Part shown: piece by piece, positions 1-64,000 of the stretch | Position numbering within the stretch: position 1 is the stretch's first letter | Layout of the letters: each line of letters begins with the position of its first letter | Source of the DNA: Gallionella sp. | Lineage (GTDB): Bacteria; Pseudomonadota; Gammaproteobacteria; Burkholderiales; Gallionellaceae | Assembly (NCBI GenBank): GCA_028707275.1 | Contig: JAQTUP010000001.1 | Span: 124,001 to 188,000, forward strand | DNA length: 64,000 bases | Direction: 5' to 3' | Translations under genes and position numbers: made by a program | The notes under the pieces: model-generated | What the model saw: only the letters and a program-made list of their open reading frames with translations | The model's database searches: none | What the model was told of the DNA's origin: nothing

Positions 1-185
1 TTACCGACATAGAGCACCGCGCCCTTGTCATCGTAATAGCGATACACACCCGGCAGCAAGGGCAGGCTGTCCAGAATCGGTTTAGGATCGAAGGCCCCGT
101 CGTTCGGGGGTGCAGGTTCGGTGCTCAAGATATCCGGCAAGGCCGCCGGGTCAGGCTGCCTGCTGCTCCAGCGTGAAGGACGCAT
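1..185 (-). CDS. uvrC: UvrC excinuclease subunit C, N-terminal fragment
   Basis: This is the 5' end of a minus-strand gene that runs off the left edge. The visible residues include [20 protein letters not shown], the opening of the GIY-YIG nuclease domain of UvrC, the subunit that makes the 3' incision in UvrABC nucleotide excision repair. An ATG at 185 gives about 61 residues here. That start lies inside the 3' end of rlmJ (35-nt overlap), and the roughly 30 residues before the conserved block are not typical, so a later TTG start is possible. The overlap suggests coupling to rlmJ. Family assignment is firm; the start is uncertain. Confidence 0.85.
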
Positions 186-990
186 CCTTGTCCTGCCCCA
201 GATGTTTTACCAGATAAGGCATCACCTGTTGCATCGCAGCATGCAGATTCCACGGCGGATTGAGCACAAACATGCCGCTGCCGTGCATGCCAAACCCGTC
301 TTCACCGGGAGCTTGTACGCTGAGGGAGACGTGCAGCCAGCTCTTCACCGGCAGTCGTTTGAGCTGCTCCGGCAATTGTCTGGCGTCGTTGCGTTGCAAC
401 TGTGGGTACCAGACGGCATAAACACCACCGGGGAAGCGTTTCAACCCCTCCCCCAGCGCGGATACCACGCGCTGATAATCCTGCTTGTCTTCGTAAGGGG
501 GATCGATCAGCACCAGCGCACGGCGCGGAGGCGGCGGCAGCAAGGCTTTAAACGCACCGAAACCGTCAGCTGTCTGCATCAGCACGCCCTGTCCTGCAAA
601 ATTCTCACGCAGGAGTTCGCTGTCACTCGGGTGCAGCTCGAACAGGCGCATTTTATCGCCCTCGCGCAACAGCGCCTGCGCCACCAGGGGAGAGCCGGGA
701 TAGAGCCTCAGCTGCCCGTCCGGATTGATACTCTTGACCAGCGCGACATAGTCCGCAAGAGGGGCTGGCATATCTTCCCTCTCCCACAGACGCGCGATTC
801 CGCTTTCATACTCGGCATTTTGCGTGGCATAACCGCTGTCGAGCTTATAGCAACCCGCACCGGCATGGGTATCTATGTACCAGAAGGGTTTATCCTTTTG
901 CGCCAGATAGCGCAGCAACTGCATTTCGATAAAGTGCTTCAGCACATCGGCGTGATTGCCGGCGTGAAAGGCGTGGCGGTAACTGAGCAT
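151..990 (-). CDS. rlmJ: 23S rRNA (adenine(2030)-N6)-methyltransferase RlmJ
   Basis: A 279-residue SAM-dependent methyltransferase matching the usual RlmJ length (about 280). It opens [19 protein letters not shown], the characteristic RlmJ N-terminus, so I use the ATG at 990 and not the upstream ATG at 1029. The nucleotide-binding stretch YIDTHAGAG and the catalytic IDPPY motif are visible. The family methylates A2030 in 23S rRNA before the 50S subunit is fully assembled. It is followed at once, with overlap, by uvrC on the same strand. Confidence 0.93.
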
Positions 991-1062
991 AAAATAAATT
1001 CGGTAATTTTCAGGCTGCAATTGTGCCACGCACAGGGCGATTTAACAAAGTGCTATGGTTAT

Positions 1063-1251
1063 TTAGGATTGCTTTTTCAGATTACCCTTCCAACCGCAGG
1101 ACTCGCAGTAATAGCGCCTGACCGGCACAATCATACTGATCATTTTATCGATCAGTCGACGATCAACACGTTCCAGATATACAGACTGACAAACCGGACA
1201 AGATGAAACTCGTATAGTCGGCTTAATTGCTGTGTAGATATGTCTGGTCAT
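1063..1251 (-). CDS. Small zinc-ribbon-like protein, paralogue 1
   Basis: A 62-residue protein with two CxxC pairs (CPVC near residue 18 and CESC near residue 49) separated by a basic segment with RVDRRLIDKMIS. The pattern CPxCxSxxLxRVxRRxxDK...RRYxCxxCGWxGNLK recurs in the gene 200 bp upstream, so the two are tandem paralogues. Two CxxC knuckles about 30 residues apart suggest one structural zinc site. The function is unknown; a nucleic-acid or protein adaptor role is only a guess. The conserved paralogous pattern argues that the ORF is real although no strong ribosome binding site is seen. Confidence 0.65.
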   Translation of the reverse strand: MTRHIYTAIKPTIRVSSCPVCQSVYLERVDRRLIDKMISMIVPVRRYYCESCGWKGNLKKQS

Positions 1252-1453
1252 GGGAACAAATTTACGAAAAAAGAAAGTATTGATGTTAAATCAGTATCCT
1301 TACACAATTCTTTCAGCAAAATTTCAGCTAGCCCCCGGATACAAAGCCAACTCAGCCCGAATGTAGCTACAGATAATCAGGACGGTATCGGTGTTGATCC
1401 ATTTGACTTGCAGGCAAAAGCTTTTCCCCCGGCTTTTCGAAACAACCGTTATT
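1252..1453. other. Intergenic gap between paralogous zinc-ribbon genes
   Basis: About 200 bp separates the two small paralogues. I see no convincing gene; the plus-strand ORF across it is an antisense reading of the second gene with no family signal. No clear terminator or promoter was recognised. Confidence 0.4.
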
Positions 1454-1645
1454 TCAGTCAGTTTTCAGGTTGCCCGACCAGCCGCAGACATCACAGTGAT
1501 AACGCCTTATTTCGATAAAAATTGATACCAGCTTGTCAACCCTGCGCCTCTGCACACGGTTCAAGTGCGCAGAATGACAGGCCGGGCAGTGTTTGTTCAA
1601 AGGTTGAACAGGGGAAATTGTTTCGACGTTTTTACAGATGGGCAT
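1454..1645 (-). CDS. Small zinc-ribbon-like protein, paralogue 2
   Basis: A protein of about 63 residues with CPAC and CDVC knuckles around a basic RVQRRRVDKLVS segment, ending CGWSGNLK. It aligns along its length with the product at 1063-1251, so this is a local gene duplication. The ATG at 1645 gives a leader of about 19 residues before the first cysteine pair, like its paralogue; an upstream ATG at 1696 would add 17 mostly hydrophobic residues. Predicted to bind one zinc ion; role unknown. Confidence 0.62.
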   Translation of the reverse strand: MPICKNVETISPVQPLNKHCPACHSAHLNRVQRRRVDKLVSIFIEIRRYHCDVCGWSGNLKTD

Positions 1646-1734
1646 AGAAAGTACAGCAGGTATAATTGACTTCACTATACAGCATAAAAATAACAATAAA
1701 ATTAAACCGTTATACTTTCAGGCGCATATGCAGA

Positions 1735-2562
1735 TCAGGAAGGCAGATCGTCCGCCTGACCTGTTAAGGCCGCGAGCTCCGCCTCGGTAAAGCCTGCCGC
1801 CCGCCGCGCGGGAAAATTGAACGGGCCGCGCAACACGGGAGCGGCGTGTTTTACTGCCAGATCGGCATAAGTTGCCGTCATATCCAGTCCTCGCTGCCCG
1901 CACAAATAGCCGTACCAGCGATTACCGATGGCCACATGACCTACCTCATCCCTCAGGATGATATCCATGATCGCGGCGGCAGCCAGATCTCCTGCCTGCG
2001 CCAGCTTATCCCGCAAGGCCGGCACGGCATCCAGACCGCGCGCCTCCATCGTCCGGGGAACCAGCGCCATACGCGCGAGTACATCCAGCCGTGTCTTGTC
2101 AGCCATCTCCCACAAGCTGCTGTGCGCGGGAAAGTCTCCATAGTCGTGCCCCAGAGTTTGCAAATGTCCGGCCAGCAGGGAAAAATGCAGCGCCTCCTCA
2201 TCCGCCACCTGCAACCAGTCGGTGTAATAGGCTGGCGGCATATCAGCGAATCGCCAGATCGCATCCAGCGCCAGGTTGATGGCGTTAAATTCGATATGCA
2301 CCAGCGCATGAATCAAAATGGCGCGCCCCTCCACGCTCACCATAGAGCGGCGCTTCACCAGCCTTGGCGCGACCAGTTCAGGACTGTCCGGTATGCCCGG
2401 AATGCGCCGCTCTGCACTCAACACAGCCTGAGCGTCCAGCGCTCTCCCTCCTGCCGCCCAGTCTTGCGCCAGCTGCCGCACGCCTGCCGCCTTGATGACA
2501 GGATCCGTCTCGCTCAGCCAGAACAGCGCGGCCCGTCTTAATTCAGCCCGATGCTCACTCAT
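1735..2562 (-). CDS. DUF455 family ferritin-like protein
   Basis: A 275-residue helical protein of the DUF455 family, in the ferritin-like superfamily. Putative di-metal ligands are visible in HIEFNAINLALDA, ADEEALHF, MEARGLDA and RDEVGHVAIG, the E / ExxH / E / ExxH layout of di-iron four-helix bundles. The biochemical role of the family is not established; its fold resembles the tRNA hydroxylase MiaE. The gene start overlaps the rep stop by 4 nt (ATGA), so the two are probably cotranscribed. Confidence 0.85.
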   Translation of the reverse strand: MSEHRAELRRAALFWLSETDPVIKAAGVRQLAQDWAAGGRALDAQAVLSAERRIPGIPDSPELVAPRLVKRRSMVSVEGRAILIHALVHIEFNAINLALDAIWRFADMPPAYYTDWLQVADEEALHFSLLAGHLQTLGHDYGDFPAHSSLWEMADKTRLDVLARMALVPRTMEARGLDAVPALRDKLAQAGDLAAAAIMDIILRDEVGHVAIGNRWYGYLCGQRGLDMTATYADLAVKHAAPVLRGPFNFPARRAAGFTEAELAALTGQADDLPS

Positions 2563-4553
2563 GATTCTGCCTTATTCAGCATCGCCTTGAGACGGGCGAG
2601 TTTGTCCATCCCCTCGTCCTTGGTGACGGTCACCTGAGCCTCCGCGTGAACACCGGCATAGACCAGCTCGTCCTGTGGCATCTCGTCCATGAATCTGCTG
2701 GGTTCGCACAGCGCCCAGTCCTTGCCGCGACGCCGCCGCTTGCAATAGCTGATCTGCAAACTGCGCTCGGCGCGGGTAATCCCGACATACATCAGGCGAC
2801 GCTCTTCCTCTATGCCTTTTGCATCGCTGTCGCGAAAGGGCAATATATCTTCCTCCGCGCCGATGATGAACACATGCGGGAATTCCAGCCCTTTCGACGC
2901 ATGCAGGGTGGACAAGGAGACGGCATCCGGTTCCTTATCTTTTCCGTCCAGCATATTGATCAGCGCAATGGTCTGCACCATGGCGATCAGCGACTTGCCA
3001 TCCGCTTCCGATTTTCGCTTGAGCCAGCCTACAAAGTCTTCGACATTTTTCCATTTTCCCTCTGCCTGTTTCGCATCCGAGGAGTCGTACAACCAGGTTT
3101 CATAATTGATGGCACGGAGCAATTCATCGAGCAATTCGCTGCAATCATCCGTATCGGCATTGGCACCCAGGCGATTGATGAAACGACAAAAAATCATCAG
3201 ATCCTCATACTGACGGGCGGGCAGCAGCTGTTCGGTCTGCGCCTCGAACGCCGCTTCGAACAGACTGATCTGGCGTGTGCCGGCGTAGCTGCCCAGTTTC
3301 TCCAGCGTGGCATTGCCGATGCCGCGCTTAGGGGTGGTGATGGCGCGGATGAAAGCCGGATCATCGTCCGGGTTGGCGATCAGCCGCAAATAAGCGGTGA
3401 TGTCCTTGATCTCGGGCTTGTCAAAAAACGAGCTGCCGCCGCTGACCGTATAGGGCACACGCTGGGTGCGCAGCTGCTCTTCGAAGGCGCGCGACAAATA
3501 ATTGCTGCGATAGAGGATGGCATAATCGGAAAACGTCCCCTGATGCTCGAACTTGTGGGAGAGGAGCTTCATCACCACACTCTCCGCCTCGTGCTCGTCA
3601 TCCCGCGCGGCATAGATGCGGATCGGATCCCCTGTGCCGTGATCGCTCCACAGATGCTTCTCGAATACCTTGGTATTGTGGTTGATCAGATGATTCGCGA
3701 CCTTGAGGATGCGCTGCGAAGAGCGGTAATTCTGCTCCAGCTTGATGACCCGCAGATGACTGTAGTCCGTGCGCAGATTGTGCAGGTTCTCTATACTCGC
3801 CCCGCGCCAGGCATAGATCGCCTGATCGTCATCCCCCACGGCGGTGAAGGCGGCACGCTTTCCCGCCAGCAGCCGGGTCAGCTGATACTGGCAGTCGTTG
3901 GTATCCTGATATTCGTCTATCAGCAAATAACGCAGGCGCTGCTGCCAGCGCGACAAGGCTTCCGGATGCTCTTTGAACAAAACGACCGGCAGGTGAATCA
4001 GATCATCGAAGTCCACCGCCTGATAGGCGCGCAAGGTTTCCTGATACCGCTTGTAAAAACGCGCGTAAGCCTCGGCCTCGGCGCTGTCGGCGATAACGAC
4101 AGCCTGCTCGGGCGAGACAAAGGCCGACTTCCAGTTCGACACCTGTGTCTGTATATCCCTGATTTCCTGTTTGTCACCGGAATTGCTCAGTTCCCCGATA
4201 ATTTTAAAGGTATCGCTGGAATCGAAAATCGAGAACTGCGGCTTGTAGCCCAGCAGTTTCGCCTCCGCGCGCAGTATCGTCATGCCCAGCGAATGAAAGG
4301 TGCTGACCATCAGTCCTTTGGACTGCTTGCCCTGCAACAAATGACCCACGCGCTCCTTCATCTCGTTGGCGGCCTTGTTGGTAAAAGTGATCGCCGCGAT
4401 ATTGCGCGCCGCATAGCCGCATTCCTCCACCAGATAGGCGATTTTGTGGGTGATGACGCGCGTCTTGCCGCTGCCCGCCCCCGCCAGCACCAGCAGGGGG
4501 CCGTCAAGATACATCGCCGCCTCACGCTGCACGGAATTGAGTTTGCTTAACAT
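2559..4553 (-). CDS. rep: ATP-dependent DNA helicase Rep (UvrD/Rep family)
   Basis: A 664-residue superfamily 1A 3'-5' helicase. Seen: Walker A AGAGSGKT near residue 32, ITFTNKAANEM (motif Ia), DEYQDTN (motif II), GDDDQAIYAWRGA (motif III), QNYRSS (motif IV), LSTLHASKGLEF (motif V) and VGITRAE (motif VI). Length and opening (LNSVQREAAMYLDGP) fit Rep better than UvrD. I use the ATG at 4553, since the longer reading adds 21 residues with no family counterpart. Rep removes roadblocks ahead of the replication fork and aids restart. The downstream DUF455 gene overlaps it by 4 nt. Confidence 0.93.
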   Translation of the reverse strand: MLSKLNSVQREAAMYLDGPLLVLAGAGSGKTRVITHKIAYLVEECGYAARNIAAITFTNKAANEMKERVGHLLQGKQSKGLMVSTFHSLGMTILRAEAKLLGYKPQFSIFDSSDTFKIIGELSNSGDKQEIRDIQTQVSNWKSAFVSPEQAVVIADSAEAEAYARFYKRYQETLRAYQAVDFDDLIHLPVVLFKEHPEALSRWQQRLRYLLIDEYQDTNDCQYQLTRLLAGKRAAFTAVGDDDQAIYAWRGASIENLHNLRTDYSHLRVIKLEQNYRSSQRILKVANHLINHNTKVFEKHLWSDHGTGDPIRIYAARDDEHEAESVVMKLLSHKFEHQGTFSDYAILYRSNYLSRAFEEQLRTQRVPYTVSGGSSFFDKPEIKDITAYLRLIANPDDDPAFIRAITTPKRGIGNATLEKLGSYAGTRQISLFEAAFEAQTEQLLPARQYEDLMIFCRFINRLGANADTDDCSELLDELLRAINYETWLYDSSDAKQAEGKWKNVEDFVGWLKRKSEADGKSLIAMVQTIALINMLDGKDKEPDAVSLSTLHASKGLEFPHVFIIGAEEDILPFRDSDAKGIEEERRLMYVGITRAERSLQISYCKRRRRGKDWALCEPSRFMDEMPQDELVYAGVHAEAQVTVTKDEGMDKLARLKAMLNKAES

Positions 4554-4663
4554 GGTTTGAATCGTGACATTTTCTGGACGGGGGAAGGACAGGGGCGCGG
4601 GGCGCCATGATAGCAAAATGCCAGTGCCGCTGTTTCAGAACAGCTCAAAAAATCGCTCTTTTA

Positions 4664-4683
4664 ATGTGACGCAGTCACATCAG
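4664..4683. repeat. Dispersed palindrome, copy 1
   Basis: ATGTGAC-GCA-GTCACAT followed by CAG, in the gap between the DUF3820 stop and the rep start. It is one of at least four related palindromes in the window (see 28875, 38393 and 49812) with consensus CTGATGTnAC-TGC/GCA-GTnACATCAG. There is no adjacent T-run, so it is not a simple intrinsic terminator; a REP-like element is more likely. Confidence 0.6.
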
Positions 4684-4691
4684 CCGCTAAT

Positions 4692-4904
4692 TTATCGGCG
4701 GCGCAACGGGTCGAGCAAGGATGACAGGCCGTTGTGATCGAGTTCCTGCATCAGCGCGAGCGACTGGCCGATTTCGCCGGGCGGAAAGCCCACCCGCGCA
4801 TACCAGTTCAGATACTGACCCGGCAGATCGGCGATCAGATACCCCTTGTACTTGCCGTAAGGCATCTGCCGGACCAGCAGTAATTCCAGGTGTTTGTGAT
4901 TCAT
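4692..4904 (-). CDS. DUF3820 family small protein
   Basis: A 70-residue protein containing MPYGKYKGYLIADLP and ARVGFPPGEIGQSLALM, the signature of DUF3820, a small family sometimes labelled a putative quorum-sensing-regulated virulence factor. The ATG at 4904 sits 8 nt after a good GGGAGG ribosome binding site, so I prefer it to the upstream ATG at 4958. Biochemical function is not known. It lies between rep and the VIT/VWA protein gene. Confidence 0.8.
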   Translation of the reverse strand: MNHKHLELLLVRQMPYGKYKGYLIADLPGQYLNWYARVGFPPGEIGQSLALMQELDHNGLSSLLDPLRRR

Positions 4905-4963
4905 CTTGTTTTGCCTCCCGGCGTCAGCCCCATTTGGCACGGCTGCATGCGGATACAAGCCGA

Positions 4964-7858
4964 CTACCGCCTGATCTCAAAGGTGCCGACGTCGACTTGT
5001 GCGCCTTGACCTGTCAGGCGCAGGATGATGTTTTCATCCTTTTGCCCTGCTGTGCCAAAACCGGTCGAGAGGCGCAGCATCAGGGTGGTGGCGCCCGAGA
5101 CGACCTGCTGACGATTGCCGAAAAAATGCGCCTGCACCCTGTATTTGCCGGGTTTGGCGTCGCGCAGGGAAAATTCTTCCGGGCCGTAGCCGCCGGTAAA
5201 GTCGCGCGACATCGCGCCGCCCTGATAACCCAGCCGGTTGCCGTAATAGACTTTTTCGTTATTCGGGTCGGTGACCCACAGGTCGATGTCGGTGTTGTCG
5301 GCATCCCAGCTCAACACGGCGCGCATCCCCAGCGGCAGGTTGCGCAGCAGGCGCGCATCCATACGACTGGTGTCGATTGAGCCGGGCGCGCGTGCGATGA
5401 TGGCGTTAAGTTCGGCCAGCGCAATGAGCTCGACATCCGGAAAGCGTCCGTGCCAGGGTTTGGACACCACCTCCCACAAATTATCTGCGGCCGGTTGATA
5501 TTGCCCGTCTTCGGCATAGGCCAGTCCCAGATCGCGCCACGACTGGGGCTCGTTAGGGCTTAATGTCAGCACCTGCTGCAAGACTGGCAACGCCAGTCTG
5601 GTTTGTTTGGCCTGCAACAGACGATAAGCCAGGATGCGCAAAACGCCCCGGTTTTCCAGATTCATTTCCGCCAGATTGGACAAAATTCGCAGCCCCAATT
5701 CCGCTTGCCCGCGCTCGATGAAAATATCCGCCGCATCCAGGAAAAACGAGGTGCTGTTGGTATAGCCGGGGCGCTCATCCAGATAGACCCGGTACATCTG
5801 TTCGGGGGCGACCTCGCGCAAGCGCCTGGCGTACGGCGCATCCGACTGCCATTTTTTGAGCTGAATGCTCGCCGACACAGGCGAGATCACATTCGAGGAC
5901 TCGTCTGAAACAGAGGCGCGTGCAGCTGCCATGGCCGACACCGGCGCCGGCGCACGGGCGTAAGACGCGACATCTGCCCGTTCCAGTTGCGATGAAGCCG
6001 AGCCCGCAAGCCTCCCGGGACGGTCAGACAATTCTTCTTTCAGGCGCGGGGGCAAAGGCTTGTCGCCCTTGGGGAAACGCGTCTCCCACCAGATGATTTT
6101 TTTCGCGAATCTTTCCGCGATGTCGTCAAGGTGAGCTCGGCGGTCATTTTTCAATTCCTGATGTTTGAACGCCAACCGCGCCTGATATTCAGCGCGTAGC
6201 GACTCAGGCGGCGCGATCTCGTAGCGCACATAATCCTCGATGCGATCGAGCACGATCAAGGACGTCTCGCGCGTGACCATACCGAAGCGATTGCCCAGTC
6301 GGCGGATCGCCGCGCGATTGTTCGCGTAATCGGTTTCCAGTTGCGCCAGTTGCAACGCCGCCCAGCGGCTGGCCGCCAGGGTGGAGACCGGCGCGTTGCG
6401 GATGACGACTTGCTGCGACTGCTTTTTCCCTTGTGCATCGACCCAGTCCAGCGTCAGGGTGGCTTCAGGTTCGGTGAGTATGCCGGCAATCTTCAGACGC
6501 CCCCCCCCGTCATACGAACTGACCAGCTCTTTTGCGCCGCGCATGCCGGTCAGTCGTGCGTGCTGATGCGTCAATTCATCCACTGCCTGAGTCGGCGAGA
6601 TACGCTGCAAATTCAGCACGCGCCCGCCGGTGTTTTCAACCACGGCTAGCAGGCGCGGCAAGTCGGCGCTGGCCGCCGCATTCACCGCGAACAGCGGCAC
6701 GTTGCCCGATAACTGTACGCCTGTGCCATAATTAATCAAACCGTCGGAAAACAGCAGGTTAAGATCGGTCGACACGGTGGGCGAGAGCGCTGCCGCACTG
6801 GTCGCGCCGTCATACGCCACCGCCTCCAGCACGGCGCGCAATTCATGCCAGTCTCCCCGTACAATGGGAAACGATTGCACCGCTTCGGCCGCATCGCGTG
6901 CGATAACCAGATCCACCGTAATACTGCCCAGTTCCTTGAAACAGGCATCAAGCAAGGCGAACTCGCGACCGTGATCGCGTGCAGCACCCGAACCTGAAGC
7001 ATCCCAGATGATGCCCAGTTTTTTAGGCGCCGTTCTGAGCGCCGGTTTGCCGTGCGGGGCGGCGACTTCGGCATAAAAGTAAGTCTGGTCCGCGCGCGTC
7101 TCGATCGCCGTCAATGTCCTGTCATCTGTTGGATAATCGACGCTCAATATGCCCCGACCGGCATAATTCTTGCGCGAAAAGGCAAGCTGTGCGCCGCCAT
7201 GCAGAGAATCATATCTGACCGCGATGCGTTCAGCGCCCAACCGGGCGCTGATTGCCCGCTCGGATAGCTTAGCGGGTATCGCCGCGTTGTTCACGGCCAC
7301 ATCCAGCTGCCCGATGGCGTCAAAAAATTGCAGCGGCAGGCGATAGCTGCTCACGCCGCGATTTGTTGTCAGCGCCTCGTCATACTCCAGCACCACCCGG
7401 CGCGAGCCGCTGGCCGGCAAAGGATAGACGCGCAGCTTGTAATTATTGCCCTGCGTCTTTTCCAGCAGAGCAGGATCGATGCGCGCACGCGACACCTCCT
7501 CGAACACCTGCTGACCATGGACTTTATCGACCGGCACCGCAGGGCGCAATTCGCCGTTGATGTCCAGCGCAAAGCCCGTCACCGTCTGACCGTCCAGCAG
7601 CGGAAATTGCAACTCGCCTTCCAGCATCCTCATATTAGGATTGAAGAACACCATCTCGATGCGGGTATGGGCGATGCTGCCCAGCACCTCGGCTTTCACC
7701 TCCACCTTTTGCAACTGTATCGGCAGTCGCGCATCGGGCGCCACCAGCTGCAACAAAACAGGAATCTGAACCGGCAGCCTCACCTCGGTGGCGACAGCTG
7801 ACATGCTCGCGGCGAAAAGAACAACACCCAGATATAGTTTCGACGCGATACGTTTCAT
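4964..7858 (-). CDS. Secreted VIT-VWA-TPR-DUF2135 protein
   Basis: A 964-residue exported protein. Order: signal peptide (MKRIASKLYLGVVLFAASMS...AVA); VIT domain (about 25-150) with HTRIEMVFFNPNMRMLEGEL; von Willebrand A-like domain (about 275-450) with a MIDAS-type DASGS motif; a linker with Ala/Ser/Pro stretches; TPR-like helices (about 690-800, including LSPNEPQSWRDLGLAYAEDG); and a C-terminal DUF2135 beta domain (DIDLWVTDPNNEKVYYGN). VIT/VWA proteins are usually adhesive or scaffolding; no enzymatic activity is indicated. The ATG at 7858 gives a clean signal peptide after a G-rich ribosome binding site. It follows the Wsp-like operon on the same strand after a 181-bp gap. Confidence 0.85.
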   Translation of the reverse strand: MKRIASKLYLGVVLFAASMSAVATEVRLPVQIPVLLQLVAPDARLPIQLQKVEVKAEVLGSIAHTRIEMVFFNPNMRMLEGELQFPLLDGQTVTGFALDINGELRPAVPVDKVHGQQVFEEVSRARIDPALLEKTQGNNYKLRVYPLPASGSRRVVLEYDEALTTNRGVSSYRLPLQFFDAIGQLDVAVNNAAIPAKLSERAISARLGAERIAVRYDSLHGGAQLAFSRKNYAGRGILSVDYPTDDRTLTAIETRADQTYFYAEVAAPHGKPALRTAPKKLGIIWDASGSGAARDHGREFALLDACFKELGSITVDLVIARDAAEAVQSFPIVRGDWHELRAVLEAVAYDGATSAAALSPTVSTDLNLLFSDGLINYGTGVQLSGNVPLFAVNAAASADLPRLLAVVENTGGRVLNLQRISPTQAVDELTHQHARLTGMRGAKELVSSYDGGGRLKIAGILTEPEATLTLDWVDAQGKKQSQQVVIRNAPVSTLAASRWAALQLAQLETDYANNRAAIRRLGNRFGMVTRETSLIVLDRIEDYVRYEIAPPESLRAEYQARLAFKHQELKNDRRAHLDDIAERFAKKIIWWETRFPKGDKPLPPRLKEELSDRPGRLAGSASSQLERADVASYARAPAPVSAMAAARASVSDESSNVISPVSASIQLKKWQSDAPYARRLREVAPEQMYRVYLDERPGYTNSTSFFLDAADIFIERGQAELGLRILSNLAEMNLENRGVLRILAYRLLQAKQTRLALPVLQQVLTLSPNEPQSWRDLGLAYAEDGQYQPAADNLWEVVSKPWHGRFPDVELIALAELNAIIARAPGSIDTSRMDARLLRNLPLGMRAVLSWDADNTDIDLWVTDPNNEKVYYGNRLGYQGGAMSRDFTGGYGPEEFSLRDAKPGKYRVQAHFFGNRQQVVSGATTLMLRLSTGFGTAGQKDENIILRLTGQGAQVDVGTFEIRR

Positions 7859-8039
7859 GACCACCCCCCGATATTCAATATAGCCCCAACGGTTTTGACC
7901 TGCAAACCTGGCCATGACAGAGCATTACAACGCTGTACGGGACGGGATCGTTGACAAGCCCCGGGGTGCCGAACCTGCGACAAACTTTAAAACCTCACTT
8001 TATTCCTTTTTCAGGTCAAATTGGCGACAGTGGCTCAGG

Positions 8040-11000
8040 CTATATGAGCAGCGATTTATTTTCTTCCAAAAAGACTTTAATTTGCGCGGCCGGAACCGCC
8101 GGACTGAACAGGTATCCCTGAATATCGTCACACTTGAGCAGTTTCAGCAGGTTCGCCTGCTCACGGGTCTCTACCCCTTCCGCGACCACACTCAGATTCA
8201 GTGCATGCGCCAGAGAGATGATCGTCGACACGATGCTAAGATCGTCCGGATTGCTCGTCATGTTGATGATAAACGCCCGGTCTATCTTCAGGGTATTAAC
8301 GGGCAGGCGGGCAATGTAGCTGAGCGATGAATAGCCCGTACCGAAGTCGTCTATCGCCAGTTCCAGCCCCATTTTCCGGATCGTCGCAAGCTTCATGATA
8401 TTCACCTCGACGTCCCGCATGATCAGGCTTTCGGTGATCTCCAGATCCAGGAACTGCGCCGCATCGGTGTCGCCCAACACCCTTTCCACCGTAGCGATGA
8501 AATCCTTTTTAGCGAGTTGCACTTGCGAGACATTGACGGCCACTCTGGGGGGCGCGAGGCCGCAGGCTCTCCATTGCCGGGTATCCGCCACCGCCTTCTC
8601 CAGCGCCCACCGGCCGACTTCGAGGATCATACCTGTTTCCTCAAGCAAAGGAATGAATGCCCCGGGCGGCACCATGCCGGTTTCCGGGTCATTCCAGCGG
8701 ATCAGCGCTTCCAGTCCAACGATATGTCCGGTTTTGAGATTGACCTTCGGTTGATAGTACAGAACGAACTGCTCCTGCTCGATTGCCCGGCGCAATTTGT
8801 TTTCGAGCATTAGTTTATCGGCAACCAGTGCATTGAACTCCGGGGTATAGAACAAATACTGATCGCCGTTGAGCTTGGTTTTTTTCAAGGCGGCTTCGGC
8901 GTTGCGGTACAAGCTATCAGCGTCTTTTCCGTCGCCCGGAAAAATGGCAATCCCGGCTCTGGCCGAGATACGCAGCTCCTGACCTTCCAGCGCAAATGGC
9001 AGGCGTAGCGCTGCTGTGACCTGACTCTCAAGGAAGCGCACCACGTCTGCCTCTTCCTTTATATTGGACAAAACCATGGCAAAGCAGTCAGCACTGATAT
9101 GCCCTGTATGCCCTGCGCCCGCCGCTGTGTCGATCAGGCGCTCAGCCACCTGTTTCAGCAAGGTATCGCCAACGTGACGCCCGAACGTCTCATTGATTTC
9201 TCTGAAGCGATCCAGATCGATGGCTAATACCGCCACCGTTTCACCGCTGCGCAGATCATGCAGGTACTGGCTCAGCCTGTCGTAAAACAACGTGCGGTTC
9301 GGTAGCCCGGTGATCGCGTTATAATAGGCCAGATAATTGAGTTTCTCCACTTTTTTCAGATGATCCAGGGCAAACGAAATATCGCCGGCCATTTCAATCA
9401 GCAGCTTCATTTCTTCATCATCGAACGCATCCGCTTCTGCGGCGTAAAGTACGAACACGCCAACCGGCAACCCCTCTACTTGCAGCGGGAATACGGCCAC
9501 TGAACGATAGCCACGGCTCAACGCCGCAGGGCGCCAAGGTGCCATGCGCTCGTCGATGGCGATATTATTGCAGACCACAGGCTCCCCACAGGCCAGCGCC
9601 TGTGCGGTTAACGCACAATTTCCCGGAGCCTCATCACTCGCCGTCAAATTGATCTGCGCCAGATAACCGTCATCGCGCCCGGCTCGTGTGACCGGCGTTA
9701 CTTGCAGGCTTTGTGCATCATACTTGCCGATCCACGCAAAGATAAACCTGCCATGCTCCACCGCAATACGACATGCCTCCTTGAAAAGCTCATCCTCCTC
9801 ACGGACACGCACAATGGTGGTATTGATGCCGCTGAGTACAGAGTAAATCCGGTTGAGTCGCGCGATCCTGGCTTCGTTTAGCTTGCGCTGGGTGATGTCG
9901 CGTGCAACGGTAGACAGATATTCCACCGTTCCCTCCAGTCCCTTGTGCGCGATGATGACCTGTGATACGGGAATCTCGAGACCATCCCGGCTCAGCAGTG
10001 CGGTTTCCCCGCTCCACGACCCGTGCTTGATGGCATGCGGGATACCCTCCTCCACTACCAACTTCGCCGCCCACTCAGGATGAGTTTCGGCCATACGTAC
10101 CACAGACAGGTCTTGCTCCGGTTCGAAGCCGAGCATGCGCAGACCTGCCTGATTGAAATAAAACACACGACCATCGGGACTGCCTGTCGCCACCATGTCG
10201 GGTGTAGCCTCGATAATCGCAACCAGACGCGCCTGTTCATCCTGAATACGCCGACGCTCGGTGACGTCCTGTGTCGTGCCAATACCGAAAAGTGCCAGGC
10301 CTTCCGCATTTCTTTCGATAATGGCACGTTCCCGCACCCAGCGTGTTTCTCCATGCGCCACGATGCGATGTTCGATATCGTAGGCGGCTCCGGCAACCGC
10401 GTCCCCCCAGGCCTTGAGCACCATTTCTCTGTCATCGGGATGGAGGGCGAACACAAAAGCGTCCAGATCGACCGCGTCTGTTCCGGGGATGCCGAATATG
10501 CGATGAGCTTCCGCCGACCACTCAAGCCGACGGCTGGCAATATCAAGATTCCAGCTACCGATTTGTGCAACGGCCTGTGCACGATTGAGTTTATCCTCGC
10601 TCGCGCGCAGCGCCGCCGTTCTCTCCTCAACCAGTTGCTCCAGATGCTGATGCAGTCTGGCCCGTTCCAGCGCCACCGCCACCTGATTGCCGACGCCGTA
10701 CAGTATTTTCAACGCCGCATCGTCGAACAGTCCCCGCTCCGCTCCGACCAGATTCATGACCCCCATAATACGGTCACCTATCCACAGTGGCACGCTGGCG
10801 TGATAGCGCATACCGCTGCTGTCGCCGCGAACTTCTTTCAGGCGTTCACATTCTATGATATTGCTGGCATGATTGAGCTCTCCTGCGAGAAAGCGGCGGC
10901 GGCATTCGCACCCCCCGTCCAGAGCGCCCTGGTGCATCAGTGTCGGCGGCAAATTGCGCGCGGCGATGAGCCGGAAGCCTGCCGCTTCTTCCCACAGCAC

Positions 11001-11687
11001 TACCCAGCCGCTTTGAACGCCGGGCAATTCCAGCGCCCGTTCAAGCGCCGTTTCCGCCACCTCGCGTTCGGTAATCGCATGATTCAGTCCCTCGGCGATG
11101 CGGTATATCCCCTGCAGCAACTGGTTGGAAAGCGCCAGTTCATTTTCGCGCTGTTTGAGCTCATTGTTGATATGAACCGCCTGTTCGTAGGTCGAGATCA
11201 ACAGATCCAGTATCTGCTGCCGCTCCGAGTTGATGAAGTATTTATGTCCCCCCAGATCAATTTCCACCCCCATCTGCATCTTCTGGTTCTTGCGCAACTC
11301 AAGATTCATCAGCAGATAGTGGATGCGTGACAGCAAATAGGTTTCTTCATACGGTTTGCGGATGAAATTGTCTGCGCCGCATTCGAGCCCGCGTATCACG
11401 TCCTGCGCATCCGAGAGCGTGGTGACCAGAATGACCGGTATATCCTTCAATTTTTCATCGGCCTTGATCGCACGGCACAATTCGTAGCCATCCATTTCCG
11501 GCATTACGATATCGCTGATCAGCAATGCGTACTTTTTCGCCTCTGCGGCTAGCAAAGCCTGACGGCCGTTGACAGCAACAGTCACCTCGTAACCGTTTTG
11601 TTCGAGCAGAAAAGCGAGCTGTTCGGCCTGGGTACGGCTGTCTTCTGCGATGAGAATACTGAGGCCGTTATTGTCACTGAATTTCAT
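8040..11687 (-). CDS. REC-GAF-PAS-PAS-GAF-(degenerate GGDEF)-EAL response regulator
   Basis: A 1215-residue hybrid output protein. An N-terminal receiver (about 10-128) has phosphoacceptor D59 in LISDIVMPEMDG and the KPY lysine. A GAF domain, two PAS domains and a second GAF follow. The GGDEF-type domain (about 800-950) keeps the fold (AIDLDRFREINETFG) but its active-site loop reads SADCF where GGDEF is expected, so cyclase activity is unlikely. The EAL domain (about 960-1210) keeps EALIRW, VNVSQVQL, EITESL, DDFGTGYSS and VAEGVE, so phosphodiesterase activity is predicted. Its start overlaps the cheB-like gene by 4 nt. It occupies the wspR position. Confidence 0.9.
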   Translation of the reverse strand: MKFSDNNGLSILIAEDSRTQAEQLAFLLEQNGYEVTVAVNGRQALLAAEAKKYALLISDIVMPEMDGYELCRAIKADEKLKDIPVILVTTLSDAQDVIRGLECGADNFIRKPYEETYLLSRIHYLLMNLELRKNQKMQMGVEIDLGGHKYFINSERQQILDLLISTYEQAVHINNELKQRENELALSNQLLQGIYRIAEGLNHAITEREVAETALERALELPGVQSGWVVLWEEAAGFRLIAARNLPPTLMHQGALDGGCECRRRFLAGELNHASNIIECERLKEVRGDSSGMRYHASVPLWIGDRIMGVMNLVGAERGLFDDAALKILYGVGNQVAVALERARLHQHLEQLVEERTAALRASEDKLNRAQAVAQIGSWNLDIASRRLEWSAEAHRIFGIPGTDAVDLDAFVFALHPDDREMVLKAWGDAVAGAAYDIEHRIVAHGETRWVRERAIIERNAEGLALFGIGTTQDVTERRRIQDEQARLVAIIEATPDMVATGSPDGRVFYFNQAGLRMLGFEPEQDLSVVRMAETHPEWAAKLVVEEGIPHAIKHGSWSGETALLSRDGLEIPVSQVIIAHKGLEGTVEYLSTVARDITQRKLNEARIARLNRIYSVLSGINTTIVRVREEDELFKEACRIAVEHGRFIFAWIGKYDAQSLQVTPVTRAGRDDGYLAQINLTASDEAPGNCALTAQALACGEPVVCNNIAIDERMAPWRPAALSRGYRSVAVFPLQVEGLPVGVFVLYAAEADAFDDEEMKLLIEMAGDISFALDHLKKVEKLNYLAYYNAITGLPNRTLFYDRLSQYLHDLRSGETVAVLAIDLDRFREINETFGRHVGDTLLKQVAERLIDTAAGAGHTGHISADCFAMVLSNIKEEADVVRFLESQVTAALRLPFALEGQELRISARAGIAIFPGDGKDADSLYRNAEAALKKTKLNGDQYLFYTPEFNALVADKLMLENKLRRAIEQEQFVLYYQPKVNLKTGHIVGLEALIRWNDPETGMVPPGAFIPLLEETGMILEVGRWALEKAVADTRQWRACGLAPPRVAVNVSQVQLAKKDFIATVERVLGDTDAAQFLDLEITESLIMRDVEVNIMKLATIRKMGLELAIDDFGTGYSSLSYIARLPVNTLKIDRAFIINMTSNPDDLSIVSTIISLAHALNLSVVAEGVETREQANLLKLLKCDDIQGYLFSPAVPAAQIKVFLEENKSLLI

Positions 11688-12742
11688 CGCGTGATCTCCT
11701 TCTTATTGTTCGCTACACTGGCTATCAGTGCGGAAATTTTGTCCGGTGTCAGAACAAACGTCGCGGCATCGAGTTTGATGGCCTCGCCCGGCATACCGTG
11801 CACGACAGACGATTCCTTGTCCTGGGCAAAAGTGACAGCTCCCTGATCCCGCAACCGTTTTAATTCTTCTGCGCCGTCTCGCCCCATGCCGGTGAGCAGA
11901 CCGGCAATGACACGCCCGCCGTACACGCTGGAGAGCGAACGGAACAGATAAGAAACAGAGGGACGCAAGCCACTTTCAGCGTCATCACGGGTGAGCACGA
12001 TTACCCCCCCCTGTTCCACCTTCATCTGAAATTCATCAGGCGCCACATAGACATGACCTGGCAAAATAATTTCGCCTTGCCGGGCGACAGTGACCGGCAG
12101 GCGGGATGACTGCGCCAGCCACGTCACAAATCCCTGAATGAAACCGCTCGTCATGTGCTGAACAATCAATACCGGCACAGGTAAATCCCCGGGCAGCATG
12201 GACAAAATCGTCTGTAGTACGGGCGGTCCTCCGGTCGAGGCGCCTATGGCGATCAAGCTGACACCGGAGGCTTTAACCGAGACCGCCTGGGGCGCAGATC
12301 CCAGTGCCGACTCGCGCCGGGTTTTCGGCCAGCGCCGTACCACCTTGACTTCAGACATCAGCTTCACTGTCTGCACCAGATCACGGGCGGTGGCCTCATG
12401 ATCCGGATGCCCGATACCATTCGGTCGACACAGCACCGCCAACGCCCCCGCTTCCATGGCACGAAACGTCATCGCCACATCATGCGGATCAGTGCTGCCG
12501 CTCACGATCACGATGGGGACAGGTTCGGTTTCCATGATGCGGCGCGTGGCTTCAAACCCGTCCATATTCGGCATGTGTATATCCATCGTGACCACATCTG
12601 GCCGGTAGCGCTTCACTGCAGCGATGGCCTGTTCTCCATCGCTCGCTGTGCCGACCACCCGGATATCAGGATCAGAATTCAGCAGATAGACCAGGAATTC
12701 GCGCACCGTAGGAGAGTCTTCGGCTACCAGGACTTTAATCAA
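11684..12742 (-). CDS. CheB-type methylesterase, WspF-like
   Basis: A 352-residue protein with a receiver (phosphoacceptor D54 in TMDIHMPNMDG) and a C-terminal CheB methylesterase domain. The catalytic Ser lies in IGASTGGPP, the His in VQHM and the Asp in TGMGRDGAEEL. It removes methyl groups from the MCP to reset signalling. I prefer a TTG start at 12742 (product MIKVLVAEDSP), 9 nt downstream of GGAG, because this is where CheB receivers normally begin; the only ATG (12769) adds nine atypical residues. In Pseudomonas WspF the loss of this activity locks the Wsp system on. It overlaps the downstream REC-EAL gene by 4 nt. Confidence 0.9.
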   Translation of the reverse strand: MIKVLVAEDSPTVREFLVYLLNSDPDIRVVGTASDGEQAIAAVKRYRPDVVTMDIHMPNMDGFEATRRIMETEPVPIVIVSGSTDPHDVAMTFRAMEAGALAVLCRPNGIGHPDHEATARDLVQTVKLMSEVKVVRRWPKTRRESALGSAPQAVSVKASGVSLIAIGASTGGPPVLQTILSMLPGDLPVPVLIVQHMTSGFIQGFVTWLAQSSRLPVTVARQGEIILPGHVYVAPDEFQMKVEQGGVIVLTRDDAESGLRPSVSYLFRSLSSVYGGRVIAGLLTGMGRDGAEELKRLRDQGAVTFAQDKESSVVHGMPGEAIKLDAATFVLTPDKISALIASVANNKKEITR

Positions 12743-12770
12743 AATAATTTTCTCCGCAAAAAAGTGCAAT

Positions 12771-12789
12771 TTCCCCTGTTAAGGGGGAA
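12771..12789. repeat. TTCCCC/GGGGAA palindrome between cheB-like and cheA-like genes
   Basis: A short inverted repeat (TTCCCC-tgttaag-GGGGAA) in the gap between the CheA-like stop and the CheB-like start. It resembles the CCTTCCCCC-loop-GGGGGAAGG palindrome at 53490 and the G/C-rich palindromes at 49190 and 53588, so it may be a short relative of that repeat family. It is not followed by a T-run. Confidence 0.45.
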
Positions 12790-12800
12790 GGAAGTGCAGA

Positions 12801-15176
12801 TCAAATCAGTTGCTGCACCACCGCCAGCAAATTGCTCTGGTCGAAGTTACTTTTCACAATATAAGCATTGGCACCGACGTCGATGCCGCGTTCGCGATGT
12901 TCGCGTGATCCCAGCGCCGTCACCAGCACCACCGGCAGCTCGCCTAACCGCTTGTCCGCGCGCACCCTGGCGGTCAGGTCAAACCCGTCCATGCGCGGCA
13001 TTTCCACATCGGACACGATCAGATCAAACGTCGCAGTTTTCAAGGTGGTGTAGGCATCCACGCCATCCACCGCAGTCGTGACCAGGTAGCCGGCCGATTC
13101 CAGGATATTCTTGAGCAGCGCGCGGGAGGTAATCGAATCCTCTACCACCAAAATGGACTGTTTTCCTGCTACTTCGTGCGTTTCGGCGGTAACGCGCAGC
13201 GGCGCCGCCTGTTTTGTCGCCGACTTCAGCAAATCGGAGACATTCAGCACCGCGACCACCTGGCCTGTTCCCAACACACTCGCACCGGCAACATTGCGCA
13301 CGCGCACAAGCTGGCGGCCCAGCGTCTTGAGCAGCACTTCCTGCTCGCCGATTACCTCGTCCACCCTGAAGGCAATACGGACAGAACCCAAGCTGAGGAT
13401 CAACGCCTGAATGTATGCAAGAGAGGTCTCCTGACTGCGTTCAGGCAGTTCCAGCACATCACAGAGTCTGACCAGCGCAACAGCCTGTCCGCCGAACGAA
13501 ATCGTTTCGCGATTTTCCACTGTGCGAACATCCTTGCAGGCTACCCGCGCCACCCGCTCGACATTGTGCAAGGGAAGCACAAAGAGCTGGCCGCAGCTGC
13601 GCACCAGCACCCCGCGAAACGTCGCCAGCATCAGTGGCAGCGTGATGCGAAAGGAGGTCCCGCTGTTTTTCACGCCGTAACGCGACTCAAGGGCTACGAC
13701 TCCACCCAGGCGTTCAACCTTTTCCCGCACGATGGCTAAGCCCAGGCCTCGTCCCGAAATGTCCGTGATAATCTGGCTGGTGGATATTCCCGACTGAAAT
13801 ATGAGTTCATGTGCGTCCTGTTCGCCAGGCTGTTCCTCCTCAGAGGCCGCAACGAGGCCGAGCTTGCGCGCCGCCGTTCGCACCTGCCCGGCATCGATAC
13901 CCTTCCCGTCATCGGCAAGCAGAATCTCAATTTTCCCGCCGTCTTTTTGCGCGATGGTAACCGTTATAGTGCCGTGTTCCGGCAACCCCTTGTCCCGCCG
14001 TACAGCAGGCTGCTCGATGCCGTGATCGATGCAATTGCGCAGCAGATGCATCAGCGGATCCTTCATCTCTTCCAGCATACCCCGGTCGATTTCAATTTCG
14101 CCGCCCTGAATCACCAGCTCCACCTGCTTGCCCTGTTCGCGCGCCAGCTCGCGGATGAAGCGCGGAAAAATCTCCAGCAGAGCAGAAAATGGCTGCAAAT
14201 GCATTTCCTTCACATCATGCAGCAGACTATCGCTCATTCCCGCCAGGGTACGCCGGTCGTGCGCGGCGAACTTGCTCAGCCGCCGCAGCCGCTCCTCCAG
14301 CGTTTTCATGAACAGATGTTCGGCATCCAGATACTCCAGCAGCTTCGGCAGTTCTTGCAGCGGAACTTTGTCCAGCGCGGCGCAGTTACCCTTGCCTGCG
14401 CCTTCGACATAACGTTCGATCAGCCGCAACGCGGGTCGCATGCGTGCCCGTTGTTTTTTCCAGGTGAGAAAAGAAACTGCGACCTCGCGCAGCTCCCAGG
14501 CTCGCTGCGCAGCTGCCAGTTGCGGCGACAGCAGCTCCTCGACCTGTCGCATCACTGCGTCAAGCTTATGGGTGGAAACCCTGATGGTCCCGGAGGCTGC
14601 AACGACAGAGGATAACGGCGCAGGCATGGAAATTGTGGAAACAGCCTCCGGGTCGCGATTTTCGTCACCCTTTCGCGCCTTGGAAGGCGCGCCTGCCGGA
14701 GTGGCTGTGAAAACAGCCTCCGGGCTGTGATTCGCAGGAGCTGCCTCCGGGGCGCGATTAAACCGCTGTTGCAGCGCATCGTTAAGACGCCGGATCAGTA
14801 TTGCAATCGATGAGTTTCCTGCATCCGTCGTGCCCCCACCTTCCACCGGGAGCCGTTTTTCCAGCACATCAATCGCCTCCAGCATCACGTCGAACAGCGG
14901 CGGAGAAACATCGAGCTGTCGGCTTTTCAGCGCCGCGAACACGCCCTCCAGCGACTGACAGACCGATTCGATCTCACTGGATTTCACCGCGCGCGCGGCC
15001 CCCTTCAGACTATGCGCCTCGCGAAACACGGTCTCGATAATTTCTGCATATCGATCTGCCGCCGGTTTTTTCTCCAGTTCGATCAAGCCCGCCGACATCG
15101 CCTTGAGATGTTCGTCCGCCTCGACGCGAAAGGTCGCGAGCAGTCTTTTCAAAAATTCATCATTCTTGCTGATCAT
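12801..15176 (-). CDS. CheA-type hybrid histidine kinase with receiver, WspE-like
   Basis: A 791-residue kinase. An Hpt/P1 domain carries the phosphorylatable His55 in REAHSLKGAARA. A dimerisation/P3-like region follows (about 215-370), then an HATPase domain with LLRNCIDHGIE, DDGKGID and SGRGLGLAIVREK. A CheW-like P5 domain (RGVLVRSCGQLFVLPL) and a C-terminal receiver (IVSDVEMPRMDG) complete it. Hpt-HATPase-CheW-REC in one chain is the WspE arrangement. It should autophosphorylate in response to the MCP and pass phosphate to the CheB-like protein and the REC-EAL output. The ATG at 15176 follows AGGA and removes 24 atypical residues. Confidence 0.9.
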   Translation of the reverse strand: MISKNDEFLKRLLATFRVEADEHLKAMSAGLIELEKKPAADRYAEIIETVFREAHSLKGAARAVKSSEIESVCQSLEGVFAALKSRQLDVSPPLFDVMLEAIDVLEKRLPVEGGGTTDAGNSSIAILIRRLNDALQQRFNRAPEAAPANHSPEAVFTATPAGAPSKARKGDENRDPEAVSTISMPAPLSSVVAASGTIRVSTHKLDAVMRQVEELLSPQLAAAQRAWELREVAVSFLTWKKQRARMRPALRLIERYVEGAGKGNCAALDKVPLQELPKLLEYLDAEHLFMKTLEERLRRLSKFAAHDRRTLAGMSDSLLHDVKEMHLQPFSALLEIFPRFIRELAREQGKQVELVIQGGEIEIDRGMLEEMKDPLMHLLRNCIDHGIEQPAVRRDKGLPEHGTITVTIAQKDGGKIEILLADDGKGIDAGQVRTAARKLGLVAASEEEQPGEQDAHELIFQSGISTSQIITDISGRGLGLAIVREKVERLGGVVALESRYGVKNSGTSFRITLPLMLATFRGVLVRSCGQLFVLPLHNVERVARVACKDVRTVENRETISFGGQAVALVRLCDVLELPERSQETSLAYIQALILSLGSVRIAFRVDEVIGEQEVLLKTLGRQLVRVRNVAGASVLGTGQVVAVLNVSDLLKSATKQAAPLRVTAETHEVAGKQSILVVEDSITSRALLKNILESAGYLVTTAVDGVDAYTTLKTATFDLIVSDVEMPRMDGFDLTARVRADKRLGELPVVLVTALGSREHRERGIDVGANAYIVKSNFDQSNLLAVVQQLI

Positions 15177-15251
15177 GATGTTTGATCCTGAGCCGAACAA
15201 AGTCGGGTTCTGTCTGACATGACGGATCCTCGCGCCCGAGGGCCGCAAGAC

Positions 15252-16712
15252 TCATAATGTTCTGCCTCCAATCATATCACTCAGTTTTTGTCCCAACTCA
15301 TGCAGATCCTTCGCCGCAACCTCCGCCTGCCGGGTGCCAGCCATATTCTGTACGCTGGCTTGCTTGATGTTCTCCATCGCCAGCGCCACCTGATCCATGC
15401 CCACCATCTGTTGCTGGCTCGATGCCGCAATCTGGGTCGCCGCCTGCGCAGCTTCAATCAGACTGTCGGCGAGCTGCCGGATCGCGTCACCAGTCTCCAC
15501 TGTCTGTTTTACCCCGGCTTGCACCGCCTTGTTGCCCTGTTCGGTGGACAACACCGCAGCACTGGTCGCTCTCTGGATATCGCCCAGGATGGTGCGCACC
15601 TGGGCGGTCGCCTGTTTGGATTGCTCGGACAGACTCTTGACCTCTTGCGCCACCACCACGAAACCCTTGCCCTGCTCGCCCGCCTTGGCAGCTTCGATCG
15701 CGGCATTCACCGCGAGCAGGTTCGATTGCTCGGCCAGGTCGTTGACCGTGGCGATGATCTCGCCGATCGACTGACTCTGTTCAGACAGACGCACGATGCT
15801 CTCGGCGATAGATTCCATTTGTTCCTGTATCCGCTGCATGCCGACAATCGACTCTTCCACCGACTTTCGCCCATTCTGGGAAACCTGCGAGGCCTTCTGC
15901 GCGCTCTCGGATACAAAACGCGCCTTCTGACTCGACAACTGAGCCGTCTGTTTCACTTCTTCAACCGTCGCGGAGGTCTCGCTCACCGCACTCGCCGTTT
16001 CGGCAGCTCCTGAGGCCACCTGGGTCGTGGTGGCCAGAATCTCGGCAGAAGAAGTGGAGAGTTGATCAATGCTGGCGCGCAACTGGCGCGTGATGGTGCG
16101 GCTAAGGTAGATGCCAATGCCCAGCCCGGCAATAATACCCAGCAGAGCCGCTGCCGCCATGGTCAGCATGAAACGATGCGCCATCGCCTCAAGCTCGGCG
16201 CGTCCGTCAGTCTCCAGCTTCAATTCACGCTCGCGAAAACGATCCAGCTTGTCGAGCAGCATCGTGGTGAGCGGGCGCACCTCTTTGATTCCCAGCGCCA
16301 GGGCCTCCGCCCGACTCCCTTGCTGGGCGAGCGCGATCACGCTTTGCTGTGCCTGTTCATGTTTTGCCTGCAAGGCGGTGATGTCGCGCACCATCTCCCT
16401 CCCTTCGCCGGTGATCGCCAACAAACTCATTGTTTCGACGCTCTTATTGAACTGGCGATAATCGGTCTGCAAATCGCTCAAAAATTGCTTCTCGAGATCA
16501 GGATAAAGCAGCATGCCCCGGTAGTGCCCCACCTGACCGCGCAACAGGAAGCGCAACTCGTTGGAACCGTCTACCAGACGCTCATTCACGTCGAGAAAAC
16601 GGTCATAAGCGTCCTGAGTCTTCTCCAGAGAATAGAAGGCGATGCTCGTTACCAGCACCAGCAGCGCCAGTACGATCGCATATCCCCCGATCAATTTCCT
16701 GCCTATGGTCAT
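15252..16712 (-). CDS. Methyl-accepting chemotaxis protein, WspA-like
   Basis: A 486-residue receptor. TM1 lies at about 8-30, a helical periplasmic sensor (four-helix-bundle/CHASE3-like, about 35-190) follows, then TM2 at about 195-215 and a HAMP-like segment after [16 protein letters not shown]. The cytoplasmic MCP signalling domain carries the conserved hairpin tip ([20 protein letters not shown], then [17 protein letters not shown]). The ATG at 16712 follows GGGGGA, giving [15 protein letters not shown]. It lies fourth in transcription order, after two CheW genes and the CheR gene, whereas wspA is first in Pseudomonas. The ligand, or a surface cue as for WspA, cannot be read from sequence. 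Confidence 0.9.
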
Positions 16713-16814
16713 GATTGTTCCCCCTTGTTGTAAGTATTGAAGCTCGCTAAAACGCCATAAAACGTTTACTGTCGCGGTTGATTTTTGACTCCGCTCTGTC
16801 AAACCTGAACCTGG

Positions 16815-17438
16815 CTATCCCGTTACCTGTTCCTGCACGATGAGTTTTTCGTCGTTCAAAAGCTTTTCGGCATCGAGGATGACCACACGCTCTGCGGTTA
16901 CCCCCAGCAGATAATCTGAGCGTATGCCGGTCAGCGTAGGCAAGGACGGCTGAATGTCGGCACGCTGTATGGTGCACACGCCACTGATAGCATCGGCCAG
17001 AATGCCGAACACACGGTCTTTGGACTCGAGCACGATCACCTTGTTGAGATCAGTCAACCCTTTAGCGGGGAGATCGAAAAACTTCCTGATGTCGAACACC
17101 GGGAGAATCTCGCCGCGCAGGTTGATGATGCCGAGCACGAAGGCCGGGGTGCAGGGTAAAGACGCAAGTTCTTCTAACGGATAGACCTCGCGAACGTACG
17201 CTGATCCGATGGCATAGCGCTCATGGGCTAACAGAAATTCAATGACATCAATGGCAGCATCGGCGGCCTCCGCTGGCATGGATTCCCGTGAAAGGGTTTG
17301 CGCTCTTGCTTTCAAAATTCGCAGGGTATCTTCGACGGTCGGCACCCAGATACGCTCAATCGCGATGCGCGACGCTTCCAGACGTCGCTCGATTTCGCGC
17401 CAGTCGATGGGCTTATCTTGTTTTTGTGGTGCGCTCAT
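16815..17438 (-). CDS. CheW-like coupling protein, WspD-like
   Basis: A 207-residue protein with an N-terminal helical extension of about 65 residues and a CheW domain (FLLAHERYAIGSAYVREVYP, LGIINLRGEILPVFDIRKFF, VFGILADAISGV). The extended N-terminus and its position after the cheR-TPR gene match WspD. It couples receptor to CheA-type kinase. The ATG at 17438 lies 8 nt after AAGGA; an earlier ATG at 17459 overlaps the CheR gene. It is probably cotranscribed with both neighbours. Confidence 0.88.
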   Translation of the reverse strand: MSAPQKQDKPIDWREIERRLEASRIAIERIWVPTVEDTLRILKARAQTLSRESMPAEAADAAIDVIEFLLAHERYAIGSAYVREVYPLEELASLPCTPAFVLGIINLRGEILPVFDIRKFFDLPAKGLTDLNKVIVLESKDRVFGILADAISGVCTIQRADIQPSLPTLTGIRSDYLLGVTAERVVILDAEKLLNDEKLIVQEQVTG

Positions 17439-17451
17439 CTGTGCATTCCTT

Positions 17452-18852
17452 TCACGCATTTACCGCCAAAGGCAGCGGCAGACTGGACAGCAAAGAGCTG
17501 ACAATCTCGACCAGTCGCCCGGCTGTCAACCCGTCCGCTTCAGGCAGTGCTCCGTCCGGCGGATGCTTGTGCAACAGCCGCAACACATTTTCGAAACAGC
17601 GCTGCGCTTGCCGGTAGCTTCCCTGCGACTGATGCAAATTTCCAAGAGCAAAATGGGCGAGCACGAAATCAGGCTCAAGATAGAGCGCGCGCACCAATGA
17701 CTGGATGGCGCTATCGTGTAGTCTTAGCTCCTGCAAAATGGTGGACATCAGATAATGGTGTGCCGGATTCAATTTATCGACGGCGATCGCCTCCTCGCAC
17801 CAGGCCTGCGCCTCGCCAAGCCTGCCCTGATCGGCGCAGATACGCGCCATCATGGAGGGCGCGCAGCGCTCTTCCGCCCGAAGAGTCGGCGACGTCTCAA
17901 CGCTCGCGTCCGGTGCAATCGCAGGCTTTGTTGGCTCGACGTACAGTGGCGCGACTTCTGTCTCTTCAAACAACAGCGGGCGCATGCTGGCGAGCGGTTG
18001 CGATCCGGCGCCCGCCATTTTCCGGTACAGCACAGCCCCGGAAAGCTCTGTCGGCGTGAAAGATGAAAACAAGGCGTTCGATGCTTCCACCGGGCTGACG
18101 ATCAGCCAGCCGCCGTCTATCAGCGCGCGATAAAAATTACCGGCAACCTGTTTAGCCCTGGCTTCGGTGAAATACATCAACACATTGCGGCACAGAATTA
18201 CGTCCATCGCGCAGGTGTTGTTCGACAGCGACGGATAAACATCGTCGACAAAATTGAGATAGGAAAACGTGACCATTTTCCTGATGCGCGGATGTATCTC
18301 GAAGCGTCCGTCGCTACGTTTGTTGAAATAGCGCTCTTGAAGCCAGACGGGGACATCGCGAAACGACCATTCTCCGTACACTCCCTGAATTGCCTTGCGC
18401 AGACATTTCGGGTTAAAGTCAGTCGCCAGAATAGTGATGTTCCATGCCTTGAGATCGGGTATCAGTCTGTCGAGCATTATCGCGAGGGTATAAGCTTCTT
18501 CTCCCGTGCTGCAACCCGCACTCCAGATACGCAAACGCCGCTCATGGCCGGATTGCAACAGCGGTACAATAATTTGCTCCGCGAGCGCCTCCAGACTCTG
18601 TTTTTCCCGGAAAAAATAGGTTTCCCCTATGCTCAGGTGACTGGCTAATATTTCATTCATCCGGCGCGTCAACGGAGCTGACAACAACCCGCGTGCACAT
18701 GACTCCATATCCGGAAAATCGAAATCCGGCGCTGCCGCAGCGATGCCCCGCTCAAGATCGCCCCAGCGTTCCGGCGAAAAATACAGCCCCGTCTGCGTGG
18801 CGACAAATTCGCTCAGGCGAGCTAACAACGAATGGGCAAGTGTGGTCTGCAT
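17452..18852 (-). CDS. CheR-type methyltransferase with TPR tail, WspC-like
   Basis: A 466-residue protein. The N-terminal CheR domain (about 1-270) has IGETYFFRE, the SAM-binding IWSAGCSTGEEAYTLA and ILCRNVLMYF. A linker and then TPR-like repeats follow (about 325-440: AQAWCEEAIAVDKLNPAHHY, LVRALYLEPDFVLAHFALGN). CheR plus TPR is the WspC architecture; the TPRs help target the enzyme to the receptor. It methylates receptor glutamates, opposing the CheB-like protein. It begins 8 nt after the upstream CheW gene. Confidence 0.9.
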   Translation of the reverse strand: MQTTLAHSLLARLSEFVATQTGLYFSPERWGDLERGIAAAAPDFDFPDMESCARGLLSAPLTRRMNEILASHLSIGETYFFREKQSLEALAEQIIVPLLQSGHERRLRIWSAGCSTGEEAYTLAIMLDRLIPDLKAWNITILATDFNPKCLRKAIQGVYGEWSFRDVPVWLQERYFNKRSDGRFEIHPRIRKMVTFSYLNFVDDVYPSLSNNTCAMDVILCRNVLMYFTEARAKQVAGNFYRALIDGGWLIVSPVEASNALFSSFTPTELSGAVLYRKMAGAGSQPLASMRPLLFEETEVAPLYVEPTKPAIAPDASVETSPTLRAEERCAPSMMARICADQGRLGEAQAWCEEAIAVDKLNPAHHYLMSTILQELRLHDSAIQSLVRALYLEPDFVLAHFALGNLHQSQGSYRQAQRCFENVLRLLHKHPPDGALPEADGLTAGRLVEIVSSLLSSLPLPLAVNA

Positions 18853-18860
18853 GGCGGGCC

Positions 18861-19319
18861 TCAGGGGGATTCGAGCACCTGGTCCAGCGCATCAGCTTCT
18901 TCTAACGAAAGAAATTTATCCAGATCGTGGATGAAAATTAGTCCGTCACTTAGCTTGACCACCCCTTGCGCATATTCAATCCGGGGAAGAATATCCTCAG
19001 CCGCGACGAGGCTCTCCGCAGCACAGCTAATGACATCCAGCACAGCATCCGCCACCAGCGCAACATGCCTGCGCGCCGTGTGCGCAACCACCAGCTGGTC
19101 GGTCAGGGCAATTTCCCGTTCCGGCAGATTAAAACGCTTCCTTATGTTGAAAACAGGAATCACTCGTCCCTGAAAATTAACCACGCCCAGAATAATATCC
19201 GGCGCATTCGGCAACGGGGTAATCGCCACCATACGCACCACCCGGTCCGCCCCGGGTAAAGGCAGGGCGTAACGTTGATCGTCCAGGCAAAAAACAATAA
19301 GGAAATCGGAACTTTTCAT
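18861..19319 (-). CDS. CheW-like coupling protein, WspB-like
   Basis: A 152-residue single-domain CheW protein (FLIVFCLDDQRYALPLPGAD, LGVVNFQGRVIPVFNIRKRF). It is the first gene of the seven-gene chemosensory operon. Standard CheW length and its place before the WspC-like gene suggest WspB. It links the MCP to the CheA-type kinase. The upstream 380-bp region is shared with the divergent Tas-like gene and holds a candidate promoter. Confidence 0.88.
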   Translation of the reverse strand: MKSSDFLIVFCLDDQRYALPLPGADRVVRMVAITPLPNAPDIILGVVNFQGRVIPVFNIRKRFNLPEREIALTDQLVVAHTARRHVALVADAVLDVISCAAESLVAAEDILPRIEYAQGVVKLSDGLIFIHDLDKFLSLEEADALDQVLESP

Positions 19320-19484
19320 GCTGCCCCCGGCTGATATTCAGGGATGAAAAAATGGACAGGGATTAGCCTGCCCTGCCGCTTCACGCACACAAAACACTAC
19401 AAGACACGATACGATACGACTGACGTTTTTGCATCTGACTGTCAATCAGCCGAAAAATCCATTTCGTTGAGAGATAGCAGGTTG

Positions 19485-19490
19485 ATTATA
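19485..19490 (-). promoter_or_regulatory. Candidate -10 element for the Wsp-like operon
   Basis: Read on the minus strand, a perfect TATAAT occurs 166 nt upstream of the first CheW start codon, inside the 380-bp divergent gap. No good -35 hexamer lies 16-18 nt upstream (only A/T-rich sequence), so an activator or another sigma factor may be needed if the site is used. The rest of 19320-19699 shows no gene. Confidence 0.35.
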
Positions 19491-19699
19491 GGCTTAAATC
19501 AGATAAAAAAAATCAGCGCAATCCTATTGTTAACAGCCGATTTACCGAGATCCGGTTAAGATTTATCCTACACAAAAAAAGGTCTTCAGGAGACTCTGCG
19601 CCAGCGAGAATACAAGGATATGCTAAAGTACCCTCAGCTGGCGGCGATGATCATGCGTTGGCCGCAAGACACCCGGATGTACACATATTTGGAGCGACC

Positions 19700-20734
19700 A
19701 TGGACTACAGGCAACTGGGCAGCAGCGATTTACGGGTATCCACCTTATCACTGGGTACGATGACCTTTGGCGAACAGAACACCGAGCAGGATGCGCACGC
19801 ACAGCTTGATCTGGCCGCCGCACACGGGATAAATTTCATAGACACCGCCGAAATGTATCCGGTCGCGCCCTGCGCCCGGACACAGGGGCGTACCGAAAGT
19901 TATATCGGCTCATGGCTGAAAAATCAACGGCGCGATAAATTTATTGTGGCCAGCAAGATTGCAGGCCCCGCGCGCGGGTTTTCATGGATACGAAATGGCC
20001 CCCGCATCAACCGGGATCACATCCATGCGGCGGTCGAAGGCAGCCTCAAACGCCTGCAAACCGATTATATCGACCTGTACCAGATTCACTGGCCGGATCG
20101 CTATGTGCCAATGTTCGGTGCGACCAGCTATGACGCCCGCCTGGAACGCGACAGCGTGCCGATCAGCGAGCAACTGCTGGCGCTGGACGAACTGGTCATG
20201 GAGGGGAAAATCCGGCATATCGGCCTGTCCAACGAAACACCCTGGGGCGTTGGCGAATTCGTGCGCTGTGCAGAACAGTCAGGATTGCCCAGAATCATAT
20301 CCATTCAGAATGCCTACCACCTGATGAACCGCACTTTTGAAAGCGGACTTGCCGAAGTCTGTCACCACGCCAACGTCGGACTGTTGGCTTACAGTCCGCT
20401 GGCCTTTGGCCACCTCACCGGGAAATACCATGAAAACCCGCAAGCCTGCGGGCGTATTACCCTGTTCCCCGGATTCGGCCAGCGCTACAACAAACCCAAC
20501 GTACCGTCGGCCAGCCGTGAATATGTGCGCATTGCCCGCCAGGCAGGACTGAACCCCGCCCAGATGGCACTCGCCTACGCACGTACCCGCCAGTTTACGG
20601 CGAGCGTGATCCTGGGGGCGACCACACAGGCTCAGCTGTCCGAAAATATGGAAAGTCACGATCTGACACTATCGACAGAGGTGATCGAACAAATCGAGGC
20701 GGTACACAGACAGTATCCGAATCCCGCCCCTTAG
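19700..20734 (+). CDS. Aldo/keto reductase, Tas-like
   Basis: A 344-residue NADPH-dependent aldo/keto reductase of the Tas type. Seen: MDYRQLGSSDLRVSTLSLGT at the start, the catalytic Asp and Tyr region in FIDTAEMYP, Lys in VASKIAG, His in YQIHWPDRYV, and the C-terminal coenzyme-binding SVILGATTQAQLSEN. The ATG at 19700 is placed just after GGAGCGACC. The physiological substrate is unknown; E. coli Tas is linked to tyrosine/prephenate-related phenotypes. It is divergent from the Wsp-like operon and convergent with the RND operon (21 bp between stops). Confidence 0.9.
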   Translation: MDYRQLGSSDLRVSTLSLGTMTFGEQNTEQDAHAQLDLAAAHGINFIDTAEMYPVAPCARTQGRTESYIGSWLKNQRRDKFIVASKIAGPARGFSWIRNGPRINRDHIHAAVEGSLKRLQTDYIDLYQIHWPDRYVPMFGATSYDARLERDSVPISEQLLALDELVMEGKIRHIGLSNETPWGVGEFVRCAEQSGLPRIISIQNAYHLMNRTFESGLAEVCHHANVGLLAYSPLAFGHLTGKYHENPQACGRITLFPGFGQRYNKPNVPSASREYVRIARQAGLNPAQMALAYARTRQFTASVILGATTQAQLSENMESHDLTLSTEVIEQIEAVHRQYPNPAP

Positions 20735-20755
20735 GCACATCAAATCAGGCTCGCA

Positions 20756-23700
20756 CTATTCGCTGGTGAGCGGCTGTCCGTCTTCTACATTGATCTCTTC
20801 GGCAAACACGGGAAACAACAAGGGCAAGAGCAACAAGGTAAACAGCGTAGCGGACACGATGCCCCCGACGATCACCACCGCGAACGGGCGCTGTGTTTCC
20901 GACCCGATGCCGTGCGACAGTGCCGCCGGGAGCAGACCGATACCCGCCATCAGCGCCGTCATCAAAATGGGGCGCAAACGTGCCACGGCGCCTTCCATGA
21001 CGCTTACCGCAACCGACTTTCCGTTGCGCATTCCCTCGATGAACTGCTCGACCATGATCACGCCGTTCTGCACTGAAATACCTGCCACGGCGATAAATCC
21101 GACGGCCGCCGATACCGACATATGCAACCCGGCCAGCCCCAAGCCCGCCAGGCCGCCGATGAGCGTGAACGGCACCATCAATATCACCAGCAACGCCTTG
21201 CGCATGGATTTGAATGCCCAGAACAGCAGCACGAAGATCATCAGCACTGACACCGGCACGATCACCTTAAGACGCGCGATGGCGCGTTGCTGATTCTCGA
21301 ATTGTCCGCCCCATGTCATGGTATAACCCGGCGGCAAGGCGACTTTCGCCTTCACCTTCTCCATCGCTTCGGCGACAAAGCTGCCCTGATCGCGCCCCAG
21401 CAGATTCGCTTTCACGGCCACGACACGCCCGCCGGCTTCGCGGCCTACGCGGGCAGCGCCCTGCCTGACTTCGATATTGGCAATCGAGCCTAACGGAATC
21501 GACCCGCCGGTCGGCAGATTGATGGGCAGATCACCCACATCATCCACGGCGTTGCGAAACTGTTCTGCGATACGCACCGTCACGTCAAAACGCCGGTCTC
21601 CCTCATAAAACGAATTGACCGTGCTGCCTGCCAGAACAGTCTGAATAGTCGCATTGACATCGCTGATATTCAGCCCGTATCTTGACATACGCTGCCGGTC
21701 GAGCGTGATATTCAGTTCAGTTTGCCCGCCCACCTTGATCGCGGCTACATCCGCCGAGCCGCGTATCCCGGACAAAATGGCTGCGACCTGCGTGGACTTA
21801 TCTTCCAGGATTTCAAGATCGGGTCCGAAAATCTTGACCGAAATCTCACCCTTTACGCCGGACAAGGCCTCTTCCACGTTATCCTGGATCACCTGCGAAA
21901 AATTGGTCGGCACGCCGGGTATTTCCTGAATTTTACGGGTCATATCGGCGATCATCTCCTCCTTGCCGGCAAAGCGCCATCCCTTGCTCGGGTTCAAATC
22001 CGCCATGATTTCAAGATTGTTAGGTCCCTTGGGGTCGGTGCCATCATCGGGTCGACCCACTTGCGTGGTAACGTTATTGATTTCAGGATAAGTATTTAAA
22101 ATCTTTCGAACCTGTCGCTCAACTTGCTTGGTCGTATCGAGCGCCGTTGCAGGTGGCAGACTGATGGTCAGCCAGATATTGCCCTCGTCGAGCTTGGGCA
22201 GAAACTCACTGCCCAGCAAGGGAGACAAGACCAGCGATACCGCCAGCAATCCGGCCGAGACCGAAACGATTAGTTTTCGGCGCAGCCCGGACCAGATCAA
22301 CAATGCGCGATAGCGACCTTGCAATTTATGCATCCACTCGCTGTGCTGTTCGGCCAGATCCTTGTTTTTAACCGCGAAGCTCAGCAGCGCCGGCAACAGG
22401 GTCAGCGTCAAAAGAATGGCGCCCAGCAGGGCAAAGCTCAAGGTAAATGCGACCGGCGAGAAGATTTTTCCCTCTACCCGCTGAAAAGTAAAAATAGGCA
22501 AAAAAGCCAGAATAATAATGGCCTTGGAAAACAGGATAGGCGTACCCATCTCGATGCAGTTTTGCCTGATCAGATGAATGCGCCAGCCATAGGTGTGATG
22601 CTGTGGCAATTCATCCGCCCTGGCCAGCGCCAGTTTGACCATCAGCGCCTCGACCAGAACCACGGCACTGTCGATAATGATGCCAAAGTCCACCGCGCCC
22701 AGTGAAATCAGATTAGCGGACACCCCGCGCGCGTCGATCAGTATGAAGGCAAACAACAAAGCCAGAGGAATGATCGCCGCCACCGCCAGCGCCGCATACC
22801 AGTTACGCAAAAACAGAATCAGGATAGCGACCACCAGCAACGCGCCGATAATCAGATTTTCGCTCACCGTGCGCACGGTATGATGCACAAGTTCGGTGCG
22901 GTCGTAATAGGGCACGATGGTCACGCCCGGCGGCAACTTCGGCGTCAATTCTGCGATGCGCGCCTTGAGCGCTTCGACAACCTTGGTCGCATTTTGCCCC
23001 TTGGTCATTTGTACGATGCCCTGCACCACATTGTCGTGCTCATTAAAGGCTACTATCCCTGAACGCGGACGCTCGCCTGAGACCACGACTCCCACATCCC
23101 CCACCATCACCGTCTTGCCATCACGAGCCGTGATCACCACGCGTGCAATGTCATCCCGCGTCTGGAACAGGCCGATGCTGCGCACCACCAGCGCTTCGTC
23201 GCCGCGCCTGAGAATGCCGCCCCCCCCGTTGCTGCTGTTCGCTCCCACAGCCTGTGACACCTGATCGATGGTGACGTTAAACTTGCGCAACAAGGAAGGA
23301 TTGATCCGCACCTGATATTCCCTGACCGTGCCGCCAAAACTGACCACGTCGGCGACCCCCGGAACCTGGCGCAATGCCGGGCGCAATACCCAGTCCTGCA
23401 ATGCCCGAACCTCAGAGGGCGCCATCGTATCGGGTACATTCAGCACATAGCGATACACCTCACCGACCGCATTGGTCAAAGGCGCCAGACCCGGCTGCGT
23501 GCCGGGCGGAAGATTGACATTCTGCAATTTTTCCAGCACTTGCTGGCGTGCGAAATAATCGTCCGTATTATCTGAAAACGTCAGCGTAATCACCGACAAA
23601 CCGGTGATAGACACCGAGCGCAGTTGCGTCATGCGCGGCACACCGCTCATCTCGCGTTCGATCGGCAGCGTGACACTGCGCTCGACTTCTTCGGGCGCCT

Positions 23701-23869
23701 TGCCCTGCACTTGCGTCACGATTTGCACCTGCACATCCTGCACATCGGGAAAGGCTTCAATCGGCAGATTATCCAGAGCGCGCACGCCAAAAACCAGCAG
23801 AACCAGAGATCCTGCCAGCACGAATACGCGCTGCTGCAAGGCGAAGGTGATGAGTTTTTCCAGCATCAT
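20756..23869 (-). CDS. Heavy-metal efflux RND transporter (CzcA/CusA family)
   Basis: A 1037-residue inner-membrane proton antiporter of the heavy-metal-efflux RND family. It starts MMLEKLITFALQQRVFVLAG (TM1) and has LPIEAFPDVQDVQVQI and the TM4 motif DFGIIIDSAVVLVE. That motif, with DFG and a charged Asp, resembles CzcA/NccA-type pumps for divalent cations more than CusA for Cu(I)/Ag(I), which keeps methionine relays. The metal cannot be fixed from sequence. It overlaps the adaptor gene by 4 nt and is the last gene of the outer-membrane factor/adaptor/pump operon. Confidence 0.9.
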   Translation of the reverse strand: MMLEKLITFALQQRVFVLAGSLVLLVFGVRALDNLPIEAFPDVQDVQVQIVTQVQGKAPEEVERSVTLPIEREMSGVPRMTQLRSVSITGLSVITLTFSDNTDDYFARQQVLEKLQNVNLPPGTQPGLAPLTNAVGEVYRYVLNVPDTMAPSEVRALQDWVLRPALRQVPGVADVVSFGGTVREYQVRINPSLLRKFNVTIDQVSQAVGANSSNGGGGILRRGDEALVVRSIGLFQTRDDIARVVITARDGKTVMVGDVGVVVSGERPRSGIVAFNEHDNVVQGIVQMTKGQNATKVVEALKARIAELTPKLPPGVTIVPYYDRTELVHHTVRTVSENLIIGALLVVAILILFLRNWYAALAVAAIIPLALLFAFILIDARGVSANLISLGAVDFGIIIDSAVVLVEALMVKLALARADELPQHHTYGWRIHLIRQNCIEMGTPILFSKAIIILAFLPIFTFQRVEGKIFSPVAFTLSFALLGAILLTLTLLPALLSFAVKNKDLAEQHSEWMHKLQGRYRALLIWSGLRRKLIVSVSAGLLAVSLVLSPLLGSEFLPKLDEGNIWLTISLPPATALDTTKQVERQVRKILNTYPEINNVTTQVGRPDDGTDPKGPNNLEIMADLNPSKGWRFAGKEEMIADMTRKIQEIPGVPTNFSQVIQDNVEEALSGVKGEISVKIFGPDLEILEDKSTQVAAILSGIRGSADVAAIKVGGQTELNITLDRQRMSRYGLNISDVNATIQTVLAGSTVNSFYEGDRRFDVTVRIAEQFRNAVDDVGDLPINLPTGGSIPLGSIANIEVRQGAARVGREAGGRVVAVKANLLGRDQGSFVAEAMEKVKAKVALPPGYTMTWGGQFENQQRAIARLKVIVPVSVLMIFVLLFWAFKSMRKALLVILMVPFTLIGGLAGLGLAGLHMSVSAAVGFIAVAGISVQNGVIMVEQFIEGMRNGKSVAVSVMEGAVARLRPILMTALMAGIGLLPAALSHGIGSETQRPFAVVIVGGIVSATLFTLLLLPLLFPVFAEEINVEDGQPLTSE

Positions 23870-25011
23870 TCGTTACCTGCAAGTTCGGCATTGAGCAACA
23901 AAGCCCCGGTAAATACGACGCGATCCCCCACGCTCAAACCTTCTTTGACATAACTCTCCTCATGTCCTTGCAGCCCCAGCGTCACTCGGCGGCGCTGCAA
24001 CACTCCTGTTTGTTGTTCCACGAACACATAACTGTACAAACCTTGCGTGACGATAGCCGTATTCGGAATTCTCGGCAAACTCGAATGCACATCGGGAATA
24101 GGAGAGACTCGGGCATACATCTCAGGCTTCAATTTAAGCTGTGAGTTATCGATCTCGCAGCGCACCTGCAAACGCCGGGTCAGAGGATCCAGCGCACCGG
24201 CAATGACGGTAATCCTGCCGGTAAAAGACTCGCCAGGATAAGCATCAACCTGTACCAGCACCGTCTGGCCTACATTTACCTTGCCGATTTCCTGTTCGGG
24301 CAGATCGACCTGCACCCACACGCGAGAAGGATCCGTGATGATAAACAAGGGAGTGGCAACATCGGGACGAACCTCGCTACCCGCACTGACTTGTCGTTCG
24401 CTGACCACCCCCGCATGTGGCGCCGTCAATATATACTGACCGGTCGCGCTTCCCTGATTACCATTGAGATTACCCAGGCGCGCCCCCGCCCTGACGGCTT
24501 CAGCCTCGGCCTGATGCCAGTCAGCCTCGGCAATTTCCAGATCCTTGCGCGCGATGCCACGGGCCTCATAAAGTTGCATATCGCGCTCATAGGACACCTT
24601 TTTTCGCAGCAAATCAGCATGTGCCTTGCTGCTGTCAGCAACCGCCTGCGCATAGTCCGGTGCATCCAAGACCAAGATTCCCTGCCCTTTTTTAACCCGT
24701 TGACCGGTTTCAGCCAGAATCTTCACCACGCGCCCGGCAACCGGGGAAAAGACATGCGCAGTAAGGTTATCGTCGTAGGCAATCCGTGCATTCAGGGGTT
24801 CAACCAGTGGTTCCGGAAAGGCGTCGACAGCCTTGATGCTGATGAATGAAAGCTGAGGCGCATTCGCATCGAAGCGCAGGGTGTCGGAAGTCTTGCGGGC
24901 TGCGGGCACAGGCATTGCCTTTTCATCAACATGATTCGCATGAAAAAACCAATATGCCGCCGCGCCCAATATCAGTAAAAAGATGAGAATTTTTCCGTTC
25001 GATTTAATCAT
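23866..25011 (-). CDS. RND efflux periplasmic adaptor (CzcB/CusB-like)
   Basis: A 381-residue membrane fusion protein. An N-terminal anchor (ILIFLLILGAAAYWFF) is followed by a lipoyl/barrel-sandwich half (VFSPVAGRVVKILAETGQRV), an alpha-hairpin (about 125-180), the second lipoyl half (YILTAPHAGVVSERQVSAGS) and beta-barrel segments. It bridges the inner-membrane pump and the outer-membrane channel. It overlaps both neighbours by 4 nt (ATGA), indicating a tightly coupled tripartite operon. No extra metal-binding N-terminal domain is evident. Confidence 0.9.
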   Translation of the reverse strand: MIKSNGKILIFLLILGAAAYWFFHANHVDEKAMPVPAARKTSDTLRFDANAPQLSFISIKAVDAFPEPLVEPLNARIAYDDNLTAHVFSPVAGRVVKILAETGQRVKKGQGILVLDAPDYAQAVADSSKAHADLLRKKVSYERDMQLYEARGIARKDLEIAEADWHQAEAEAVRAGARLGNLNGNQGSATGQYILTAPHAGVVSERQVSAGSEVRPDVATPLFIITDPSRVWVQVDLPEQEIGKVNVGQTVLVQVDAYPGESFTGRITVIAGALDPLTRRLQVRCEIDNSQLKLKPEMYARVSPIPDVHSSLPRIPNTAIVTQGLYSYVFVEQQTGVLQRRRVTLGLQGHEESYVKEGLSVGDRVVFTGALLLNAELAGNE

Positions 25012-26588
25012 GTGGGTCTTGCTCCTTGTGACGGCATCCCGTAATCCGGGTTTTTTCGGGGCTTATCGCTGTCCCGGATTGAATTTTGATTCCACCAGCC
25101 ACCGCCGAGTGCCTGGTAGAGAGCCGCCGTATCACCCAGGCGGCTGGTACGTGCCTGCACCAGACCGAGCGTGTTTAACTGATTGTTTTGCTCGGCAATC
25201 AGCAAGTTCTGGTAGCTCACGAAGCCCAAATCATATTGGCGCCGTGTCAGTTCCAGCACTTTTTTACCGGCCAGCTCAGATGCGGCTGCCGCCTTCAGGA
25301 GTTCGGCATCAGACTCGATAGCATGCAGGGTGTCCGCCACATTCTGCAAGGCCGTAATCACCGTGCCGCGATATTGCGCATCAGCCCCGATTAACACCTG
25401 CTTTGCGGCCCTCGACTGCGCGCGCAACGTGCCACCGTCAAAAACCGTTTGTGCCACATCACCGATCAGGCTGAAGAACCCGCCGCCTGACCTGAACATC
25501 CAGTCAGGGGCAGAGGCCATGCCGCCCATCGCCGCCTGTACCGAAAATTGCGGCAAGCGGTTGGCAATGGCCACGCCATATTGCGCACTGGCATCATGCA
25601 ATTGCGCCTCCGCAATGCGCACATCGGGGCGCTGTTCGACCAGCCTGGACGGAAGACTCAGCGGCAGCGCTTCGGGTAAATGCAAATCGTTCAGCTCGAA
25701 GGTCTCCGGCACATCCTTATCGGGCGTATTGCCTGCCAGCGCACGTATCAGATCCCGTGTGCGCTCCAACTGATTGCGCAGAGGAGGCAACGCAAGTTCA
25801 GCCTGAGCCAGCGCGGCCTCCCCTGCGGCCACATCTATTTCAGCCAGAAAACCCAGCGAAAACTGGCGGCGCATGATGTCAAGATTCTCGCGATTGAGGG
25901 CAATGACTCTTTCAACGGCTGCGAGCTGGGCGCGCACGCCAGCTTCCTGAATGGCTGCCGCAACCACATTCGAGGCTAACGTAATATAAGTGGCCTGCAA
26001 CTGCATCTGCTGAATGTCGGCTCGCGCCTGTGCCGACTCGACCTGTCTTTTTTGCAAACCGAACACATCGGGAACATAGCCCACCGTCAGCTGGGCGACA
26101 TGAAAATTATAATAGGCCGGGCCGTTGTATTTGGGTCCTGCCGGGTTCGAATAAGTCTGAATCAGCGTACCGTTGGCCTGCTGGCCGGGTGAATTCCCCC
26201 CGTTGTTCCCCGCCAGTTTATTGCGCGAAGGCGAATAACTCACGCCAACGGTGGGATAGAAAAATCCCTGCTGAGCGATGACACTTTGTTGCGCTGCAAG
26301 CAAGGCAGCCTGCGCGGCCTCAATATCAGGATTGGCTTTGAAGGCGCGCTCAATCAGGCTGTTGAGACTTGCACACTGAAACAGGGTCCACCAGTCCTGC
26401 GGGATTTGTCTGGTGGCGTCGAAGCTTTGCGGCGCGCCTTGCAGGCTGTCTGCGGATACCGTCTTTTGCAGCGGTGATCCGGGCGAATAAGCGACAGACT
26501 CCGGAGCCTGAGGCCGCTTGAAATCAGGTCCTGCGGCACAGGCTGTCAGCAGCGCCAGCGGAAACACCATCAAAATTTTTCTGTACAA
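25008..26588 (-). CDS. Outer-membrane efflux lipoprotein (NodT/CusC-like)
   Basis: A 526-residue outer-membrane factor. It has a lipoprotein signal (MYRKILMVFPLALLTACAAG, lipobox LTAC) and then GPDFKRPQAP, typical of NodT-type factors. Two homologous TolC-like halves follow, with WWTLFQCASLNSLIERAFKA early and LVEQRPDVRIAEAQLHDASA midway. It forms the exit duct for the adaptor and pump encoded downstream. It is the first gene of the operon. The C-terminal 35 residues beyond ALGGGWW are polar and probably unstructured. Confidence 0.9.
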   Translation of the reverse strand: MYRKILMVFPLALLTACAAGPDFKRPQAPESVAYSPGSPLQKTVSADSLQGAPQSFDATRQIPQDWWTLFQCASLNSLIERAFKANPDIEAAQAALLAAQQSVIAQQGFFYPTVGVSYSPSRNKLAGNNGGNSPGQQANGTLIQTYSNPAGPKYNGPAYYNFHVAQLTVGYVPDVFGLQKRQVESAQARADIQQMQLQATYITLASNVVAAAIQEAGVRAQLAAVERVIALNRENLDIMRRQFSLGFLAEIDVAAGEAALAQAELALPPLRNQLERTRDLIRALAGNTPDKDVPETFELNDLHLPEALPLSLPSRLVEQRPDVRIAEAQLHDASAQYGVAIANRLPQFSVQAAMGGMASAPDWMFRSGGGFFSLIGDVAQTVFDGGTLRAQSRAAKQVLIGADAQYRGTVITALQNVADTLHAIESDAELLKAAAASELAGKKVLELTRRQYDLGFVSYQNLLIAEQNNQLNTLGLVQARTSRLGDTAALYQALGGGWWNQNSIRDSDKPRKNPDYGMPSQGARPT

Positions 26589-26945
26589 GATTCAAAACCC
26601 CGTCATGTAAAATTGCGGCAAAAGTGTGTGAGCCATCGCAAAGGAGGCGGATACTAGCAGACTTAGGCGGGATTTTTAATGCAGGTTCAGACAATTCCAA
26701 GGAAATTATCGCGATATTTGTAACGGATTGTTTCGCTCCGGAAAATACGCGTAAATTATTTTTAATACCATTAAAAATCATCGTGTTGTGAAACTTACCA
26801 CAGGCTTACAACATAACCTCTGCGTAAAATAAATACACCTTTTTACGCCCATTTTCAAGGAAGGGGTTTGAGGAAACCTGCCCAGATGCGAAAACAGCGA
26901 TGCCACACCTGCCGCAGAGACGCACCAGCCTCCGGCCTCACCACG
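26589..26945. other. Intergenic region upstream of the efflux operon
   Basis: About 360 bp with no supported gene. It contains an AT-rich inverted repeat at 26759-26777 (TTTTTAAT-acc-ATTAAAAA) that could be an operator or hairpin. On the minus strand an extended -10-like TGcTAGTAT lies about 60-70 nt upstream of the lipoprotein start. No metal-regulator gene is adjacent, so regulation of the pump is probably in trans. Confidence 0.4.
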
Positions 26946-26983
26946 AAAAAAAGGGGGGATGCTTTCGCATCCCCCCTTTTTTT
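26946..26983 (-). terminator. Intrinsic terminator after typA (bidirectional)
   Basis: A perfect 10-bp stem (GGGGGGATGC / GCATCCCCCC) with a TTTC loop, flanked by seven A on the left and seven T on the right. It lies 13 bp beyond the typA stop codon. On the minus strand it reads stem-loop followed by a U-run, a textbook rho-independent terminator; by symmetry it could also stop plus-strand transcription. Confidence 0.92.
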
Positions 26984-26995
26984 AACTGCGGAATT

Positions 26996-28807
26996 TTAAC
27001 CGCGTGTGTTGCGCTTGCGTTCGTTTTCAGTCAGGTAACGCTTGCGGATACGCACGGACAACGGCGTGATTTCCACCAGTTCGTCGTCGGCGATAAACTC
27101 GACCGCCGATTCCAGGGTCAGGCGGATAGACGGCGTCAGGCGAACGGCTTCATCGGTACCGGAAGAACGCACGTTGGTCAGTTGCTTGCCCTTGATCGGG
27201 TTGACCACCAGGTCGTTGTCGCGGCTGTGAACGCCGATGATCATGCCTTCATACAGCTTCTCGCCCGGAGTGACAAACATGCGACCGCGATCTTCGAGCT
27301 TCCACAGCGCGTAAGCGACAGCTTCACCTTGTTCGGAAGAAATCAACACACCGTTGCGACGACCCGGCATATCGGCCTTGACCGGTGCATAGTCATCAAA
27401 CACGTGCGCCATGATACCGGTGCCGCGTGTCAGGGTCATGAATTCAGACTGGAATCCGATCAGACCGCGAGCAGGAATCAGATATTCCAGACGCACACGA
27501 CCGTGACCATCCGGCTGCATATCCTGCAAATCACCGCGACGGCGACCCAGCTCTTCCATCACAGCGCCCTGATTGACGTCTTCCACGTCAACGGTCAGCA
27601 TTTCGAACGGCTCGCATTTCTCGCCGTTGATTTCACGGAACACGACACGCGGCTTGCCCACGCCCATCTCAAAACCTTCACGGCGCATGGTTTCGAGCAA
27701 GATGGTCAAATGCAACTCACCACGGCCTGACAACAGGAACACGTCGGTGTTGTCTGTCTCTTCGACGCGCAAGGCTACGTTGACCAGCAATTCCTTGTTC
27801 AGACGATCACGAATCTGACGACTGGTGATCATTTTGCCTTCCTGACCGCACAGAGGGGATGTGTTGACCATCAGGTTCATGCTCAGGGTCGGCTCATCGA
27901 CCTTGGGCAAAGGCAACGCTTCAGGACGGCTTACGTCTGCGATGGTCACACCGATACCGATTTCGTCGATACCGTTAATCAAAATAATGTCACCGGCCAT
28001 CGCCTCTTCCAGCAATACGCGCTCGATGCCACGGAAACCCAGCACCTGATTGACGCGAGCCTTCTTGGACGATTTGTCGCCATTCATGACCATGACTTCC
28101 TGGCCCGGGCGGATCTTGCCGCGTGTGACGCGACCTACGCCGATACGACCGACGAAGCTGGAATAATCGAGGGCTGAAATCTGCAATTGCAATGGTTCTT
28201 CAGTCGCGGAAACGCAAGGAGCCGGCACATGATTCAACACGACATCGAGCAGCGGGAACATGTTATCGGTGACAGCTTCGAGTTCAGTCTTGGCGTAACC
28301 GTTCAATGCAGACGCATAAACCACGGGGAAATCGAGCTGTTCGTCAGAGGCGCCCAGCTTGTCGAACAAATCAAAAGTCTGATCAACCACCCAGTCAGGA
28401 CGCGCGCCCGGACGATCAACCTTGTTGATGACCACGATAGGACGCAGACCCAGTGCCAATGCTTTTTTGGTCACGAAACGGGTTTGAGGCATCGGGCCGT
28501 CAACGGCATCCACCAGCAACAACACGCCGTCAACCATACCCAGCACGCGTTCGACTTCACCGCCGAAATCGGCGTGGCCCGGGGTGTCAACGATATTGAT
28601 GTGCACACCCTTGAACTCAACCGCGCAATTCTTCGCCAGAATGGTGATGCCTCGCTCTTTTTCCAGGTCGTTGTTGTCCATGACGCGTTCGGCGACTTGT
28701 TGGTGAGCGGTGAAACTACCTGCCTGAGACAGCAGTTTATCGACCAGGGTAGTTTTACCGTGATCGACGTGGGCGATAATGGCGATATTGCGAAGTTGGC
28801 GTGACAT
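26996..28807 (-). CDS. typA: Ribosome-associated GTPase TypA/BipA
   Basis: A 603-residue translational GTPase. G1 AHVDHGKT, the switch region [11 protein letters not shown]3 DTPGH and G4 NKVD are visible near the N-terminus. EF-G-like domains II, III and V follow, then the BipA-specific C-terminal domain with [20 protein letters not shown]. BipA binds 70S ribosomes and aids 50S assembly and stress adaptation. The ATG at 28807 ([18 protein letters not shown]) matches the family start; the upstream ATG adds 14 atypical residues. A strong terminator follows. Confidence 0.95.
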
Positions 28808-28874
28808 GGATACAGCCTTGCTAAATGTATGGGGGGCGCATTCTACCACAACCGGCAGGACAATTTTTTATTCA

Positions 28875-28897
28875 CTGATATTACGGCATAACATCAG
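28875..28897. repeat. Dispersed palindrome, copy 2 (imperfect)
   Basis: CTGATATTAC-GGC-ATAACATCAG lies in the 182-bp gap between the SARP-type regulator stop and the typA start. It matches the window-wide consensus CTGATGTnAC-TGC-GTnACATCAG with two stem mismatches. No T-run follows on either strand. Confidence 0.5.
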
Positions 28898-28989
28898 CAA
28901 ATAATCCGCGCCCATCAGATCCCAATCCCCCGCTGGTACGCGTCTCGCAACCTGTTCGCCACGGCCGTGCTGCGCGCGGCCTGACACGA

Positions 28990-31900
28990 TTAAGTCAGCG
29001 TGCGTAAAAGGTCCGCCGCATCCAGAAGATCAGGGGTATTGATGCCCTCGGTGAACCCGTTATAAATTTTCGCCAGCATGAGTCTTGCACCTTCCTGTCG
29101 GCCTTGCTGCTGCCACAGCCGAGCCATGCTCATCGCGGCTCGCAGTTCCAGCGATTTCGCGCCGAGCAGATGGCTGATGCCAAGCGCCTGAGTAAAACAG
29201 GCCTCAGCTTCAGCTTCGTTGGTTTCAGAAATTCCCAACAGGCATTCGCCCTTGAGGCGATAAACCTCACTTTCCAAAAATCGGTCATCCTTTGCGTTGA
29301 TAACTTCTGTTGTTTGATGCAGGATCAGAAGGGCCGCCTCAAACTGTCCTGAATGCACGAGAGCCTCAGACAGCAAACCAAGAAAAAAAGCTTCAATCCC
29401 GCTCATGGCGCTATGGACAATATGAATGGCATGCTCTATATGTGCGATTCCTGTCTTTTGACCCTGCATGGACACGGCCCATCCATGCAAAGCCGTGCCC
29501 GATAATAGCCAGACCGGAAATCCGTGATGATTGGCAAGCTGCATGGTTTCCTCTGCAAGAAGGCGTGTCGTATCGATCTGTCTCATCCAGCGACTAAGTG
29601 CCGAATTGTGAGCGTTTACATAGCACAAACTGTAAGAATGGTTTTCATGGCGTGCCAAATCCAGTGTGCGTTCACGAATTTCACATGCCTGCTCAGGAAA
29701 GCCCATCAGCCATAGCACCCACGCCAACTGCGCACCACATGAAACGCAGATGTTTTCGCCGAATTCACTCACCATGGTCTGACGGTGCGTCGGCTGATAA
29801 AGCGCTATGGATCGCTCCAAATGCAGACGCGCCTTTTCAAGTTGCCCTGTCCAGAGCAGACTGTTTCCCATCGCATAAAGTGCTTGTTGCAGTTGCAATG
29901 GTTCGTTGTTCTGTTCGGCCATGCGCAGAAGTTGCTCTGCCAGTTCAAGCGAGTGCAAGTGCCCAATACGCGAACTGGAAGTCAGCCACATCCCCCACAA
30001 GGCCTGATACATGCTGCCGCTTACGCATTCGCCCAGCGCCAGCGCGCAGGAATACGCCTCGCCCGCCTCGACAGAACCGTATCCCTTAGCGGCAATCAAC
30101 ACTGCACCCAGATTGAGGCGCAGCCTGGATTCCAGTCCATCGCGATGAACGTCGGGCGGCAATTTCATCAGAAGATGCAGTCCGGTATTAAAATGTCCGA
30201 TCGCCTCGGCAATGGCAGACACGCCGACAGATCGTTGCCCTGCCTGAATCCAGTATTCAATGGACTGCCGTATTTCCCCGCCGGAGGCCAGATGCTGTGC
30301 CAGAAGTTCCGGTTGTGTTGTGACGACAGCCGGAAAGTCGCTTAACAGTACCTGTGCGATATGTCGGTGCGCAGCCTGTCGCGCAGCCCTGGTTTGGGAT
30401 TGATAGGCCGCCTCCTGAATCAGTGCGTGTTTGAATTGACAGGTGGTTTTGTTGATTTTAAGAATCAATCCGGCATCTTGCAGTGCATGCAACGAATGTG
30501 TCAGTGCGGCAGGATCACAGGGAAAAATCTTGCGCAGGAATTCCAGATTGAATTCACGACCCAGGGTGGCGGCAAGCTGCGCGGTGTATTTCGCCTCACT
30601 CAAACGATCAATACGCGCCGCCAGCAGATCGTGAAGCGTTGCCGGAACGCTTGCCTGATTGTCGCTGGATGCGATTTTCGCCATCTCCTCGGCAAACAGC
30701 GGCACCCCGTCGGCGCGCTCCACGATGCGGAGAATAATTTCGGCAGGAATGCGTTCACTGACAGATGTGATAATTTCGGCCATCTCGCTTTCGGCAAGAG
30801 GCGTAAGTTCAAGCGTTGATTCGATGGCATCCTTCCAGGGCGGATCAAACTCAGGGCGGGCGGTGAACAGCGCGAGAACGGGTCCGTTGTCCGTTTTTTC
30901 GACGAACCGGGTCAACAATTCCAGTGTGGGGGTATCAATCCAATGCAAGTCTTCAGCGATGAGCAGCATGGGTTGTTTGGCCGCCAGTGTCTGCAACATA
31001 TCAAGCAAGATGGCAATCGTCTGTTCCTTCTGCTTTTGCGGCGTTAAATCGGGCATCGGGTAAACGGCATCAGAAGGCAGCGAAAGCAGCTGGCCGAGCA
31101 GAGGGATCGCTTCGTGCGCCGATGCCGTGTAACTGGCTTCGAGAAACCGTATCAGTTTGCCCGACTTTATCCCGGGCGTATCGGCCTGCTCAAAATCGAA
31201 AGCTGCCTCAAGCATCGCGATAAGCGGATAAAAAGGCGACTGGCTGAGCTCCGGAAAACAGCGTATCTCGCGTATGGCGTGCAGCCGGTCATCCAGTCTC
31301 TCCTTCAACGCGTGAAGCAAGCGTGACTTGCCGATGCCGGCCTCGCCCAGAACCAGCACAATATGGCAGGCGCCCTGCGTAGATGCCTCCCATAGCGCCA
31401 ATAGTTTTGCAATCTCGGCTTGCCGCCCGACCAATGGCGTTAACTGACCGGCAGCTTCCAGACGGGTGCGAGCACCGCTCTGCTGTATCACCTTGAATAT
31501 TTCCAGCGGTGTTGCCAGGCCGTATAAGGACTTGACGCCCAGGCTGATGCAATCAAAATACCCCGCCACTACACGATTCGTATCCCGGCTGATTACGACA
31601 TCGCTCCGCTGAGCACTGTGACGCAACTGGATGGCGAGCTTTGAAGTCTTGCCGACCGTATCCGGTACTGACGAATCACCGCCCGTGATAATCAGTCCGG
31701 TGTGAATTCCCGCGCGGATATGAACGCTGTCAGTCGTTTCACCTGTGACTGCCAGAGCGGCCTGTACTGCATGGCGGGCTGCGTCCTCATGCGCTTGCGG
31801 GTATCCAAAATAAGCCAGCAACCCGCCGCCATGCGCCTGCACAACATGCCCTGAAAACTGCCGGATGATTTCCACGCAGCGAGCCTGTGGCATACCCAAC

Positions 31901-32802
31901 AACTCCATCACCTCATCAGGATCGTCAACAGTGACAGGACTCAGCTCGCAGTACAGCACCGTCACCTGACGGCGCTCTGGCCGTGATTGAGAACTGGTTT
32001 TTGCTGGTGTAATCACAGCCTTTGAGAGGTTTATCCCCAACTCGCCTTTGTGTATGCGTTCGACCAGTTGCCGGATTTCCTTGCCGGGCAATACGCCCAG
32101 CTCTGTTTTCAAAAGACGGCAACAGGTCTCAAACTGCGCTATTGCGGCTTTGCTCTGCCCACTCAATGCGTACAGATGCATCACCCTGCGATGCGCATCT
32201 TCGTCCCACGGTTCCAGTTCGGTATAGCGCAATGCAAATTGCAGCGATTTGGCAGAATCTCCCGACTGTTCGTGATAATTCGAAGCCTGTTCCAGCAAGG
32301 CAAGTGCACGCCTGTGCATGGTTTCGCGCTGTATCTGCAGCCAGTTTTCGAAATCCGGGCAGTCTGCCAGGTACAGACCTGCCATAAATTCACCACTATA
32401 GAGTGCAATAATTTGTTCTTCGTTGTAATGGTTGCCATTTTCCGGCATCCCTGAGTCACGCCCCGTGAAATAAGCCGCATCTGTATAACCGTTATGGACA
32501 AAACGAATCGTCTGTTTGCCGACAGTGAACATGGCCGTTCCGCCGGGTAATTCCAGCACACGGCGTAAATCCCACAGGGTTCGGCGCAGATTGCTTCTGG
32601 CAGCACCAGGTGCATTGCTGCTCCACAATAAATCAGCCAAAAATTCGCGCCTGTGATCCTGTTCACGTTCTATAGCAAGGTAGGCCAACAGGGCGCGCAT
32701 TTTGTTATAGGTGAAACCGTTAACTGAACGGCCATTCAGGCGCGCATCGAACCCCCCCAGCAATATAAGTTGAAGGCGGTCAATCGTTGGCGGTGTGGAC
32801 AT
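28990..32802 (-). CDS. Giant SARP/BTAD-type regulator with cyclase-like, AAA and TPR domains
   Basis: A 1270-residue regulator. The N-terminal winged-helix DNA-binding segment (about 8-100: LILLGGFDARLNGRSVNGFT) and a BTAD helical domain (about 105-255: SGEFMAGLYLADCPDFENWL) resemble SARP/AfsR-type activators. Next comes a class III cyclase-like domain (about 280-440) whose metal-binding Asp positions read E (VLYCELS) and G (HGGGLLAYFG), so it is probably inactive. An AAA/STAND ATPase follows with Walker A GEAGIGKS and Walker B LLIAEDLHWID. The C-terminal ~500 residues are TPR-like. It is divergent from the secreted metallophosphoesterase gene, its likely target. The ATG at 32802 starts MSTPPTIDRLQLILL. 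Confidence 0.85.
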   Translation of the reverse strand: MSTPPTIDRLQLILLGGFDARLNGRSVNGFTYNKMRALLAYLAIEREQDHRREFLADLLWSSNAPGAARSNLRRTLWDLRRVLELPGGTAMFTVGKQTIRFVHNGYTDAAYFTGRDSGMPENGNHYNEEQIIALYSGEFMAGLYLADCPDFENWLQIQRETMHRRALALLEQASNYHEQSGDSAKSLQFALRYTELEPWDEDAHRRVMHLYALSGQSKAAIAQFETCCRLLKTELGVLPGKEIRQLVERIHKGELGINLSKAVITPAKTSSQSRPERRQVTVLYCELSPVTVDDPDEVMELLGMPQARCVEIIRQFSGHVVQAHGGGLLAYFGYPQAHEDAARHAVQAALAVTGETTDSVHIRAGIHTGLIITGGDSSVPDTVGKTSKLAIQLRHSAQRSDVVISRDTNRVVAGYFDCISLGVKSLYGLATPLEIFKVIQQSGARTRLEAAGQLTPLVGRQAEIAKLLALWEASTQGACHIVLVLGEAGIGKSRLLHALKERLDDRLHAIREIRCFPELSQSPFYPLIAMLEAAFDFEQADTPGIKSGKLIRFLEASYTASAHEAIPLLGQLLSLPSDAVYPMPDLTPQKQKEQTIAILLDMLQTLAAKQPMLLIAEDLHWIDTPTLELLTRFVEKTDNGPVLALFTARPEFDPPWKDAIESTLELTPLAESEMAEIITSVSERIPAEIILRIVERADGVPLFAEEMAKIASSDNQASVPATLHDLLAARIDRLSEAKYTAQLAATLGREFNLEFLRKIFPCDPAALTHSLHALQDAGLILKINKTTCQFKHALIQEAAYQSQTRAARQAAHRHIAQVLLSDFPAVVTTQPELLAQHLASGGEIRQSIEYWIQAGQRSVGVSAIAEAIGHFNTGLHLLMKLPPDVHRDGLESRLRLNLGAVLIAAKGYGSVEAGEAYSCALALGECVSGSMYQALWGMWLTSSSRIGHLHSLELAEQLLRMAEQNNEPLQLQQALYAMGNSLLWTGQLEKARLHLERSIALYQPTHRQTMVSEFGENICVSCGAQLAWVLWLMGFPEQACEIRERTLDLARHENHSYSLCYVNAHNSALSRWMRQIDTTRLLAEETMQLANHHGFPVWLLSGTALHGWAVSMQGQKTGIAHIEHAIHIVHSAMSGIEAFFLGLLSEALVHSGQFEAALLILHQTTEVINAKDDRFLESEVYRLKGECLLGISETNEAEAEACFTQALGISHLLGAKSLELRAAMSMARLWQQQGRQEGARLMLAKIYNGFTEGINTPDLLDAADLLRTLT

Positions 32803-32876
32803 ATGCAAATCGCGAATGAAAAAATTTGTGCGGATTATAAAGACCATATAAAAACTATGGAATGGCATTGTAAACC

Positions 32877-32978
32877 CAACTGAAATTGGTCAGTTGAATG
32901 CCCAGTCAATCAGTGTGCCGCTGATTTTTCAGCCATTGAAAACCATTCAACGGTAATTCAACGCTGGGTTGAAATACT
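32877..32978. promoter_or_regulatory. Divergent regulatory region with repeated TTGAA/ATTCAAC motifs
   Basis: Between the SARP-type regulator and the metallophosphoesterase gene there are: a 7-bp inverted repeat CAACTGA-aattgg-TCAGTTG (32877-32896); TTGAA-aacca-TTCAA (32937-32950 area); two direct copies of ATTCAACG at 32945 and 32956, exactly 11 bp apart; and GTTGAA facing the second copy. SARP activators are known to bind heptameric direct repeats spaced 11 bp apart, so this is a plausible operator for the adjacent regulator. Binding itself is inference. Confidence 0.5.
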
Positions 32979-33039
32979 GTCATTGCCGTAGTTTTAATTC
33001 GAGTGAAATATTTTTACCAAAAAGCGGGGGGGCAGGAAG

Positions 33040-34662
33040 ATGAAAAAAGTCGGTGCAAACGAAACGGGTCAGGGACGTATTAGTCGCACGTCGAATGTTA
33101 TCACAGGCTCGGTTACGATTTTTCTCGGGATTTTTTTTCAAAGTCAGGCAATGGCTTTCAATATTTATAATGATACCGACCAGCCTGTGAAGGCCAGTGT
33201 GGACACGGGGAATTTCAATATTGAAATCCCACCTCACGATTATCGGGGGTGCAACTGGCAGGAAAAGTCCTGCAACGCCAGCGGCGATCGGACAACGCTG
33301 TTAAAAACCCGAGCTGTCGTTGAAGGCTCCCATTTTAAATGCATACTTCCAATGCAAGCAGGTGGATACACGCGTGTTCAACAACGCGACAGAACTGCCG
33401 ACGGGCTTCCGCCTGAATTGTATTGCGCATCCTATACTTACGACGATCAACTCACGCGAACCGAGCCTTACGGCGTCGCATCAGTCGCCGCCGACGTTCA
33501 GTTTCTGGTGACGGGCGACCCTCAGTTTAACGACTGGACAGAACCCCAATATATCGCCCGTAACATGTACAGCAAGGACACCCTGAATCGCATGATTAAG
33601 GAGATGAACGATTCATGCGATATCGCAGGTTGTCCCATACGCGGAATTCTTGTGGCGGGCGATTTGACGCAAGATTCACGCATGGCGGAATTTAATCAAT
33701 ACAAGAACAGCATCGCCGGATACGATCAAAATGTGTTTGATGGGCTGGGAAATCACGATGAAATCAACTGGACGATGAGCAGCCCCGGGGCAATCAGGGC
33801 ATACATCATTCAGGACAGGCAACGTACGGCAACCGCGACCAATGTTCGGAATCCCCACTATTCCTGGGACTGGAACAATGTTCATTTTGTACAGTTGAAC
33901 TTTGCACCGATGAACGAACAGGATACCAAGGAACAAGTCGAGCCGTACAAGGCGCTGCAGTTCTTGCAGGAGGATCTGCAAAATCACGTCGGCTCGTCAG
34001 GGCGTCCGGTCATTTTGATTCATCACCTTGGATTTGACGACTTCAGTCAGGAATGGTGGAGCGATAAGGCAAGGGCAGACTATTGGCGGGCGATTTCACC
34101 TTATAATGTGGCTGCTGTTTTTACGGGTCACTCGCACTTGCAGCCTGAAACAAACAGACTTACCTGGAACCCCATGTGGCTGAGTCCGGACTCGAGCGGC
34201 CCGAAATCCATCCCCACATTTGTTTCAGGTGCAACCATGTATGGTGCTTTCTTGAAGGTAAATATCAGCGGCAATAGTTTGACTGTGCAGCGTATGGGCC
34301 CGACGGATACCAATAATCCGAAATCGCAGCCGAAAGTTTATGATACTGTGAGTTATCCGATTCCGACGCGAGGCAAAGCGGCTTGCGCGTCCGGGATAGT
34401 AAACAATCTGGGGGACGACTATATTACGGCACAGTTTTCCGTTCCGGAATCAGCCAATAATACTGTCATCAGTTTCAAAAACGGCACCGCGCATACCTAT
34501 CATTTTCCGCGATGCTACCGGGTTTGGTGGGAGAGCATGTCCTATACCTGCTTTAACGGCACTTGGATGCAAAGCGTTACGCAAAGGGTGGGGCGTGATG
34601 CATTGTGTAATCTCGATGAAAACAAGGATCAACCCAACCTGAAAATCATCTACAACGACTGA
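33040..34662 (+). CDS. Secreted calcineurin-like metallophosphoesterase
   Basis: A 540-residue exported protein. A hydrophobic segment (VITGSVTIFLGIFFQSQAMA, about 20-39) looks like a signal peptide after a long polar n-region. The metallophosphoesterase core shows GDPQFND (about 159), GDLTQD, GNHDE, ILIHHLG and GHSHLQ, the five metal-binding motifs in order. Cysteine pairs in the N-terminal and C-terminal extensions suggest disulphides. The substrate is unknown; phosphodiester, phosphomonoester or nucleotide hydrolysis are all possible. It is divergently transcribed from the SARP-type regulator and isolated downstream by 335 bp. Confidence 0.82.
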   Translation: MKKVGANETGQGRISRTSNVITGSVTIFLGIFFQSQAMAFNIYNDTDQPVKASVDTGNFNIEIPPHDYRGCNWQEKSCNASGDRTTLLKTRAVVEGSHFKCILPMQAGGYTRVQQRDRTADGLPPELYCASYTYDDQLTRTEPYGVASVAADVQFLVTGDPQFNDWTEPQYIARNMYSKDTLNRMIKEMNDSCDIAGCPIRGILVAGDLTQDSRMAEFNQYKNSIAGYDQNVFDGLGNHDEINWTMSSPGAIRAYIIQDRQRTATATNVRNPHYSWDWNNVHFVQLNFAPMNEQDTKEQVEPYKALQFLQEDLQNHVGSSGRPVILIHHLGFDDFSQEWWSDKARADYWRAISPYNVAAVFTGHSHLQPETNRLTWNPMWLSPDSSGPKSIPTFVSGATMYGAFLKVNISGNSLTVQRMGPTDTNNPKSQPKVYDTVSYPIPTRGKAACASGIVNNLGDDYITAQFSVPESANNTVISFKNGTAHTYHFPRCYRVWWESMSYTCFNGTWMQSVTQRVGRDALCNLDENKDQPNLKIIYND

Positions 34663-34997
34663 TATTTTTAAGGCATGCCAGTCAGGCGGACTCATCGCTT
34701 AAATGCTGTATATTTTGAAAATCAAGAAGACTTATCGTATTGATCCTGTGTCGTTTTTTTAAAATTCAGGATTTGCTCCACAATCTAAAGCCGCGGCACA
34801 CATAGTGTCGCTGCTTTTCAACCGATCAACACAGCTCAATGCCCCACGAGCACGCCGGACGAACCCACGGCCGTCAAAGACAGCCGGGTTTAAGTTCATC
34901 AACAGTCGATCAAGAAATAGCTGCATGATCTATACTCGCCGCTGCACCCATCGCCCCCCAATAACCAGCGGGACAAATCTTGAAACAGATAAATCCG
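34663..34997. other. Intergenic region upstream of phrB
   Basis: About 335 bp without a supported gene. A TATACT hexamer at 34931-34936 is a candidate -10 for phrB, with no clear -35. A weak inverted repeat (ATCCTG...CAGGAT) with T/A-rich centre around 34743-34773 could be a poor terminator for the phosphoesterase gene. A photoregulator site was looked for but not recognised. Confidence 0.35.
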
Positions 34998-36416
34998 ATG
35001 CCACACTATTCCCGTACCATTTGCTGGTTCCGGCGCGATTTACGCCTGCACGATCATGCCGCCCTGTATCACGCGCTGAAAAACAGCGAGGCGGTGCATT
35101 GCGTGTTTGTCTTCGACACCGACATTCTGGACGCCTTGCCCGACAAACAGGATCGCCGGGTCGAGTTTATCTGGCACAGCCTCAATGAACTCCAAGCCCG
35201 GTTGCAACAACTGGGCGGCACCCTGCGTGTGTTGCACGGCAAGGCACAAGTGCTTATTCCGCAACTGGCACGCGAACTTGACGTGCAGGCGGTCTTTTGC
35301 AACCGGGATTACGAACCGGAAGCGCGGCTGCGGGATCGGACAGTCAAACAGGCTTTAGGCGACATTGCGTTCCACCCTTACAAGGATCAGGTCATCTTCG
35401 AAGAGTCCGAGATTCTGACAGGCGCCGGAAAACCCTATAGCGTGTTCACGCCATACAAAAATGCCTGGCTCAAAAAACTGGATTCTTTTTACCTCCGCGC
35501 CTACCCCACAGAGCGCTATTTTTCATCCTTTGCCCGGGGTGCCGCAACAGTGCTGCCGACACTGGCCTCACTGGGTTTTATACCCGGCAAACTCGACAGT
35601 GCATATCCTGTCGGCGAGTCGGGTGCTGAAAAATTATTCGATGATTTTATCGGGCGTATCTCGCAATATCACGAGACGCGCAATTTTCCGTCTGTCCAGG
35701 GCGTATCCTGTTTATCCGCGCACTTGCGCTTCGGCACGATCTCGATACGGAGCGTCGCCTCTGACGCACATCACACAGAAGGGACAGGCGCGCAAACCTG
35801 GTTAGCTGAACTGATCTGGCGCGAGTTCTATCAGATGCTTTTGTTCCATCACCCCCATCTGGCGCAAGGCCTGACTTTCAAGCCACAGTTTAATTTAATC
35901 GAATTTTCCGACGATCAGGAAAAATTTGCCGCATGGTGCGAGGCGCGCACGGGCTACCCGCTCATCGATGCCGCGATGCGCCAGCTCAACCAGACAGGCT
36001 ATATGCACAATCGCCTGCGCATGGTGGCCGCCTCTTTTCTGGTCAAGGATTTACACATAGACTGGCGCTGGGGCGAGCGCTATTTCGCCGGGCATCTGCT
36101 GGATTTTGATCTGGCGGCCAATAATGGCGGCTGGCAGTGGGCAGCCTCCACCGGCTGCGATGCACAACCCTGGTTCCGCATCTTTAATCCTGTCACCCAG
36201 TCCGAGAAATTCGACGCCGATGGCAAGTTTATTCGCCGCTATCTGCCTGAACTGGCGCTTTGCCCGGACAAATGGATACATGCGCCGTGGTTGATGCCCG
36301 CTGCTGAACAAAAGCGCTGCGGGGTGATGATAGGCCGGGATTATCCATCACCTGTCGTCGATCACGCCACGGCCAGAATCAGGACATTGGCGATGTATCA
36401 GGCAGCCAGTTCATAG
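34998..36416 (+). CDS. phrB: Deoxyribodipyrimidine photolyase (class I CPD photolyase)
   Basis: A 472-residue FAD-dependent, light-driven DNA repair enzyme. The N-terminal antenna domain starts ICWFRRDLRLHDHAALYHAL. The FAD-binding C-terminal domain contains LIWREFYQMLLFHHP, HNRLRMVAASFLVKDL and the tryptophan-rich NNGGWQWAASTGCDAQPWFR. Length matches E. coli PhrB (472). The ATG at 34998 is preferred; a TTG at 34980 in the same frame follows GGGA and would add six residues. It is convergent with udg. Light-linked gene content nearby (B12 photoreceptor-like protein at 39.6 kb) may be relevant. Confidence 0.95.
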   Translation: MPHYSRTICWFRRDLRLHDHAALYHALKNSEAVHCVFVFDTDILDALPDKQDRRVEFIWHSLNELQARLQQLGGTLRVLHGKAQVLIPQLARELDVQAVFCNRDYEPEARLRDRTVKQALGDIAFHPYKDQVIFEESEILTGAGKPYSVFTPYKNAWLKKLDSFYLRAYPTERYFSSFARGAATVLPTLASLGFIPGKLDSAYPVGESGAEKLFDDFIGRISQYHETRNFPSVQGVSCLSAHLRFGTISIRSVASDAHHTEGTGAQTWLAELIWREFYQMLLFHHPHLAQGLTFKPQFNLIEFSDDQEKFAAWCEARTGYPLIDAAMRQLNQTGYMHNRLRMVAASFLVKDLHIDWRWGERYFAGHLLDFDLAANNGGWQWAASTGCDAQPWFRIFNPVTQSEKFDADGKFIRRYLPELALCPDKWIHAPWLMPAAEQKRCGVMIGRDYPSPVVDHATARIRTLAMYQAASS

Positions 36417-36438
36417 CGAACCTGCTGCTGACAACGGA

Positions 36439-37446
36439 TCATTTGTCCGCCATCATTGCGCCCTGCACGCCTTGCAGGGTGTCCACCGCCAGACACAAAT
36501 CCTCCCACGCTTTTGCCTTTTCCATCGGGCTGCGCAACAAATATGCCGGATGGTAGGTAACGATCAGCGGAATGCCGCGATAGTCGTGAACGGTACCGCG
36601 CCGTGACGCGATGGTCGCATCTCCCCCCAGCAGGGCGTTGGCGGCCGTCTTGCCCAGCGCCACGATCACCTTCGGTTTGACAAGACCAATCTGACGTTTC
36701 AAAAAGGGCAGACAGGCCGCGACTTCGCCCACATGAGGGTGCCTGTCCCCGGGCGGACGGCATTTAATGACATTGGCAATGTAAACCTGCTGGCGCTTGA
36801 GTTTGATGGCCATCAGCATGTTGTCGAGCAGGCGCCCGGCATGTCCCGTGAACGGCTCGCCCGTCACATCCTCATCTTCCCCTGGCGCTTCGCCTGCAAA
36901 CAGCCATTCGGCCTGCTCATCACCGACCCCGAACACCGTCCGGTGGCATCCGGCGCGCAGATTGCACTGCTCGCAATTCTGCACTTTTTGCTTCAATTCT
37001 GGCCAGTCCAGACCGCTTAGCGCACCGTCCGCATTCCGGCGCTGAAATTCGCGCAGCGACTCTCCCCCCATATCGCCTGAGCGATCAGGGGCGTCTGACT
37101 CATCGTCTCGCAGATTCCAGCCAAAGAAGTCGTCGGCCGGGGTGGCGGGCGTATCGCCGACAGACTCGCCAAATGCCGCGCGCGGCAGATCGGTAAACAC
37201 AGCGGATTTGACAGGCTCTGCCGCGACGAGGACAGTCGGCAAAATCTCGACGACAGGCGGCGCTTCAATGGCGCGCCTGTCAACAGGCGGCAATTCAACT
37301 GCTGCGACTGCTTCCACTGCTCCGACTGCTTCCACTGCTCCGGCTGTTTCAACTGCTTCGGCTGCCGGCTCCTGCCGGGCGCCAGGCCGCCGCACCCACA
37401 AGGGGTACAGGTTTAACTCGCGCAGCATGGCTTCGCGTCTATCCAT
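36439..37446 (-). CDS. Uracil-DNA glycosylase, family 4 (Fe-S)
   Basis: A 335-residue base-excision repair enzyme. The C-terminal ~190 residues form a family 4 UDG domain: CEQCNLRAGC (first two cluster cysteines), GEAPGEDED with GEPFTGHAGRLLD, VIKCRPPGDRHP and AACLPFLKRQ (other cluster cysteines), and YHPAYLLRS. The four Cys suit the 4Fe-4S cluster of this family. The N-terminal ~150 residues are low complexity (AVEAVG-type repeats), unlike the compact core. The ATG at 37446 overlaps the rimI stop by 8 nt, giving MDRREAMLREL; a GTG three codons earlier is the alternative. Confidence 0.9.
   Translation of the reverse strand: MDRREAMLRELNLYPLWVRRPGARQEPAAEAVETAGAVEAVGAVEAVAAVELPPVDRRAIEAPPVVEILPTVLVAAEPVKSAVFTDLPRAAFGESVGDTPATPADDFFGWNLRDDESDAPDRSGDMGGESLREFQRRNADGALSGLDWPELKQKVQNCEQCNLRAGCHRTVFGVGDEQAEWLFAGEAPGEDEDVTGEPFTGHAGRLLDNMLMAIKLKRQQVYIANVIKCRPPGDRHPHVGEVAACLPFLKRQIGLVKPKVIVALGKTAANALLGGDATIASRRGTVHDYRGIPLIVTYHPAYLLRSPMEKAKAWEDLCLAVDTLQGVQGAMMADK
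37307..37360. repeat. 18-bp tandem repeat inside the udg coding region
   Basis: Two perfect 18-bp copies (unit ACTGCTTCCACTGCTCCG) at 37307-37324 and 37325-37342, then a diverged third copy to 37360. The period is a multiple of three, so length changes keep the frame and alter only the number of AVEAVG-like hexapeptides in the N-terminal linker of the glycosylase. Confidence 0.85.
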
Positions 37447-37900
37447 TTTTTTCACCCGTCAAATAACACCCCATCACCAGCGCGTCCTCGCGGCCATCCG
37501 CGCGCCGGTAATAAGCGCGCCGCACACCCACCTGAGTAAATCCTGCGGCATGATACAAGGCAATCGCGCCTTCGTTGGACGCGCGCACCTCAAGAAACAC
37601 CCGCAGCCAGTTCATCTTCGATGCCATCGCCAGCATGTCGGATAGCATCACCCGCCCCAACCCCTTGCGCTGATGCGCGTGCGCCACGGCGATATTGAGC
37701 ACTTCGGCCTCCTCTACCCCCGGCATCAGCACCGCAAAACCGCGTATTTCGCAAGCCGCCTCCTCCACCAAACACAGGTAGCCGCTGCTCAACGCATCGC
37801 TGAAATTGCCGCGCGTCCAGGGATAGGCCTGCACTGATCGTTCGATACGAAGCACGGCATCCATGTCCGCCTCGGTCATCGCTCTCATCTGAGTTTTCAA
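37439..37900 (-). CDS. rimI: Ribosomal protein S18-alanine N-acetyltransferase RimI
   Basis: A 153-residue GNAT acetyltransferase. The acetyl-CoA-binding motif is VAHAHQRKGLGRVML, preceded by AEVLNIAV; the C-terminal FLEVRASNEGAIALYHAAGF is typical of RimI. It acetylates the N-terminal alanine of S18. In many proteobacteria rimI sits directly after tsaB and before udg; here udg follows with an 8-nt overlap, but tsaB is 9.3 kb away behind a block of signalling genes. Confidence 0.92.
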   Translation of the reverse strand: MKTQMRAMTEADMDAVLRIERSVQAYPWTRGNFSDALSSGYLCLVEEAACEIRGFAVLMPGVEEAEVLNIAVAHAHQRKGLGRVMLSDMLAMASKMNWLRVFLEVRASNEGAIALYHAAGFTQVGVRRAYYRRADGREDALVMGCYLTGEKNG

Positions 37901-37917
37901 ATATGCGTTATTAAAGG

Positions 37918-38030
37918 GTCGCCAGTTTACAGCGTTGCGTATGCTTCAACCATGAAATTTGCCCGACTCGATATACTTGCGCGTTTTTTTCGACGCTGAC
38001 CGCGAAATGACCGTTTTGCCTCAGAACGAA
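37918..38030 (-). repeat. Direct repeat A (upstream of rimI)
   Basis: The sequence from about 37918 (CGCCAGTTTACAGCGTTGCG and on to TATGCTTC, CATGAAATTTG, a T-run with CGA, then AAATGACCGTTTT) is recognisably repeated at about 40950-41062, upstream of the ABM-domain gene and in the same orientation. About 24 of the first 29 bases match. The two copies bracket the ABM/B12/GGDEF cassette and the repeat mosaic (about 3 kb). Confidence 0.55.
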
Positions 38031-38095
38031 CCCCGCGTCCGTCTGAAAATTTATGAACTGATGTTACGCACAAGCTTCAAAAACAAGGGTTAATA

Positions 38096-38425
38096 AGTTG
38101 TTTGAGGGATAACCTTGGAACTTCCGCCGTAAAGCCCCTGTGCGCCGCCGAAGACAGCCAGCAAACAACGGTGGGGTTCGGCGAGGACTGTTTGAGCACG
38201 TGGACGCGTAGCGGATCGTGCGAGTTCCGCAGCCCCGTTGTTTGCTGACTGTCGAGGGAATCCCGCCTGCCTGCCACTGGCAGGCAGGCGGGATGGCGCA
38301 CCGGGGTTGCCTTTTCTTGGGTTACTTTCTTTTGGCAACGCAAAAGAAAGTAACCAGCAGCCGGGCTGCCCCCGGCGAAGTTGATTTGAATACATAACTG
38401 ATGTTACTGCGTAACATCAGTTATG
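38096..38425. repeat. Mosaic palindromic intergenic repeat
   Basis: A 330-bp composite with no real gene. It contains an outer inverted pair CAGCAAACAACGG (38159) / CCGTTGTTTGCTG (38235); a 15-bp stem with a 1-nt centre, CCCGCCTGCCTGCCA (38262) / its complement (38278); a 15-bp stem with a 6-nt loop, GGTTACTTTCTTTTG (38320) / its complement (38341); and at the right edge CCGGCGAAGTTGATTT plus the dispersed palindrome. It resembles the 'GGTTACTTTCTTTTG' intergenic repeats common in betaproteobacteria. Short ORFs inside are by-products of the repeat. Confidence 0.85.
38393..38425. repeat. Dispersed palindrome, copy 3 (15-bp perfect stem)
   Basis: CATAACTGATGTTAC-TGC-GTAACATCAGTTATG, the longest perfect copy in the window. 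On its left lies CCGGCGAAGTTGATTT (38372-38387); the same pair of modules occurs in the opposite orientation at 49812-49860, after the cytochrome c gene. This shows a composite mobile-type repeat and not a chance palindrome. Confidence 0.8.
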
Positions 38426-38618
38426 AATAATCGCATCCGTGCGCACAGTAGCCACAGATTTCGATGCGATCTGCCGAAAAAGTATCAAGACAAAGCCATC
38501 ATTGGTTTTTCCGCGAAGTGGATATTCAGATCGTTTCTACTCGTTTTTCAGCATATTCCATTATCGAACAAGCCATTCTGTGAAGCCGAGGTGTTTAACC
38601 ATCGGCCTTAGCAGCCTG

Positions 38619-39596
38619 TTAGCCATCCTCAGTTGCGCAATATGCGGTCACGCGGTTTCTGCCGCCATTTTTGGAGGCATACATGGCCATGTCCACTTGT
38701 TTTAGCAGGATGCTGACATTATCGGAACTTTGGTATTCGGCCACGCCAAAACTGGCTGTGATACCTCGCTGTATGCTGCCAAAGTCAAACTTCCCGATTG
38801 ACGCACGCAATTGTTCGGCCTTCGTCATCGCACCCTCAAGCGGGGTTTGGGGCAAAACGATGATGAACTCTTCTCCACCCAACCGTGCCACCAGATCAAC
38901 CTTGCGTATAACACTCTGCGTCAACGCTGAAAATGCGAGCAATACTTCATCGCCCACGTCATGACCAAAATCATCGTTCACCTGTTTAAAAAAATCGATG
39001 TCGATCATAATGACCGAAAACGATTCCTGATAGCGCTTGTAACGTTCCATTGAATTTTGCAGAAAATCCATCAAACAACGGCGATTCGCCAGTCCTGTGA
39101 GCGGATCCTTCAGACTTTGTGTTCTCAGGTTCGTTTCGCTTTCTTGCAACTTGCGGTGGCTACGGGCCAATTCGCGCTGTGTGGCAGTCAGTTGTTCATT
39201 GAGTTCGATCACCTGCGCATTGAGCATCTCCATTTCGGCTACGTCATACTCACCCACGATCAATAGCTGATTGCCTGTTCGATGCACCACTCCGATCAAC
39301 GAGCGGCAAGCCGTATTGATGTCTCCGACATTAATGATGCCTTCATAAACGGGACATTCCGCTTGAGCTGATACGGCGAGTAATTGAGCAAAGGTAGGTT
39401 GAATAAAAAAATTGCGCACATCCAGTCCTGGCAAGAGTTTGTCGTCCGGAATATTCAGCAGGCGGCCACAGCCCCGATTGGCCTGCAACAACTGTCCGTT
39501 TTCGGATATCCGTGCCACCACAACGGCCACCAGGGAATCCAGGCACTGCAGCAGACAGCTCTCATTCCGGGCGCCAAGCACAATCGGGGGCTTCAT
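38619..39596 (-). CDS. PAS-like sensor diguanylate cyclase (GGEEF)
   Basis: A 325-residue protein with an N-terminal PAS-like domain (about 10-130: VAVVVARISENGQLLQANRG), a short coiled coil (about 133-165) and a GGDEF domain (about 165-320). The active site is intact (RLGGEEF) and an RxxD inhibitory site (RKVD) sits five residues before it, predicting product-inhibited c-di-GMP synthesis. The ATG at 39596 shares one base with the stop of the B12-binding gene (TAATG), and GGAG lies 8 nt upstream, so translation is coupled. The cobalamin protein is its likely input partner. Confidence 0.9.
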   Translation of the reverse strand: MKPPIVLGARNESCLLQCLDSLVAVVVARISENGQLLQANRGCGRLLNIPDDKLLPGLDVRNFFIQPTFAQLLAVSAQAECPVYEGIINVGDINTACRSLIGVVHRTGNQLLIVGEYDVAEMEMLNAQVIELNEQLTATQRELARSHRKLQESETNLRTQSLKDPLTGLANRRCLMDFLQNSMERYKRYQESFSVIMIDIDFFKQVNDDFGHDVGDEVLLAFSALTQSVIRKVDLVARLGGEEFIIVLPQTPLEGAMTKAEQLRASIGKFDFGSIQRGITASFGVAEYQSSDNVSILLKQVDMAMYASKNGGRNRVTAYCATEDG

Positions 39597-40618
39597 TAAA
39601 GCTGCTCCAGTGCGTGCAGTGCATCGGCAGACCAACCGTCCGCCCCGGTGATACGCCATATTTTTGGCGTATATATGGAAGCGAGTCCTCCCACCCAGAT
39701 TTCCGGACACGCGCTACCCATTTCGGCATGCAACAACTCTATCGTCAGACGGGCCGCAGAGATGTGATTGGGCAAGGAGATCGACAATGCCAGCAGACGG
39801 GGACGTCTGGCATCGACTTCACGCACCAGATCCGTCATGGGAAGATTAGCGCCCAGGCACAATACGTCCCAGCCTTCAGTCTCAAAGCCATCGGCAAGGA
39901 TACGCAAGCCCAGCGAATGATGATTGCCTTCAACACAGGCGAACATCGCAGTCTTACCCACAGAAGGTGAAAAACTCGCGTGCATATAGGCATGGGCCAA
40001 AACATTCTGGCAGATTGCCGTGGCCAGATGTTCTTGCGACACGGTGACCTGATTGTTCTGCCACAGATTGCCCACCTGATACAAGGCGGGCTGTACCAGT
40101 TTTACCGCAGCCTGAGTCAGGGATAGTCCATTATTCATGACTTGCATCATCAAAGACAATGCTTCCTTATGCTGCCCCCCCAGAATGGACAGGCGATATT
40201 GCTCTGCCTGCGGCAGCGCCGGGTAAGAACTTTGCCCGTAAATGACAGGAGGAAATTCCAGCAACAAAGCGGAGCGAGCTGCACTCAAAATTGCAGCCAC
40301 GACACCTGCCTGGACAGCGGGGATATTGTTGTTGAAGAATGTTTCCAGAAAGTCAAAAGAAGTGCTTAAATGAGCGGCAGGAACGCCGCGACTGCTCAGC
40401 ACGCCCTTAAGCCAGAGTGCGTATTGTGTAAAAATACCCGGCTCATTCCCAACGAGTGCAGCTTGCAAATAGTCCAGATGGTAGAACATATCCTGCCGAC
40501 AAATTTGGCGGCCACGTGCGCCGAACTTTTGCAATTCCCCTATATATCTGGAACAGATGGCATTGGTCGCAAAATCGACACACGATTCCCGCCACGGAGT
40601 CAGGTCAACGGCGTTCAT
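39596..40618 (-). CDS. Stand-alone B12-binding protein with CarH-type Wx9EH motif
   Basis: A 340-residue soluble protein. Residues about 1-140 have no recognised fold and no HTH. Residues about 140-215 form the four-helix cobalamin cap (B12-binding-2): W186, E196 and H197 make the Wx9EH motif that surrounds the upper axial ligand in CarH/LitR adenosylcobalamin photoreceptors. Residues about 222-335 are the Rossmann-like B12-binding domain with H234-S-L-G237 as the likely lower-ligand loop; the usual acidic residue two places before the His is Asn. No catalytic methyltransferase partner is near. It overlaps the ABM gene (4 nt) and the GGDEF gene (1 nt). I infer a light or cobalamin sensor. Confidence 0.82.
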   Translation of the reverse strand: MNAVDLTPWRESCVDFATNAICSRYIGELQKFGARGRQICRQDMFYHLDYLQAALVGNEPGIFTQYALWLKGVLSSRGVPAAHLSTSFDFLETFFNNNIPAVQAGVVAAILSAARSALLLEFPPVIYGQSSYPALPQAEQYRLSILGGQHKEALSLMMQVMNNGLSLTQAAVKLVQPALYQVGNLWQNNQVTVSQEHLATAICQNVLAHAYMHASFSPSVGKTAMFACVEGNHHSLGLRILADGFETEGWDVLCLGANLPMTDLVREVDARRPRLLALSISLPNHISAARLTIELLHAEMGSACPEIWVGGLASIYTPKIWRITGADGWSADALHALEQL

Positions 40619-40914
40619 TGAGCGACCACCTGAAAGTACATCATTTTGGTGCGTTCAGGATCAAGCTTCAATCCTTTTGGCATTCCCTGATGCGAATCAC
40701 GATAAGCATGACTATGATGCCAGGCTTGAAAATCTGCCTCTTCCTGCCACCAGGTCAACAACCAGAATTCCTGATCATTATCCGAGGGATTGGCGACCTC
40801 CATTCTGATAAAACCCTGTGCATGATCGACATGATGTGGCCGAAAACGAAAGGCATCTGTAACTTCTTTCCCCATATCGTTTGCAATGGAAAATCGACTG
40901 ATCGCTAAAAACAT
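40615..40914 (-). CDS. ABM-domain protein (IsdG/antibiotic-biosynthesis-monooxygenase fold)
   Basis: A 99-residue single ABM domain: MFLAISRFSIANDMGKEVTD at the start, and WQEEADFQAWHHSHAYRDSH in the second half. An Asn early (SIAND), a Trp (FQAW) and a His (RDSH) stand roughly where IsdG-type haem monooxygenases have their N-W-H triad, so haem or another aromatic ligand is possible but not shown. It is the first gene of a three-gene overlapping operon with the B12-binding and GGDEF genes, suggesting a role in the same signalling unit. Confidence 0.78.
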   Translation of the reverse strand: MFLAISRFSIANDMGKEVTDAFRFRPHHVDHAQGFIRMEVANPSDNDQEFWLLTWWQEEADFQAWHHSHAYRDSHQGMPKGLKLDPERTKMMYFQVVAQ

Positions 40915-40949
40915 ACTCTCCCTCGCTTCATGTCGCCGAAATTAAAGCA

Positions 40950-41062
40950 TCGACAGTTCACAGCATTGTATATGCTTCGCTCATGAAAATTGGCCACCCC
41001 CGACTGTGCCCTTTTTCGATGATCACCATAAAACGGCCGTTTTTTTTGACACGGACGGGCAG
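40950..41062 (-). repeat. Direct repeat B (upstream of the ABM gene)
   Basis: The partner of direct repeat A: CGACAGTTCACAGCATTG, then TATGCTTC, CATGAAAATTGG, TTTTTCGA, AAAACGGCCGTTTT. It sits just upstream of the ABM-domain gene and may carry its promoter. The 77-codon minus-strand ORF across it has no family signal and is not called. Confidence 0.55.
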
Positions 41063-41088
41063 AATATCGAGGAATGATACACAAAATT

Positions 41089-42003
41089 TCAGCACACCCG
41101 GTTACGTCCGGACTCTTTGGCTTGATACAACCTCTCATCGGCCCTGCTGAGCAGATCTGTCGGCGTCATGTCGATAGTTGGAATAACGCTGGCAAGCCCC
41201 ACACTCACCGTCACAAAATTTGAAACGTCTGAAAATCCGTGTGCAATTTTCATACTTTCGACATGGCTGCAAAAACGCTCGGCAATCACCCTGGCGCCTG
41301 TTGCGTCAGTATCGGGCAGAATCGCCACGAACTCCTCCCCCCCGTACCTCGCCACAAAATCGGAAGGGCGATCAATGGAACCTGCCAGTGATGCGGCTAC
41401 TTTTTTCAGACAGTTATCGCCGACACCGTGACCATAGTGATCGTTATAGCGTTTAAAATAATCAATGTCGAGCATAATCAAGGACAGCGGCATACCGTCC
41501 CGCAGTGCCCGCTTCCATTCAATCTCCAACGTTTCATCGAAACGGCGCCGATTGGGGATGTTGGTCAGGCCATCGAGCATGACCTGAGATTCGAGCAAAT
41601 CTGTTTTTATTTTGAGATTGATGTGGTTGCGCACGCGCGCGGCCACAATGGGTAAGTGAAAAGGCTTGGCGATGTAATCCACCGCCCCCAGGTTCAAACC
41701 ATATTCCTCATCTACCGTATCGGCCTTGGCGGTGACAAATATGACCGGGACATTTTTTGTTTCGGGTGCCAGCTTCAATCGTCGGCAAACTTCGTAGCCG
41801 TCCATGTCAGGCATCATCACGTCCAGCAATATCAAATCCGGCGCACCTACTTTAGCGATGATCTCAAATGCGGCTTTGCCACTGCCTGCGACTCTGACGC
41901 GATAATCCGCTCGTAACGATTCGGCCAGTACCTGAATATTCGTAGGCGTGTCATCCACGATGAGGATGAGCGCCTTTTTTTCTTCGTCTATGTTGTCACT
42001 CAT
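41089..42003 (-). CDS. REC-GGDEF response regulator diguanylate cyclase
   Basis: A 304-residue two-domain protein. The receiver (about 10-130) has acidic residues in LIVDD, the phosphoacceptor Asp in LILLDVMMPDMDGYEV and the Lys in YIAKPF. The GGDEF domain (about 140-300) has intact RYGGEEF with an RxxD inhibitory site (RPSD) five residues upstream. Phosphorylation should promote dimerisation and c-di-GMP synthesis, as in WspR/PleD-type proteins. Its start overlaps the hybrid kinase stop by 8 nt, so that kinase is the likely phosphodonor. Confidence 0.93.
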   Translation of the reverse strand: MSDNIDEEKKALILIVDDTPTNIQVLAESLRADYRVRVAGSGKAAFEIIAKVGAPDLILLDVMMPDMDGYEVCRRLKLAPETKNVPVIFVTAKADTVDEEYGLNLGAVDYIAKPFHLPIVAARVRNHINLKIKTDLLESQVMLDGLTNIPNRRRFDETLEIEWKRALRDGMPLSLIMLDIDYFKRYNDHYGHGVGDNCLKKVAASLAGSIDRPSDFVARYGGEEFVAILPDTDATGARVIAERFCSHVESMKIAHGFSDVSNFVTVSVGLASVIPTIDMTPTDLLSRADERLYQAKESGRNRVC

Positions 42004-45000
42004 GGAAGTGTCCCTCTGTGCACGGCAGATTCTCCAGTGCTAATTTTGCCTTATCGTAATCCGTCCTATCCAGTGCACGCTCCAGCTCCTTTAATCTTTC
42101 CTGCAAAGGTCCGCACCCGACGGCATGCTTGAGTTCGTCCATCAATTCAAATGGCACGAACTCGTAGTTTTCCACCAGCGTGCGTATTTGTTTGACCAAC
42201 AAAGAAGCCCGCTGCCAGTTACAGATATCGCAATCATATTCGGCTGCAACGAGAATCGTTTTCGCCGGTTGATTCAGACATGAAATGCTGTTTATTGTAT
42301 GGGAAAGTGCGAGATCAAAAACCCCCGTGTCAATGACGGCAGAACCCGCCTTGAGCGCCTGCTCCAGCACTTCGCTAGCTTGAGAGAGTTCCATGGCGCC
42401 AAGGTTGGCAGCAGCCCCCTTGATGCGGTGGACGAATGCTGCACAAGCCTTAAGATTCCCTTCCCTGACAAGTCTGGATAATTCGGCCTGTGCATCGGAG
42501 AACTCGATTGCAAATTTTCTCAACAATTCGATCAGCAACTCACTGTTACCGGCCAGCCGGTCAAGGGCTGCTGGCACATCAAAACCCGGCAAACTTTCAG
42601 CCAGTCCGACTTGTTGCGACACCCCACAGAGATTTTTCACCCCCTTGGATGAACCCCGAACGACAGGCGTTTGAAAGGTCGGCTTGATCCAGCGCAGCAG
42701 CGCATGCAGCAACTCTTGCTGTGCAATAGGTTTGGCAACGTGATCATTCATTCCCGCAGCAATGCAGGCCGCACGATCCTGCTCCATCACGGCTGCCGTC
42801 ATGGCGATGACAGGCAACCCGTTCCAGCGTTCTTCCTGCCGGATTCGCCGCGCAGCCTCCAGACCATCCATCACCGGCATCTGCAAATCCATCAGCACAG
42901 CATCGAAATCGGCCTGTTGCAATATTTCCAGCGCTTGCCTGCCATTATTGGCCACCGTCACATCCAGCCCCATGCGCTCGAGAATGTCTGTCGCCACCAA
43001 TTGATTGGTCTCGTTATCTTCCGCCAACAAAATGCGCGCCCCCCGAATCGATGACGTGTCCCCGATGATGTCGGCGCTGGATTTCACGTCGCGAGGGTGT
43101 TTATGCCCCCCCTGAAAATCCATGATGGTGTCAAATAAACTGGACGAAGTGACCGGCTTGTTGAGTACCGCATCCAGATGAATACCTTGCGCCTCCTGCA
43201 GTAAAATCTCCTTGCTGTGGGCTGTGACCATGATGATCACGGGCAACCTGGCAGTCTGTTTATTTTGCCCGGATTCGCGTATGCGCCGTGCCACTTCCAC
43301 GCCGCTCATACCCGGCATTTTCCAATCCAGCAGCACCAGTTCAAAGGCTTGCTCCGGGTCATGCGCACGCTGTTCGATCAGAGCCAGCGCCTCTTGCCCT
43401 GATGCGGCCTCCGTCACCTGAAATTGCCATGAGCCCAGCAATTCGCGCAGGGTCAGACGCGAAATTTCCAGATCATCCACCACCAGAGCCCGCATCCCCC
43501 GCAAGGCAGAGGGTGAATGCTCGATTCGAGCCTGACCCGACACAGGAAGAGCAATGGTAAAACTGAACGTGCTGCCCTTGCCCGCCTCACTGTTCACCAC
43601 AATATCGCCCCCCATCTTTTCCACCAGTCTCTTGCTGATAGTCAGCCCCAGCCCCGTACCGCCGAAACGACGGGTGATGGAACTGTCGGCTTGGGTGAAC
43701 GCCTTAAACAGGCGCAGCATTTGCTCCTGACTCATGCCAATCCCTGTATCGCTTACGGAAAAATTCAGCGTGCTGATCCCATCTGCCAGAGCCCGCTGCT
43801 CCACCTTGATGACGATCTGGCCATGTTCGGTAAATTTCACCGCATTGCCGACCAGATTATTCATCACCTGCCCCAGACGCAAGGAATCACCCAGCACTCG
43901 TTCGGGAATGTCAGGCGCGATGTGCAACACCAGCTCGATGCCTTTTTCTTCGGCTCGCACATTAAACAAATCGGTCACATTCTCCAGCAGATCATCAAGA
44001 CGCAATTCTGTTTGATCCAGCTCCAATCGACCGGCCTCGACCTTGGAATAGTCCAGAATATCGTTGATGATGGACAGCAATGCCTTGGAGGAGAGATGTA
44101 TCTTGTCCAGATAATTGTGCAGCCTGGGCGGCAACTCGCCGGTACCCAGAGCGAGATCGGACAGGCCGATGATCGCGTTCATCGGTGTGCGTATTTCGTG
44201 ACTCATGTTGGCCAAAAATTCGCTCTTGGCGCGATTGGCGTTTTCGGCCTCTAGTTTGGCAGAGGACAGCGCCAGCTCGGTGTTTTTGAATTCACTGACA
44301 TCGGTCAGGATCAACAATAAATGTGGCTCACCCTCTCGAATCAATTTAATTAAGTCGAAATCCAGCCAGACATCTTTGCCGTAGCTGGTAACAAGATGGG
44401 TTTCACTGTGCTGGTTCTCCCCTGTCTCCAGCGCCTTATTCGCGGCATCGAGCATGCCCGACTTTTCCCATGAGCGAATGTGCCGGAAGTTCTGTGCCCG
44501 CATTTGTTCAACGGTCGCGCCTATTATCCTGGCAGCCGCTGTATTAGCAATGACGCAATCACCGCTCGCTTTATAAACCACGATACCCAGCGTAGATTCG
44601 GAAATGATCTTGCCGTTGAATTCGAGCAATTCGGCGATTTTTTGCTCGGCAACCTTTTGTTCGGTTTGATCGACATTAATACCAATCATGCGCAGCGGCT
44701 TACCCGCTTCATCAAACTGGGTAAGTGAAGCGGCCTTGAGATAATGGATGGAACCGTCCGGCCAGATCACGCGAAATTCCGGCGTATATTCACGCTCCCC
44801 GCGCAACGCCGCCTGAATATCGTCTTCCGTGCGCGCCTTATCTTCCGGGTGGATGGTGCTGGCCCATGCCTCGTAGGCGCCTGCAAAATCCCCCATCCGT
44901 AATCCGTACAAACGATACATCGCCTCGTCCCATACCAGCTGGTTATCTACCACATCCCAGTCCCAGATGCCGATGATGCCGGCGCGGGTAGCAATGGCGA

Positions 45001-47128
45001 GGCGCTCTTCACTGTTTTTCAGTGCCACTTCGGCCAGCATACGCTCGGTAATATCCTGCACCGTACCCATCGAGCGCTGCGCTATGCCTTGCTCGTTATA
45101 TACAGAATAGCCGCGTTCTTGCACGTGTTTGACTCGCCCGTCCGCCATTAACAGGCGATGGATGACTTCGTAAGGGATGTGCTGCGAGACCGACTGCATA
45201 AAGGCAACATTGACCCTGTCTCGATCATCGGGATGAATGCGCTCCAGAAAAACTTCATAGGATGCGTTAAATTGGTCAGAGTCAATTTCAAAAATCCGGA
45301 ATATTTCGTCGGACCAATTCAATTTGTTGTCGGCCAAATCCAACTCCCAGCTTCCCACATGTGCGATGCGTTGAGCTTCGTTGAGCCTGTCCTTCTGTGT
45401 AAGCAATGCTTTTTCTGCCTGCTTGCGCCCGGTGATGTCGCGGATGAACGTCACGATCACGCCGCCGCGCGCGGGCAGGAATCGGGCGCTGATTTCCACA
45501 TCAATCAGGTGCCCGTCTTTGTGCCGGTGCCGTGTTTCAAACAGCAAAGGCTCGCCGCGCATGATTGTCTGTATGTTGCGTTCTATCTTCTCCTGATCCT
45601 GCTCTGCCTCAATCAGAGTAATCGGCTGGTTCAAAAGTTCTTCGCGGCTGTAACCTGCCATATTGCAATAAGCGGCATTGACATCGACCAGCAGCCCGTT
45701 CCGGGCAGAAACCAGCCAAAAACCGTCCGCCGTGGTTTGCAAAATAGTTCTGAACTCTACTTCTGCCTGCACGCGGTCGGTGATGTCACGGTTGCTGACG
45801 CGGCGCCCCATAAATTGCCCATCGACCCCATAAACCGGGCGGCAGACATGGGCGATCCAGCGAATCTCCCCGTCGCGCCGCACGATGCGAAAATCAACAT
45901 TATCATCCTCGCGACTCTCAAAACCTGCTATGTGGCTCTGTGCCAAATGCTGGTCATCCGGGTGAACGATGCTTTCAAGCAGATCGGGCGTGGCCACAAA
46001 CTCGATCTGGGAATAACCCGTGATTTGCTCGCATGAGGGGTTCATGTAGAGAATTTCGCGATTGACTCCCTGCCAGTATTCCCAGTCGTAGGTATAGTCC
46101 GCCACGATACGAAGTGTGTCTTTTTGCCCCGCCAAAGCCACGGTCGCCGCAATGAGGCGTTGCCAGGCGCGGTAAAACAGCCATGACAGCCACAACGTAA
46201 CCAGCAAGAAGAACGCCAGCATCGCTGCCACTCTGAGCATTTCCTGTCGCCATTCGTCCAGAAAATCCTCGGCGGATAAACCGACAATGATGTAATAAGG
46301 CAAAGAGGCAGGCTTGCGAAAGGACACCACCCGCTCGATGTCGTCTATGGGTATGGTGGCAATATAGGTTCCGCTGGTTTTTCCGGCTTGAATCAGTTCA
46401 AAAAATTTGCCAGACACCGTTTTATTGCCGAGGGACGCATCGATACTCTGCGGCTCGGGATGGCGGACAATAAGGCCGAATTCCCTGTCGCGCAGCGCAA
46501 TGACGCCATTTTCACCTATGTCGAGCGCGGTAAATATTTTACTGAGCTGTTCCAGGGCAATGTTCGCGTAAACCACACCGCCGAAGGAACCATCCGGCAG
46601 ATGAATGGCGCGCGAGACGATTACAACCCATTTTTTATCGATGCGTGCCAATACCGGCCGGGCGATCACCCGACCCGCATTTGGATTGTTGCGCTGTGCA
46701 AGAAAATACTCACGGTCGGCTACATTGACGCGGGTATTGGGCGTGACACCGATGCCATATCTGACCGCCCCTTGTGCATCGGCCACCCTAAGACTCAGGA
46801 CATCCGGCAGGCGTGTCTTTAGTTTCGTCAAAAAGGCATTTATCGCCTGGGCATCGACAGAGCCTTTGGCATTTTGCCTGTCAATTTCGTCCACCGCCGC
46901 AAGCAGGCTGATGTCAATCTTTTCGAACGCATCAATGAGGTGTTGCTCCAGCAAGTTCGACATGTTGCGGGTTGCGACGGCCGCATCTTCCTGATCCTGC
47001 TGCTTGCTGTGGTTGAGCCAAAGCACCGCCAACAAAATGACGAACAGATTGACCAGCAGCACAGTCACGGCCAGCCACTTGATCACGGATGCGGAAGGTT
47101 TTTCTAAATCGAACGGTTTGCTGATCAT
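41996..47128 (-). CDS. Multi-PAS hybrid histidine kinase with two receivers and Hpt
   Basis: A 1710-residue membrane kinase. TM1 (WLAVTVLLVNLFVILLAVLW) precedes a periplasmic dCache-type sensor, then TM2 (AAMLAFFLLVTLWLSWLFYR). Several PAS/PAC domains follow (about 340-990). HisKA has the phosphorylatable His in MSHEIRTPMN; HATPase has the N box NLVGNAVKFTEHG and GGTGLGLTIS. Receiver 1 has LVLLDWKMPGMSG, receiver 2 has VLMDLQMPVMDG, and a C-terminal Hpt has FVHRIKGAAANLG. This is a complete phosphorelay in one chain. It should feed the overlapping REC-GGDEF gene. The ATG at 47128 gives MISKPFDLEK; the longer form is atypical. Confidence 0.92.
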   Translation of the reverse strand: MISKPFDLEKPSASVIKWLAVTVLLVNLFVILLAVLWLNHSKQQDQEDAAVATRNMSNLLEQHLIDAFEKIDISLLAAVDEIDRQNAKGSVDAQAINAFLTKLKTRLPDVLSLRVADAQGAVRYGIGVTPNTRVNVADREYFLAQRNNPNAGRVIARPVLARIDKKWVVIVSRAIHLPDGSFGGVVYANIALEQLSKIFTALDIGENGVIALRDREFGLIVRHPEPQSIDASLGNKTVSGKFFELIQAGKTSGTYIATIPIDDIERVVSFRKPASLPYYIIVGLSAEDFLDEWRQEMLRVAAMLAFFLLVTLWLSWLFYRAWQRLIAATVALAGQKDTLRIVADYTYDWEYWQGVNREILYMNPSCEQITGYSQIEFVATPDLLESIVHPDDQHLAQSHIAGFESREDDNVDFRIVRRDGEIRWIAHVCRPVYGVDGQFMGRRVSNRDITDRVQAEVEFRTILQTTADGFWLVSARNGLLVDVNAAYCNMAGYSREELLNQPITLIEAEQDQEKIERNIQTIMRGEPLLFETRHRHKDGHLIDVEISARFLPARGGVIVTFIRDITGRKQAEKALLTQKDRLNEAQRIAHVGSWELDLADNKLNWSDEIFRIFEIDSDQFNASYEVFLERIHPDDRDRVNVAFMQSVSQHIPYEVIHRLLMADGRVKHVQERGYSVYNEQGIAQRSMGTVQDITERMLAEVALKNSEERLAIATRAGIIGIWDWDVVDNQLVWDEAMYRLYGLRMGDFAGAYEAWASTIHPEDKARTEDDIQAALRGEREYTPEFRVIWPDGSIHYLKAASLTQFDEAGKPLRMIGINVDQTEQKVAEQKIAELLEFNGKIISESTLGIVVYKASGDCVIANTAAARIIGATVEQMRAQNFRHIRSWEKSGMLDAANKALETGENQHSETHLVTSYGKDVWLDFDLIKLIREGEPHLLLILTDVSEFKNTELALSSAKLEAENANRAKSEFLANMSHEIRTPMNAIIGLSDLALGTGELPPRLHNYLDKIHLSSKALLSIINDILDYSKVEAGRLELDQTELRLDDLLENVTDLFNVRAEEKGIELVLHIAPDIPERVLGDSLRLGQVMNNLVGNAVKFTEHGQIVIKVEQRALADGISTLNFSVSDTGIGMSQEQMLRLFKAFTQADSSITRRFGGTGLGLTISKRLVEKMGGDIVVNSEAGKGSTFSFTIALPVSGQARIEHSPSALRGMRALVVDDLEISRLTLRELLGSWQFQVTEAASGQEALALIEQRAHDPEQAFELVLLDWKMPGMSGVEVARRIRESGQNKQTARLPVIIMVTAHSKEILLQEAQGIHLDAVLNKPVTSSSLFDTIMDFQGGHKHPRDVKSSADIIGDTSSIRGARILLAEDNETNQLVATDILERMGLDVTVANNGRQALEILQQADFDAVLMDLQMPVMDGLEAARRIRQEERWNGLPVIAMTAAVMEQDRAACIAAGMNDHVAKPIAQQELLHALLRWIKPTFQTPVVRGSSKGVKNLCGVSQQVGLAESLPGFDVPAALDRLAGNSELLIELLRKFAIEFSDAQAELSRLVREGNLKACAAFVHRIKGAAANLGAMELSQASEVLEQALKAGSAVIDTGVFDLALSHTINSISCLNQPAKTILVAAEYDCDICNWQRASLLVKQIRTLVENYEFVPFELMDELKHAVGCGPLQERLKELERALDRTDYDKAKLALENLPCTEGHFHE

Positions 47129-47207
47129 TGCATCACCTTTAGCAAACAGACAACACCCGGACAAACAGGAACCGGCCAAAATTCACCGGCCTGCTGCGAC
47201 AAATTGC

Positions 47208-47918
47208 TCAGCTCGCTAACAGCAATGCCTGAGCTCTGGCGAGCGCTTCGCGCTCGACGGTCTTCAAAGCCACCTTGTCGCGCAGATAAAAAGGCTGCGC
47301 CTGTGCGGCATCCATTCCGGCGCCGATAGAAAACTGCACGGCAGCCAGGGCGGCAATATGCGAAGCCTGTGGCACGGCGGTGCTGTCCATCCCCGATAAC
47401 TGCCCCTCATAGCGCGAGCACAATCCCTCGGCGTATGCGGCAAACCCGCTGCCTATGCCGAACCAGCCTTCGCCGGTCAGCGCTGGCGCGTCCTCCGCCT
47501 TGCAAAGACAGGGTTCGTACACCGTCATCCAGCCCTCGCCCGCTCTTTCGTAGGCGGCGCAGTAAATCTCGCCCATGCGCGCATCCAGAGCTGCGATCAC
47601 CCGCATCTGTCCCGATCCTTGCGCCAGAGCCTGCAAGGTACAGATGCCCGATACCGGCAGATTGGCGCCCAGTGCCAGTCCTTGCGTTGCGCCGCACGCG
47701 ATGCGCACGCCGGTAAACGATCCTGGCCCCGCGCCGTAGGCGATGCCATCCATATCCTGTATCCTGTATCCGGCATCTTGCAGCAGCGCATCTATCATCG
47801 AGATGAGCCGTTCGGAATGCTTTTGCCCTGCCAGTTCACAACGATCTGTCACGGCGCCATCTTGCCATAATGCGACCGAACAATATTCGGTGGATGTTTC
47901 CAGTGCGAATATTTTCAT
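47208..47918 (-). CDS. tsaB: tRNA threonylcarbamoyladenosine biosynthesis protein TsaB
   Basis: A 236-residue ASKHA-fold protein: [18 protein letters not shown] at the N-terminus, [15 protein letters not shown], and [20 protein letters not shown], the TsaB signature. With TsaD and TsaE it transfers threonylcarbamoyl to A37 of ANN-decoding tRNAs. It overlaps ispF by 4 nt. The expected downstream neighbour rimI is separated by the signalling block at 38.6-47.1 kb. Confidence 0.94.
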
Positions 47919-48391
47919 TTGTCGGCAATCAATAATACGACGGCCTGCGCTGCGATGCCCTCGCCGCGTCCGGTATAACCCAGATGCTCGGTGGTGGTCG
48001 CCTTCACATTGACCGCGCTTTTTTCAACCCGCAAGTCCGATGCAATATGCGCCACCATGTGAGCGATATGCGGCGCCATCTTCGGTGCCTGGGCGATGAT
48101 GGTCGCATCCACGTTGCCGACCCGGTATCCCTGCTCACGAACCATGTGTACCACTTCGCGCAACAGGATGCGGCTGTCGATGCTCTTGTACTTCGCATCG
48201 GTATCGGCAAAATGCCGCCCTATGTCGCCGAGCGCTGCCGCGCCCAGGAGCGCATCAGAAATCGCGTGCAACAACACATCCGCATCCGAATGACCCAGCA
48301 GCCCCTTGTCGTGGGGTATTTCCACCCCGCCTATGATGAGCTTTCGCCCTTCTACCAGCTGGTGAACGTCAAATCCTTGTCCTATCCTCAT
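47915..48391 (-). CDS. ispF: 2-C-methyl-D-erythritol 2,4-cyclodiphosphate synthase IspF
   Basis: A 158-residue MEP-pathway enzyme. The zinc ligands Asp and His lie in GFDVHQL, and [31 protein letters not shown] and [18 protein letters not shown] are the family motifs. It converts CDP-ME 2-phosphate to MEcPP for isoprenoid synthesis. It overlaps both ispD upstream and tsaB downstream by 4 nt, forming one transcription unit. Confidence 0.96.
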
Positions 48392-49068
48392 CTTGTTTTT
48401 CCCAGCAGCAACTCCGCCATCAATAAATCAGGCGGATAGGTCACCTTTAAATTAGTCGTATCCCCTGCCACCAGTTTAGGATGCAGTCCCAGCGCCTCGA
48501 TGGCCGACGCCTCATCGGTGACAGATTTGCATCGCTGCAAAGCCTGCACCAGCAAAGCCGCACGGAACATCTGCGGGGTCTGAGCCTGCCAGAGAAGTTC
48601 CCGGTTTTCAGTTTTCAGTATGTGTCCTGTTGCATCGGCGCGTTTTAAGGTATCGGCCACCGGCACGGCCAGAATCCCGCCCACCGGATCATCCTGCAAC
48701 TGGTCTATCAGTTTCGCCAGATGCGTCTGGGTCAGGCAGGGGCGAGCCGCATCGTGCACCAGCACCCAGTCGCCCGGCTCCAGCTCGGCGGCCAGCAAAC
48801 CATTCAACACCGTGTCCGCGCGAGTCTCGCCGCCGCAGTATAAAGGCTGCAACTTGTCGCCGAACGGCGTCCAGTCATAAGTGCGAAACAGCGTGTCGTC
48901 GGGCGAGAGCACCACAAACACCGTGGAAATGTCCTGGCAGGCGCACAGCGTATTGAGCGCGTGATAAATCATAGGCGCACCTGCCAGCGGCAGATACTGT
49001 TTGGGGAGTTCGTGTTCCATGCGCGCGCCAAAACCTGCTGCGGGAACCAATGCGTGGAATTGGGTCAT
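48388..49068 (-). CDS. ispD: 2-C-methyl-D-erythritol 4-phosphate cytidylyltransferase IspD
   Basis: A 226-residue nucleotidyltransferase. The CTP-binding N-terminus reads [30 protein letters not shown] and [14 protein letters not shown] are the substrate-binding motifs. It makes CDP-ME from MEP and CTP, the step two before IspF. In betaproteobacteria mfd often lies directly upstream in the same direction; here mfd lies on the other strand, 0.9 kb away at its start codon. Confidence 0.95.
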
Positions 49069-49171
49069 GGTGTAATTGTAAATTAAAGGCAGTCACGCTG
49101 CATGGCTTAAACGTGCGCACTCACAGGGAACATGCAGCGGATCGCCGCTTCTTTACGGCAAGACAGGAAAA

Positions 49172-49248
49172 CCCCCACCCCCTCCCTAGCCCTCCCCCCC
49201 TGCAAGGGGGAGGGGATATTGATAAGCTGAGTTCAACAACTAACGATG
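49172..49248 (+). repeat. Inverted-pair repeat, left copy
   Basis: A C-rich stretch leads into a palindrome (CCCTCCCCCC-tgcaa-GGGGGAGGG) and then a 33-bp segment at 49216-49248. The 33 bp recur perfectly, in inverted orientation, at 53553-53585, together with the neighbouring palindrome. The two copies bracket the cytochrome c and mfd genes. Confidence 0.9.
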
Positions 49249-49274
49249 CCATAGCCAAATTGATTCAGGGAGAA

Positions 49275-49290
49275 ATCAGGATTTCCTGAT
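49275..49290. promoter_or_regulatory. Palindrome upstream of the cytochrome c gene
   Basis: ATCAGGA-TT-TCCTGAT, a 7-bp perfect inverted repeat about 87 bp before the cytochrome c start codon. A CATAAT at 49313-49318 is a possible -10. It could be an operator; no regulator is identified. Confidence 0.35.
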
Positions 49291-49376
49291 AGCGCCGCGA
49301 GCGTTTAATGTACATAATCGATTCGCGTCACACGGCGACGCCCAAACGGGTGCTCAAAATAAATTACGGAGGCGGT

Positions 49377-49811
49377 ATGAAAAATCATTCGAAATTTAAG
49401 ACGATTATCCCCGTTACAGCCCTGCTGCTTGGCGGATCACTGGCGGCACAGGCCGCAGACAAGCTGGATCTTGGACGATCTGAATACAACGGGTCCTGCG
49501 CTGTCTGTCACGGCTACACGGGAAAAGGCGACGGGCCCATGAAGCCGCAACTGGCCAACAAGATCCCCGACCTGACCTCCCTTGCCAGGAACAACAAGGG
49601 CGTATTCCCCTTCGACAGGGTTTATCAGATCATCGACGGGCGAGAAGAAGTCAAGGCTCACGGCACCCGCGAGATGCCGGTCTGGGGACGGCATTTCAAC
49701 ATGCAAGACTCGATCTATTTTGAAAACTACCCGCCACAGGACGCCGAATCGGCGGCGCGCAGCCGCATTCTTGCGCTGACCGAATATCTGTACCGCCTGC
49801 AAAGCCAGTAA
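49377..49811 (+). CDS. Periplasmic class I c-type cytochrome
   Basis: A 144-residue exported monohaem cytochrome. A signal peptide (MKNHSKFKTIIPVTALLLGG...AQA) is followed by the haem-binding CAVCH and a likely distal Met in REMPVWG. The ATG at 49377 follows GGAGGCGGT; an upstream in-frame ATG at 49308 would spoil the signal peptide. Spacing of GKGDGPMKPQL after CxxCH is typical of small electron-transfer cytochromes. The partner is unknown. It lies in the same orientation as mfd, inside the segment bounded by inverted repeats. Confidence 0.9.
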   Translation: MKNHSKFKTIIPVTALLLGGSLAAQAADKLDLGRSEYNGSCAVCHGYTGKGDGPMKPQLANKIPDLTSLARNNKGVFPFDRVYQIIDGREEVKAHGTREMPVWGRHFNMQDSIYFENYPPQDAESAARSRILALTEYLYRLQSQ

Positions 49812-49878
49812 CTGATGTGACTGCGTCACATCAGCCGTGTATCAAAATCAACTTCGCCGGTGGCCGCCCGGCGAAGTT
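49812..49878 (+). repeat. Dispersed palindrome copy 4 plus hairpin
   Basis: CTGATGTGAC-TGC-GTCACATCAG begins at the base after the cytochrome c stop codon. It is followed by ATCAAAATCAACTTCGCCGG and its own inverted partner, making a second hairpin (AACTTCGCCGG-tggccgc-CCGGCGAAGTT, 49850-49878). The same two modules occur at 38372-38420 in reverse. It may reduce read-through into mfd but no T-run is present. Confidence 0.8.
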
Positions 49879-49931
49879 AAGCTGTTGCGGTGTCGCTCCC
49901 CTCTGAATACTACGCTGCGACACCAATCGCT

Positions 49932-49937
49932 TATAAT
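49932..49937 (+). promoter_or_regulatory. Candidate -10 for mfd
   Basis: A perfect TATAAT lies 27 nt upstream of the ATG at 49965. It falls inside the longer GTG-started reading of mfd, which supports the shorter start. No good -35 is visible at 17 bp. Confidence 0.4.
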
Positions 49938-49964
49938 GCGGCATTATTAGCACCCGTCCTTGCC

Positions 49965-52900
49965 ATGCTGTTCACATCAACACATTCCCGCCCCCGCTAC
50001 ACCCGCCTTATCGGCTCGTCCGATGCGCTGGCGCTGGCGCAGCTGGCTGAAAAAAATACGCCGCTGGTGGTCATCTCGGCCAGCGCATTGCAGGCGCAGC
50101 GGCTCGTCGAAGAAATCCCGTTCTTCGCCCCCAAACTGCGCGTGCATCTATTGCCGGACTGGGAGACGCTCCCCTACGATCACTTTTCGCCCCACCAGGA
50201 TCTGATCTCCGAACGATTATCCACCCTGCACCATGTGCGCAGCCAGTCCTGCGACGTGCTGGTAGTGCCGGTCACGACCGCCTTGTACCCGCTGGCGCCG
50301 CCCGAATATCTGGCCGCTTATACCTTCTTCCTCAAGCGCGGCGAAAAGCTGAATCTTTCGATCTTGCGCGAACAGATGACGTTTGCCGGTTACAGCCATG
50401 TGCAACAGGTGTTGTCGCCCGGCGAATTTTGCGTGCGCGGCGGCATCATCGATCTGTTTGCCATGGGCAGCGTGCTGCCGTACCGCATCGACCTGTTCGA
50501 CGATGAAATCGAGACGATTTCCACCTTCGACGTGGACACGCAGCGCACCCTGTATCCGGTGCCGGAGATCCGCCTGCTACCCGCGCGCGAATTCCCGCTG
50601 GATGAAAAGGGACAGGCGCACTTTCGCCAGAGCTTCCGCGACCGCTTCGAGGGCGATCCGTCCAAATCGCGCATTTACAAGGAAGTCAGCCGTGGCAATG
50701 CCCCGGCAGGCATCGAATATTACCTGCCGCTGTTCTTCGACAAGACCGCAACGCTGTTCGACTATCTGCCCAAGGGCGCCACGCTGTGTCTGCACGGCCA
50801 TGTGGAAGATGCGATCGCGCAGTTTGGCGTGGATGCGGCGTCGCGTTACAACCTGCTCCGTGGAGACCCGCAACATCCGCTGTTGCCGCTGCGCGATCTG
50901 TTCATGGATGCCGAGGCATTCTATATCGCGCTCAAGGCGTTCGCGCGCCTGGACATCGTAAGCGATACTGATTCCGCCAACCTCACCCCCTGCGCGACGG
51001 CCAGTATCCCCGACATCGCGGTGAACCGCCACGCCGATATCCCGACTCAGGCCTTCGCTCAGTTTTTGCAAAATTTTGACGGGCGCACCCTGCTGTTGGC
51101 CGACAGTCTCGGGCGGCGCGAGATCATGTCGACTTACCTGCTCGAATACGGCCTGAAGGCGCAACCCTGTGAAGACTTTGCAGGTTTCCTGGCGGGCAAG
51201 TCTGCGTTCATGCTCGGCATCAGTCCGCTGCAAAACGGTTTTTTGCTGCCCGAGCAAAAACTGGCGATCGTCACCGAGACCGAGCTATACGCGTCACAGC
51301 CGCGCAACCGCGCCGCACGCATCGCGAAAAAGAGCAACGTCGAAGGGATGTTGCGCGACTTGTCCGAACTCAAGGTAGGCGATCCGGTGGTGCATGAACA
51401 GCACGGCATCGCGCGCTACCAGGGGCTGGTCAATCTTGATCTGGGCGAGGGAATGGGCGAATTTTTGCTGCTGGAATATGCAGGCGGCGACAAACTCTAC
51501 GTTCCCGTATCCCAACTGCACGTCATCGGGCGCTACAGCGGCGGCGCTCATGACACGGCGCCTCTGCACAAGCTGGGCAGCGGTGCCTGGGACAAGGCAA
51601 AACGCCGCGCGATGCAACAGGTGCGCGACACGGCCGCCGAGCTGCTCAATATTTACGCGCAGCGCGCCACCCGCCGGGGTCACGCCTTCAAACTGATTGC
51701 GCGCGATTACGAAGAATTTGCCGCAGGTTTCGGTTTCGAGGAAACCCCCGACCAGGCCGCAGCCATTGAGGCTGTCATCGATGATCTGCAATCGGGCAAA
51801 CCGATGGACAGACTGATCTGCGGCGATGTGGGTTTTGGCAAGACTGAGGTCGCGCTGCGCGCCGCCTTCGTCGCCGTGATGGACGGCAAACAGGTCGCCG
51901 TGCTGGTGCCCACCACCTTGCTTGCCGAACAGCATTTCCAGAATTTCTCCACCCGCTTCGCCGACTGGCCGATCCGCATCAACGAGCTGTCGCGTTTTCG
52001 CACCGCCCGCGAGCAGACACAGGCGCTAAAAGAGATGGCGGAAGGAAAACTCGACATCATCATCGGCACGCACAAACTGATCCAGAAGGGGATCGAATTT
52101 AACAATCTGGGCCTGGTCATCATCGACGAGGAGCACCGCTTCGGCGTGCAGCAGAAGGAAAAACTCAAAGCCTTGCGCGCGGAAGTGGATATTTTGACGC
52201 TCACCGCGACGCCTATCCCGCGCACCCTGGCCATGTCGCTCGAAGGATTGCGCGATTTTTCCATCATCGCCACCGCCCCGCAGCGGCGTTTGTCGATCAA
52301 GACCTTCGTCAGCTCATACAGCCAGGGAGTGATCCGGGAAGCCGTACTGCGCGAATTAAAACGCGGCGGACAGGTGTACTTTCTGCACAACGAGGTCTCC
52401 ACCATCGCCAACATGGCGGAGACGCTGGCCCTGTTGCTGCCCGAGGCGCGTATCCGCACCGCCCACGGACAGATGGGCGAGCGCGAACTGGAAGCGGTGA
52501 TGCGCGACTTCTACCAGCAGCGTTTCAATATCCTGCTTTGCACCACCATTATCGAGACCGGCATCGACGTGCCCACCGCCAACACCATCATCATGAACCG
52601 CGCAGACCGCTTTGGTCTTGCGCAACTGCACCAGTTGCGCGGTCGCGTCGGACGCTCGCACCATCAGGCTTATGCCTACTTGCTGGTGGACAGCATGGAC
52701 GGGCTGACTGTTCAGGCCAAAAAACGCCTGGAAGCTATCTGTGCGATGGAACAATTGGGCAGCGGCTTCTATCTGGCGATGCACGACCTGGAAATACGCG
52801 GCGCCGGCGAAGTGCTGGGCGAGTCGCAAAGCGGCGAGATGCAGGAAATAGGTTTTAGTCTCTATACCGATATGCTCAACGCGGCTGTCGCATCCCTCAG

Positions 52901-53369
52901 GCAGGGCAAAGAACCTGACATGAAGCATCCCCTGGGCGTGACGACGGAAATCAACCTGCACGCCCCGGCGCTGTTACCCGACGATTATTGCGGCGACATC
53001 CACCAGCGGCTGGTGATCTACAAGAGGCTGGCCAATTGCGAAAATCAACCGGCGCTGGACAACATGCACCAGGAACTGATCGACCGCTTCGGCCTGCTGC
53101 CGGAACCCGCGCAGACCCTGCTCGATTGTCACCAGTTGCGCATACTGGCCAAACCGCTGGGTATAGCCAAGGTGGATGCATCGGACGAGACCATCCAGCT
53201 TCAGTTCATCGCCCAGCCACCGATCGACCCGATGAAGATCATCAGCCTGATCCAGAGCCGTCGATACATCAAGATGGTGGGCCAGGACAAATTGCGCATC
53301 GAAGTTAAACATGAAGCGTTAAATCAGCGCGTGCTGGCGATCAGGAATTTCTTCAACGAATTGAAGTAA
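49965..53369 (+). CDS. mfd: Transcription-repair coupling factor Mfd
   Basis: A 1134-residue DNA translocase. The N-terminal UvrB-like module contains LPDWETLPYDHFSPHQDLIS and VLSPGEFCVRGGIIDLF. The RNA polymerase-interacting domain has GDPVVHEQHGIARYQGL. The RecG-like motor has Walker A GDVGFGKTEVALRA, DEEH box IIDEEHRFGV, LTATPIPRTLAMSL and QLRGRVGRS. A TRCF C-terminal domain follows. It displaces RNA polymerase stalled at lesions and recruits UvrA. The ATG at 49965 is preferred over the GTG at 49890 because the extra 25 residues are not family-like and span a TATAAT. It is inverted relative to ispD-ispF. Confidence 0.95.
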   Translation: MLFTSTHSRPRYTRLIGSSDALALAQLAEKNTPLVVISASALQAQRLVEEIPFFAPKLRVHLLPDWETLPYDHFSPHQDLISERLSTLHHVRSQSCDVLVVPVTTALYPLAPPEYLAAYTFFLKRGEKLNLSILREQMTFAGYSHVQQVLSPGEFCVRGGIIDLFAMGSVLPYRIDLFDDEIETISTFDVDTQRTLYPVPEIRLLPAREFPLDEKGQAHFRQSFRDRFEGDPSKSRIYKEVSRGNAPAGIEYYLPLFFDKTATLFDYLPKGATLCLHGHVEDAIAQFGVDAASRYNLLRGDPQHPLLPLRDLFMDAEAFYIALKAFARLDIVSDTDSANLTPCATASIPDIAVNRHADIPTQAFAQFLQNFDGRTLLLADSLGRREIMSTYLLEYGLKAQPCEDFAGFLAGKSAFMLGISPLQNGFLLPEQKLAIVTETELYASQPRNRAARIAKKSNVEGMLRDLSELKVGDPVVHEQHGIARYQGLVNLDLGEGMGEFLLLEYAGGDKLYVPVSQLHVIGRYSGGAHDTAPLHKLGSGAWDKAKRRAMQQVRDTAAELLNIYAQRATRRGHAFKLIARDYEEFAAGFGFEETPDQAAAIEAVIDDLQSGKPMDRLICGDVGFGKTEVALRAAFVAVMDGKQVAVLVPTTLLAEQHFQNFSTRFADWPIRINELSRFRTAREQTQALKEMAEGKLDIIIGTHKLIQKGIEFNNLGLVIIDEEHRFGVQQKEKLKALRAEVDILTLTATPIPRTLAMSLEGLRDFSIIATAPQRRLSIKTFVSSYSQGVIREAVLRELKRGGQVYFLHNEVSTIANMAETLALLLPEARIRTAHGQMGERELEAVMRDFYQQRFNILLCTTIIETGIDVPTANTIIMNRADRFGLAQLHQLRGRVGRSHHQAYAYLLVDSMDGLTVQAKKRLEAICAMEQLGSGFYLAMHDLEIRGAGEVLGESQSGEMQEIGFSLYTDMLNAAVASLRQGKEPDMKHPLGVTTEINLHAPALLPDDYCGDIHQRLVIYKRLANCENQPALDNMHQELIDRFGLLPEPAQTLLDCHQLRILAKPLGIAKVDASDETIQLQFIAQPPIDPMKIISLIQSRRYIKMVGQDKLRIEVKHEALNQRVLAIRNFFNELK

Positions 53370-53709
53370 AAAGCGCAAGTTGCCCGCGAAAGTCACGTTG
53401 ACCTGCCCTGCCTGTCGCAGGCAGGCGCAGGCAGAAAGTCAGAGAGGGGGTGGGTATGCAGGATTTTCCTATATTTACCCCCATCCTACCCTTCCCCCTG
53501 AAAGGGGGAAGGAATCTACTTTTATAATTTTCTATTAAAATTTAGGCTATGTCATCGTTAGTTGTTGAACTCAGCTTATCAATATACCCTCCCGCTTGCA
53601 GGGGGAGGGTCAGGGAAGGGGTGGGCAAAATGATGACCATATTGAAATATTTTATTGAATCACTAACATGACTGCGTCAGCATCAGTATTTAACTTTAAA
53701 GGAGGCATC
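53370..53709. repeat. Repeat-rich gap after mfd
   Basis: No gene. It contains CTGCCTGtcgCAGGCAG (about 53410), the palindrome CCTTCCCCC-tgaaa-GGGGGAAGG (53490-53512), the inverted right-hand copy of the 33-bp repeat (53553-53585) with its G/C-rich palindrome (to about 53627), and a decayed copy of the dispersed palindrome (about 53661-53686: TGACTGCGTCA then CATCAG). These elements match others at 12771, 38393, 49190 and 49812. Confidence 0.8.
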
Positions 53710-54315
53710 ATGAACGTATCCGAAGCAATCGAAACCCGCCGATCTATCAAGGCTTATGACGCTAGCCACCGCATGAGCGAGGCTGAAATTGAAAAACTCA
53801 TGACGCTTGCGATGTTATCCCCCACCGCATGGAATATTCAGAACTGGCGCTTTGTACTGGTGAAAGATCCTGAACAGCGCAAGAAGTTGCGCGCTGCCGC
53901 ATGGGATCAGGCGCAGGTCACGGATGCTTCCTTGCTGGTCGTCCTCACAGCGGATCTCAAGGCCTGGGACAAGACGCCTTCTCGCTACTGGAAAAATGCG
54001 CCGCAACCCGTACAGGACTACATTCTGCCGGCCATGCACCAGTTCTATGAGGGGCGCGAACAGCTCCAGCGTGACGAGGGCATGCGCTCTTGCGGCATGG
54101 CAGCCATGACTCTGATGCTGGCGGCACAAGAGATGGGATACCAGTCAGGCCCGATGGATGGCTTCGACTTTGATGCTGTCAGCCGGATCATCAATCTGCC
54201 GACCGATCACGCACTCGTCATGTTCGTCGTCATCGGCCGTGGCATTCAGGCGGCACCGCCGCGCGCAGGCTCCCTGTCCTTGAATGACGTCGTCGTCCTG
54301 GACACCTTCGCCTGA
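53710..54315 (+). CDS. Nitroreductase family protein
   Basis: A 201-residue FMN-dependent oxidoreductase of the nitroreductase superfamily. ETRRSIKAYD and SPTAWNIQNWRFVLV are the N-terminal FMN-binding motifs, with SCGMAAMTLMLAAQEMGYQS in the second half and a C-terminal VVIGRG. The ATG at 53710 follows a near-perfect AAAGGAGG. The substrate is not inferable; members reduce nitroaromatics, quinones or flavins. It is convergent with the GGDEF-EAL gene at 54495. Confidence 0.92.
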   Translation: MNVSEAIETRRSIKAYDASHRMSEAEIEKLMTLAMLSPTAWNIQNWRFVLVKDPEQRKKLRAAAWDQAQVTDASLLVVLTADLKAWDKTPSRYWKNAPQPVQDYILPAMHQFYEGREQLQRDEGMRSCGMAAMTLMLAAQEMGYQSGPMDGFDFDAVSRIINLPTDHALVMFVVIGRGIQAAPPRAGSLSLNDVVVLDTFA

Positions 54316-54365
54316 CATCGGCAGGCAGCTAAATAGAGCAGTCGAAACTACAAAAAGTCCGTCCA

Positions 54366-54466
54366 TGCTTCGACAGGCTCAGCACGAAGGGTCTTTACGG
54401 CGTTCACCCGTTTGGAGAACAGTCCGTTCGTCCTGAGCCGCCCGCGTTGTGGGCGTGTCGAAGGGG
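54366..54466. repeat. REP/BIME-like inverted repeat between convergent genes
   Basis: Two facing imperfect modules: CTTCGACAGGCTCAGCACGA on the left, and CCGTTCGTCCTGAGCC then GTGTCGAAGGGG on the right, with an inner CGCCC-gcgttgt-GGGCG stem. This 'TTCGACAGGCTCAGnACGAA' type of element is widespread in bacterial intergenic regions. It lies between the 3' ends of two convergent genes, a usual REP location. Confidence 0.75.
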
Positions 54467-54494
54467 TGATTCTCTGACAACTGTCGGGTTTGGG

Positions 54495-56981
54495 TTAATC
54501 CGTGCCAATCTGCGTCACCTGCGGATTTAAGCTCAAACTTTGCTGGCGAAGATAGGCTTCGAATTGGTTGGCTGAGAGCGGTTTGCTGAAATAATAGCCC
54601 TGAACCTCGCCACATCCCTGCTCGCGCAAAAACTCCAGCTGCCCCGCAGTTTCCACGCCTTCGGCGATGGTTTGCATGCCCAGACTGCTCGCCATGTTGA
54701 TAATCGCGCTGACAATGGCTCTGTCCTCCGAAGACTCTGTCACATCGCGCACGAAGGACTGGTCGATCTTCAGTTTATAGACCTTGAATTTTTTCAGATA
54801 ACTCAGGGAAGAATAGCCGGTACCGAAGTCGTCGATCGACATTTGAATACCGCGCTCGTGCAGATCGTTCATGATGGCAATGGCGCCCAGCGGATCCTCC
54901 ATGGCGATGCCTTCGGTCAGCTCCAGCTCCAGATATTGCGCGGGCAACCGGGCCTCGTCCAGGAGACGCGTGACAAGTTCGGGCAGTCGAGGCTGACGAA
55001 ATTGCACGGCGGACAAGTTAACCGCAACGATCATCGGCGCCAATCCGTTGGCTATCCAGCGCTTCATCTGATTGATCGCCGTCTTCAGCACCCATTCGCC
55101 TATGGCGATGATCTGACCGCTGGATTCGGCAATCGAAATAAATTCTGCAGGAGAGACCGCACCCAGCTCAGGGTGCTGCCAGCGCAACAGCGCCTCGGCG
55201 CCGATCACGCGACCGTCCCGCAACGACACTTGCGGTTGATAGTGCAGCCGTAACTGGTCGCGTTCGAGCGCGTGCCGCAGCGCATTTTCCAGTTGCAGGG
55301 TACGCGCCGAATGCGCCTGCATTTCCTGGGTAAAAAACCGGTAATTGTTGCGCCCGTCGTGTTTGGCACGGTACATGGCGACATCAGCACACCTGAACAG
55401 CATGTCGAAATCGAGGCCATCGTCAGGATACATGGCGATACCCACCGAGGCTGTCACGTTCATTTCACTCTGTTCGATCTGACAGGCATGGGCAACGATG
55501 TCCAGCAATTTCTGAGCCACGTGTGCGGCGCCGTCTGCATCCGTATCGGGCAATACCAGAATAAATTCGTCTCCGCCCTGACGCGATACCGTATCTTCGT
55601 CGCGTATCGCCGATTTCAGGCGCATGGCTACCTCGACCAGGACCGCATCACCGATACGGTGCCCCAGGGTATCGTTGATATGCTTGAAATGATCCAGGTC
55701 AAGAAACAGCATTGCCAAAGGTTCACTGCTGCGCCTGGCCATACTGACAGCCAGATTGATACGATCCGTGAACAGGGCATGGTTGGGCAAGCCTGTGAGC
55801 TGATCGAAATGCGCCAGCAGCTGAATTTTTTCATCGGCCCGGCGGCGCTCCGCATTGTGAGCGAAGTTATCCAGCGCAAAGCTGATATCCCGGGTCATCC
55901 CGACCAAAAGATTGCGCACCGCTTCATCGAAGGTGTTGGCCTTGTAGGCATACAGGATGAAGGCGCCGATGACCGCCCCGTTTCTGTGCAGCGGCAACGC
56001 GGCCATCTCGCCCTGCCCGAAGTCACATCCCGGCTCGTCCGGAAAATCGCAACCCCAGAACGGCTGGTTTTCGCGGATGGCAACACTGACAGAATCACAA
56101 CTGGCAGCAGGCTCGCCGACTGTGAGCGAAATATCAACCAGATCTTCTGTCCCCTCGCCGAAGCTGGCAACGGGCAACAACTGTCGGCTCGCCTCGTCGA
56201 TCAGGCCTATCCAGGCCATTTTCATGCTGCCGGAGAGCACCGCGATGCGGCAGATTTGCGAAAACAGTTCCTCTTCGCTGGCACAGCGCACGATGGCCTC
56301 GTTGCACTGGCTCAGCGCGGCATAAAGCTGGGTCAGCCTCTGGTTTTTTTCTTCGGTCAGGTGGCGCACGGTGATGTCGCTCAACATGATGCGCAATTCC
56401 CGTGCACCGCCCGCACCCAGCGCGCCCACGTTGTCCGATGCCGAAGACAACTGTTCCTCGCCTGTAGATACGTGTTGCGCGACGGTCGCCGTCAGCTGAG
56501 CCCAAAAGGGCGTGCCGTCATTTTTGACCATGCGCAACTCGCATGACTGGGATTCGTTTGTCTCAAGGAGCCGCTTGTGGTACAGGTAGTAGATATCCTG
56601 ATCCTTGCCGAGGATGAAACCTGTGATCGCACGGGGTAAATCTCCCCGAAAAATACCCAGCAGGGTCGCTGCGGCAACGTTGACATGCAGGATCAATCCT
56701 TGTTCGCTGACCGTGCAATAGCCTACCGGTGCCAGGTCGTAGAGGTCGAAATAGCGCGCACGGGCGGCGCCCAGCTCCACCTGCACACGGCGTAACTCAT
56801 CGTTTTGCATCTCAAGCTCGATCTGGTGCACGCCCAGTTCATGAATCATCAGCTGCGCATCCTGAAGCAGCATCGAGCGCTCAGGCGACATCCCCGCACG
56901 TTCATGCAAGGCTCTTTCGGCCAGCTCGCGCAATGCCGGATCCGGCAAGGATGCGAACGGAGCTTTATTTTTGTTTATCAC
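54495..56981 (-). CDS. PAS-GAF-GGDEF-EAL c-di-GMP enzyme
   Basis: An 828-residue soluble protein. An N-terminal helical segment (ELGVHQIELEMQNDELRRVQ) precedes a PAS domain (DLAPVGYCTVSEQGLILHVN), a GAF domain (about 250-400), GGDEF (SRQGGDEF intact, RxxD site RDED five residues before) and EAL (EALLRW, NLSAVQF, ELTEGIAM, DDFGTGYSS intact). Both synthesis and hydrolysis of c-di-GMP are possible. I use a GTG start at 56981 because GGAGG lies 6 nt upstream and LPDPALREL follows; it overlaps the CheB-CheR gene by 17 nt. Its GAF-GGDEF-EAL part is nearly duplicated at 60087-61980. Confidence 0.9.
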   Translation of the reverse strand: MINKNKAPFASLPDPALRELAERALHERAGMSPERSMLLQDAQLMIHELGVHQIELEMQNDELRRVQVELGAARARYFDLYDLAPVGYCTVSEQGLILHVNVAAATLLGIFRGDLPRAITGFILGKDQDIYYLYHKRLLETNESQSCELRMVKNDGTPFWAQLTATVAQHVSTGEEQLSSASDNVGALGAGGARELRIMLSDITVRHLTEEKNQRLTQLYAALSQCNEAIVRCASEEELFSQICRIAVLSGSMKMAWIGLIDEASRQLLPVASFGEGTEDLVDISLTVGEPAASCDSVSVAIRENQPFWGCDFPDEPGCDFGQGEMAALPLHRNGAVIGAFILYAYKANTFDEAVRNLLVGMTRDISFALDNFAHNAERRRADEKIQLLAHFDQLTGLPNHALFTDRINLAVSMARRSSEPLAMLFLDLDHFKHINDTLGHRIGDAVLVEVAMRLKSAIRDEDTVSRQGGDEFILVLPDTDADGAAHVAQKLLDIVAHACQIEQSEMNVTASVGIAMYPDDGLDFDMLFRCADVAMYRAKHDGRNNYRFFTQEMQAHSARTLQLENALRHALERDQLRLHYQPQVSLRDGRVIGAEALLRWQHPELGAVSPAEFISIAESSGQIIAIGEWVLKTAINQMKRWIANGLAPMIVAVNLSAVQFRQPRLPELVTRLLDEARLPAQYLELELTEGIAMEDPLGAIAIMNDLHERGIQMSIDDFGTGYSSLSYLKKFKVYKLKIDQSFVRDVTESSEDRAIVSAIINMASSLGMQTIAEGVETAGQLEFLREQGCGEVQGYYFSKPLSANQFEAYLRQQSLSLNPQVTQIGTD

Positions 56982-59900
56982 GGGGAACCTCCATGGTTCG
57001 GGGCATCTCTTTCGCCCGCTCTGTTGTCGCAATGGCGTACATCTGCCCGGCCTCATTGACCAGCGCGGTGGCAGTTAACCATACTTCCACGCTCGCGCCG
57101 CTTCGGGTCAACCGCTGTGTGCGATACGGTTTCAGAATTTCAGCCAGACTCAGCTGGTGCACCTTGGACAACGCTCTCTTTCGCAGTCCTTCCGGGATCC
57201 GCTCGCGTACGTTCATCAGCAGCGCCTCGGCTTCACTCCAGCCATACATCCTCACCGCCCCCGGATTCCAGGCCAGGATGCGGCCATTCAAGTCCTGCAC
57301 CGTAATGGCATCAAAAGCGTCGCGCACCACAACCGCCAGACGAAGCGTCTCGTTCGCTCTGGCCAGAGCCTCCCGCGTGGCCACCATCTCGGTGATGTCG
57401 ACGAAGGTGATGACAGCGCCCTCGATGACGTTATCCAGCGTCCGGTAGGGCAAGATGCGCATCGTGTACCACTTGCCCGCCGTTGTCTGCACGTCCACTT
57501 CCCTGGGAATCAAGGTGTCCAGCACCGCTTTGACGTCCGCCACCAGACGGTCATAGCCTGCCAGATTGGAGACAATATGAGCGACCGGCATTCCCTCGTG
57601 ACTGGGATTGAGGTTCATGATTGCACGAGCTTCAGGGGTAAAACGCACGATACGCAGCTGGTGATCGACAAACACGGTGCCTATGCCTGTGCCCGCCAGC
57701 AAATTATTCATGTCGTTGTTGGCCTGCGACAAATCCACCACCTTGGTTTGCAGCTCTGCGTTGACCGTGGTCAACTCCTCGTTGATCGACTGCAATTCCT
57801 CCTTGGAGGTTTCCAGCTCCTCGTTGGTCGATTGCAGCTCTTCGTTTACCGAGAGCATTTCCTCGTTCGAGGATTTGAGCATCTCGTTGGAGCTCTCCAT
57901 TTCTTCACGAGCGACCAGGAGGTATTCTTCCTTGGAGAGCAATTCCTGTTTGAGGGCTGCGATGTGCAAACTGGCGTCCGCGCCGTCGCTCCTTGCGATG
58001 CTTTGCAAGGCGCCCTGCATCGTCGGCTCATGTTCGAGGGCAGGCATTTCCTCCAGGATCACCAGGAACAGAGGCACCTCGGGTGTTTGTGCCGCAGCAG
58101 TCGTGATGATCGGGCGGATGGTCAGATTAAGGGTATTGAGCTGGCCGTTGGTCTGAACGCGCAGGTTAGGGCAGCGCACGATTTCCTTTGTTACGATGGC
58201 TTTGTGCAAGGCGACGGTCAGATCGCGCTGCAATCCGTCTCGCGTCATTTTAAGAATATTGTTGACACCCGTCTCACCGGGCGGCAACTCCAGGTATATC
58301 CCGGCACGACCATGCAGATAGAGGATGTCGCCACGGGCATTGACGAGCGCCCCCGCCGGGGCTATCTGTTGCAACAGCGCCTGTTCGGTCAACTCGCGCA
58401 GCGGCATTTTGGCGGGCATCACCGTCAGAGCCGCGCTCTGCGGAGTGCTCGCGCGTATGGCCGTCATACCCGGTAAAATCCGGGCCAGCGCGATTCGACG
58501 GGCGCCGCGAACATCTTCTTTGCGCTGATACAGCTTCAAACTCCGGTCCAGTACGGCAAACATATCGGCAAATTCACCCACACTTTCAGACGAACCCAGA
58601 AAGAGCATCCCCCCTGGATTTAACGCGTAGTGGAACAATGAGATGAGCTTCTTTTGCAAGCTGGCATTCATATAAATCATCAGGTTGCGGCAAGTAACAA
58701 GATCCAGCCTGGAAAACGGCGGATCTTTGATGACGTCATGTACGGAAAAAATAAGCATGTCACGAATACTCTTGTGGATGCGGTACGTACTGCCATCAGG
58801 TCCGGCGGTAAAAAATCTCGCCAGGCGTGCCGCAGAAAGGTCGGCGGCGATGCTGGCCGGATAAACACCGGCCCGGGCAATGGCAATGGCACGACTGTCG
58901 ATGTCGGTCGCGAATACCTGTACGGTGTAACCTTGTTTCAATGTCTCCATGTGTTCATGCAACAAGATGGCGATGGAATAAGCTTCTTCGCCTGTCGAAC
59001 ATCCCGTTGACCAGACGCGGACCGCACTCCCGGCGGGTTGGTCGTTAAAGAGCCTGGGGATGATCTGCGCCGCCAGCGCCTCAAAGGCGGATGGATCGCG
59101 AAAAAAATTGGTCACACCGATCAACAGGGCGTGAAACAGCTCTTCCACCTCGGACGGCGTTTGTTGTAAATATTTAAGATAGTCATCTATAGACTCAAAC
59201 TGACGCATCACCATGCGCCGTTCGATGCGCCGGTGTACGGTGCTCAGTTTGTACTGTGAAAAGTCATGGCTGGTTTGCGCGCGCAACAGGATAAATATTT
59301 TCTTCAGCGCGTTTTCGGGGCCGGGTGTCGCGCCGACTTTGGCACGCAAAGCGTGTCCCGGGCTGTTTGAGACCATGAGCTGCATCGGCATATCAGCAGG
59401 TTTTAACACGTAATTCACCAGACCCGTCGCGATCGCGCTGCTCGGCATGCCGTCGAACTCGGCGGACTCGGGGGACTGCGCCATAATCATGCCGCCCTCG
59501 GCCGCGATGGCGCGCACCCCCTGAGTGCCGTCACGTCCTGTGCCGGTGAGCACGATGGCGATGGATTGCTCGCGCCGATCCTGCGCCAGAGAGCGAAAAA
59601 AAAAGTCGATCGGCAGCCGGTGTCCGTGGGGAGAGGCAGGTTCGAGCAATTGCAGCGTGCCATTGAGCAGCGCCATGTCGCGATTGGGCGGGATGATATA
59701 AACGCAGTTGGGTTGCACCGTCATGCCATCTTCAACCTCGAAAACCTGCATACAGGTGTAGCGCCGGATAATGGCTGTCAACATGCTCTTGTGCTCCGGC
59801 GCCAGGTGTTGCACCAGCACAAAGGCCATGCCGGAATCTGTGTTGGCAGGCATCCCGGAAAAGAAAGCCTCGAATGCCGCCAGCCCGCCCGCCGATGCGC

Positions 59901-60000
59901 CTATCCCGACAACTGGGAAAGTCGCGGCGTCTTCTGCCAATGTCACGGCATGTGAGGGCGAAAACTCAGGTTTGGCTTTTCTTGCTTTTTTGACTGTCAT
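56965..60000 (-). CDS. CheB-CheR-PAS fusion protein
   Basis: A 1011-residue fusion. CheB methylesterase (about 25-220) has catalytic Ser in GIGASAGG, His in VQHLAPEH and Asp in TGTGRDG, and no receiver domain. CheR (about 230-490) has the SAM motif VWSTGCSTGEEAYSIAI and TCRNLMIYMN. A long coiled coil of NEELQSTNEEL-type heptads (about 660-740) precedes two PAS domains. No histidine kinase domain follows, unlike longer CheB-CheR-PAS-HK proteins. It sits between two GGDEF-EAL genes and away from any MCP, so its methylation target is unclear. The ATG at 60000 gives MTVKKARKAK. Confidence 0.9.
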   Translation of the reverse strand: MTVKKARKAKPEFSPSHAVTLAEDAATFPVVGIGASAGGLAAFEAFFSGMPANTDSGMAFVLVQHLAPEHKSMLTAIIRRYTCMQVFEVEDGMTVQPNCVYIIPPNRDMALLNGTLQLLEPASPHGHRLPIDFFFRSLAQDRREQSIAIVLTGTGRDGTQGVRAIAAEGGMIMAQSPESAEFDGMPSSAIATGLVNYVLKPADMPMQLMVSNSPGHALRAKVGATPGPENALKKIFILLRAQTSHDFSQYKLSTVHRRIERRMVMRQFESIDDYLKYLQQTPSEVEELFHALLIGVTNFFRDPSAFEALAAQIIPRLFNDQPAGSAVRVWSTGCSTGEEAYSIAILLHEHMETLKQGYTVQVFATDIDSRAIAIARAGVYPASIAADLSAARLARFFTAGPDGSTYRIHKSIRDMLIFSVHDVIKDPPFSRLDLVTCRNLMIYMNASLQKKLISLFHYALNPGGMLFLGSSESVGEFADMFAVLDRSLKLYQRKEDVRGARRIALARILPGMTAIRASTPQSAALTVMPAKMPLRELTEQALLQQIAPAGALVNARGDILYLHGRAGIYLELPPGETGVNNILKMTRDGLQRDLTVALHKAIVTKEIVRCPNLRVQTNGQLNTLNLTIRPIITTAAAQTPEVPLFLVILEEMPALEHEPTMQGALQSIARSDGADASLHIAALKQELLSKEEYLLVAREEMESSNEMLKSSNEEMLSVNEELQSTNEELETSKEELQSINEELTTVNAELQTKVVDLSQANNDMNNLLAGTGIGTVFVDHQLRIVRFTPEARAIMNLNPSHEGMPVAHIVSNLAGYDRLVADVKAVLDTLIPREVDVQTTAGKWYTMRILPYRTLDNVIEGAVITFVDITEMVATREALARANETLRLAVVVRDAFDAITVQDLNGRILAWNPGAVRMYGWSEAEALLMNVRERIPEGLRKRALSKVHQLSLAEILKPYRTQRLTRSGASVEVWLTATALVNEAGQMYAIATTERAKEMPRTMEVPRDKQK

Positions 60001-60086
60001 TCTGTTTTTCCGGCTGTATCGCAACAGCTTATTAAGCACGCGTGGCATTATAGCCCTGTCGGCTGTCGCAAACAGGGTACGCCGAC

Positions 60087-63000
60087 TCAGATAAAAGGAG
60101 CTTTTAAGCTCAAACTTCGCTGGCGAACATAAGCTTCGAATTGGTCGACGGAGAGCGGTTTGCTGAAATAATAGCCCTGTACCTCGCCACAGCCCTGCTT
60201 GCGCAAAAATTCCAGTTGCTCCGCAGTTTCCACGCCTTCGGCGATGGTTTGCATGTCCAGACTGCCAGCCAGACTGATGATGGCGCTGACGATGGCCTGA
60301 TCATCGGCGTCTTCTGTGACATCGCGCACGAAGGACTGGTCGATCTTCAATTTGTAAACCTTGAATTTTTTCAAATAACTCAAGGAAGAATAGCCGGTGC
60401 CGAAGTCGTCGATCGACATTTGAATACCGCGCTCGTGCAAATCATTCATGATGGAGATGGCGCCCAGCGGATCTTCCATGGCGACGCCTTCGGTCAGCTC
60501 CAGTTCCAGATATTGCGCGGGCAACCGGGCCTCGTCCAGGAGCCGCGTAACCAGCTCCGGCAATCTAGGCTGACGAAACTGCACGGCAGACAGATTAACC
60601 GCGACGATCATCGGCGCCAATCCGTCGGTAATCCAGCGCTTCATCTGATTAATCGCCGTCTTCAGCACCCATTCTCCGATGGCTATAATCTGGCCGCTGG
60701 ATTCGGCAATCGAAATGAATTCGGCCGGGGAGACCGCGCCAAATACCGGGTGCTGCCAGCGCAGCAGCGCTTCGGCGCCGATAATACTGCCGTCCTGCAA
60801 AGAGATCTGAGGCTGATAATGCAACTGAAACTGTTCGCCTCTTAACGCCTGACGCAACGCATTTTCCAGTTGCAGGGTACGAATTGAATGCGTCTGCATT
60901 TCCGGCGTAAAAAAACAATAATTATTGCGTCCGTCGCGTTTTGCGCGGTACATGGCAATATCGGCGCACGTCAAAAGCTGTTCAAAATCCTCACCGTCTG
61001 CGGGATACATGGCGATCCCCAGCGAAGAGGTAATGTTCAGCTCATACGGTTTAATCTGGTAGGTATGAGCGACCGCCTCCAGCAGTTTTTCCGCCACATG
61101 CGCCGCCCCGCTGGCATCGGTGCCGGGCAATACCAGCACGAATTCATCTCCGCCCTGACGCGAAATGGTGTCTATATCGCGCACGGAGGATCTTAAACGT
61201 TGTGCCACCTCGATTAGCAACACATCGCCTGCGCTGTGACCCAAGGTGTCATTGACGTTCTTGAAGTGATCCAGATCGAGAAACAAGACGGCCAGCGGCT
61301 CGTGGCTTCGCTGGGCCAGACTGATAGCCAGGCTGATCCGGTCGGTGAACAAAGCCCGGTTGGGCAAGCCGGTTAACACATCGAAATGTGCCAGTTGTTG
61401 TATCCTTTCATCCGCCCGGCGTCGCTCTGCCCGGTGATCGAAATTATCCAGCGCAAAACTGACATCGCGCGCCATTTCAACCAGCAGGCTGCGGGCGGCT
61501 TCATCCAGTGCGTTGACCTCCTGGGCATACAGGGTGAAATTTCCCACCGCCACGCCGTTTCGCTGCAAAGGCAGCGAGGCGGCGGCCCCCCAGGCGAAGC
61601 GGGCACCGCGCTCATGCCAAGGTATATTCGTCGTGTCATGCTGAAAATCCTGACTCCAGACCGGTTTATTTTCGCGAATGGCGGTGCCGGTAGGCCCTCC
61701 TCCTGCCAAATCATCGATATCAACCGAAATCTCGATCCCCTCCAGATATTCAGTCCCCTCACCGAAGCTGGCCACAGGCACGACCTGGCCGCTCACCTCG
61801 TCCAGCCGCCCTATCCAGGCCATCTTCATCCCGCCGAATTCCACCGCGCAACGACAGATTTCGACAAACAGCTCAGCTTCGGTGGTGCAGCGCACGATGG
61901 CCTGATTGCACTGGCTCAGCGCGGCATACAGATTGCTGATGCGCCTGTTTTTTTCCTCGGAGAGCTTGCGCCCGGTAATATCCTGTTTGACCGAGACAAA
62001 ATGCAAAATTTCACCCGCTTCATTCAACACCGGGTTGATGGTCATTTCCTGGTGATACAAGGTACCATCCTTGCGACGGTTGACCAGCTCCCCCCGCCAC
62101 TCCCGCCCTGCCAGAATGGTTTGCCAGAGCTCTTCATAATAAAGCGGGCTTTGCTCGCCGGATTTGACAAACTCATTCAGACAATTACCCTTTACTTCGC
62201 TCAGGCTATAACCTGTGAGATCGCAAAAGGACTGGTTCGCCCATTCGACATTGGCCTCCTTGTCGGTAATCACCACCGCACTGGCCGCCGCGTTGAGCGC
62301 AATATCCTTCAATCGCAGTTCGTCCTGGATACGGATGCGCTCGATCACCATGGCAGCCAGCTCGGCATAGCGCTCCATCAAGATAATCTGTGTATCAGAG
62401 GGTGCGCCCGGGAGCCTGCGACAGGCGGTCAGCGCGCCTAGCACGATGCCTGCGCTGTTTTTAATCGGCAAGGACCAGCAAGAGTGTACATCCGCCAGGC
62501 GTGCCTGCTCGTGCAGCGCTTCAGGAGGATCACCCGGCGCCGCACCCTGTAAAAAGATCGAACAGACAAGATCAGGGTGCATGGCTTCGATTTGCAGCAG
62601 CAATTTATCCAGCACCTCCGGGCGCGACTTACCCATGCTTACCTGGTTGAGAATCAGGTTGTGCAATGCCAGTTCGCCCGCACTGTTGCGCAGCTCGCAG
62701 GTAAGCTCAGCCGCAATCCGCGCCGCATTGCGCCGGGTATCCAAGTAGGAGAGCATCAGCAAAAATAACAGCAGGCTCGCCGCAAAACCGCCTGCCAGAA
62801 TGAACCAGGCCGGGCTGTAATCGAGCGCCCCCAGGCTGCCGGTTGACTGAGCAAAATGCAATGTCCACTCTCGCCCGAACAAATTCACGTGTCGGTCGAG
62901 CGTAAAGGGGGTAAGTTCGTGTTTTTGATGCCCGGCTTCGCTGTTGTAGAGCAGCCTGTCCGGATGAGCGTCATTCCCGTCATATACTTGCAGGTGAAGG

Positions 63001-63755
63001 TGGGGAGCTGTCGGGTTGTCCCAGCCTTGCAACACCCCTTTGAGCAAATCGTCCATGCGAAACGGACTGTACACCCAGCCATACAGCGCGGCACGCCGCT
63101 GCACCTGGGTCGCTACAGGCATAGCCTTGCGGTAGACCGGCATATACATCAGCGTCCCCGCCTGCGCCGCCTCACCTGTTTCCTGCATCAGCACGACCTT
63201 GCCGGACAAAGCGGGCGCATTCATGTCGCGCGCCTGATCCATCGCCGCACGGCGCACCTTTGTATCGGCATACATGTCGTAGCCAAAAGCCCTCAGATTG
63301 CGGCCTTCGAAGGGTTCCAGATAGACAATGGGGGAATACACCTCGCGCTCGCTTGCAGGATGCACGGCGTAATCAGGAAATCCTTCCTGGCGGATTTGTG
63401 CGATATGTCCGGGTAACTGGTCACGGGCGACCAGCAAGGAAAAACCCAGACCCTGAATGCCGTTGAAGTGCCGGTCGATTTGCATGCGGGTGGCATAGGC
63501 ACGCCATTCGTCGCGCTCTATGCTCCTGGATGCATCGAACAAGGCGGCAGCGCCCAGCAGCACCTGTTTATGCGCATCCATCCTCCCCGTTATCTTGAGC
63601 ACGATTTCATCACAGTCAAAGGCAAACTGACGTTCTGCGTCATGCTCGGTGTCCAGGCGAACTTGATGGCTGGCATAAACGGTTACCAGCATTGATGCTG
63701 TCAAGATCAGCCAGGCTTTCAAATATCGCCCGGCGATGAGCTTCCTGTAATACAT
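60087..63755 (-). CDS. CHASE-GAF-PAS-GAF-GGDEF-EAL membrane c-di-GMP enzyme
   Basis: A 1222-residue membrane protein. TM1 (about 12-30) and TM2 (about 308-330, WFILAGGFAASLLLFLLMLS) flank a periplasmic CHASE domain (about 75-265: GIQGLGFSLLV, YMPVYRK). A GAF-like segment, a PAS domain (DKEANVEWANQSFCDLTGYS), a second GAF, GGDEF (SRQGGDEF intact) and EAL (EALLRW, ELTEGVAM, DDFGTGYSS intact) follow. The CHASE domain suggests an extracellular small-molecule cue. The EAL half is nearly identical to that of the protein at 54495-56981, indicating recent duplication or gene conversion. An 86-bp gap separates it from the CheB-CheR gene. Confidence 0.92.
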   Translation of the reverse strand: MYYRKLIAGRYLKAWLILTASMLVTVYASHQVRLDTEHDAERQFAFDCDEIVLKITGRMDAHKQVLLGAAALFDASRSIERDEWRAYATRMQIDRHFNGIQGLGFSLLVARDQLPGHIAQIRQEGFPDYAVHPASEREVYSPIVYLEPFEGRNLRAFGYDMYADTKVRRAAMDQARDMNAPALSGKVVLMQETGEAAQAGTLMYMPVYRKAMPVATQVQRRAALYGWVYSPFRMDDLLKGVLQGWDNPTAPHLHLQVYDGNDAHPDRLLYNSEAGHQKHELTPFTLDRHVNLFGREWTLHFAQSTGSLGALDYSPAWFILAGGFAASLLLFLLMLSYLDTRRNAARIAAELTCELRNSAGELALHNLILNQVSMGKSRPEVLDKLLLQIEAMHPDLVCSIFLQGAAPGDPPEALHEQARLADVHSCWSLPIKNSAGIVLGALTACRRLPGAPSDTQIILMERYAELAAMVIERIRIQDELRLKDIALNAAASAVVITDKEANVEWANQSFCDLTGYSLSEVKGNCLNEFVKSGEQSPLYYEELWQTILAGREWRGELVNRRKDGTLYHQEMTINPVLNEAGEILHFVSVKQDITGRKLSEEKNRRISNLYAALSQCNQAIVRCTTEAELFVEICRCAVEFGGMKMAWIGRLDEVSGQVVPVASFGEGTEYLEGIEISVDIDDLAGGGPTGTAIRENKPVWSQDFQHDTTNIPWHERGARFAWGAAASLPLQRNGVAVGNFTLYAQEVNALDEAARSLLVEMARDVSFALDNFDHRAERRRADERIQQLAHFDVLTGLPNRALFTDRISLAISLAQRSHEPLAVLFLDLDHFKNVNDTLGHSAGDVLLIEVAQRLRSSVRDIDTISRQGGDEFVLVLPGTDASGAAHVAEKLLEAVAHTYQIKPYELNITSSLGIAMYPADGEDFEQLLTCADIAMYRAKRDGRNNYCFFTPEMQTHSIRTLQLENALRQALRGEQFQLHYQPQISLQDGSIIGAEALLRWQHPVFGAVSPAEFISIAESSGQIIAIGEWVLKTAINQMKRWITDGLAPMIVAVNLSAVQFRQPRLPELVTRLLDEARLPAQYLELELTEGVAMEDPLGAISIMNDLHERGIQMSIDDFGTGYSSLSYLKKFKVYKLKIDQSFVRDVTEDADDQAIVSAIISLAGSLDMQTIAEGVETAEQLEFLRKQGCGEVQGYYFSKPLSVDQFEAYVRQRSLSLKAPFI

Positions 63756-64000
63756 GCAAAACCCCTTGCCCGGTCAGCTTCCGGTAAAACGCCTGACTCT
63801 GGGAAAATTCTTACCGCGCGCCGACACATGGATCATGCAGGGCTCCCCAGTGAACAACCCGGTTTGGTTGTTATTAACTGAGCCGATTATCTGCCTATCG
63901 TTGCCCGGCTCAAAGTCAGCACTGTCTGATTCTTAACAGGCACAGGCTGACCTCAATATAGGATGATTCCTAAGAAGGGTGAAGCAGGAGGGTCAGCCGT
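63756..64000. other. Upstream region at right edge
   Basis: About 245 bp upstream of the CHASE-GGDEF-EAL gene. No ORF with family signal; the 60-codon plus-strand reading is not convincing. It probably holds the promoter of the minus-strand c-di-GMP cluster, but no clear hexamers were recognised. Confidence 0.3.

Follow-up and report, generated by a model that had tools for sequence, protein, structure and literature searches.

What can a B12-dependent light sensor control when it carries no DNA-binding domain? This question is raised by three minus-strand genes in a 64,000-nucleotide stretch of a Gallionella sp. genome, referred to below as the window, which place a candidate for such a sensor between a small ABM-fold protein and a diguanylate cyclase.

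Results

Gene Order and Coupling

40615..40914, minus strand: ABM-fold protein, 99 aa (Pfam ABM: score 48.2 bits, cut-off 23.1)
39596..40618, minus strand: photoglobin-cobalamin-binding protein, 340 aa (Pfam B12-binding, 56.8 bits; B12-binding_2, 45 bits)
38619..39596, minus strand: PAS-coiled coil-GGEEF diguanylate cyclase, 325 aa (Pfam GGDEF, 151.9 bits)
34980..36416, plus strand: photolyase-like frame, named from a reading of its sequence

The genes overlap just as the sequence-only reading had described, by 4 nt (ATGA) between the ABM and B12 genes and by 1 nt (TAATG) between the B12 and GGEEF genes. The length of 325 aa is counted from the TAATG start, and the frame used for the Pfam GGDEF scan began at 39587. 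The tight spacing recurs in relatives: in a survey that spanned −30 to +90, the window and all 13 relatives examined had a candidate photocobilin start codon between −10 and +33 nt relative to the ABM stop. The sequence supports translational coupling of the B12 gene to a diguanylate cyclase gene with intact motifs. Between 38300 and 41200, promoter-like sites showed no excess (3 vs. 3.4 by chance), and terminator-like sites numbered 7 (2.8 by chance). No B12 riboswitch in the window matched Rfam at the gathering threshold; a cobalamin adenosyltransferase was found to be present. A photolyase had been placed 3.5 kb away, but the frame in question ends 2.2 kb from the end of the GGDEF gene and gave tblastn matches in 0 of 16 related loci, several of them shorter than ±5 kb, and we dropped it as a functional partner on that count.

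The Cobalamin Domain Is of the Photocobilin Type

39599..40207, minus strand: cobalamin-binding domain, four-helix cap and Rossmann fold, residues 138-340 (Pfam, Foldseek)
40028..40063, minus strand: W186-x9-E196-H197, adenosyl-pocket light signature, with G183 (sequence, alignment)
39917..39919, minus strand: H234, predicted lower axial Co ligand (H in 24/24 alignment rows)

The B12 protein had been viewed as a CarH/LitR derivative with a light-type AdoCbl domain and no helix-turn-helix (HTH). The description of the domain stands: W186-x9-E196-H197 and H234-S-L-G read in the sequence as claimed, and Pfam finds no HTH, the DNA-binding element of CarH/LitR, in the 340-aa protein. All four elements of the light signature as given in PMC11796333 (GxxW, EH, GxxH, and GxxxP) are found, as GNLW, EH, GNHH, and GANLP. 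In an alignment of relatives with the window included, G183, W186, E196, H197, H234, and G237 are identical in all 24 rows and the proline is present in 23, and we consider it quite probable that AdoCbl in this protein senses light. The Asn at position 232, singled out as a departure from the usual acidic residue, varies among the 24 rows (Asn in 5, Ala in 2, and Asp or Glu in 17) and is thus ordinary variation.

The derivation from CarH/LitR, on the other hand, has to be given up. The best PDB sequence matches are 8j2w and 8j2x (E = 2e-28), which belong to the photocobilins, a family described in print as using B12 and biliverdin, and a bilin-type globin makes up the N-terminal domain. The AlphaFold model (pLDDT 92.4) has 8jbs as its top structural match, and Foldseek placed photocobilins at an rmsd of 1.7-2.3 Å from its cobalamin domain; among the best 50 matches listed, all were cobalamin-domain proteins and none was a globin. 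As residues 1-118 form a photoglobin, a CarH that has merely lost its DNA-binding domain is ruled out, and its sequence identifies the 340-aa protein as a standalone photocobilin with the globin first.

The Photoglobin Domain and Its Candidate Bilin Pocket

40265..40618, minus strand: photoglobin domain, residues 1-118 (profile matches)
40490..40501, minus strand: C40-R-Q-D43; by alignment, D43 corresponds to SasPcob Asp270 (biliverdin contact) and C40 to the phycobiliprotein attachment Cys
40412..40414, minus strand: W69, aligned with SasPcob Trp296 (W in 24/24 rows)

The first reading of the sequence had overlooked the domain at residues 1-118. Its profile matches the biliverdin domain of SasPcob (E = 2.2e-9) and allophycocyanin alpha (E = 1.9e-6), and both biliverdin-contact residues of SasPcob have counterparts in the alignment, D43 for Asp270 and W69 for Trp296, the latter reported to touch ring D of biliverdin and the corrin (PMC10979010). 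The Asp is found in 20 of 24 alignment rows and is kept in all 26 ABM-linked loci; AbPcob has His here, in agreement with the published statement (PMC10979010). These residues make it fairly likely that the photoglobin binds a bilin. The family profile also lines up the Cys of C40 with allophycocyanin C-L-R-D, a Cys found in 12 of 24 alignment rows and in 17 of 26 ABM-linked photoglobins. Characterised photocobilins are stated in print to be without a bilin-linking Cys, a rule that the C40 branch is predicted to break.

The Cyclase as a Candidate Target

39243..39527, minus strand: PAS-like domain, residues 24-118 (model topology)
39108..39242, minus strand: coiled coil, residues 119-163, with motif LNEQLTATQREL common to partner proteins (model)
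38865..38906, minus strand: RKVD I-site and GGEEF active-site loop (sequence)

RKVD stands five residues ahead of GGEEF, bearing out the claimed RxxD site, and the protein has the motifs predicted for an active diguanylate cyclase (GG(D/E)EF and RxxD I-site). Its model matches PAS-GGDEF folds, with low confidence at both ends of the helix 119-163. The PAS-like label holds in part: the model and homology to PAS-matching partners favour it, residues 24-118 resembling the N-terminal regions of the kinase and ABM-fused partners, but Pfam shows no PAS in the window's protein. ABM, GGDEF, and histidine kinase genes are the recurrent neighbours found beside related photocobilin genes, and the output partners keep the PAS/coiled-coil input and vary at the catalytic end, where GGDEF is swapped for a histidine kinase.

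Control of c-di-GMP by protein contact, which had been proposed, is supported as the most likely route: according to PMC10979010, photocobilin proteins alter the activity of a diguanylate cyclase domain in trans in vitro. Counting against a definite direction of control, SasPcob without biliverdin activated the cyclase in the dark and inhibited it in the light. By sequence and by analogy with these experiments, the photocobilin probably controls its partner cyclase directly.

The ABM Companion

The ABM protein aligns with MhuD residues 7-75, and its PDB sequence matches are 1iuj, MhuD, and IsdI. It has the dimeric alpha-beta barrel fold of IsdG-type haem oxygenases and, where their catalytic triad is Asn-Trp-His (PMC5557675), it reads S6-W65-H75; its C-terminal signature is PKGLKL. 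Among the photoglobin-linked ABMs, S6 and W65 are conserved in 26 of 26 and H75 in 25 of 26. The suggestion of a haem-binding ABM partner is upheld as to a conserved partner that keeps the haem-ligand His, though with a catalytic triad altered from Asn to Ser. In those IsdG-type haem oxygenases that have been characterised, the Asn is described as necessary or at least important; a protein without it may not be a catalyst, and that the ABM makes bilin is a tentative proposal to which we give somewhat less than an even chance. A scan from the ABM side recovered 16 loci, all 16 with a photoglobin, and the Ser-Trp-His ABM appears to be a special subfamily that accompanies photoglobin-cobalamin proteins.

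Co-occurrence across Genomes

The S-type ABM was absent in 5 of 5 searched genomes that lack the globin or have a broken pocket, whereas 10 of the 12 whose pocket is intact carry it. The corresponding Fisher values of 0.003 and 0.008 are uncorrected for phylogeny and have to stay so, as there are too few independent events: the tree-based test found 2 independent pairs on supported branches (p = 0.5), and with phylogeny taken into account the link between ABM and pocket loses its significance. One genome (G411, locus L038) has an intact pocket with neither an S-type ABM nor a canonical haem oxygenase, and the nearest globin-less relative (L004) has no ABM and keeps the cobalamin domain and PAS-GGDEF.

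Canonical haem oxygenase had no match in the host genome, nor in 31 of the 32 host genomes of the cassette, of which only 14 have a known completeness of 90% or more; it is rare in the class (14 of 369 genomes). The single genome with a canonical haem oxygenase also bears the sole linked ABM (1/26) without the haem-ligand His. A single-protein scan of genome contigs gave zero relatives. Plasmid-record relatives came from Azospirillum, Skermanella, Ilyobacter, Streptomyces, and Nonomuraea, with no ABM match at E = 1e-10, and we inspected 4 of the 15 plasmid records concerned. The Azospirillum and Skermanella copies retain C-x-x-D and have no local ABM. In Ilyobacter, an anaerobe, the cobalamin protein adjoins a PAS-GGDEF gene and no photoglobin is recognisable.

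Discussion

A Candidate Light Switch and Its Alternatives

The reading we prefer, with a probability of about 0.55, is that the three genes encode a self-contained switch from light to c-di-GMP. The sequences show which domains and residues are present, how the genes are coupled, and what occurs together; the chromophores, the light response, the direction of control, and the ABM chemistry we infer as follows. AdoCbl would occupy the C-terminal domain, where H234 would lie beneath it and W186, E196, and H197 would surround the adenosyl group; a bilin, perhaps attached to C40, would occupy the N-terminal photoglobin at D43 and W69. Absorption of green or near-UV light by AdoCbl, or of red light by the bilin, would break the Co-C bond and change the shape and oligomeric state of the photocobilin. 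Through direct contact this change would reach the PAS/coiled-coil region of the co-translated cyclase, where it would alter GGEEF dimerisation and with it c-di-GMP synthesis. The ABM would assist the bilin part, its most likely task being to produce bilin from haem, and would remain in the complex. A bolder version, which we consider rather unlikely, makes the Ser-Trp-His ABM a new haem-cleaving enzyme that yields a non-standard bilin on site, held covalently on the photoglobin Cys beside AdoCbl, in a portable two-pigment photoreceptor with exchangeable GGDEF or histidine kinase output, which sometimes carries the ABM.

The role of the ABM is where the closest alternative arises. It could be a non-enzymatic signalling subunit that binds haem or bilin and links the photocobilin to the PAS output, whether as a sensor, as a chaperone, or as a factor that loads bilin; the pigment itself would then be made elsewhere in the cell. 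The uniform replacement of the catalytic Asn by Ser in linked ABMs points this way, as do the 5 of 26 loci (L036, L066, L067, L070, and L072) in which the ABM forms the N-terminal part of a fusion with the PAS output and not with the sensor, an arrangement that also fits a signalling role; in L036 the domain is even kept despite loss of the haem-ligand His. An ABM-photocobilin fusion in L068 and L069 was ruled out, the two domains being in different frames. Against a non-enzymatic subunit stand the near-complete conservation of the haem-ligand His and the ruffling Trp, the rarity of canonical haem oxygenase matches among the host genomes, and the absence of the S-type ABM from the five searched genomes without a globin or with a broken pocket. 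We regard this alternative as doubtful, if a serious contender.

A further alternative keeps the cobalamin and discards the light, with the B12 protein sensing AdoCbl supply or redox/oxygen and the globin acting as a structural or inter-domain clamp. According to PMC10979010, AdoCbl alone lowers AbDPcob cyclase activity in the dark and the AbDPcob globin binds little biliverdin, and the Ilyobacter pair dispenses with a recognisable photoglobin altogether; the invariance of the light-type W, E, and H of the adenosyl pocket and the retention of the biliverdin-contact Asp in every ABM-linked locus nevertheless make such sensing improbable. As for a corrinoid methyl-transfer protein that happens to adjoin an unrelated cyclase, a weak resemblance to corrinoid proteins (MtgC and MtbC among them) is offset by NCBIfam corrinoid models that, like the CarH model (45.9 against 400), score far under their cut-offs, by the intact light signature, and by recurrent neighbours that are ABMs and signalling outputs; we consider this highly improbable, and the scores and neighbours likewise disfavour a corrinoid methyltransferase partner.

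Earlier papers already report B12 photosensors coupled to diguanylate cyclases, in fusions or in trans. Not found in the literature searched, with the proviso that the 2022 photoglobin paper may already mention neighbours or cysteines, were the Ser-Trp-His ABM companion, the pattern of ABM, pocket, and haem oxygenase, the attachment Cys in linked photoglobins, and the PAS/coiled-coil partner that swaps GGDEF for a histidine kinase; the term "antibiotic biosynthesis monooxygenase" occurs in neither of the two photocobilin papers nor in PMC10151467. Further background is given in PMC4835899, PMC8801480, and PMC6018153. The 2024 photocobilin paper describes the function of standalone photocobilins as less clear (PMC10979010). 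The locus offers one of them a candidate target that is native to it and translated together with it, namely the diguanylate cyclase, whose place a histidine kinase takes in relatives; that function thereby becomes directly testable. The Ser-Trp-His ABM is proposed as a bilin supply for bacteria without a canonical haem oxygenase, and the whole may offer a two-colour optogenetic switch for c-di-GMP.

Comparison with Known Systems

SasPcob of Saccharothrix syringae (PDB 8J2W/8J2X; PMC10979010) shares with the Gallionella protein the AdoCbl domain with W-x9-EH, the biliverdin-contact Asp and Trp, and the lack of an output domain. Its globin is C-terminal rather than N-terminal (PMC10979010 mentions photocobilin groups that differ in which end carries the cobalamin domain), and it has no Cys at the attachment position, where the Gallionella protein has C40; a natural partner gene or ABM is not known to have been described for it. 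AbDPcob (PDB 8J2Y; PMC10979010) likewise governs c-di-GMP synthesis by a B12/bilin-type module, with an activation by light of more than 10-fold. It is a single polypeptide in which the biliverdin Asp is replaced by His and biliverdin is bound weakly, whereas in Gallionella the genes are separate and the Asp is kept. The pre-PcyA "pre-2" clusters (PMC10151467) resemble our locus in setting a bilin-synthesis gene beside a bilin-binding globin (BBAG-2) and a B12-binding protein, but their bilin gene is described as a ferredoxin-dependent bilin reductase and BBAG-2 as without the CXRD motif.

The cobalamin fold and the adenosyl-pocket signature are common to our protein, CarH/LitR, and the MerR-family B12 domain of Chloracidobacterium (8JBS); CarH/LitR have a MerR helix-turn-helix where the Gallionella protein has an N-terminal globin. 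With haem oxygenases of the IsdG/MhuD/HmuQ type, the ABM has in common the fold, the haem-ligand His, the ruffling Trp, and the G-F and W56 positions, but its Ser stands for the triad Asn and it scores far under the NCBIfam cut-offs. AerR, which we take to lack a DNA-binding domain and to act by protein contact, presumably has a transcription factor as its partner and neither a photoglobin nor an ABM. The B12 protein has a profile match to this B12-binding regulator (PDB 7TE2, E = 7e-9). The GGEEF protein has SiaD as its best NCBIfam match, under the cut-off. SiaC, the activator of SiaD, is presumably not a photoreceptor. In the SiaC/SiaD structure (PDB 7E6G), a diguanylate cyclase is complexed with a separate activator protein, a contact between two proteins like the one proposed for the Gallionella trio.

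The Gene Trio and Its Host Genome

The ABM, B12, and cyclase genes form a real, conserved cassette. Three overlapping minus-strand genes, as claimed by the sequence-only reading, were borne out on the sequence, and sequence and alignment of relatives placed the B12-protein and cyclase motifs where that reading had put them.

40615-40914, minus strand, ABM gene (Pfam ABM)
39596-40618, minus strand, B12 protein gene (Pfam B12-binding_2 and B12-binding)
38619-39596, minus strand, cyclase gene (Pfam GGDEF)

The host genome (99.95% complete) encodes a cobalamin adenosyltransferase and has two B12-binding_2 matches, the window B12 protein and a 1259-aa frame that, judged by its length, is probably MetH; by this family, the window protein is thus the sole candidate B12 photosensor. 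Directly upstream on the minus strand lies a REC-GGDEF (PleD-like) response regulator (41089-42003), whose gene is overlapped by a 1727-aa minus-strand frame (41996-47179) reading like a hybrid PAS histidine kinase; two diguanylate cyclases, the trio's PAS-GGEEF and the REC-GGDEF protein, are thus side by side.

The B12 Protein Resembles Photocobilins

The best PDB sequence match of the B12 protein was the photocobilin SasPcob (8j2w/8j2x, E 2e-28), with the B12 domain of a Chloracidobacterium MerR-family protein (8jbs) next and then a second photocobilin, AbDPcob (8j2y). In the same search, residues 14-91, outside the cobalamin domain, aligned with the biliverdin-binding globin of SasPcob. A full-length profile of relatives reached allophycocyanin (E 5.6e-5), and the N-terminal profile alone, built without four divergent rows (L037, L053, L054, and L076), matched SasPcob (E 2.2e-9) and allophycocyanin alpha (E 1.9e-6). 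An AlphaFold model (24-row alignment, mean pLDDT 92.4) showed an all-helical N-terminal domain followed by a four-helix/Rossmann cobalamin domain, the latter superposing best on 8jbs (2.2 Å) and also on photocobilins (1.7–2.3 Å) and CarH. The best 50 fold matches listed for the model contained no globin, and the assignment of a photoglobin, a phycobiliprotein relative, thus rests on sequence.

The light signature GxxW, EH, GxxH, GxxxP, taken from passages of PMC11796333, was complete. Asp270 of SasPcob, named as a biliverdin contact in passages of PMC10979010, aligned with D43 when the chain numbers were shifted by six relative to those of the paper, a shift deduced from Trp61/Glu71/His72; the shift also places the His of AbPcob at the Asp270 position, in agreement with a statement in those passages. 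SasPcob Trp296 corresponded to W69, a Trp in 24/24 alignment rows. C40 stands three residues ahead of D43, and profile alignment set it on the chromophore Cys of allophycocyanin C-L-R-D.

A Distinct ABM Subfamily Accompanies the Photoglobin

IsdG-type enzymes are described in passages of PMC5557675 and PMC6018153 as having an Asn-Trp-His triad. The window ABM has Ser6-Trp65-His75 at these positions, and the 26 linked (S-type) ABMs showed Ser in 26/26, Trp in 26/26, and His in 25/26. Their subfamily profile scores were 129–157 bits vs. 45–61 for the five fetched N-type rows having the usual Asn (four distinct genes, as L078 and L125 are the same). Although the haem-ligand His and ruffling Trp are retained, Ser takes the place of Asn, and by the defining-feature rule we did not file the linked ABM as an IsdG-type haem oxygenase.

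We scanned the genome collection with two ABM queries, from the window and from locus L036, the latter itself found beside a photocobilin and hence not fully independent. The two peptide patterns used, a design detecting the signature subfamily and not all ABMs, matched 94 stretches, of which 16 were confirmed (14 MAGs and 2 isolates). They span Rhodoferax, Planctomycetota, Sedimenticola (two), Oleiphilus, Alphaproteobacteria including Reyranella, Nitrosomonas nitrosa, Chthoniobacterales, Hydrogenedentes, and Acidobacteriota. A photoglobin lay downstream of the ABM in 16/16 and was the next gene in 15, the exception being L067, where it lies ~3 kb beyond and is cut by the contig end; a cobalamin domain was also seen in 14/16 (L058 has the globin only, L067 is cut). 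Photocobilin-side searches gave 16 loci with photoglobin and cobalamin domain, window included, of which 10 had the same ABM subfamily; this count leaves out cobalamin-only matches (L004, L005, and many CarH-like), L078, and seven profile-search rows without a fetched locus, none of which matches the profile before position 108. Overall, an S-type ABM was carried by 26 loci, L068 and L069 being nearly identical. Relative to the ABM stop, a candidate photocobilin start fell between −10 and +33 nt both in the window and in 13/13 loci looked at.

Arrangements varied: the ABM is divergently oriented in L035; L077 has four separate genes, one each for the ABM, the globin, the cobalamin domain, and the (partial) GGDEF; and in L078 an ABM having the usual Asn occurs with a cobalamin gene and, separate from it, a divergent globin gene. 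Globin and cobalamin-domain matches fall in two different overlapping frames in L066 (1770-2994). In L058 (5001-6413, Planctomycetota), the genes after the ABM encode a globin-only protein and a histidine kinase, and there is no cobalamin domain; this may be a form of the cassette that uses bilin only.

ABM Presence, Bilin Pocket, and Haem Oxygenase

All 26 ABM-linked photoglobins had Asp at the D43 position; the C40 position was Cys in 17, Tyr in 5, Gly in 3, and Val in 1. Six photoglobin-plus-cobalamin loci lacked an S-type ABM, and the Asp was kept in two (L033 and L038) and lost in four, three of these four being paralogues in one genome. Genome G467, which has no S-type ABM, holds three photocobilin paralogues (L037, L053, and L054) in which Cys and Asp are replaced by Trp and His; they are possibly B12-only sensors. 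Azospirillum and Skermanella plasmid copies kept C-x-x-D with no local ABM. Genome-wide, an S-type ABM was found in 10/12 intact-pocket genomes vs. 0/5 in which the globin is missing or its pocket broken (Fisher P 0.003, uncorrected for phylogeny), and three of the seven genomes without S-type (G284, G478, and G547) had a distant N-type ABM. The phylogeny-aware test had two independent pairs only and, with phylogeny considered, the correlation proves nothing.

Joint absence of globin and ABM is clearest in L004, which a quick tree places as sister to the proteins of the window and Rhodoferax (SH-aLRT 99): the cobalamin domain (236 aa) remains, as does PAS-GGDEF with a PAS-to-GGDEF coiled coil 14 residues shorter, the globin is missing, and the genome is without S-type ABM. 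In L005 (970-3412), from the window's genus, a cobalamin-only protein adjoins a PAS-histidine kinase and a response regulator, and we found no S-type ABM in the genome; this gene set marks a close relative with a different output and no globin. On a plasmid of a named isolate, Ilyobacter polytropus (L112, 3363-5406), the gene for a cobalamin-dependent protein overlaps one for a PAS-like GGDEF protein, and no photoglobin is recognisable; this locus may show the module's role without bilin.

Most likely, the ABM would provide the bilin; alternatively, it could be a haem- or bilin-binding signalling subunit. Among the 32 genomes in which these loci occur, counting those with cobalamin-only loci, 31 gave no haem oxygenase (PF01126) match; 14 of the 32 have a known completeness of 90% or more. 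With matches in 14/369 genomes of the class, the absence alone is unremarkable. The sole positive genome, G347, hosts L036, whose ABM lost the haem-ligand His (His to Gln), and this one case of haem oxygenase presence with ABM His loss is suggestive. HugZ-type enzymes gave no match above the curated cut-off in 25 genomes and weaker matches in 4. An exception is G411, with the pocket intact yet neither S-type ABM nor PF01126 match.

Output Partners

Output partners either follow the photocobilin or, in five loci, are fused with the ABM. Among the 26 loci, 9 had GGDEF partners (window, L057, L059, L060, L072, L077, and L080-L082), 12 histidine kinases (L034, L035, L058, L061-L065, L067-L069, and L075), and 3 PAS-coiled-coil proteins with a Cys-rich motif at their end (L036, L066, and L070), with small custom profiles and not Pfam giving the class in L057, L059, L060, L062, L065, L069, L077, and L080-L082; in L071 and L074 the partner was cut off or nothing was recognised. 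GGEEF is visible in L057, L059, and L060. The GGDEF gene is split across two frames in L080 (2475-3490), L081 (2478-3484), and L082 (555-1494), at differing points and with two of the three from one genus; the splits may reflect sequencing error, decay, or frameshifting. The GGDEF-coupled proteins nearest the window formed one clade in the cobalamin-domain tree (9 rows, SH-aLRT 99), and L072 and L112 have GGDEF partners outside it.

Many partners share an LNNELxxxQRxLxKxN-like coiled coil. Hand-cropped N-terminal regions of 6 GGDEF-type or related, 9 kinase, and 5 ABM-fused partners matched one another in hhalign with P values of 1.3e-4 (probability 54), 1.4e-8, and 7e-10, scores to which the coiled-coil start of the crops adds. 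The window cyclase has I-site and GGEEF intact, and its model (mean pLDDT 77, pTM 0.48) comprised a PAS-like domain, a 45-residue helix (pLDDT <50 at its ends), and GGDEF, with PAS-GGDEF structures as best fold matches.

Mechanism and Comparison with Known Photocobilins

According to passages of PMC10979010, light-state photocobilins act in trans on a diguanylate cyclase domain in vitro and change its activity, and SasPcob without biliverdin acts in the opposite direction. By analogy, the window photocobilin would change the activity of its natural partner PAS-GGEEF in trans, in either direction, and contact might be made via the PAS/coiled coil.

As far as our searches show, the ABM partnership, the attachment-type Cys, and the exchangeable output partner are undescribed in the literature covered, which did not include the 2022 photoglobin paper; the sensor class and its coupling to c-di-GMP are already known. 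Photocobilins are said to be without a linking Cys in passages of PMC10979010, whereas the window protein has C40 at the attachment position. Its globin is N-terminal, unlike the C-terminal biliverdin-binding globin of SasPcob, and the same passages mention groups of photocobilins in which the cobalamin domain stands first and groups in which it stands last.
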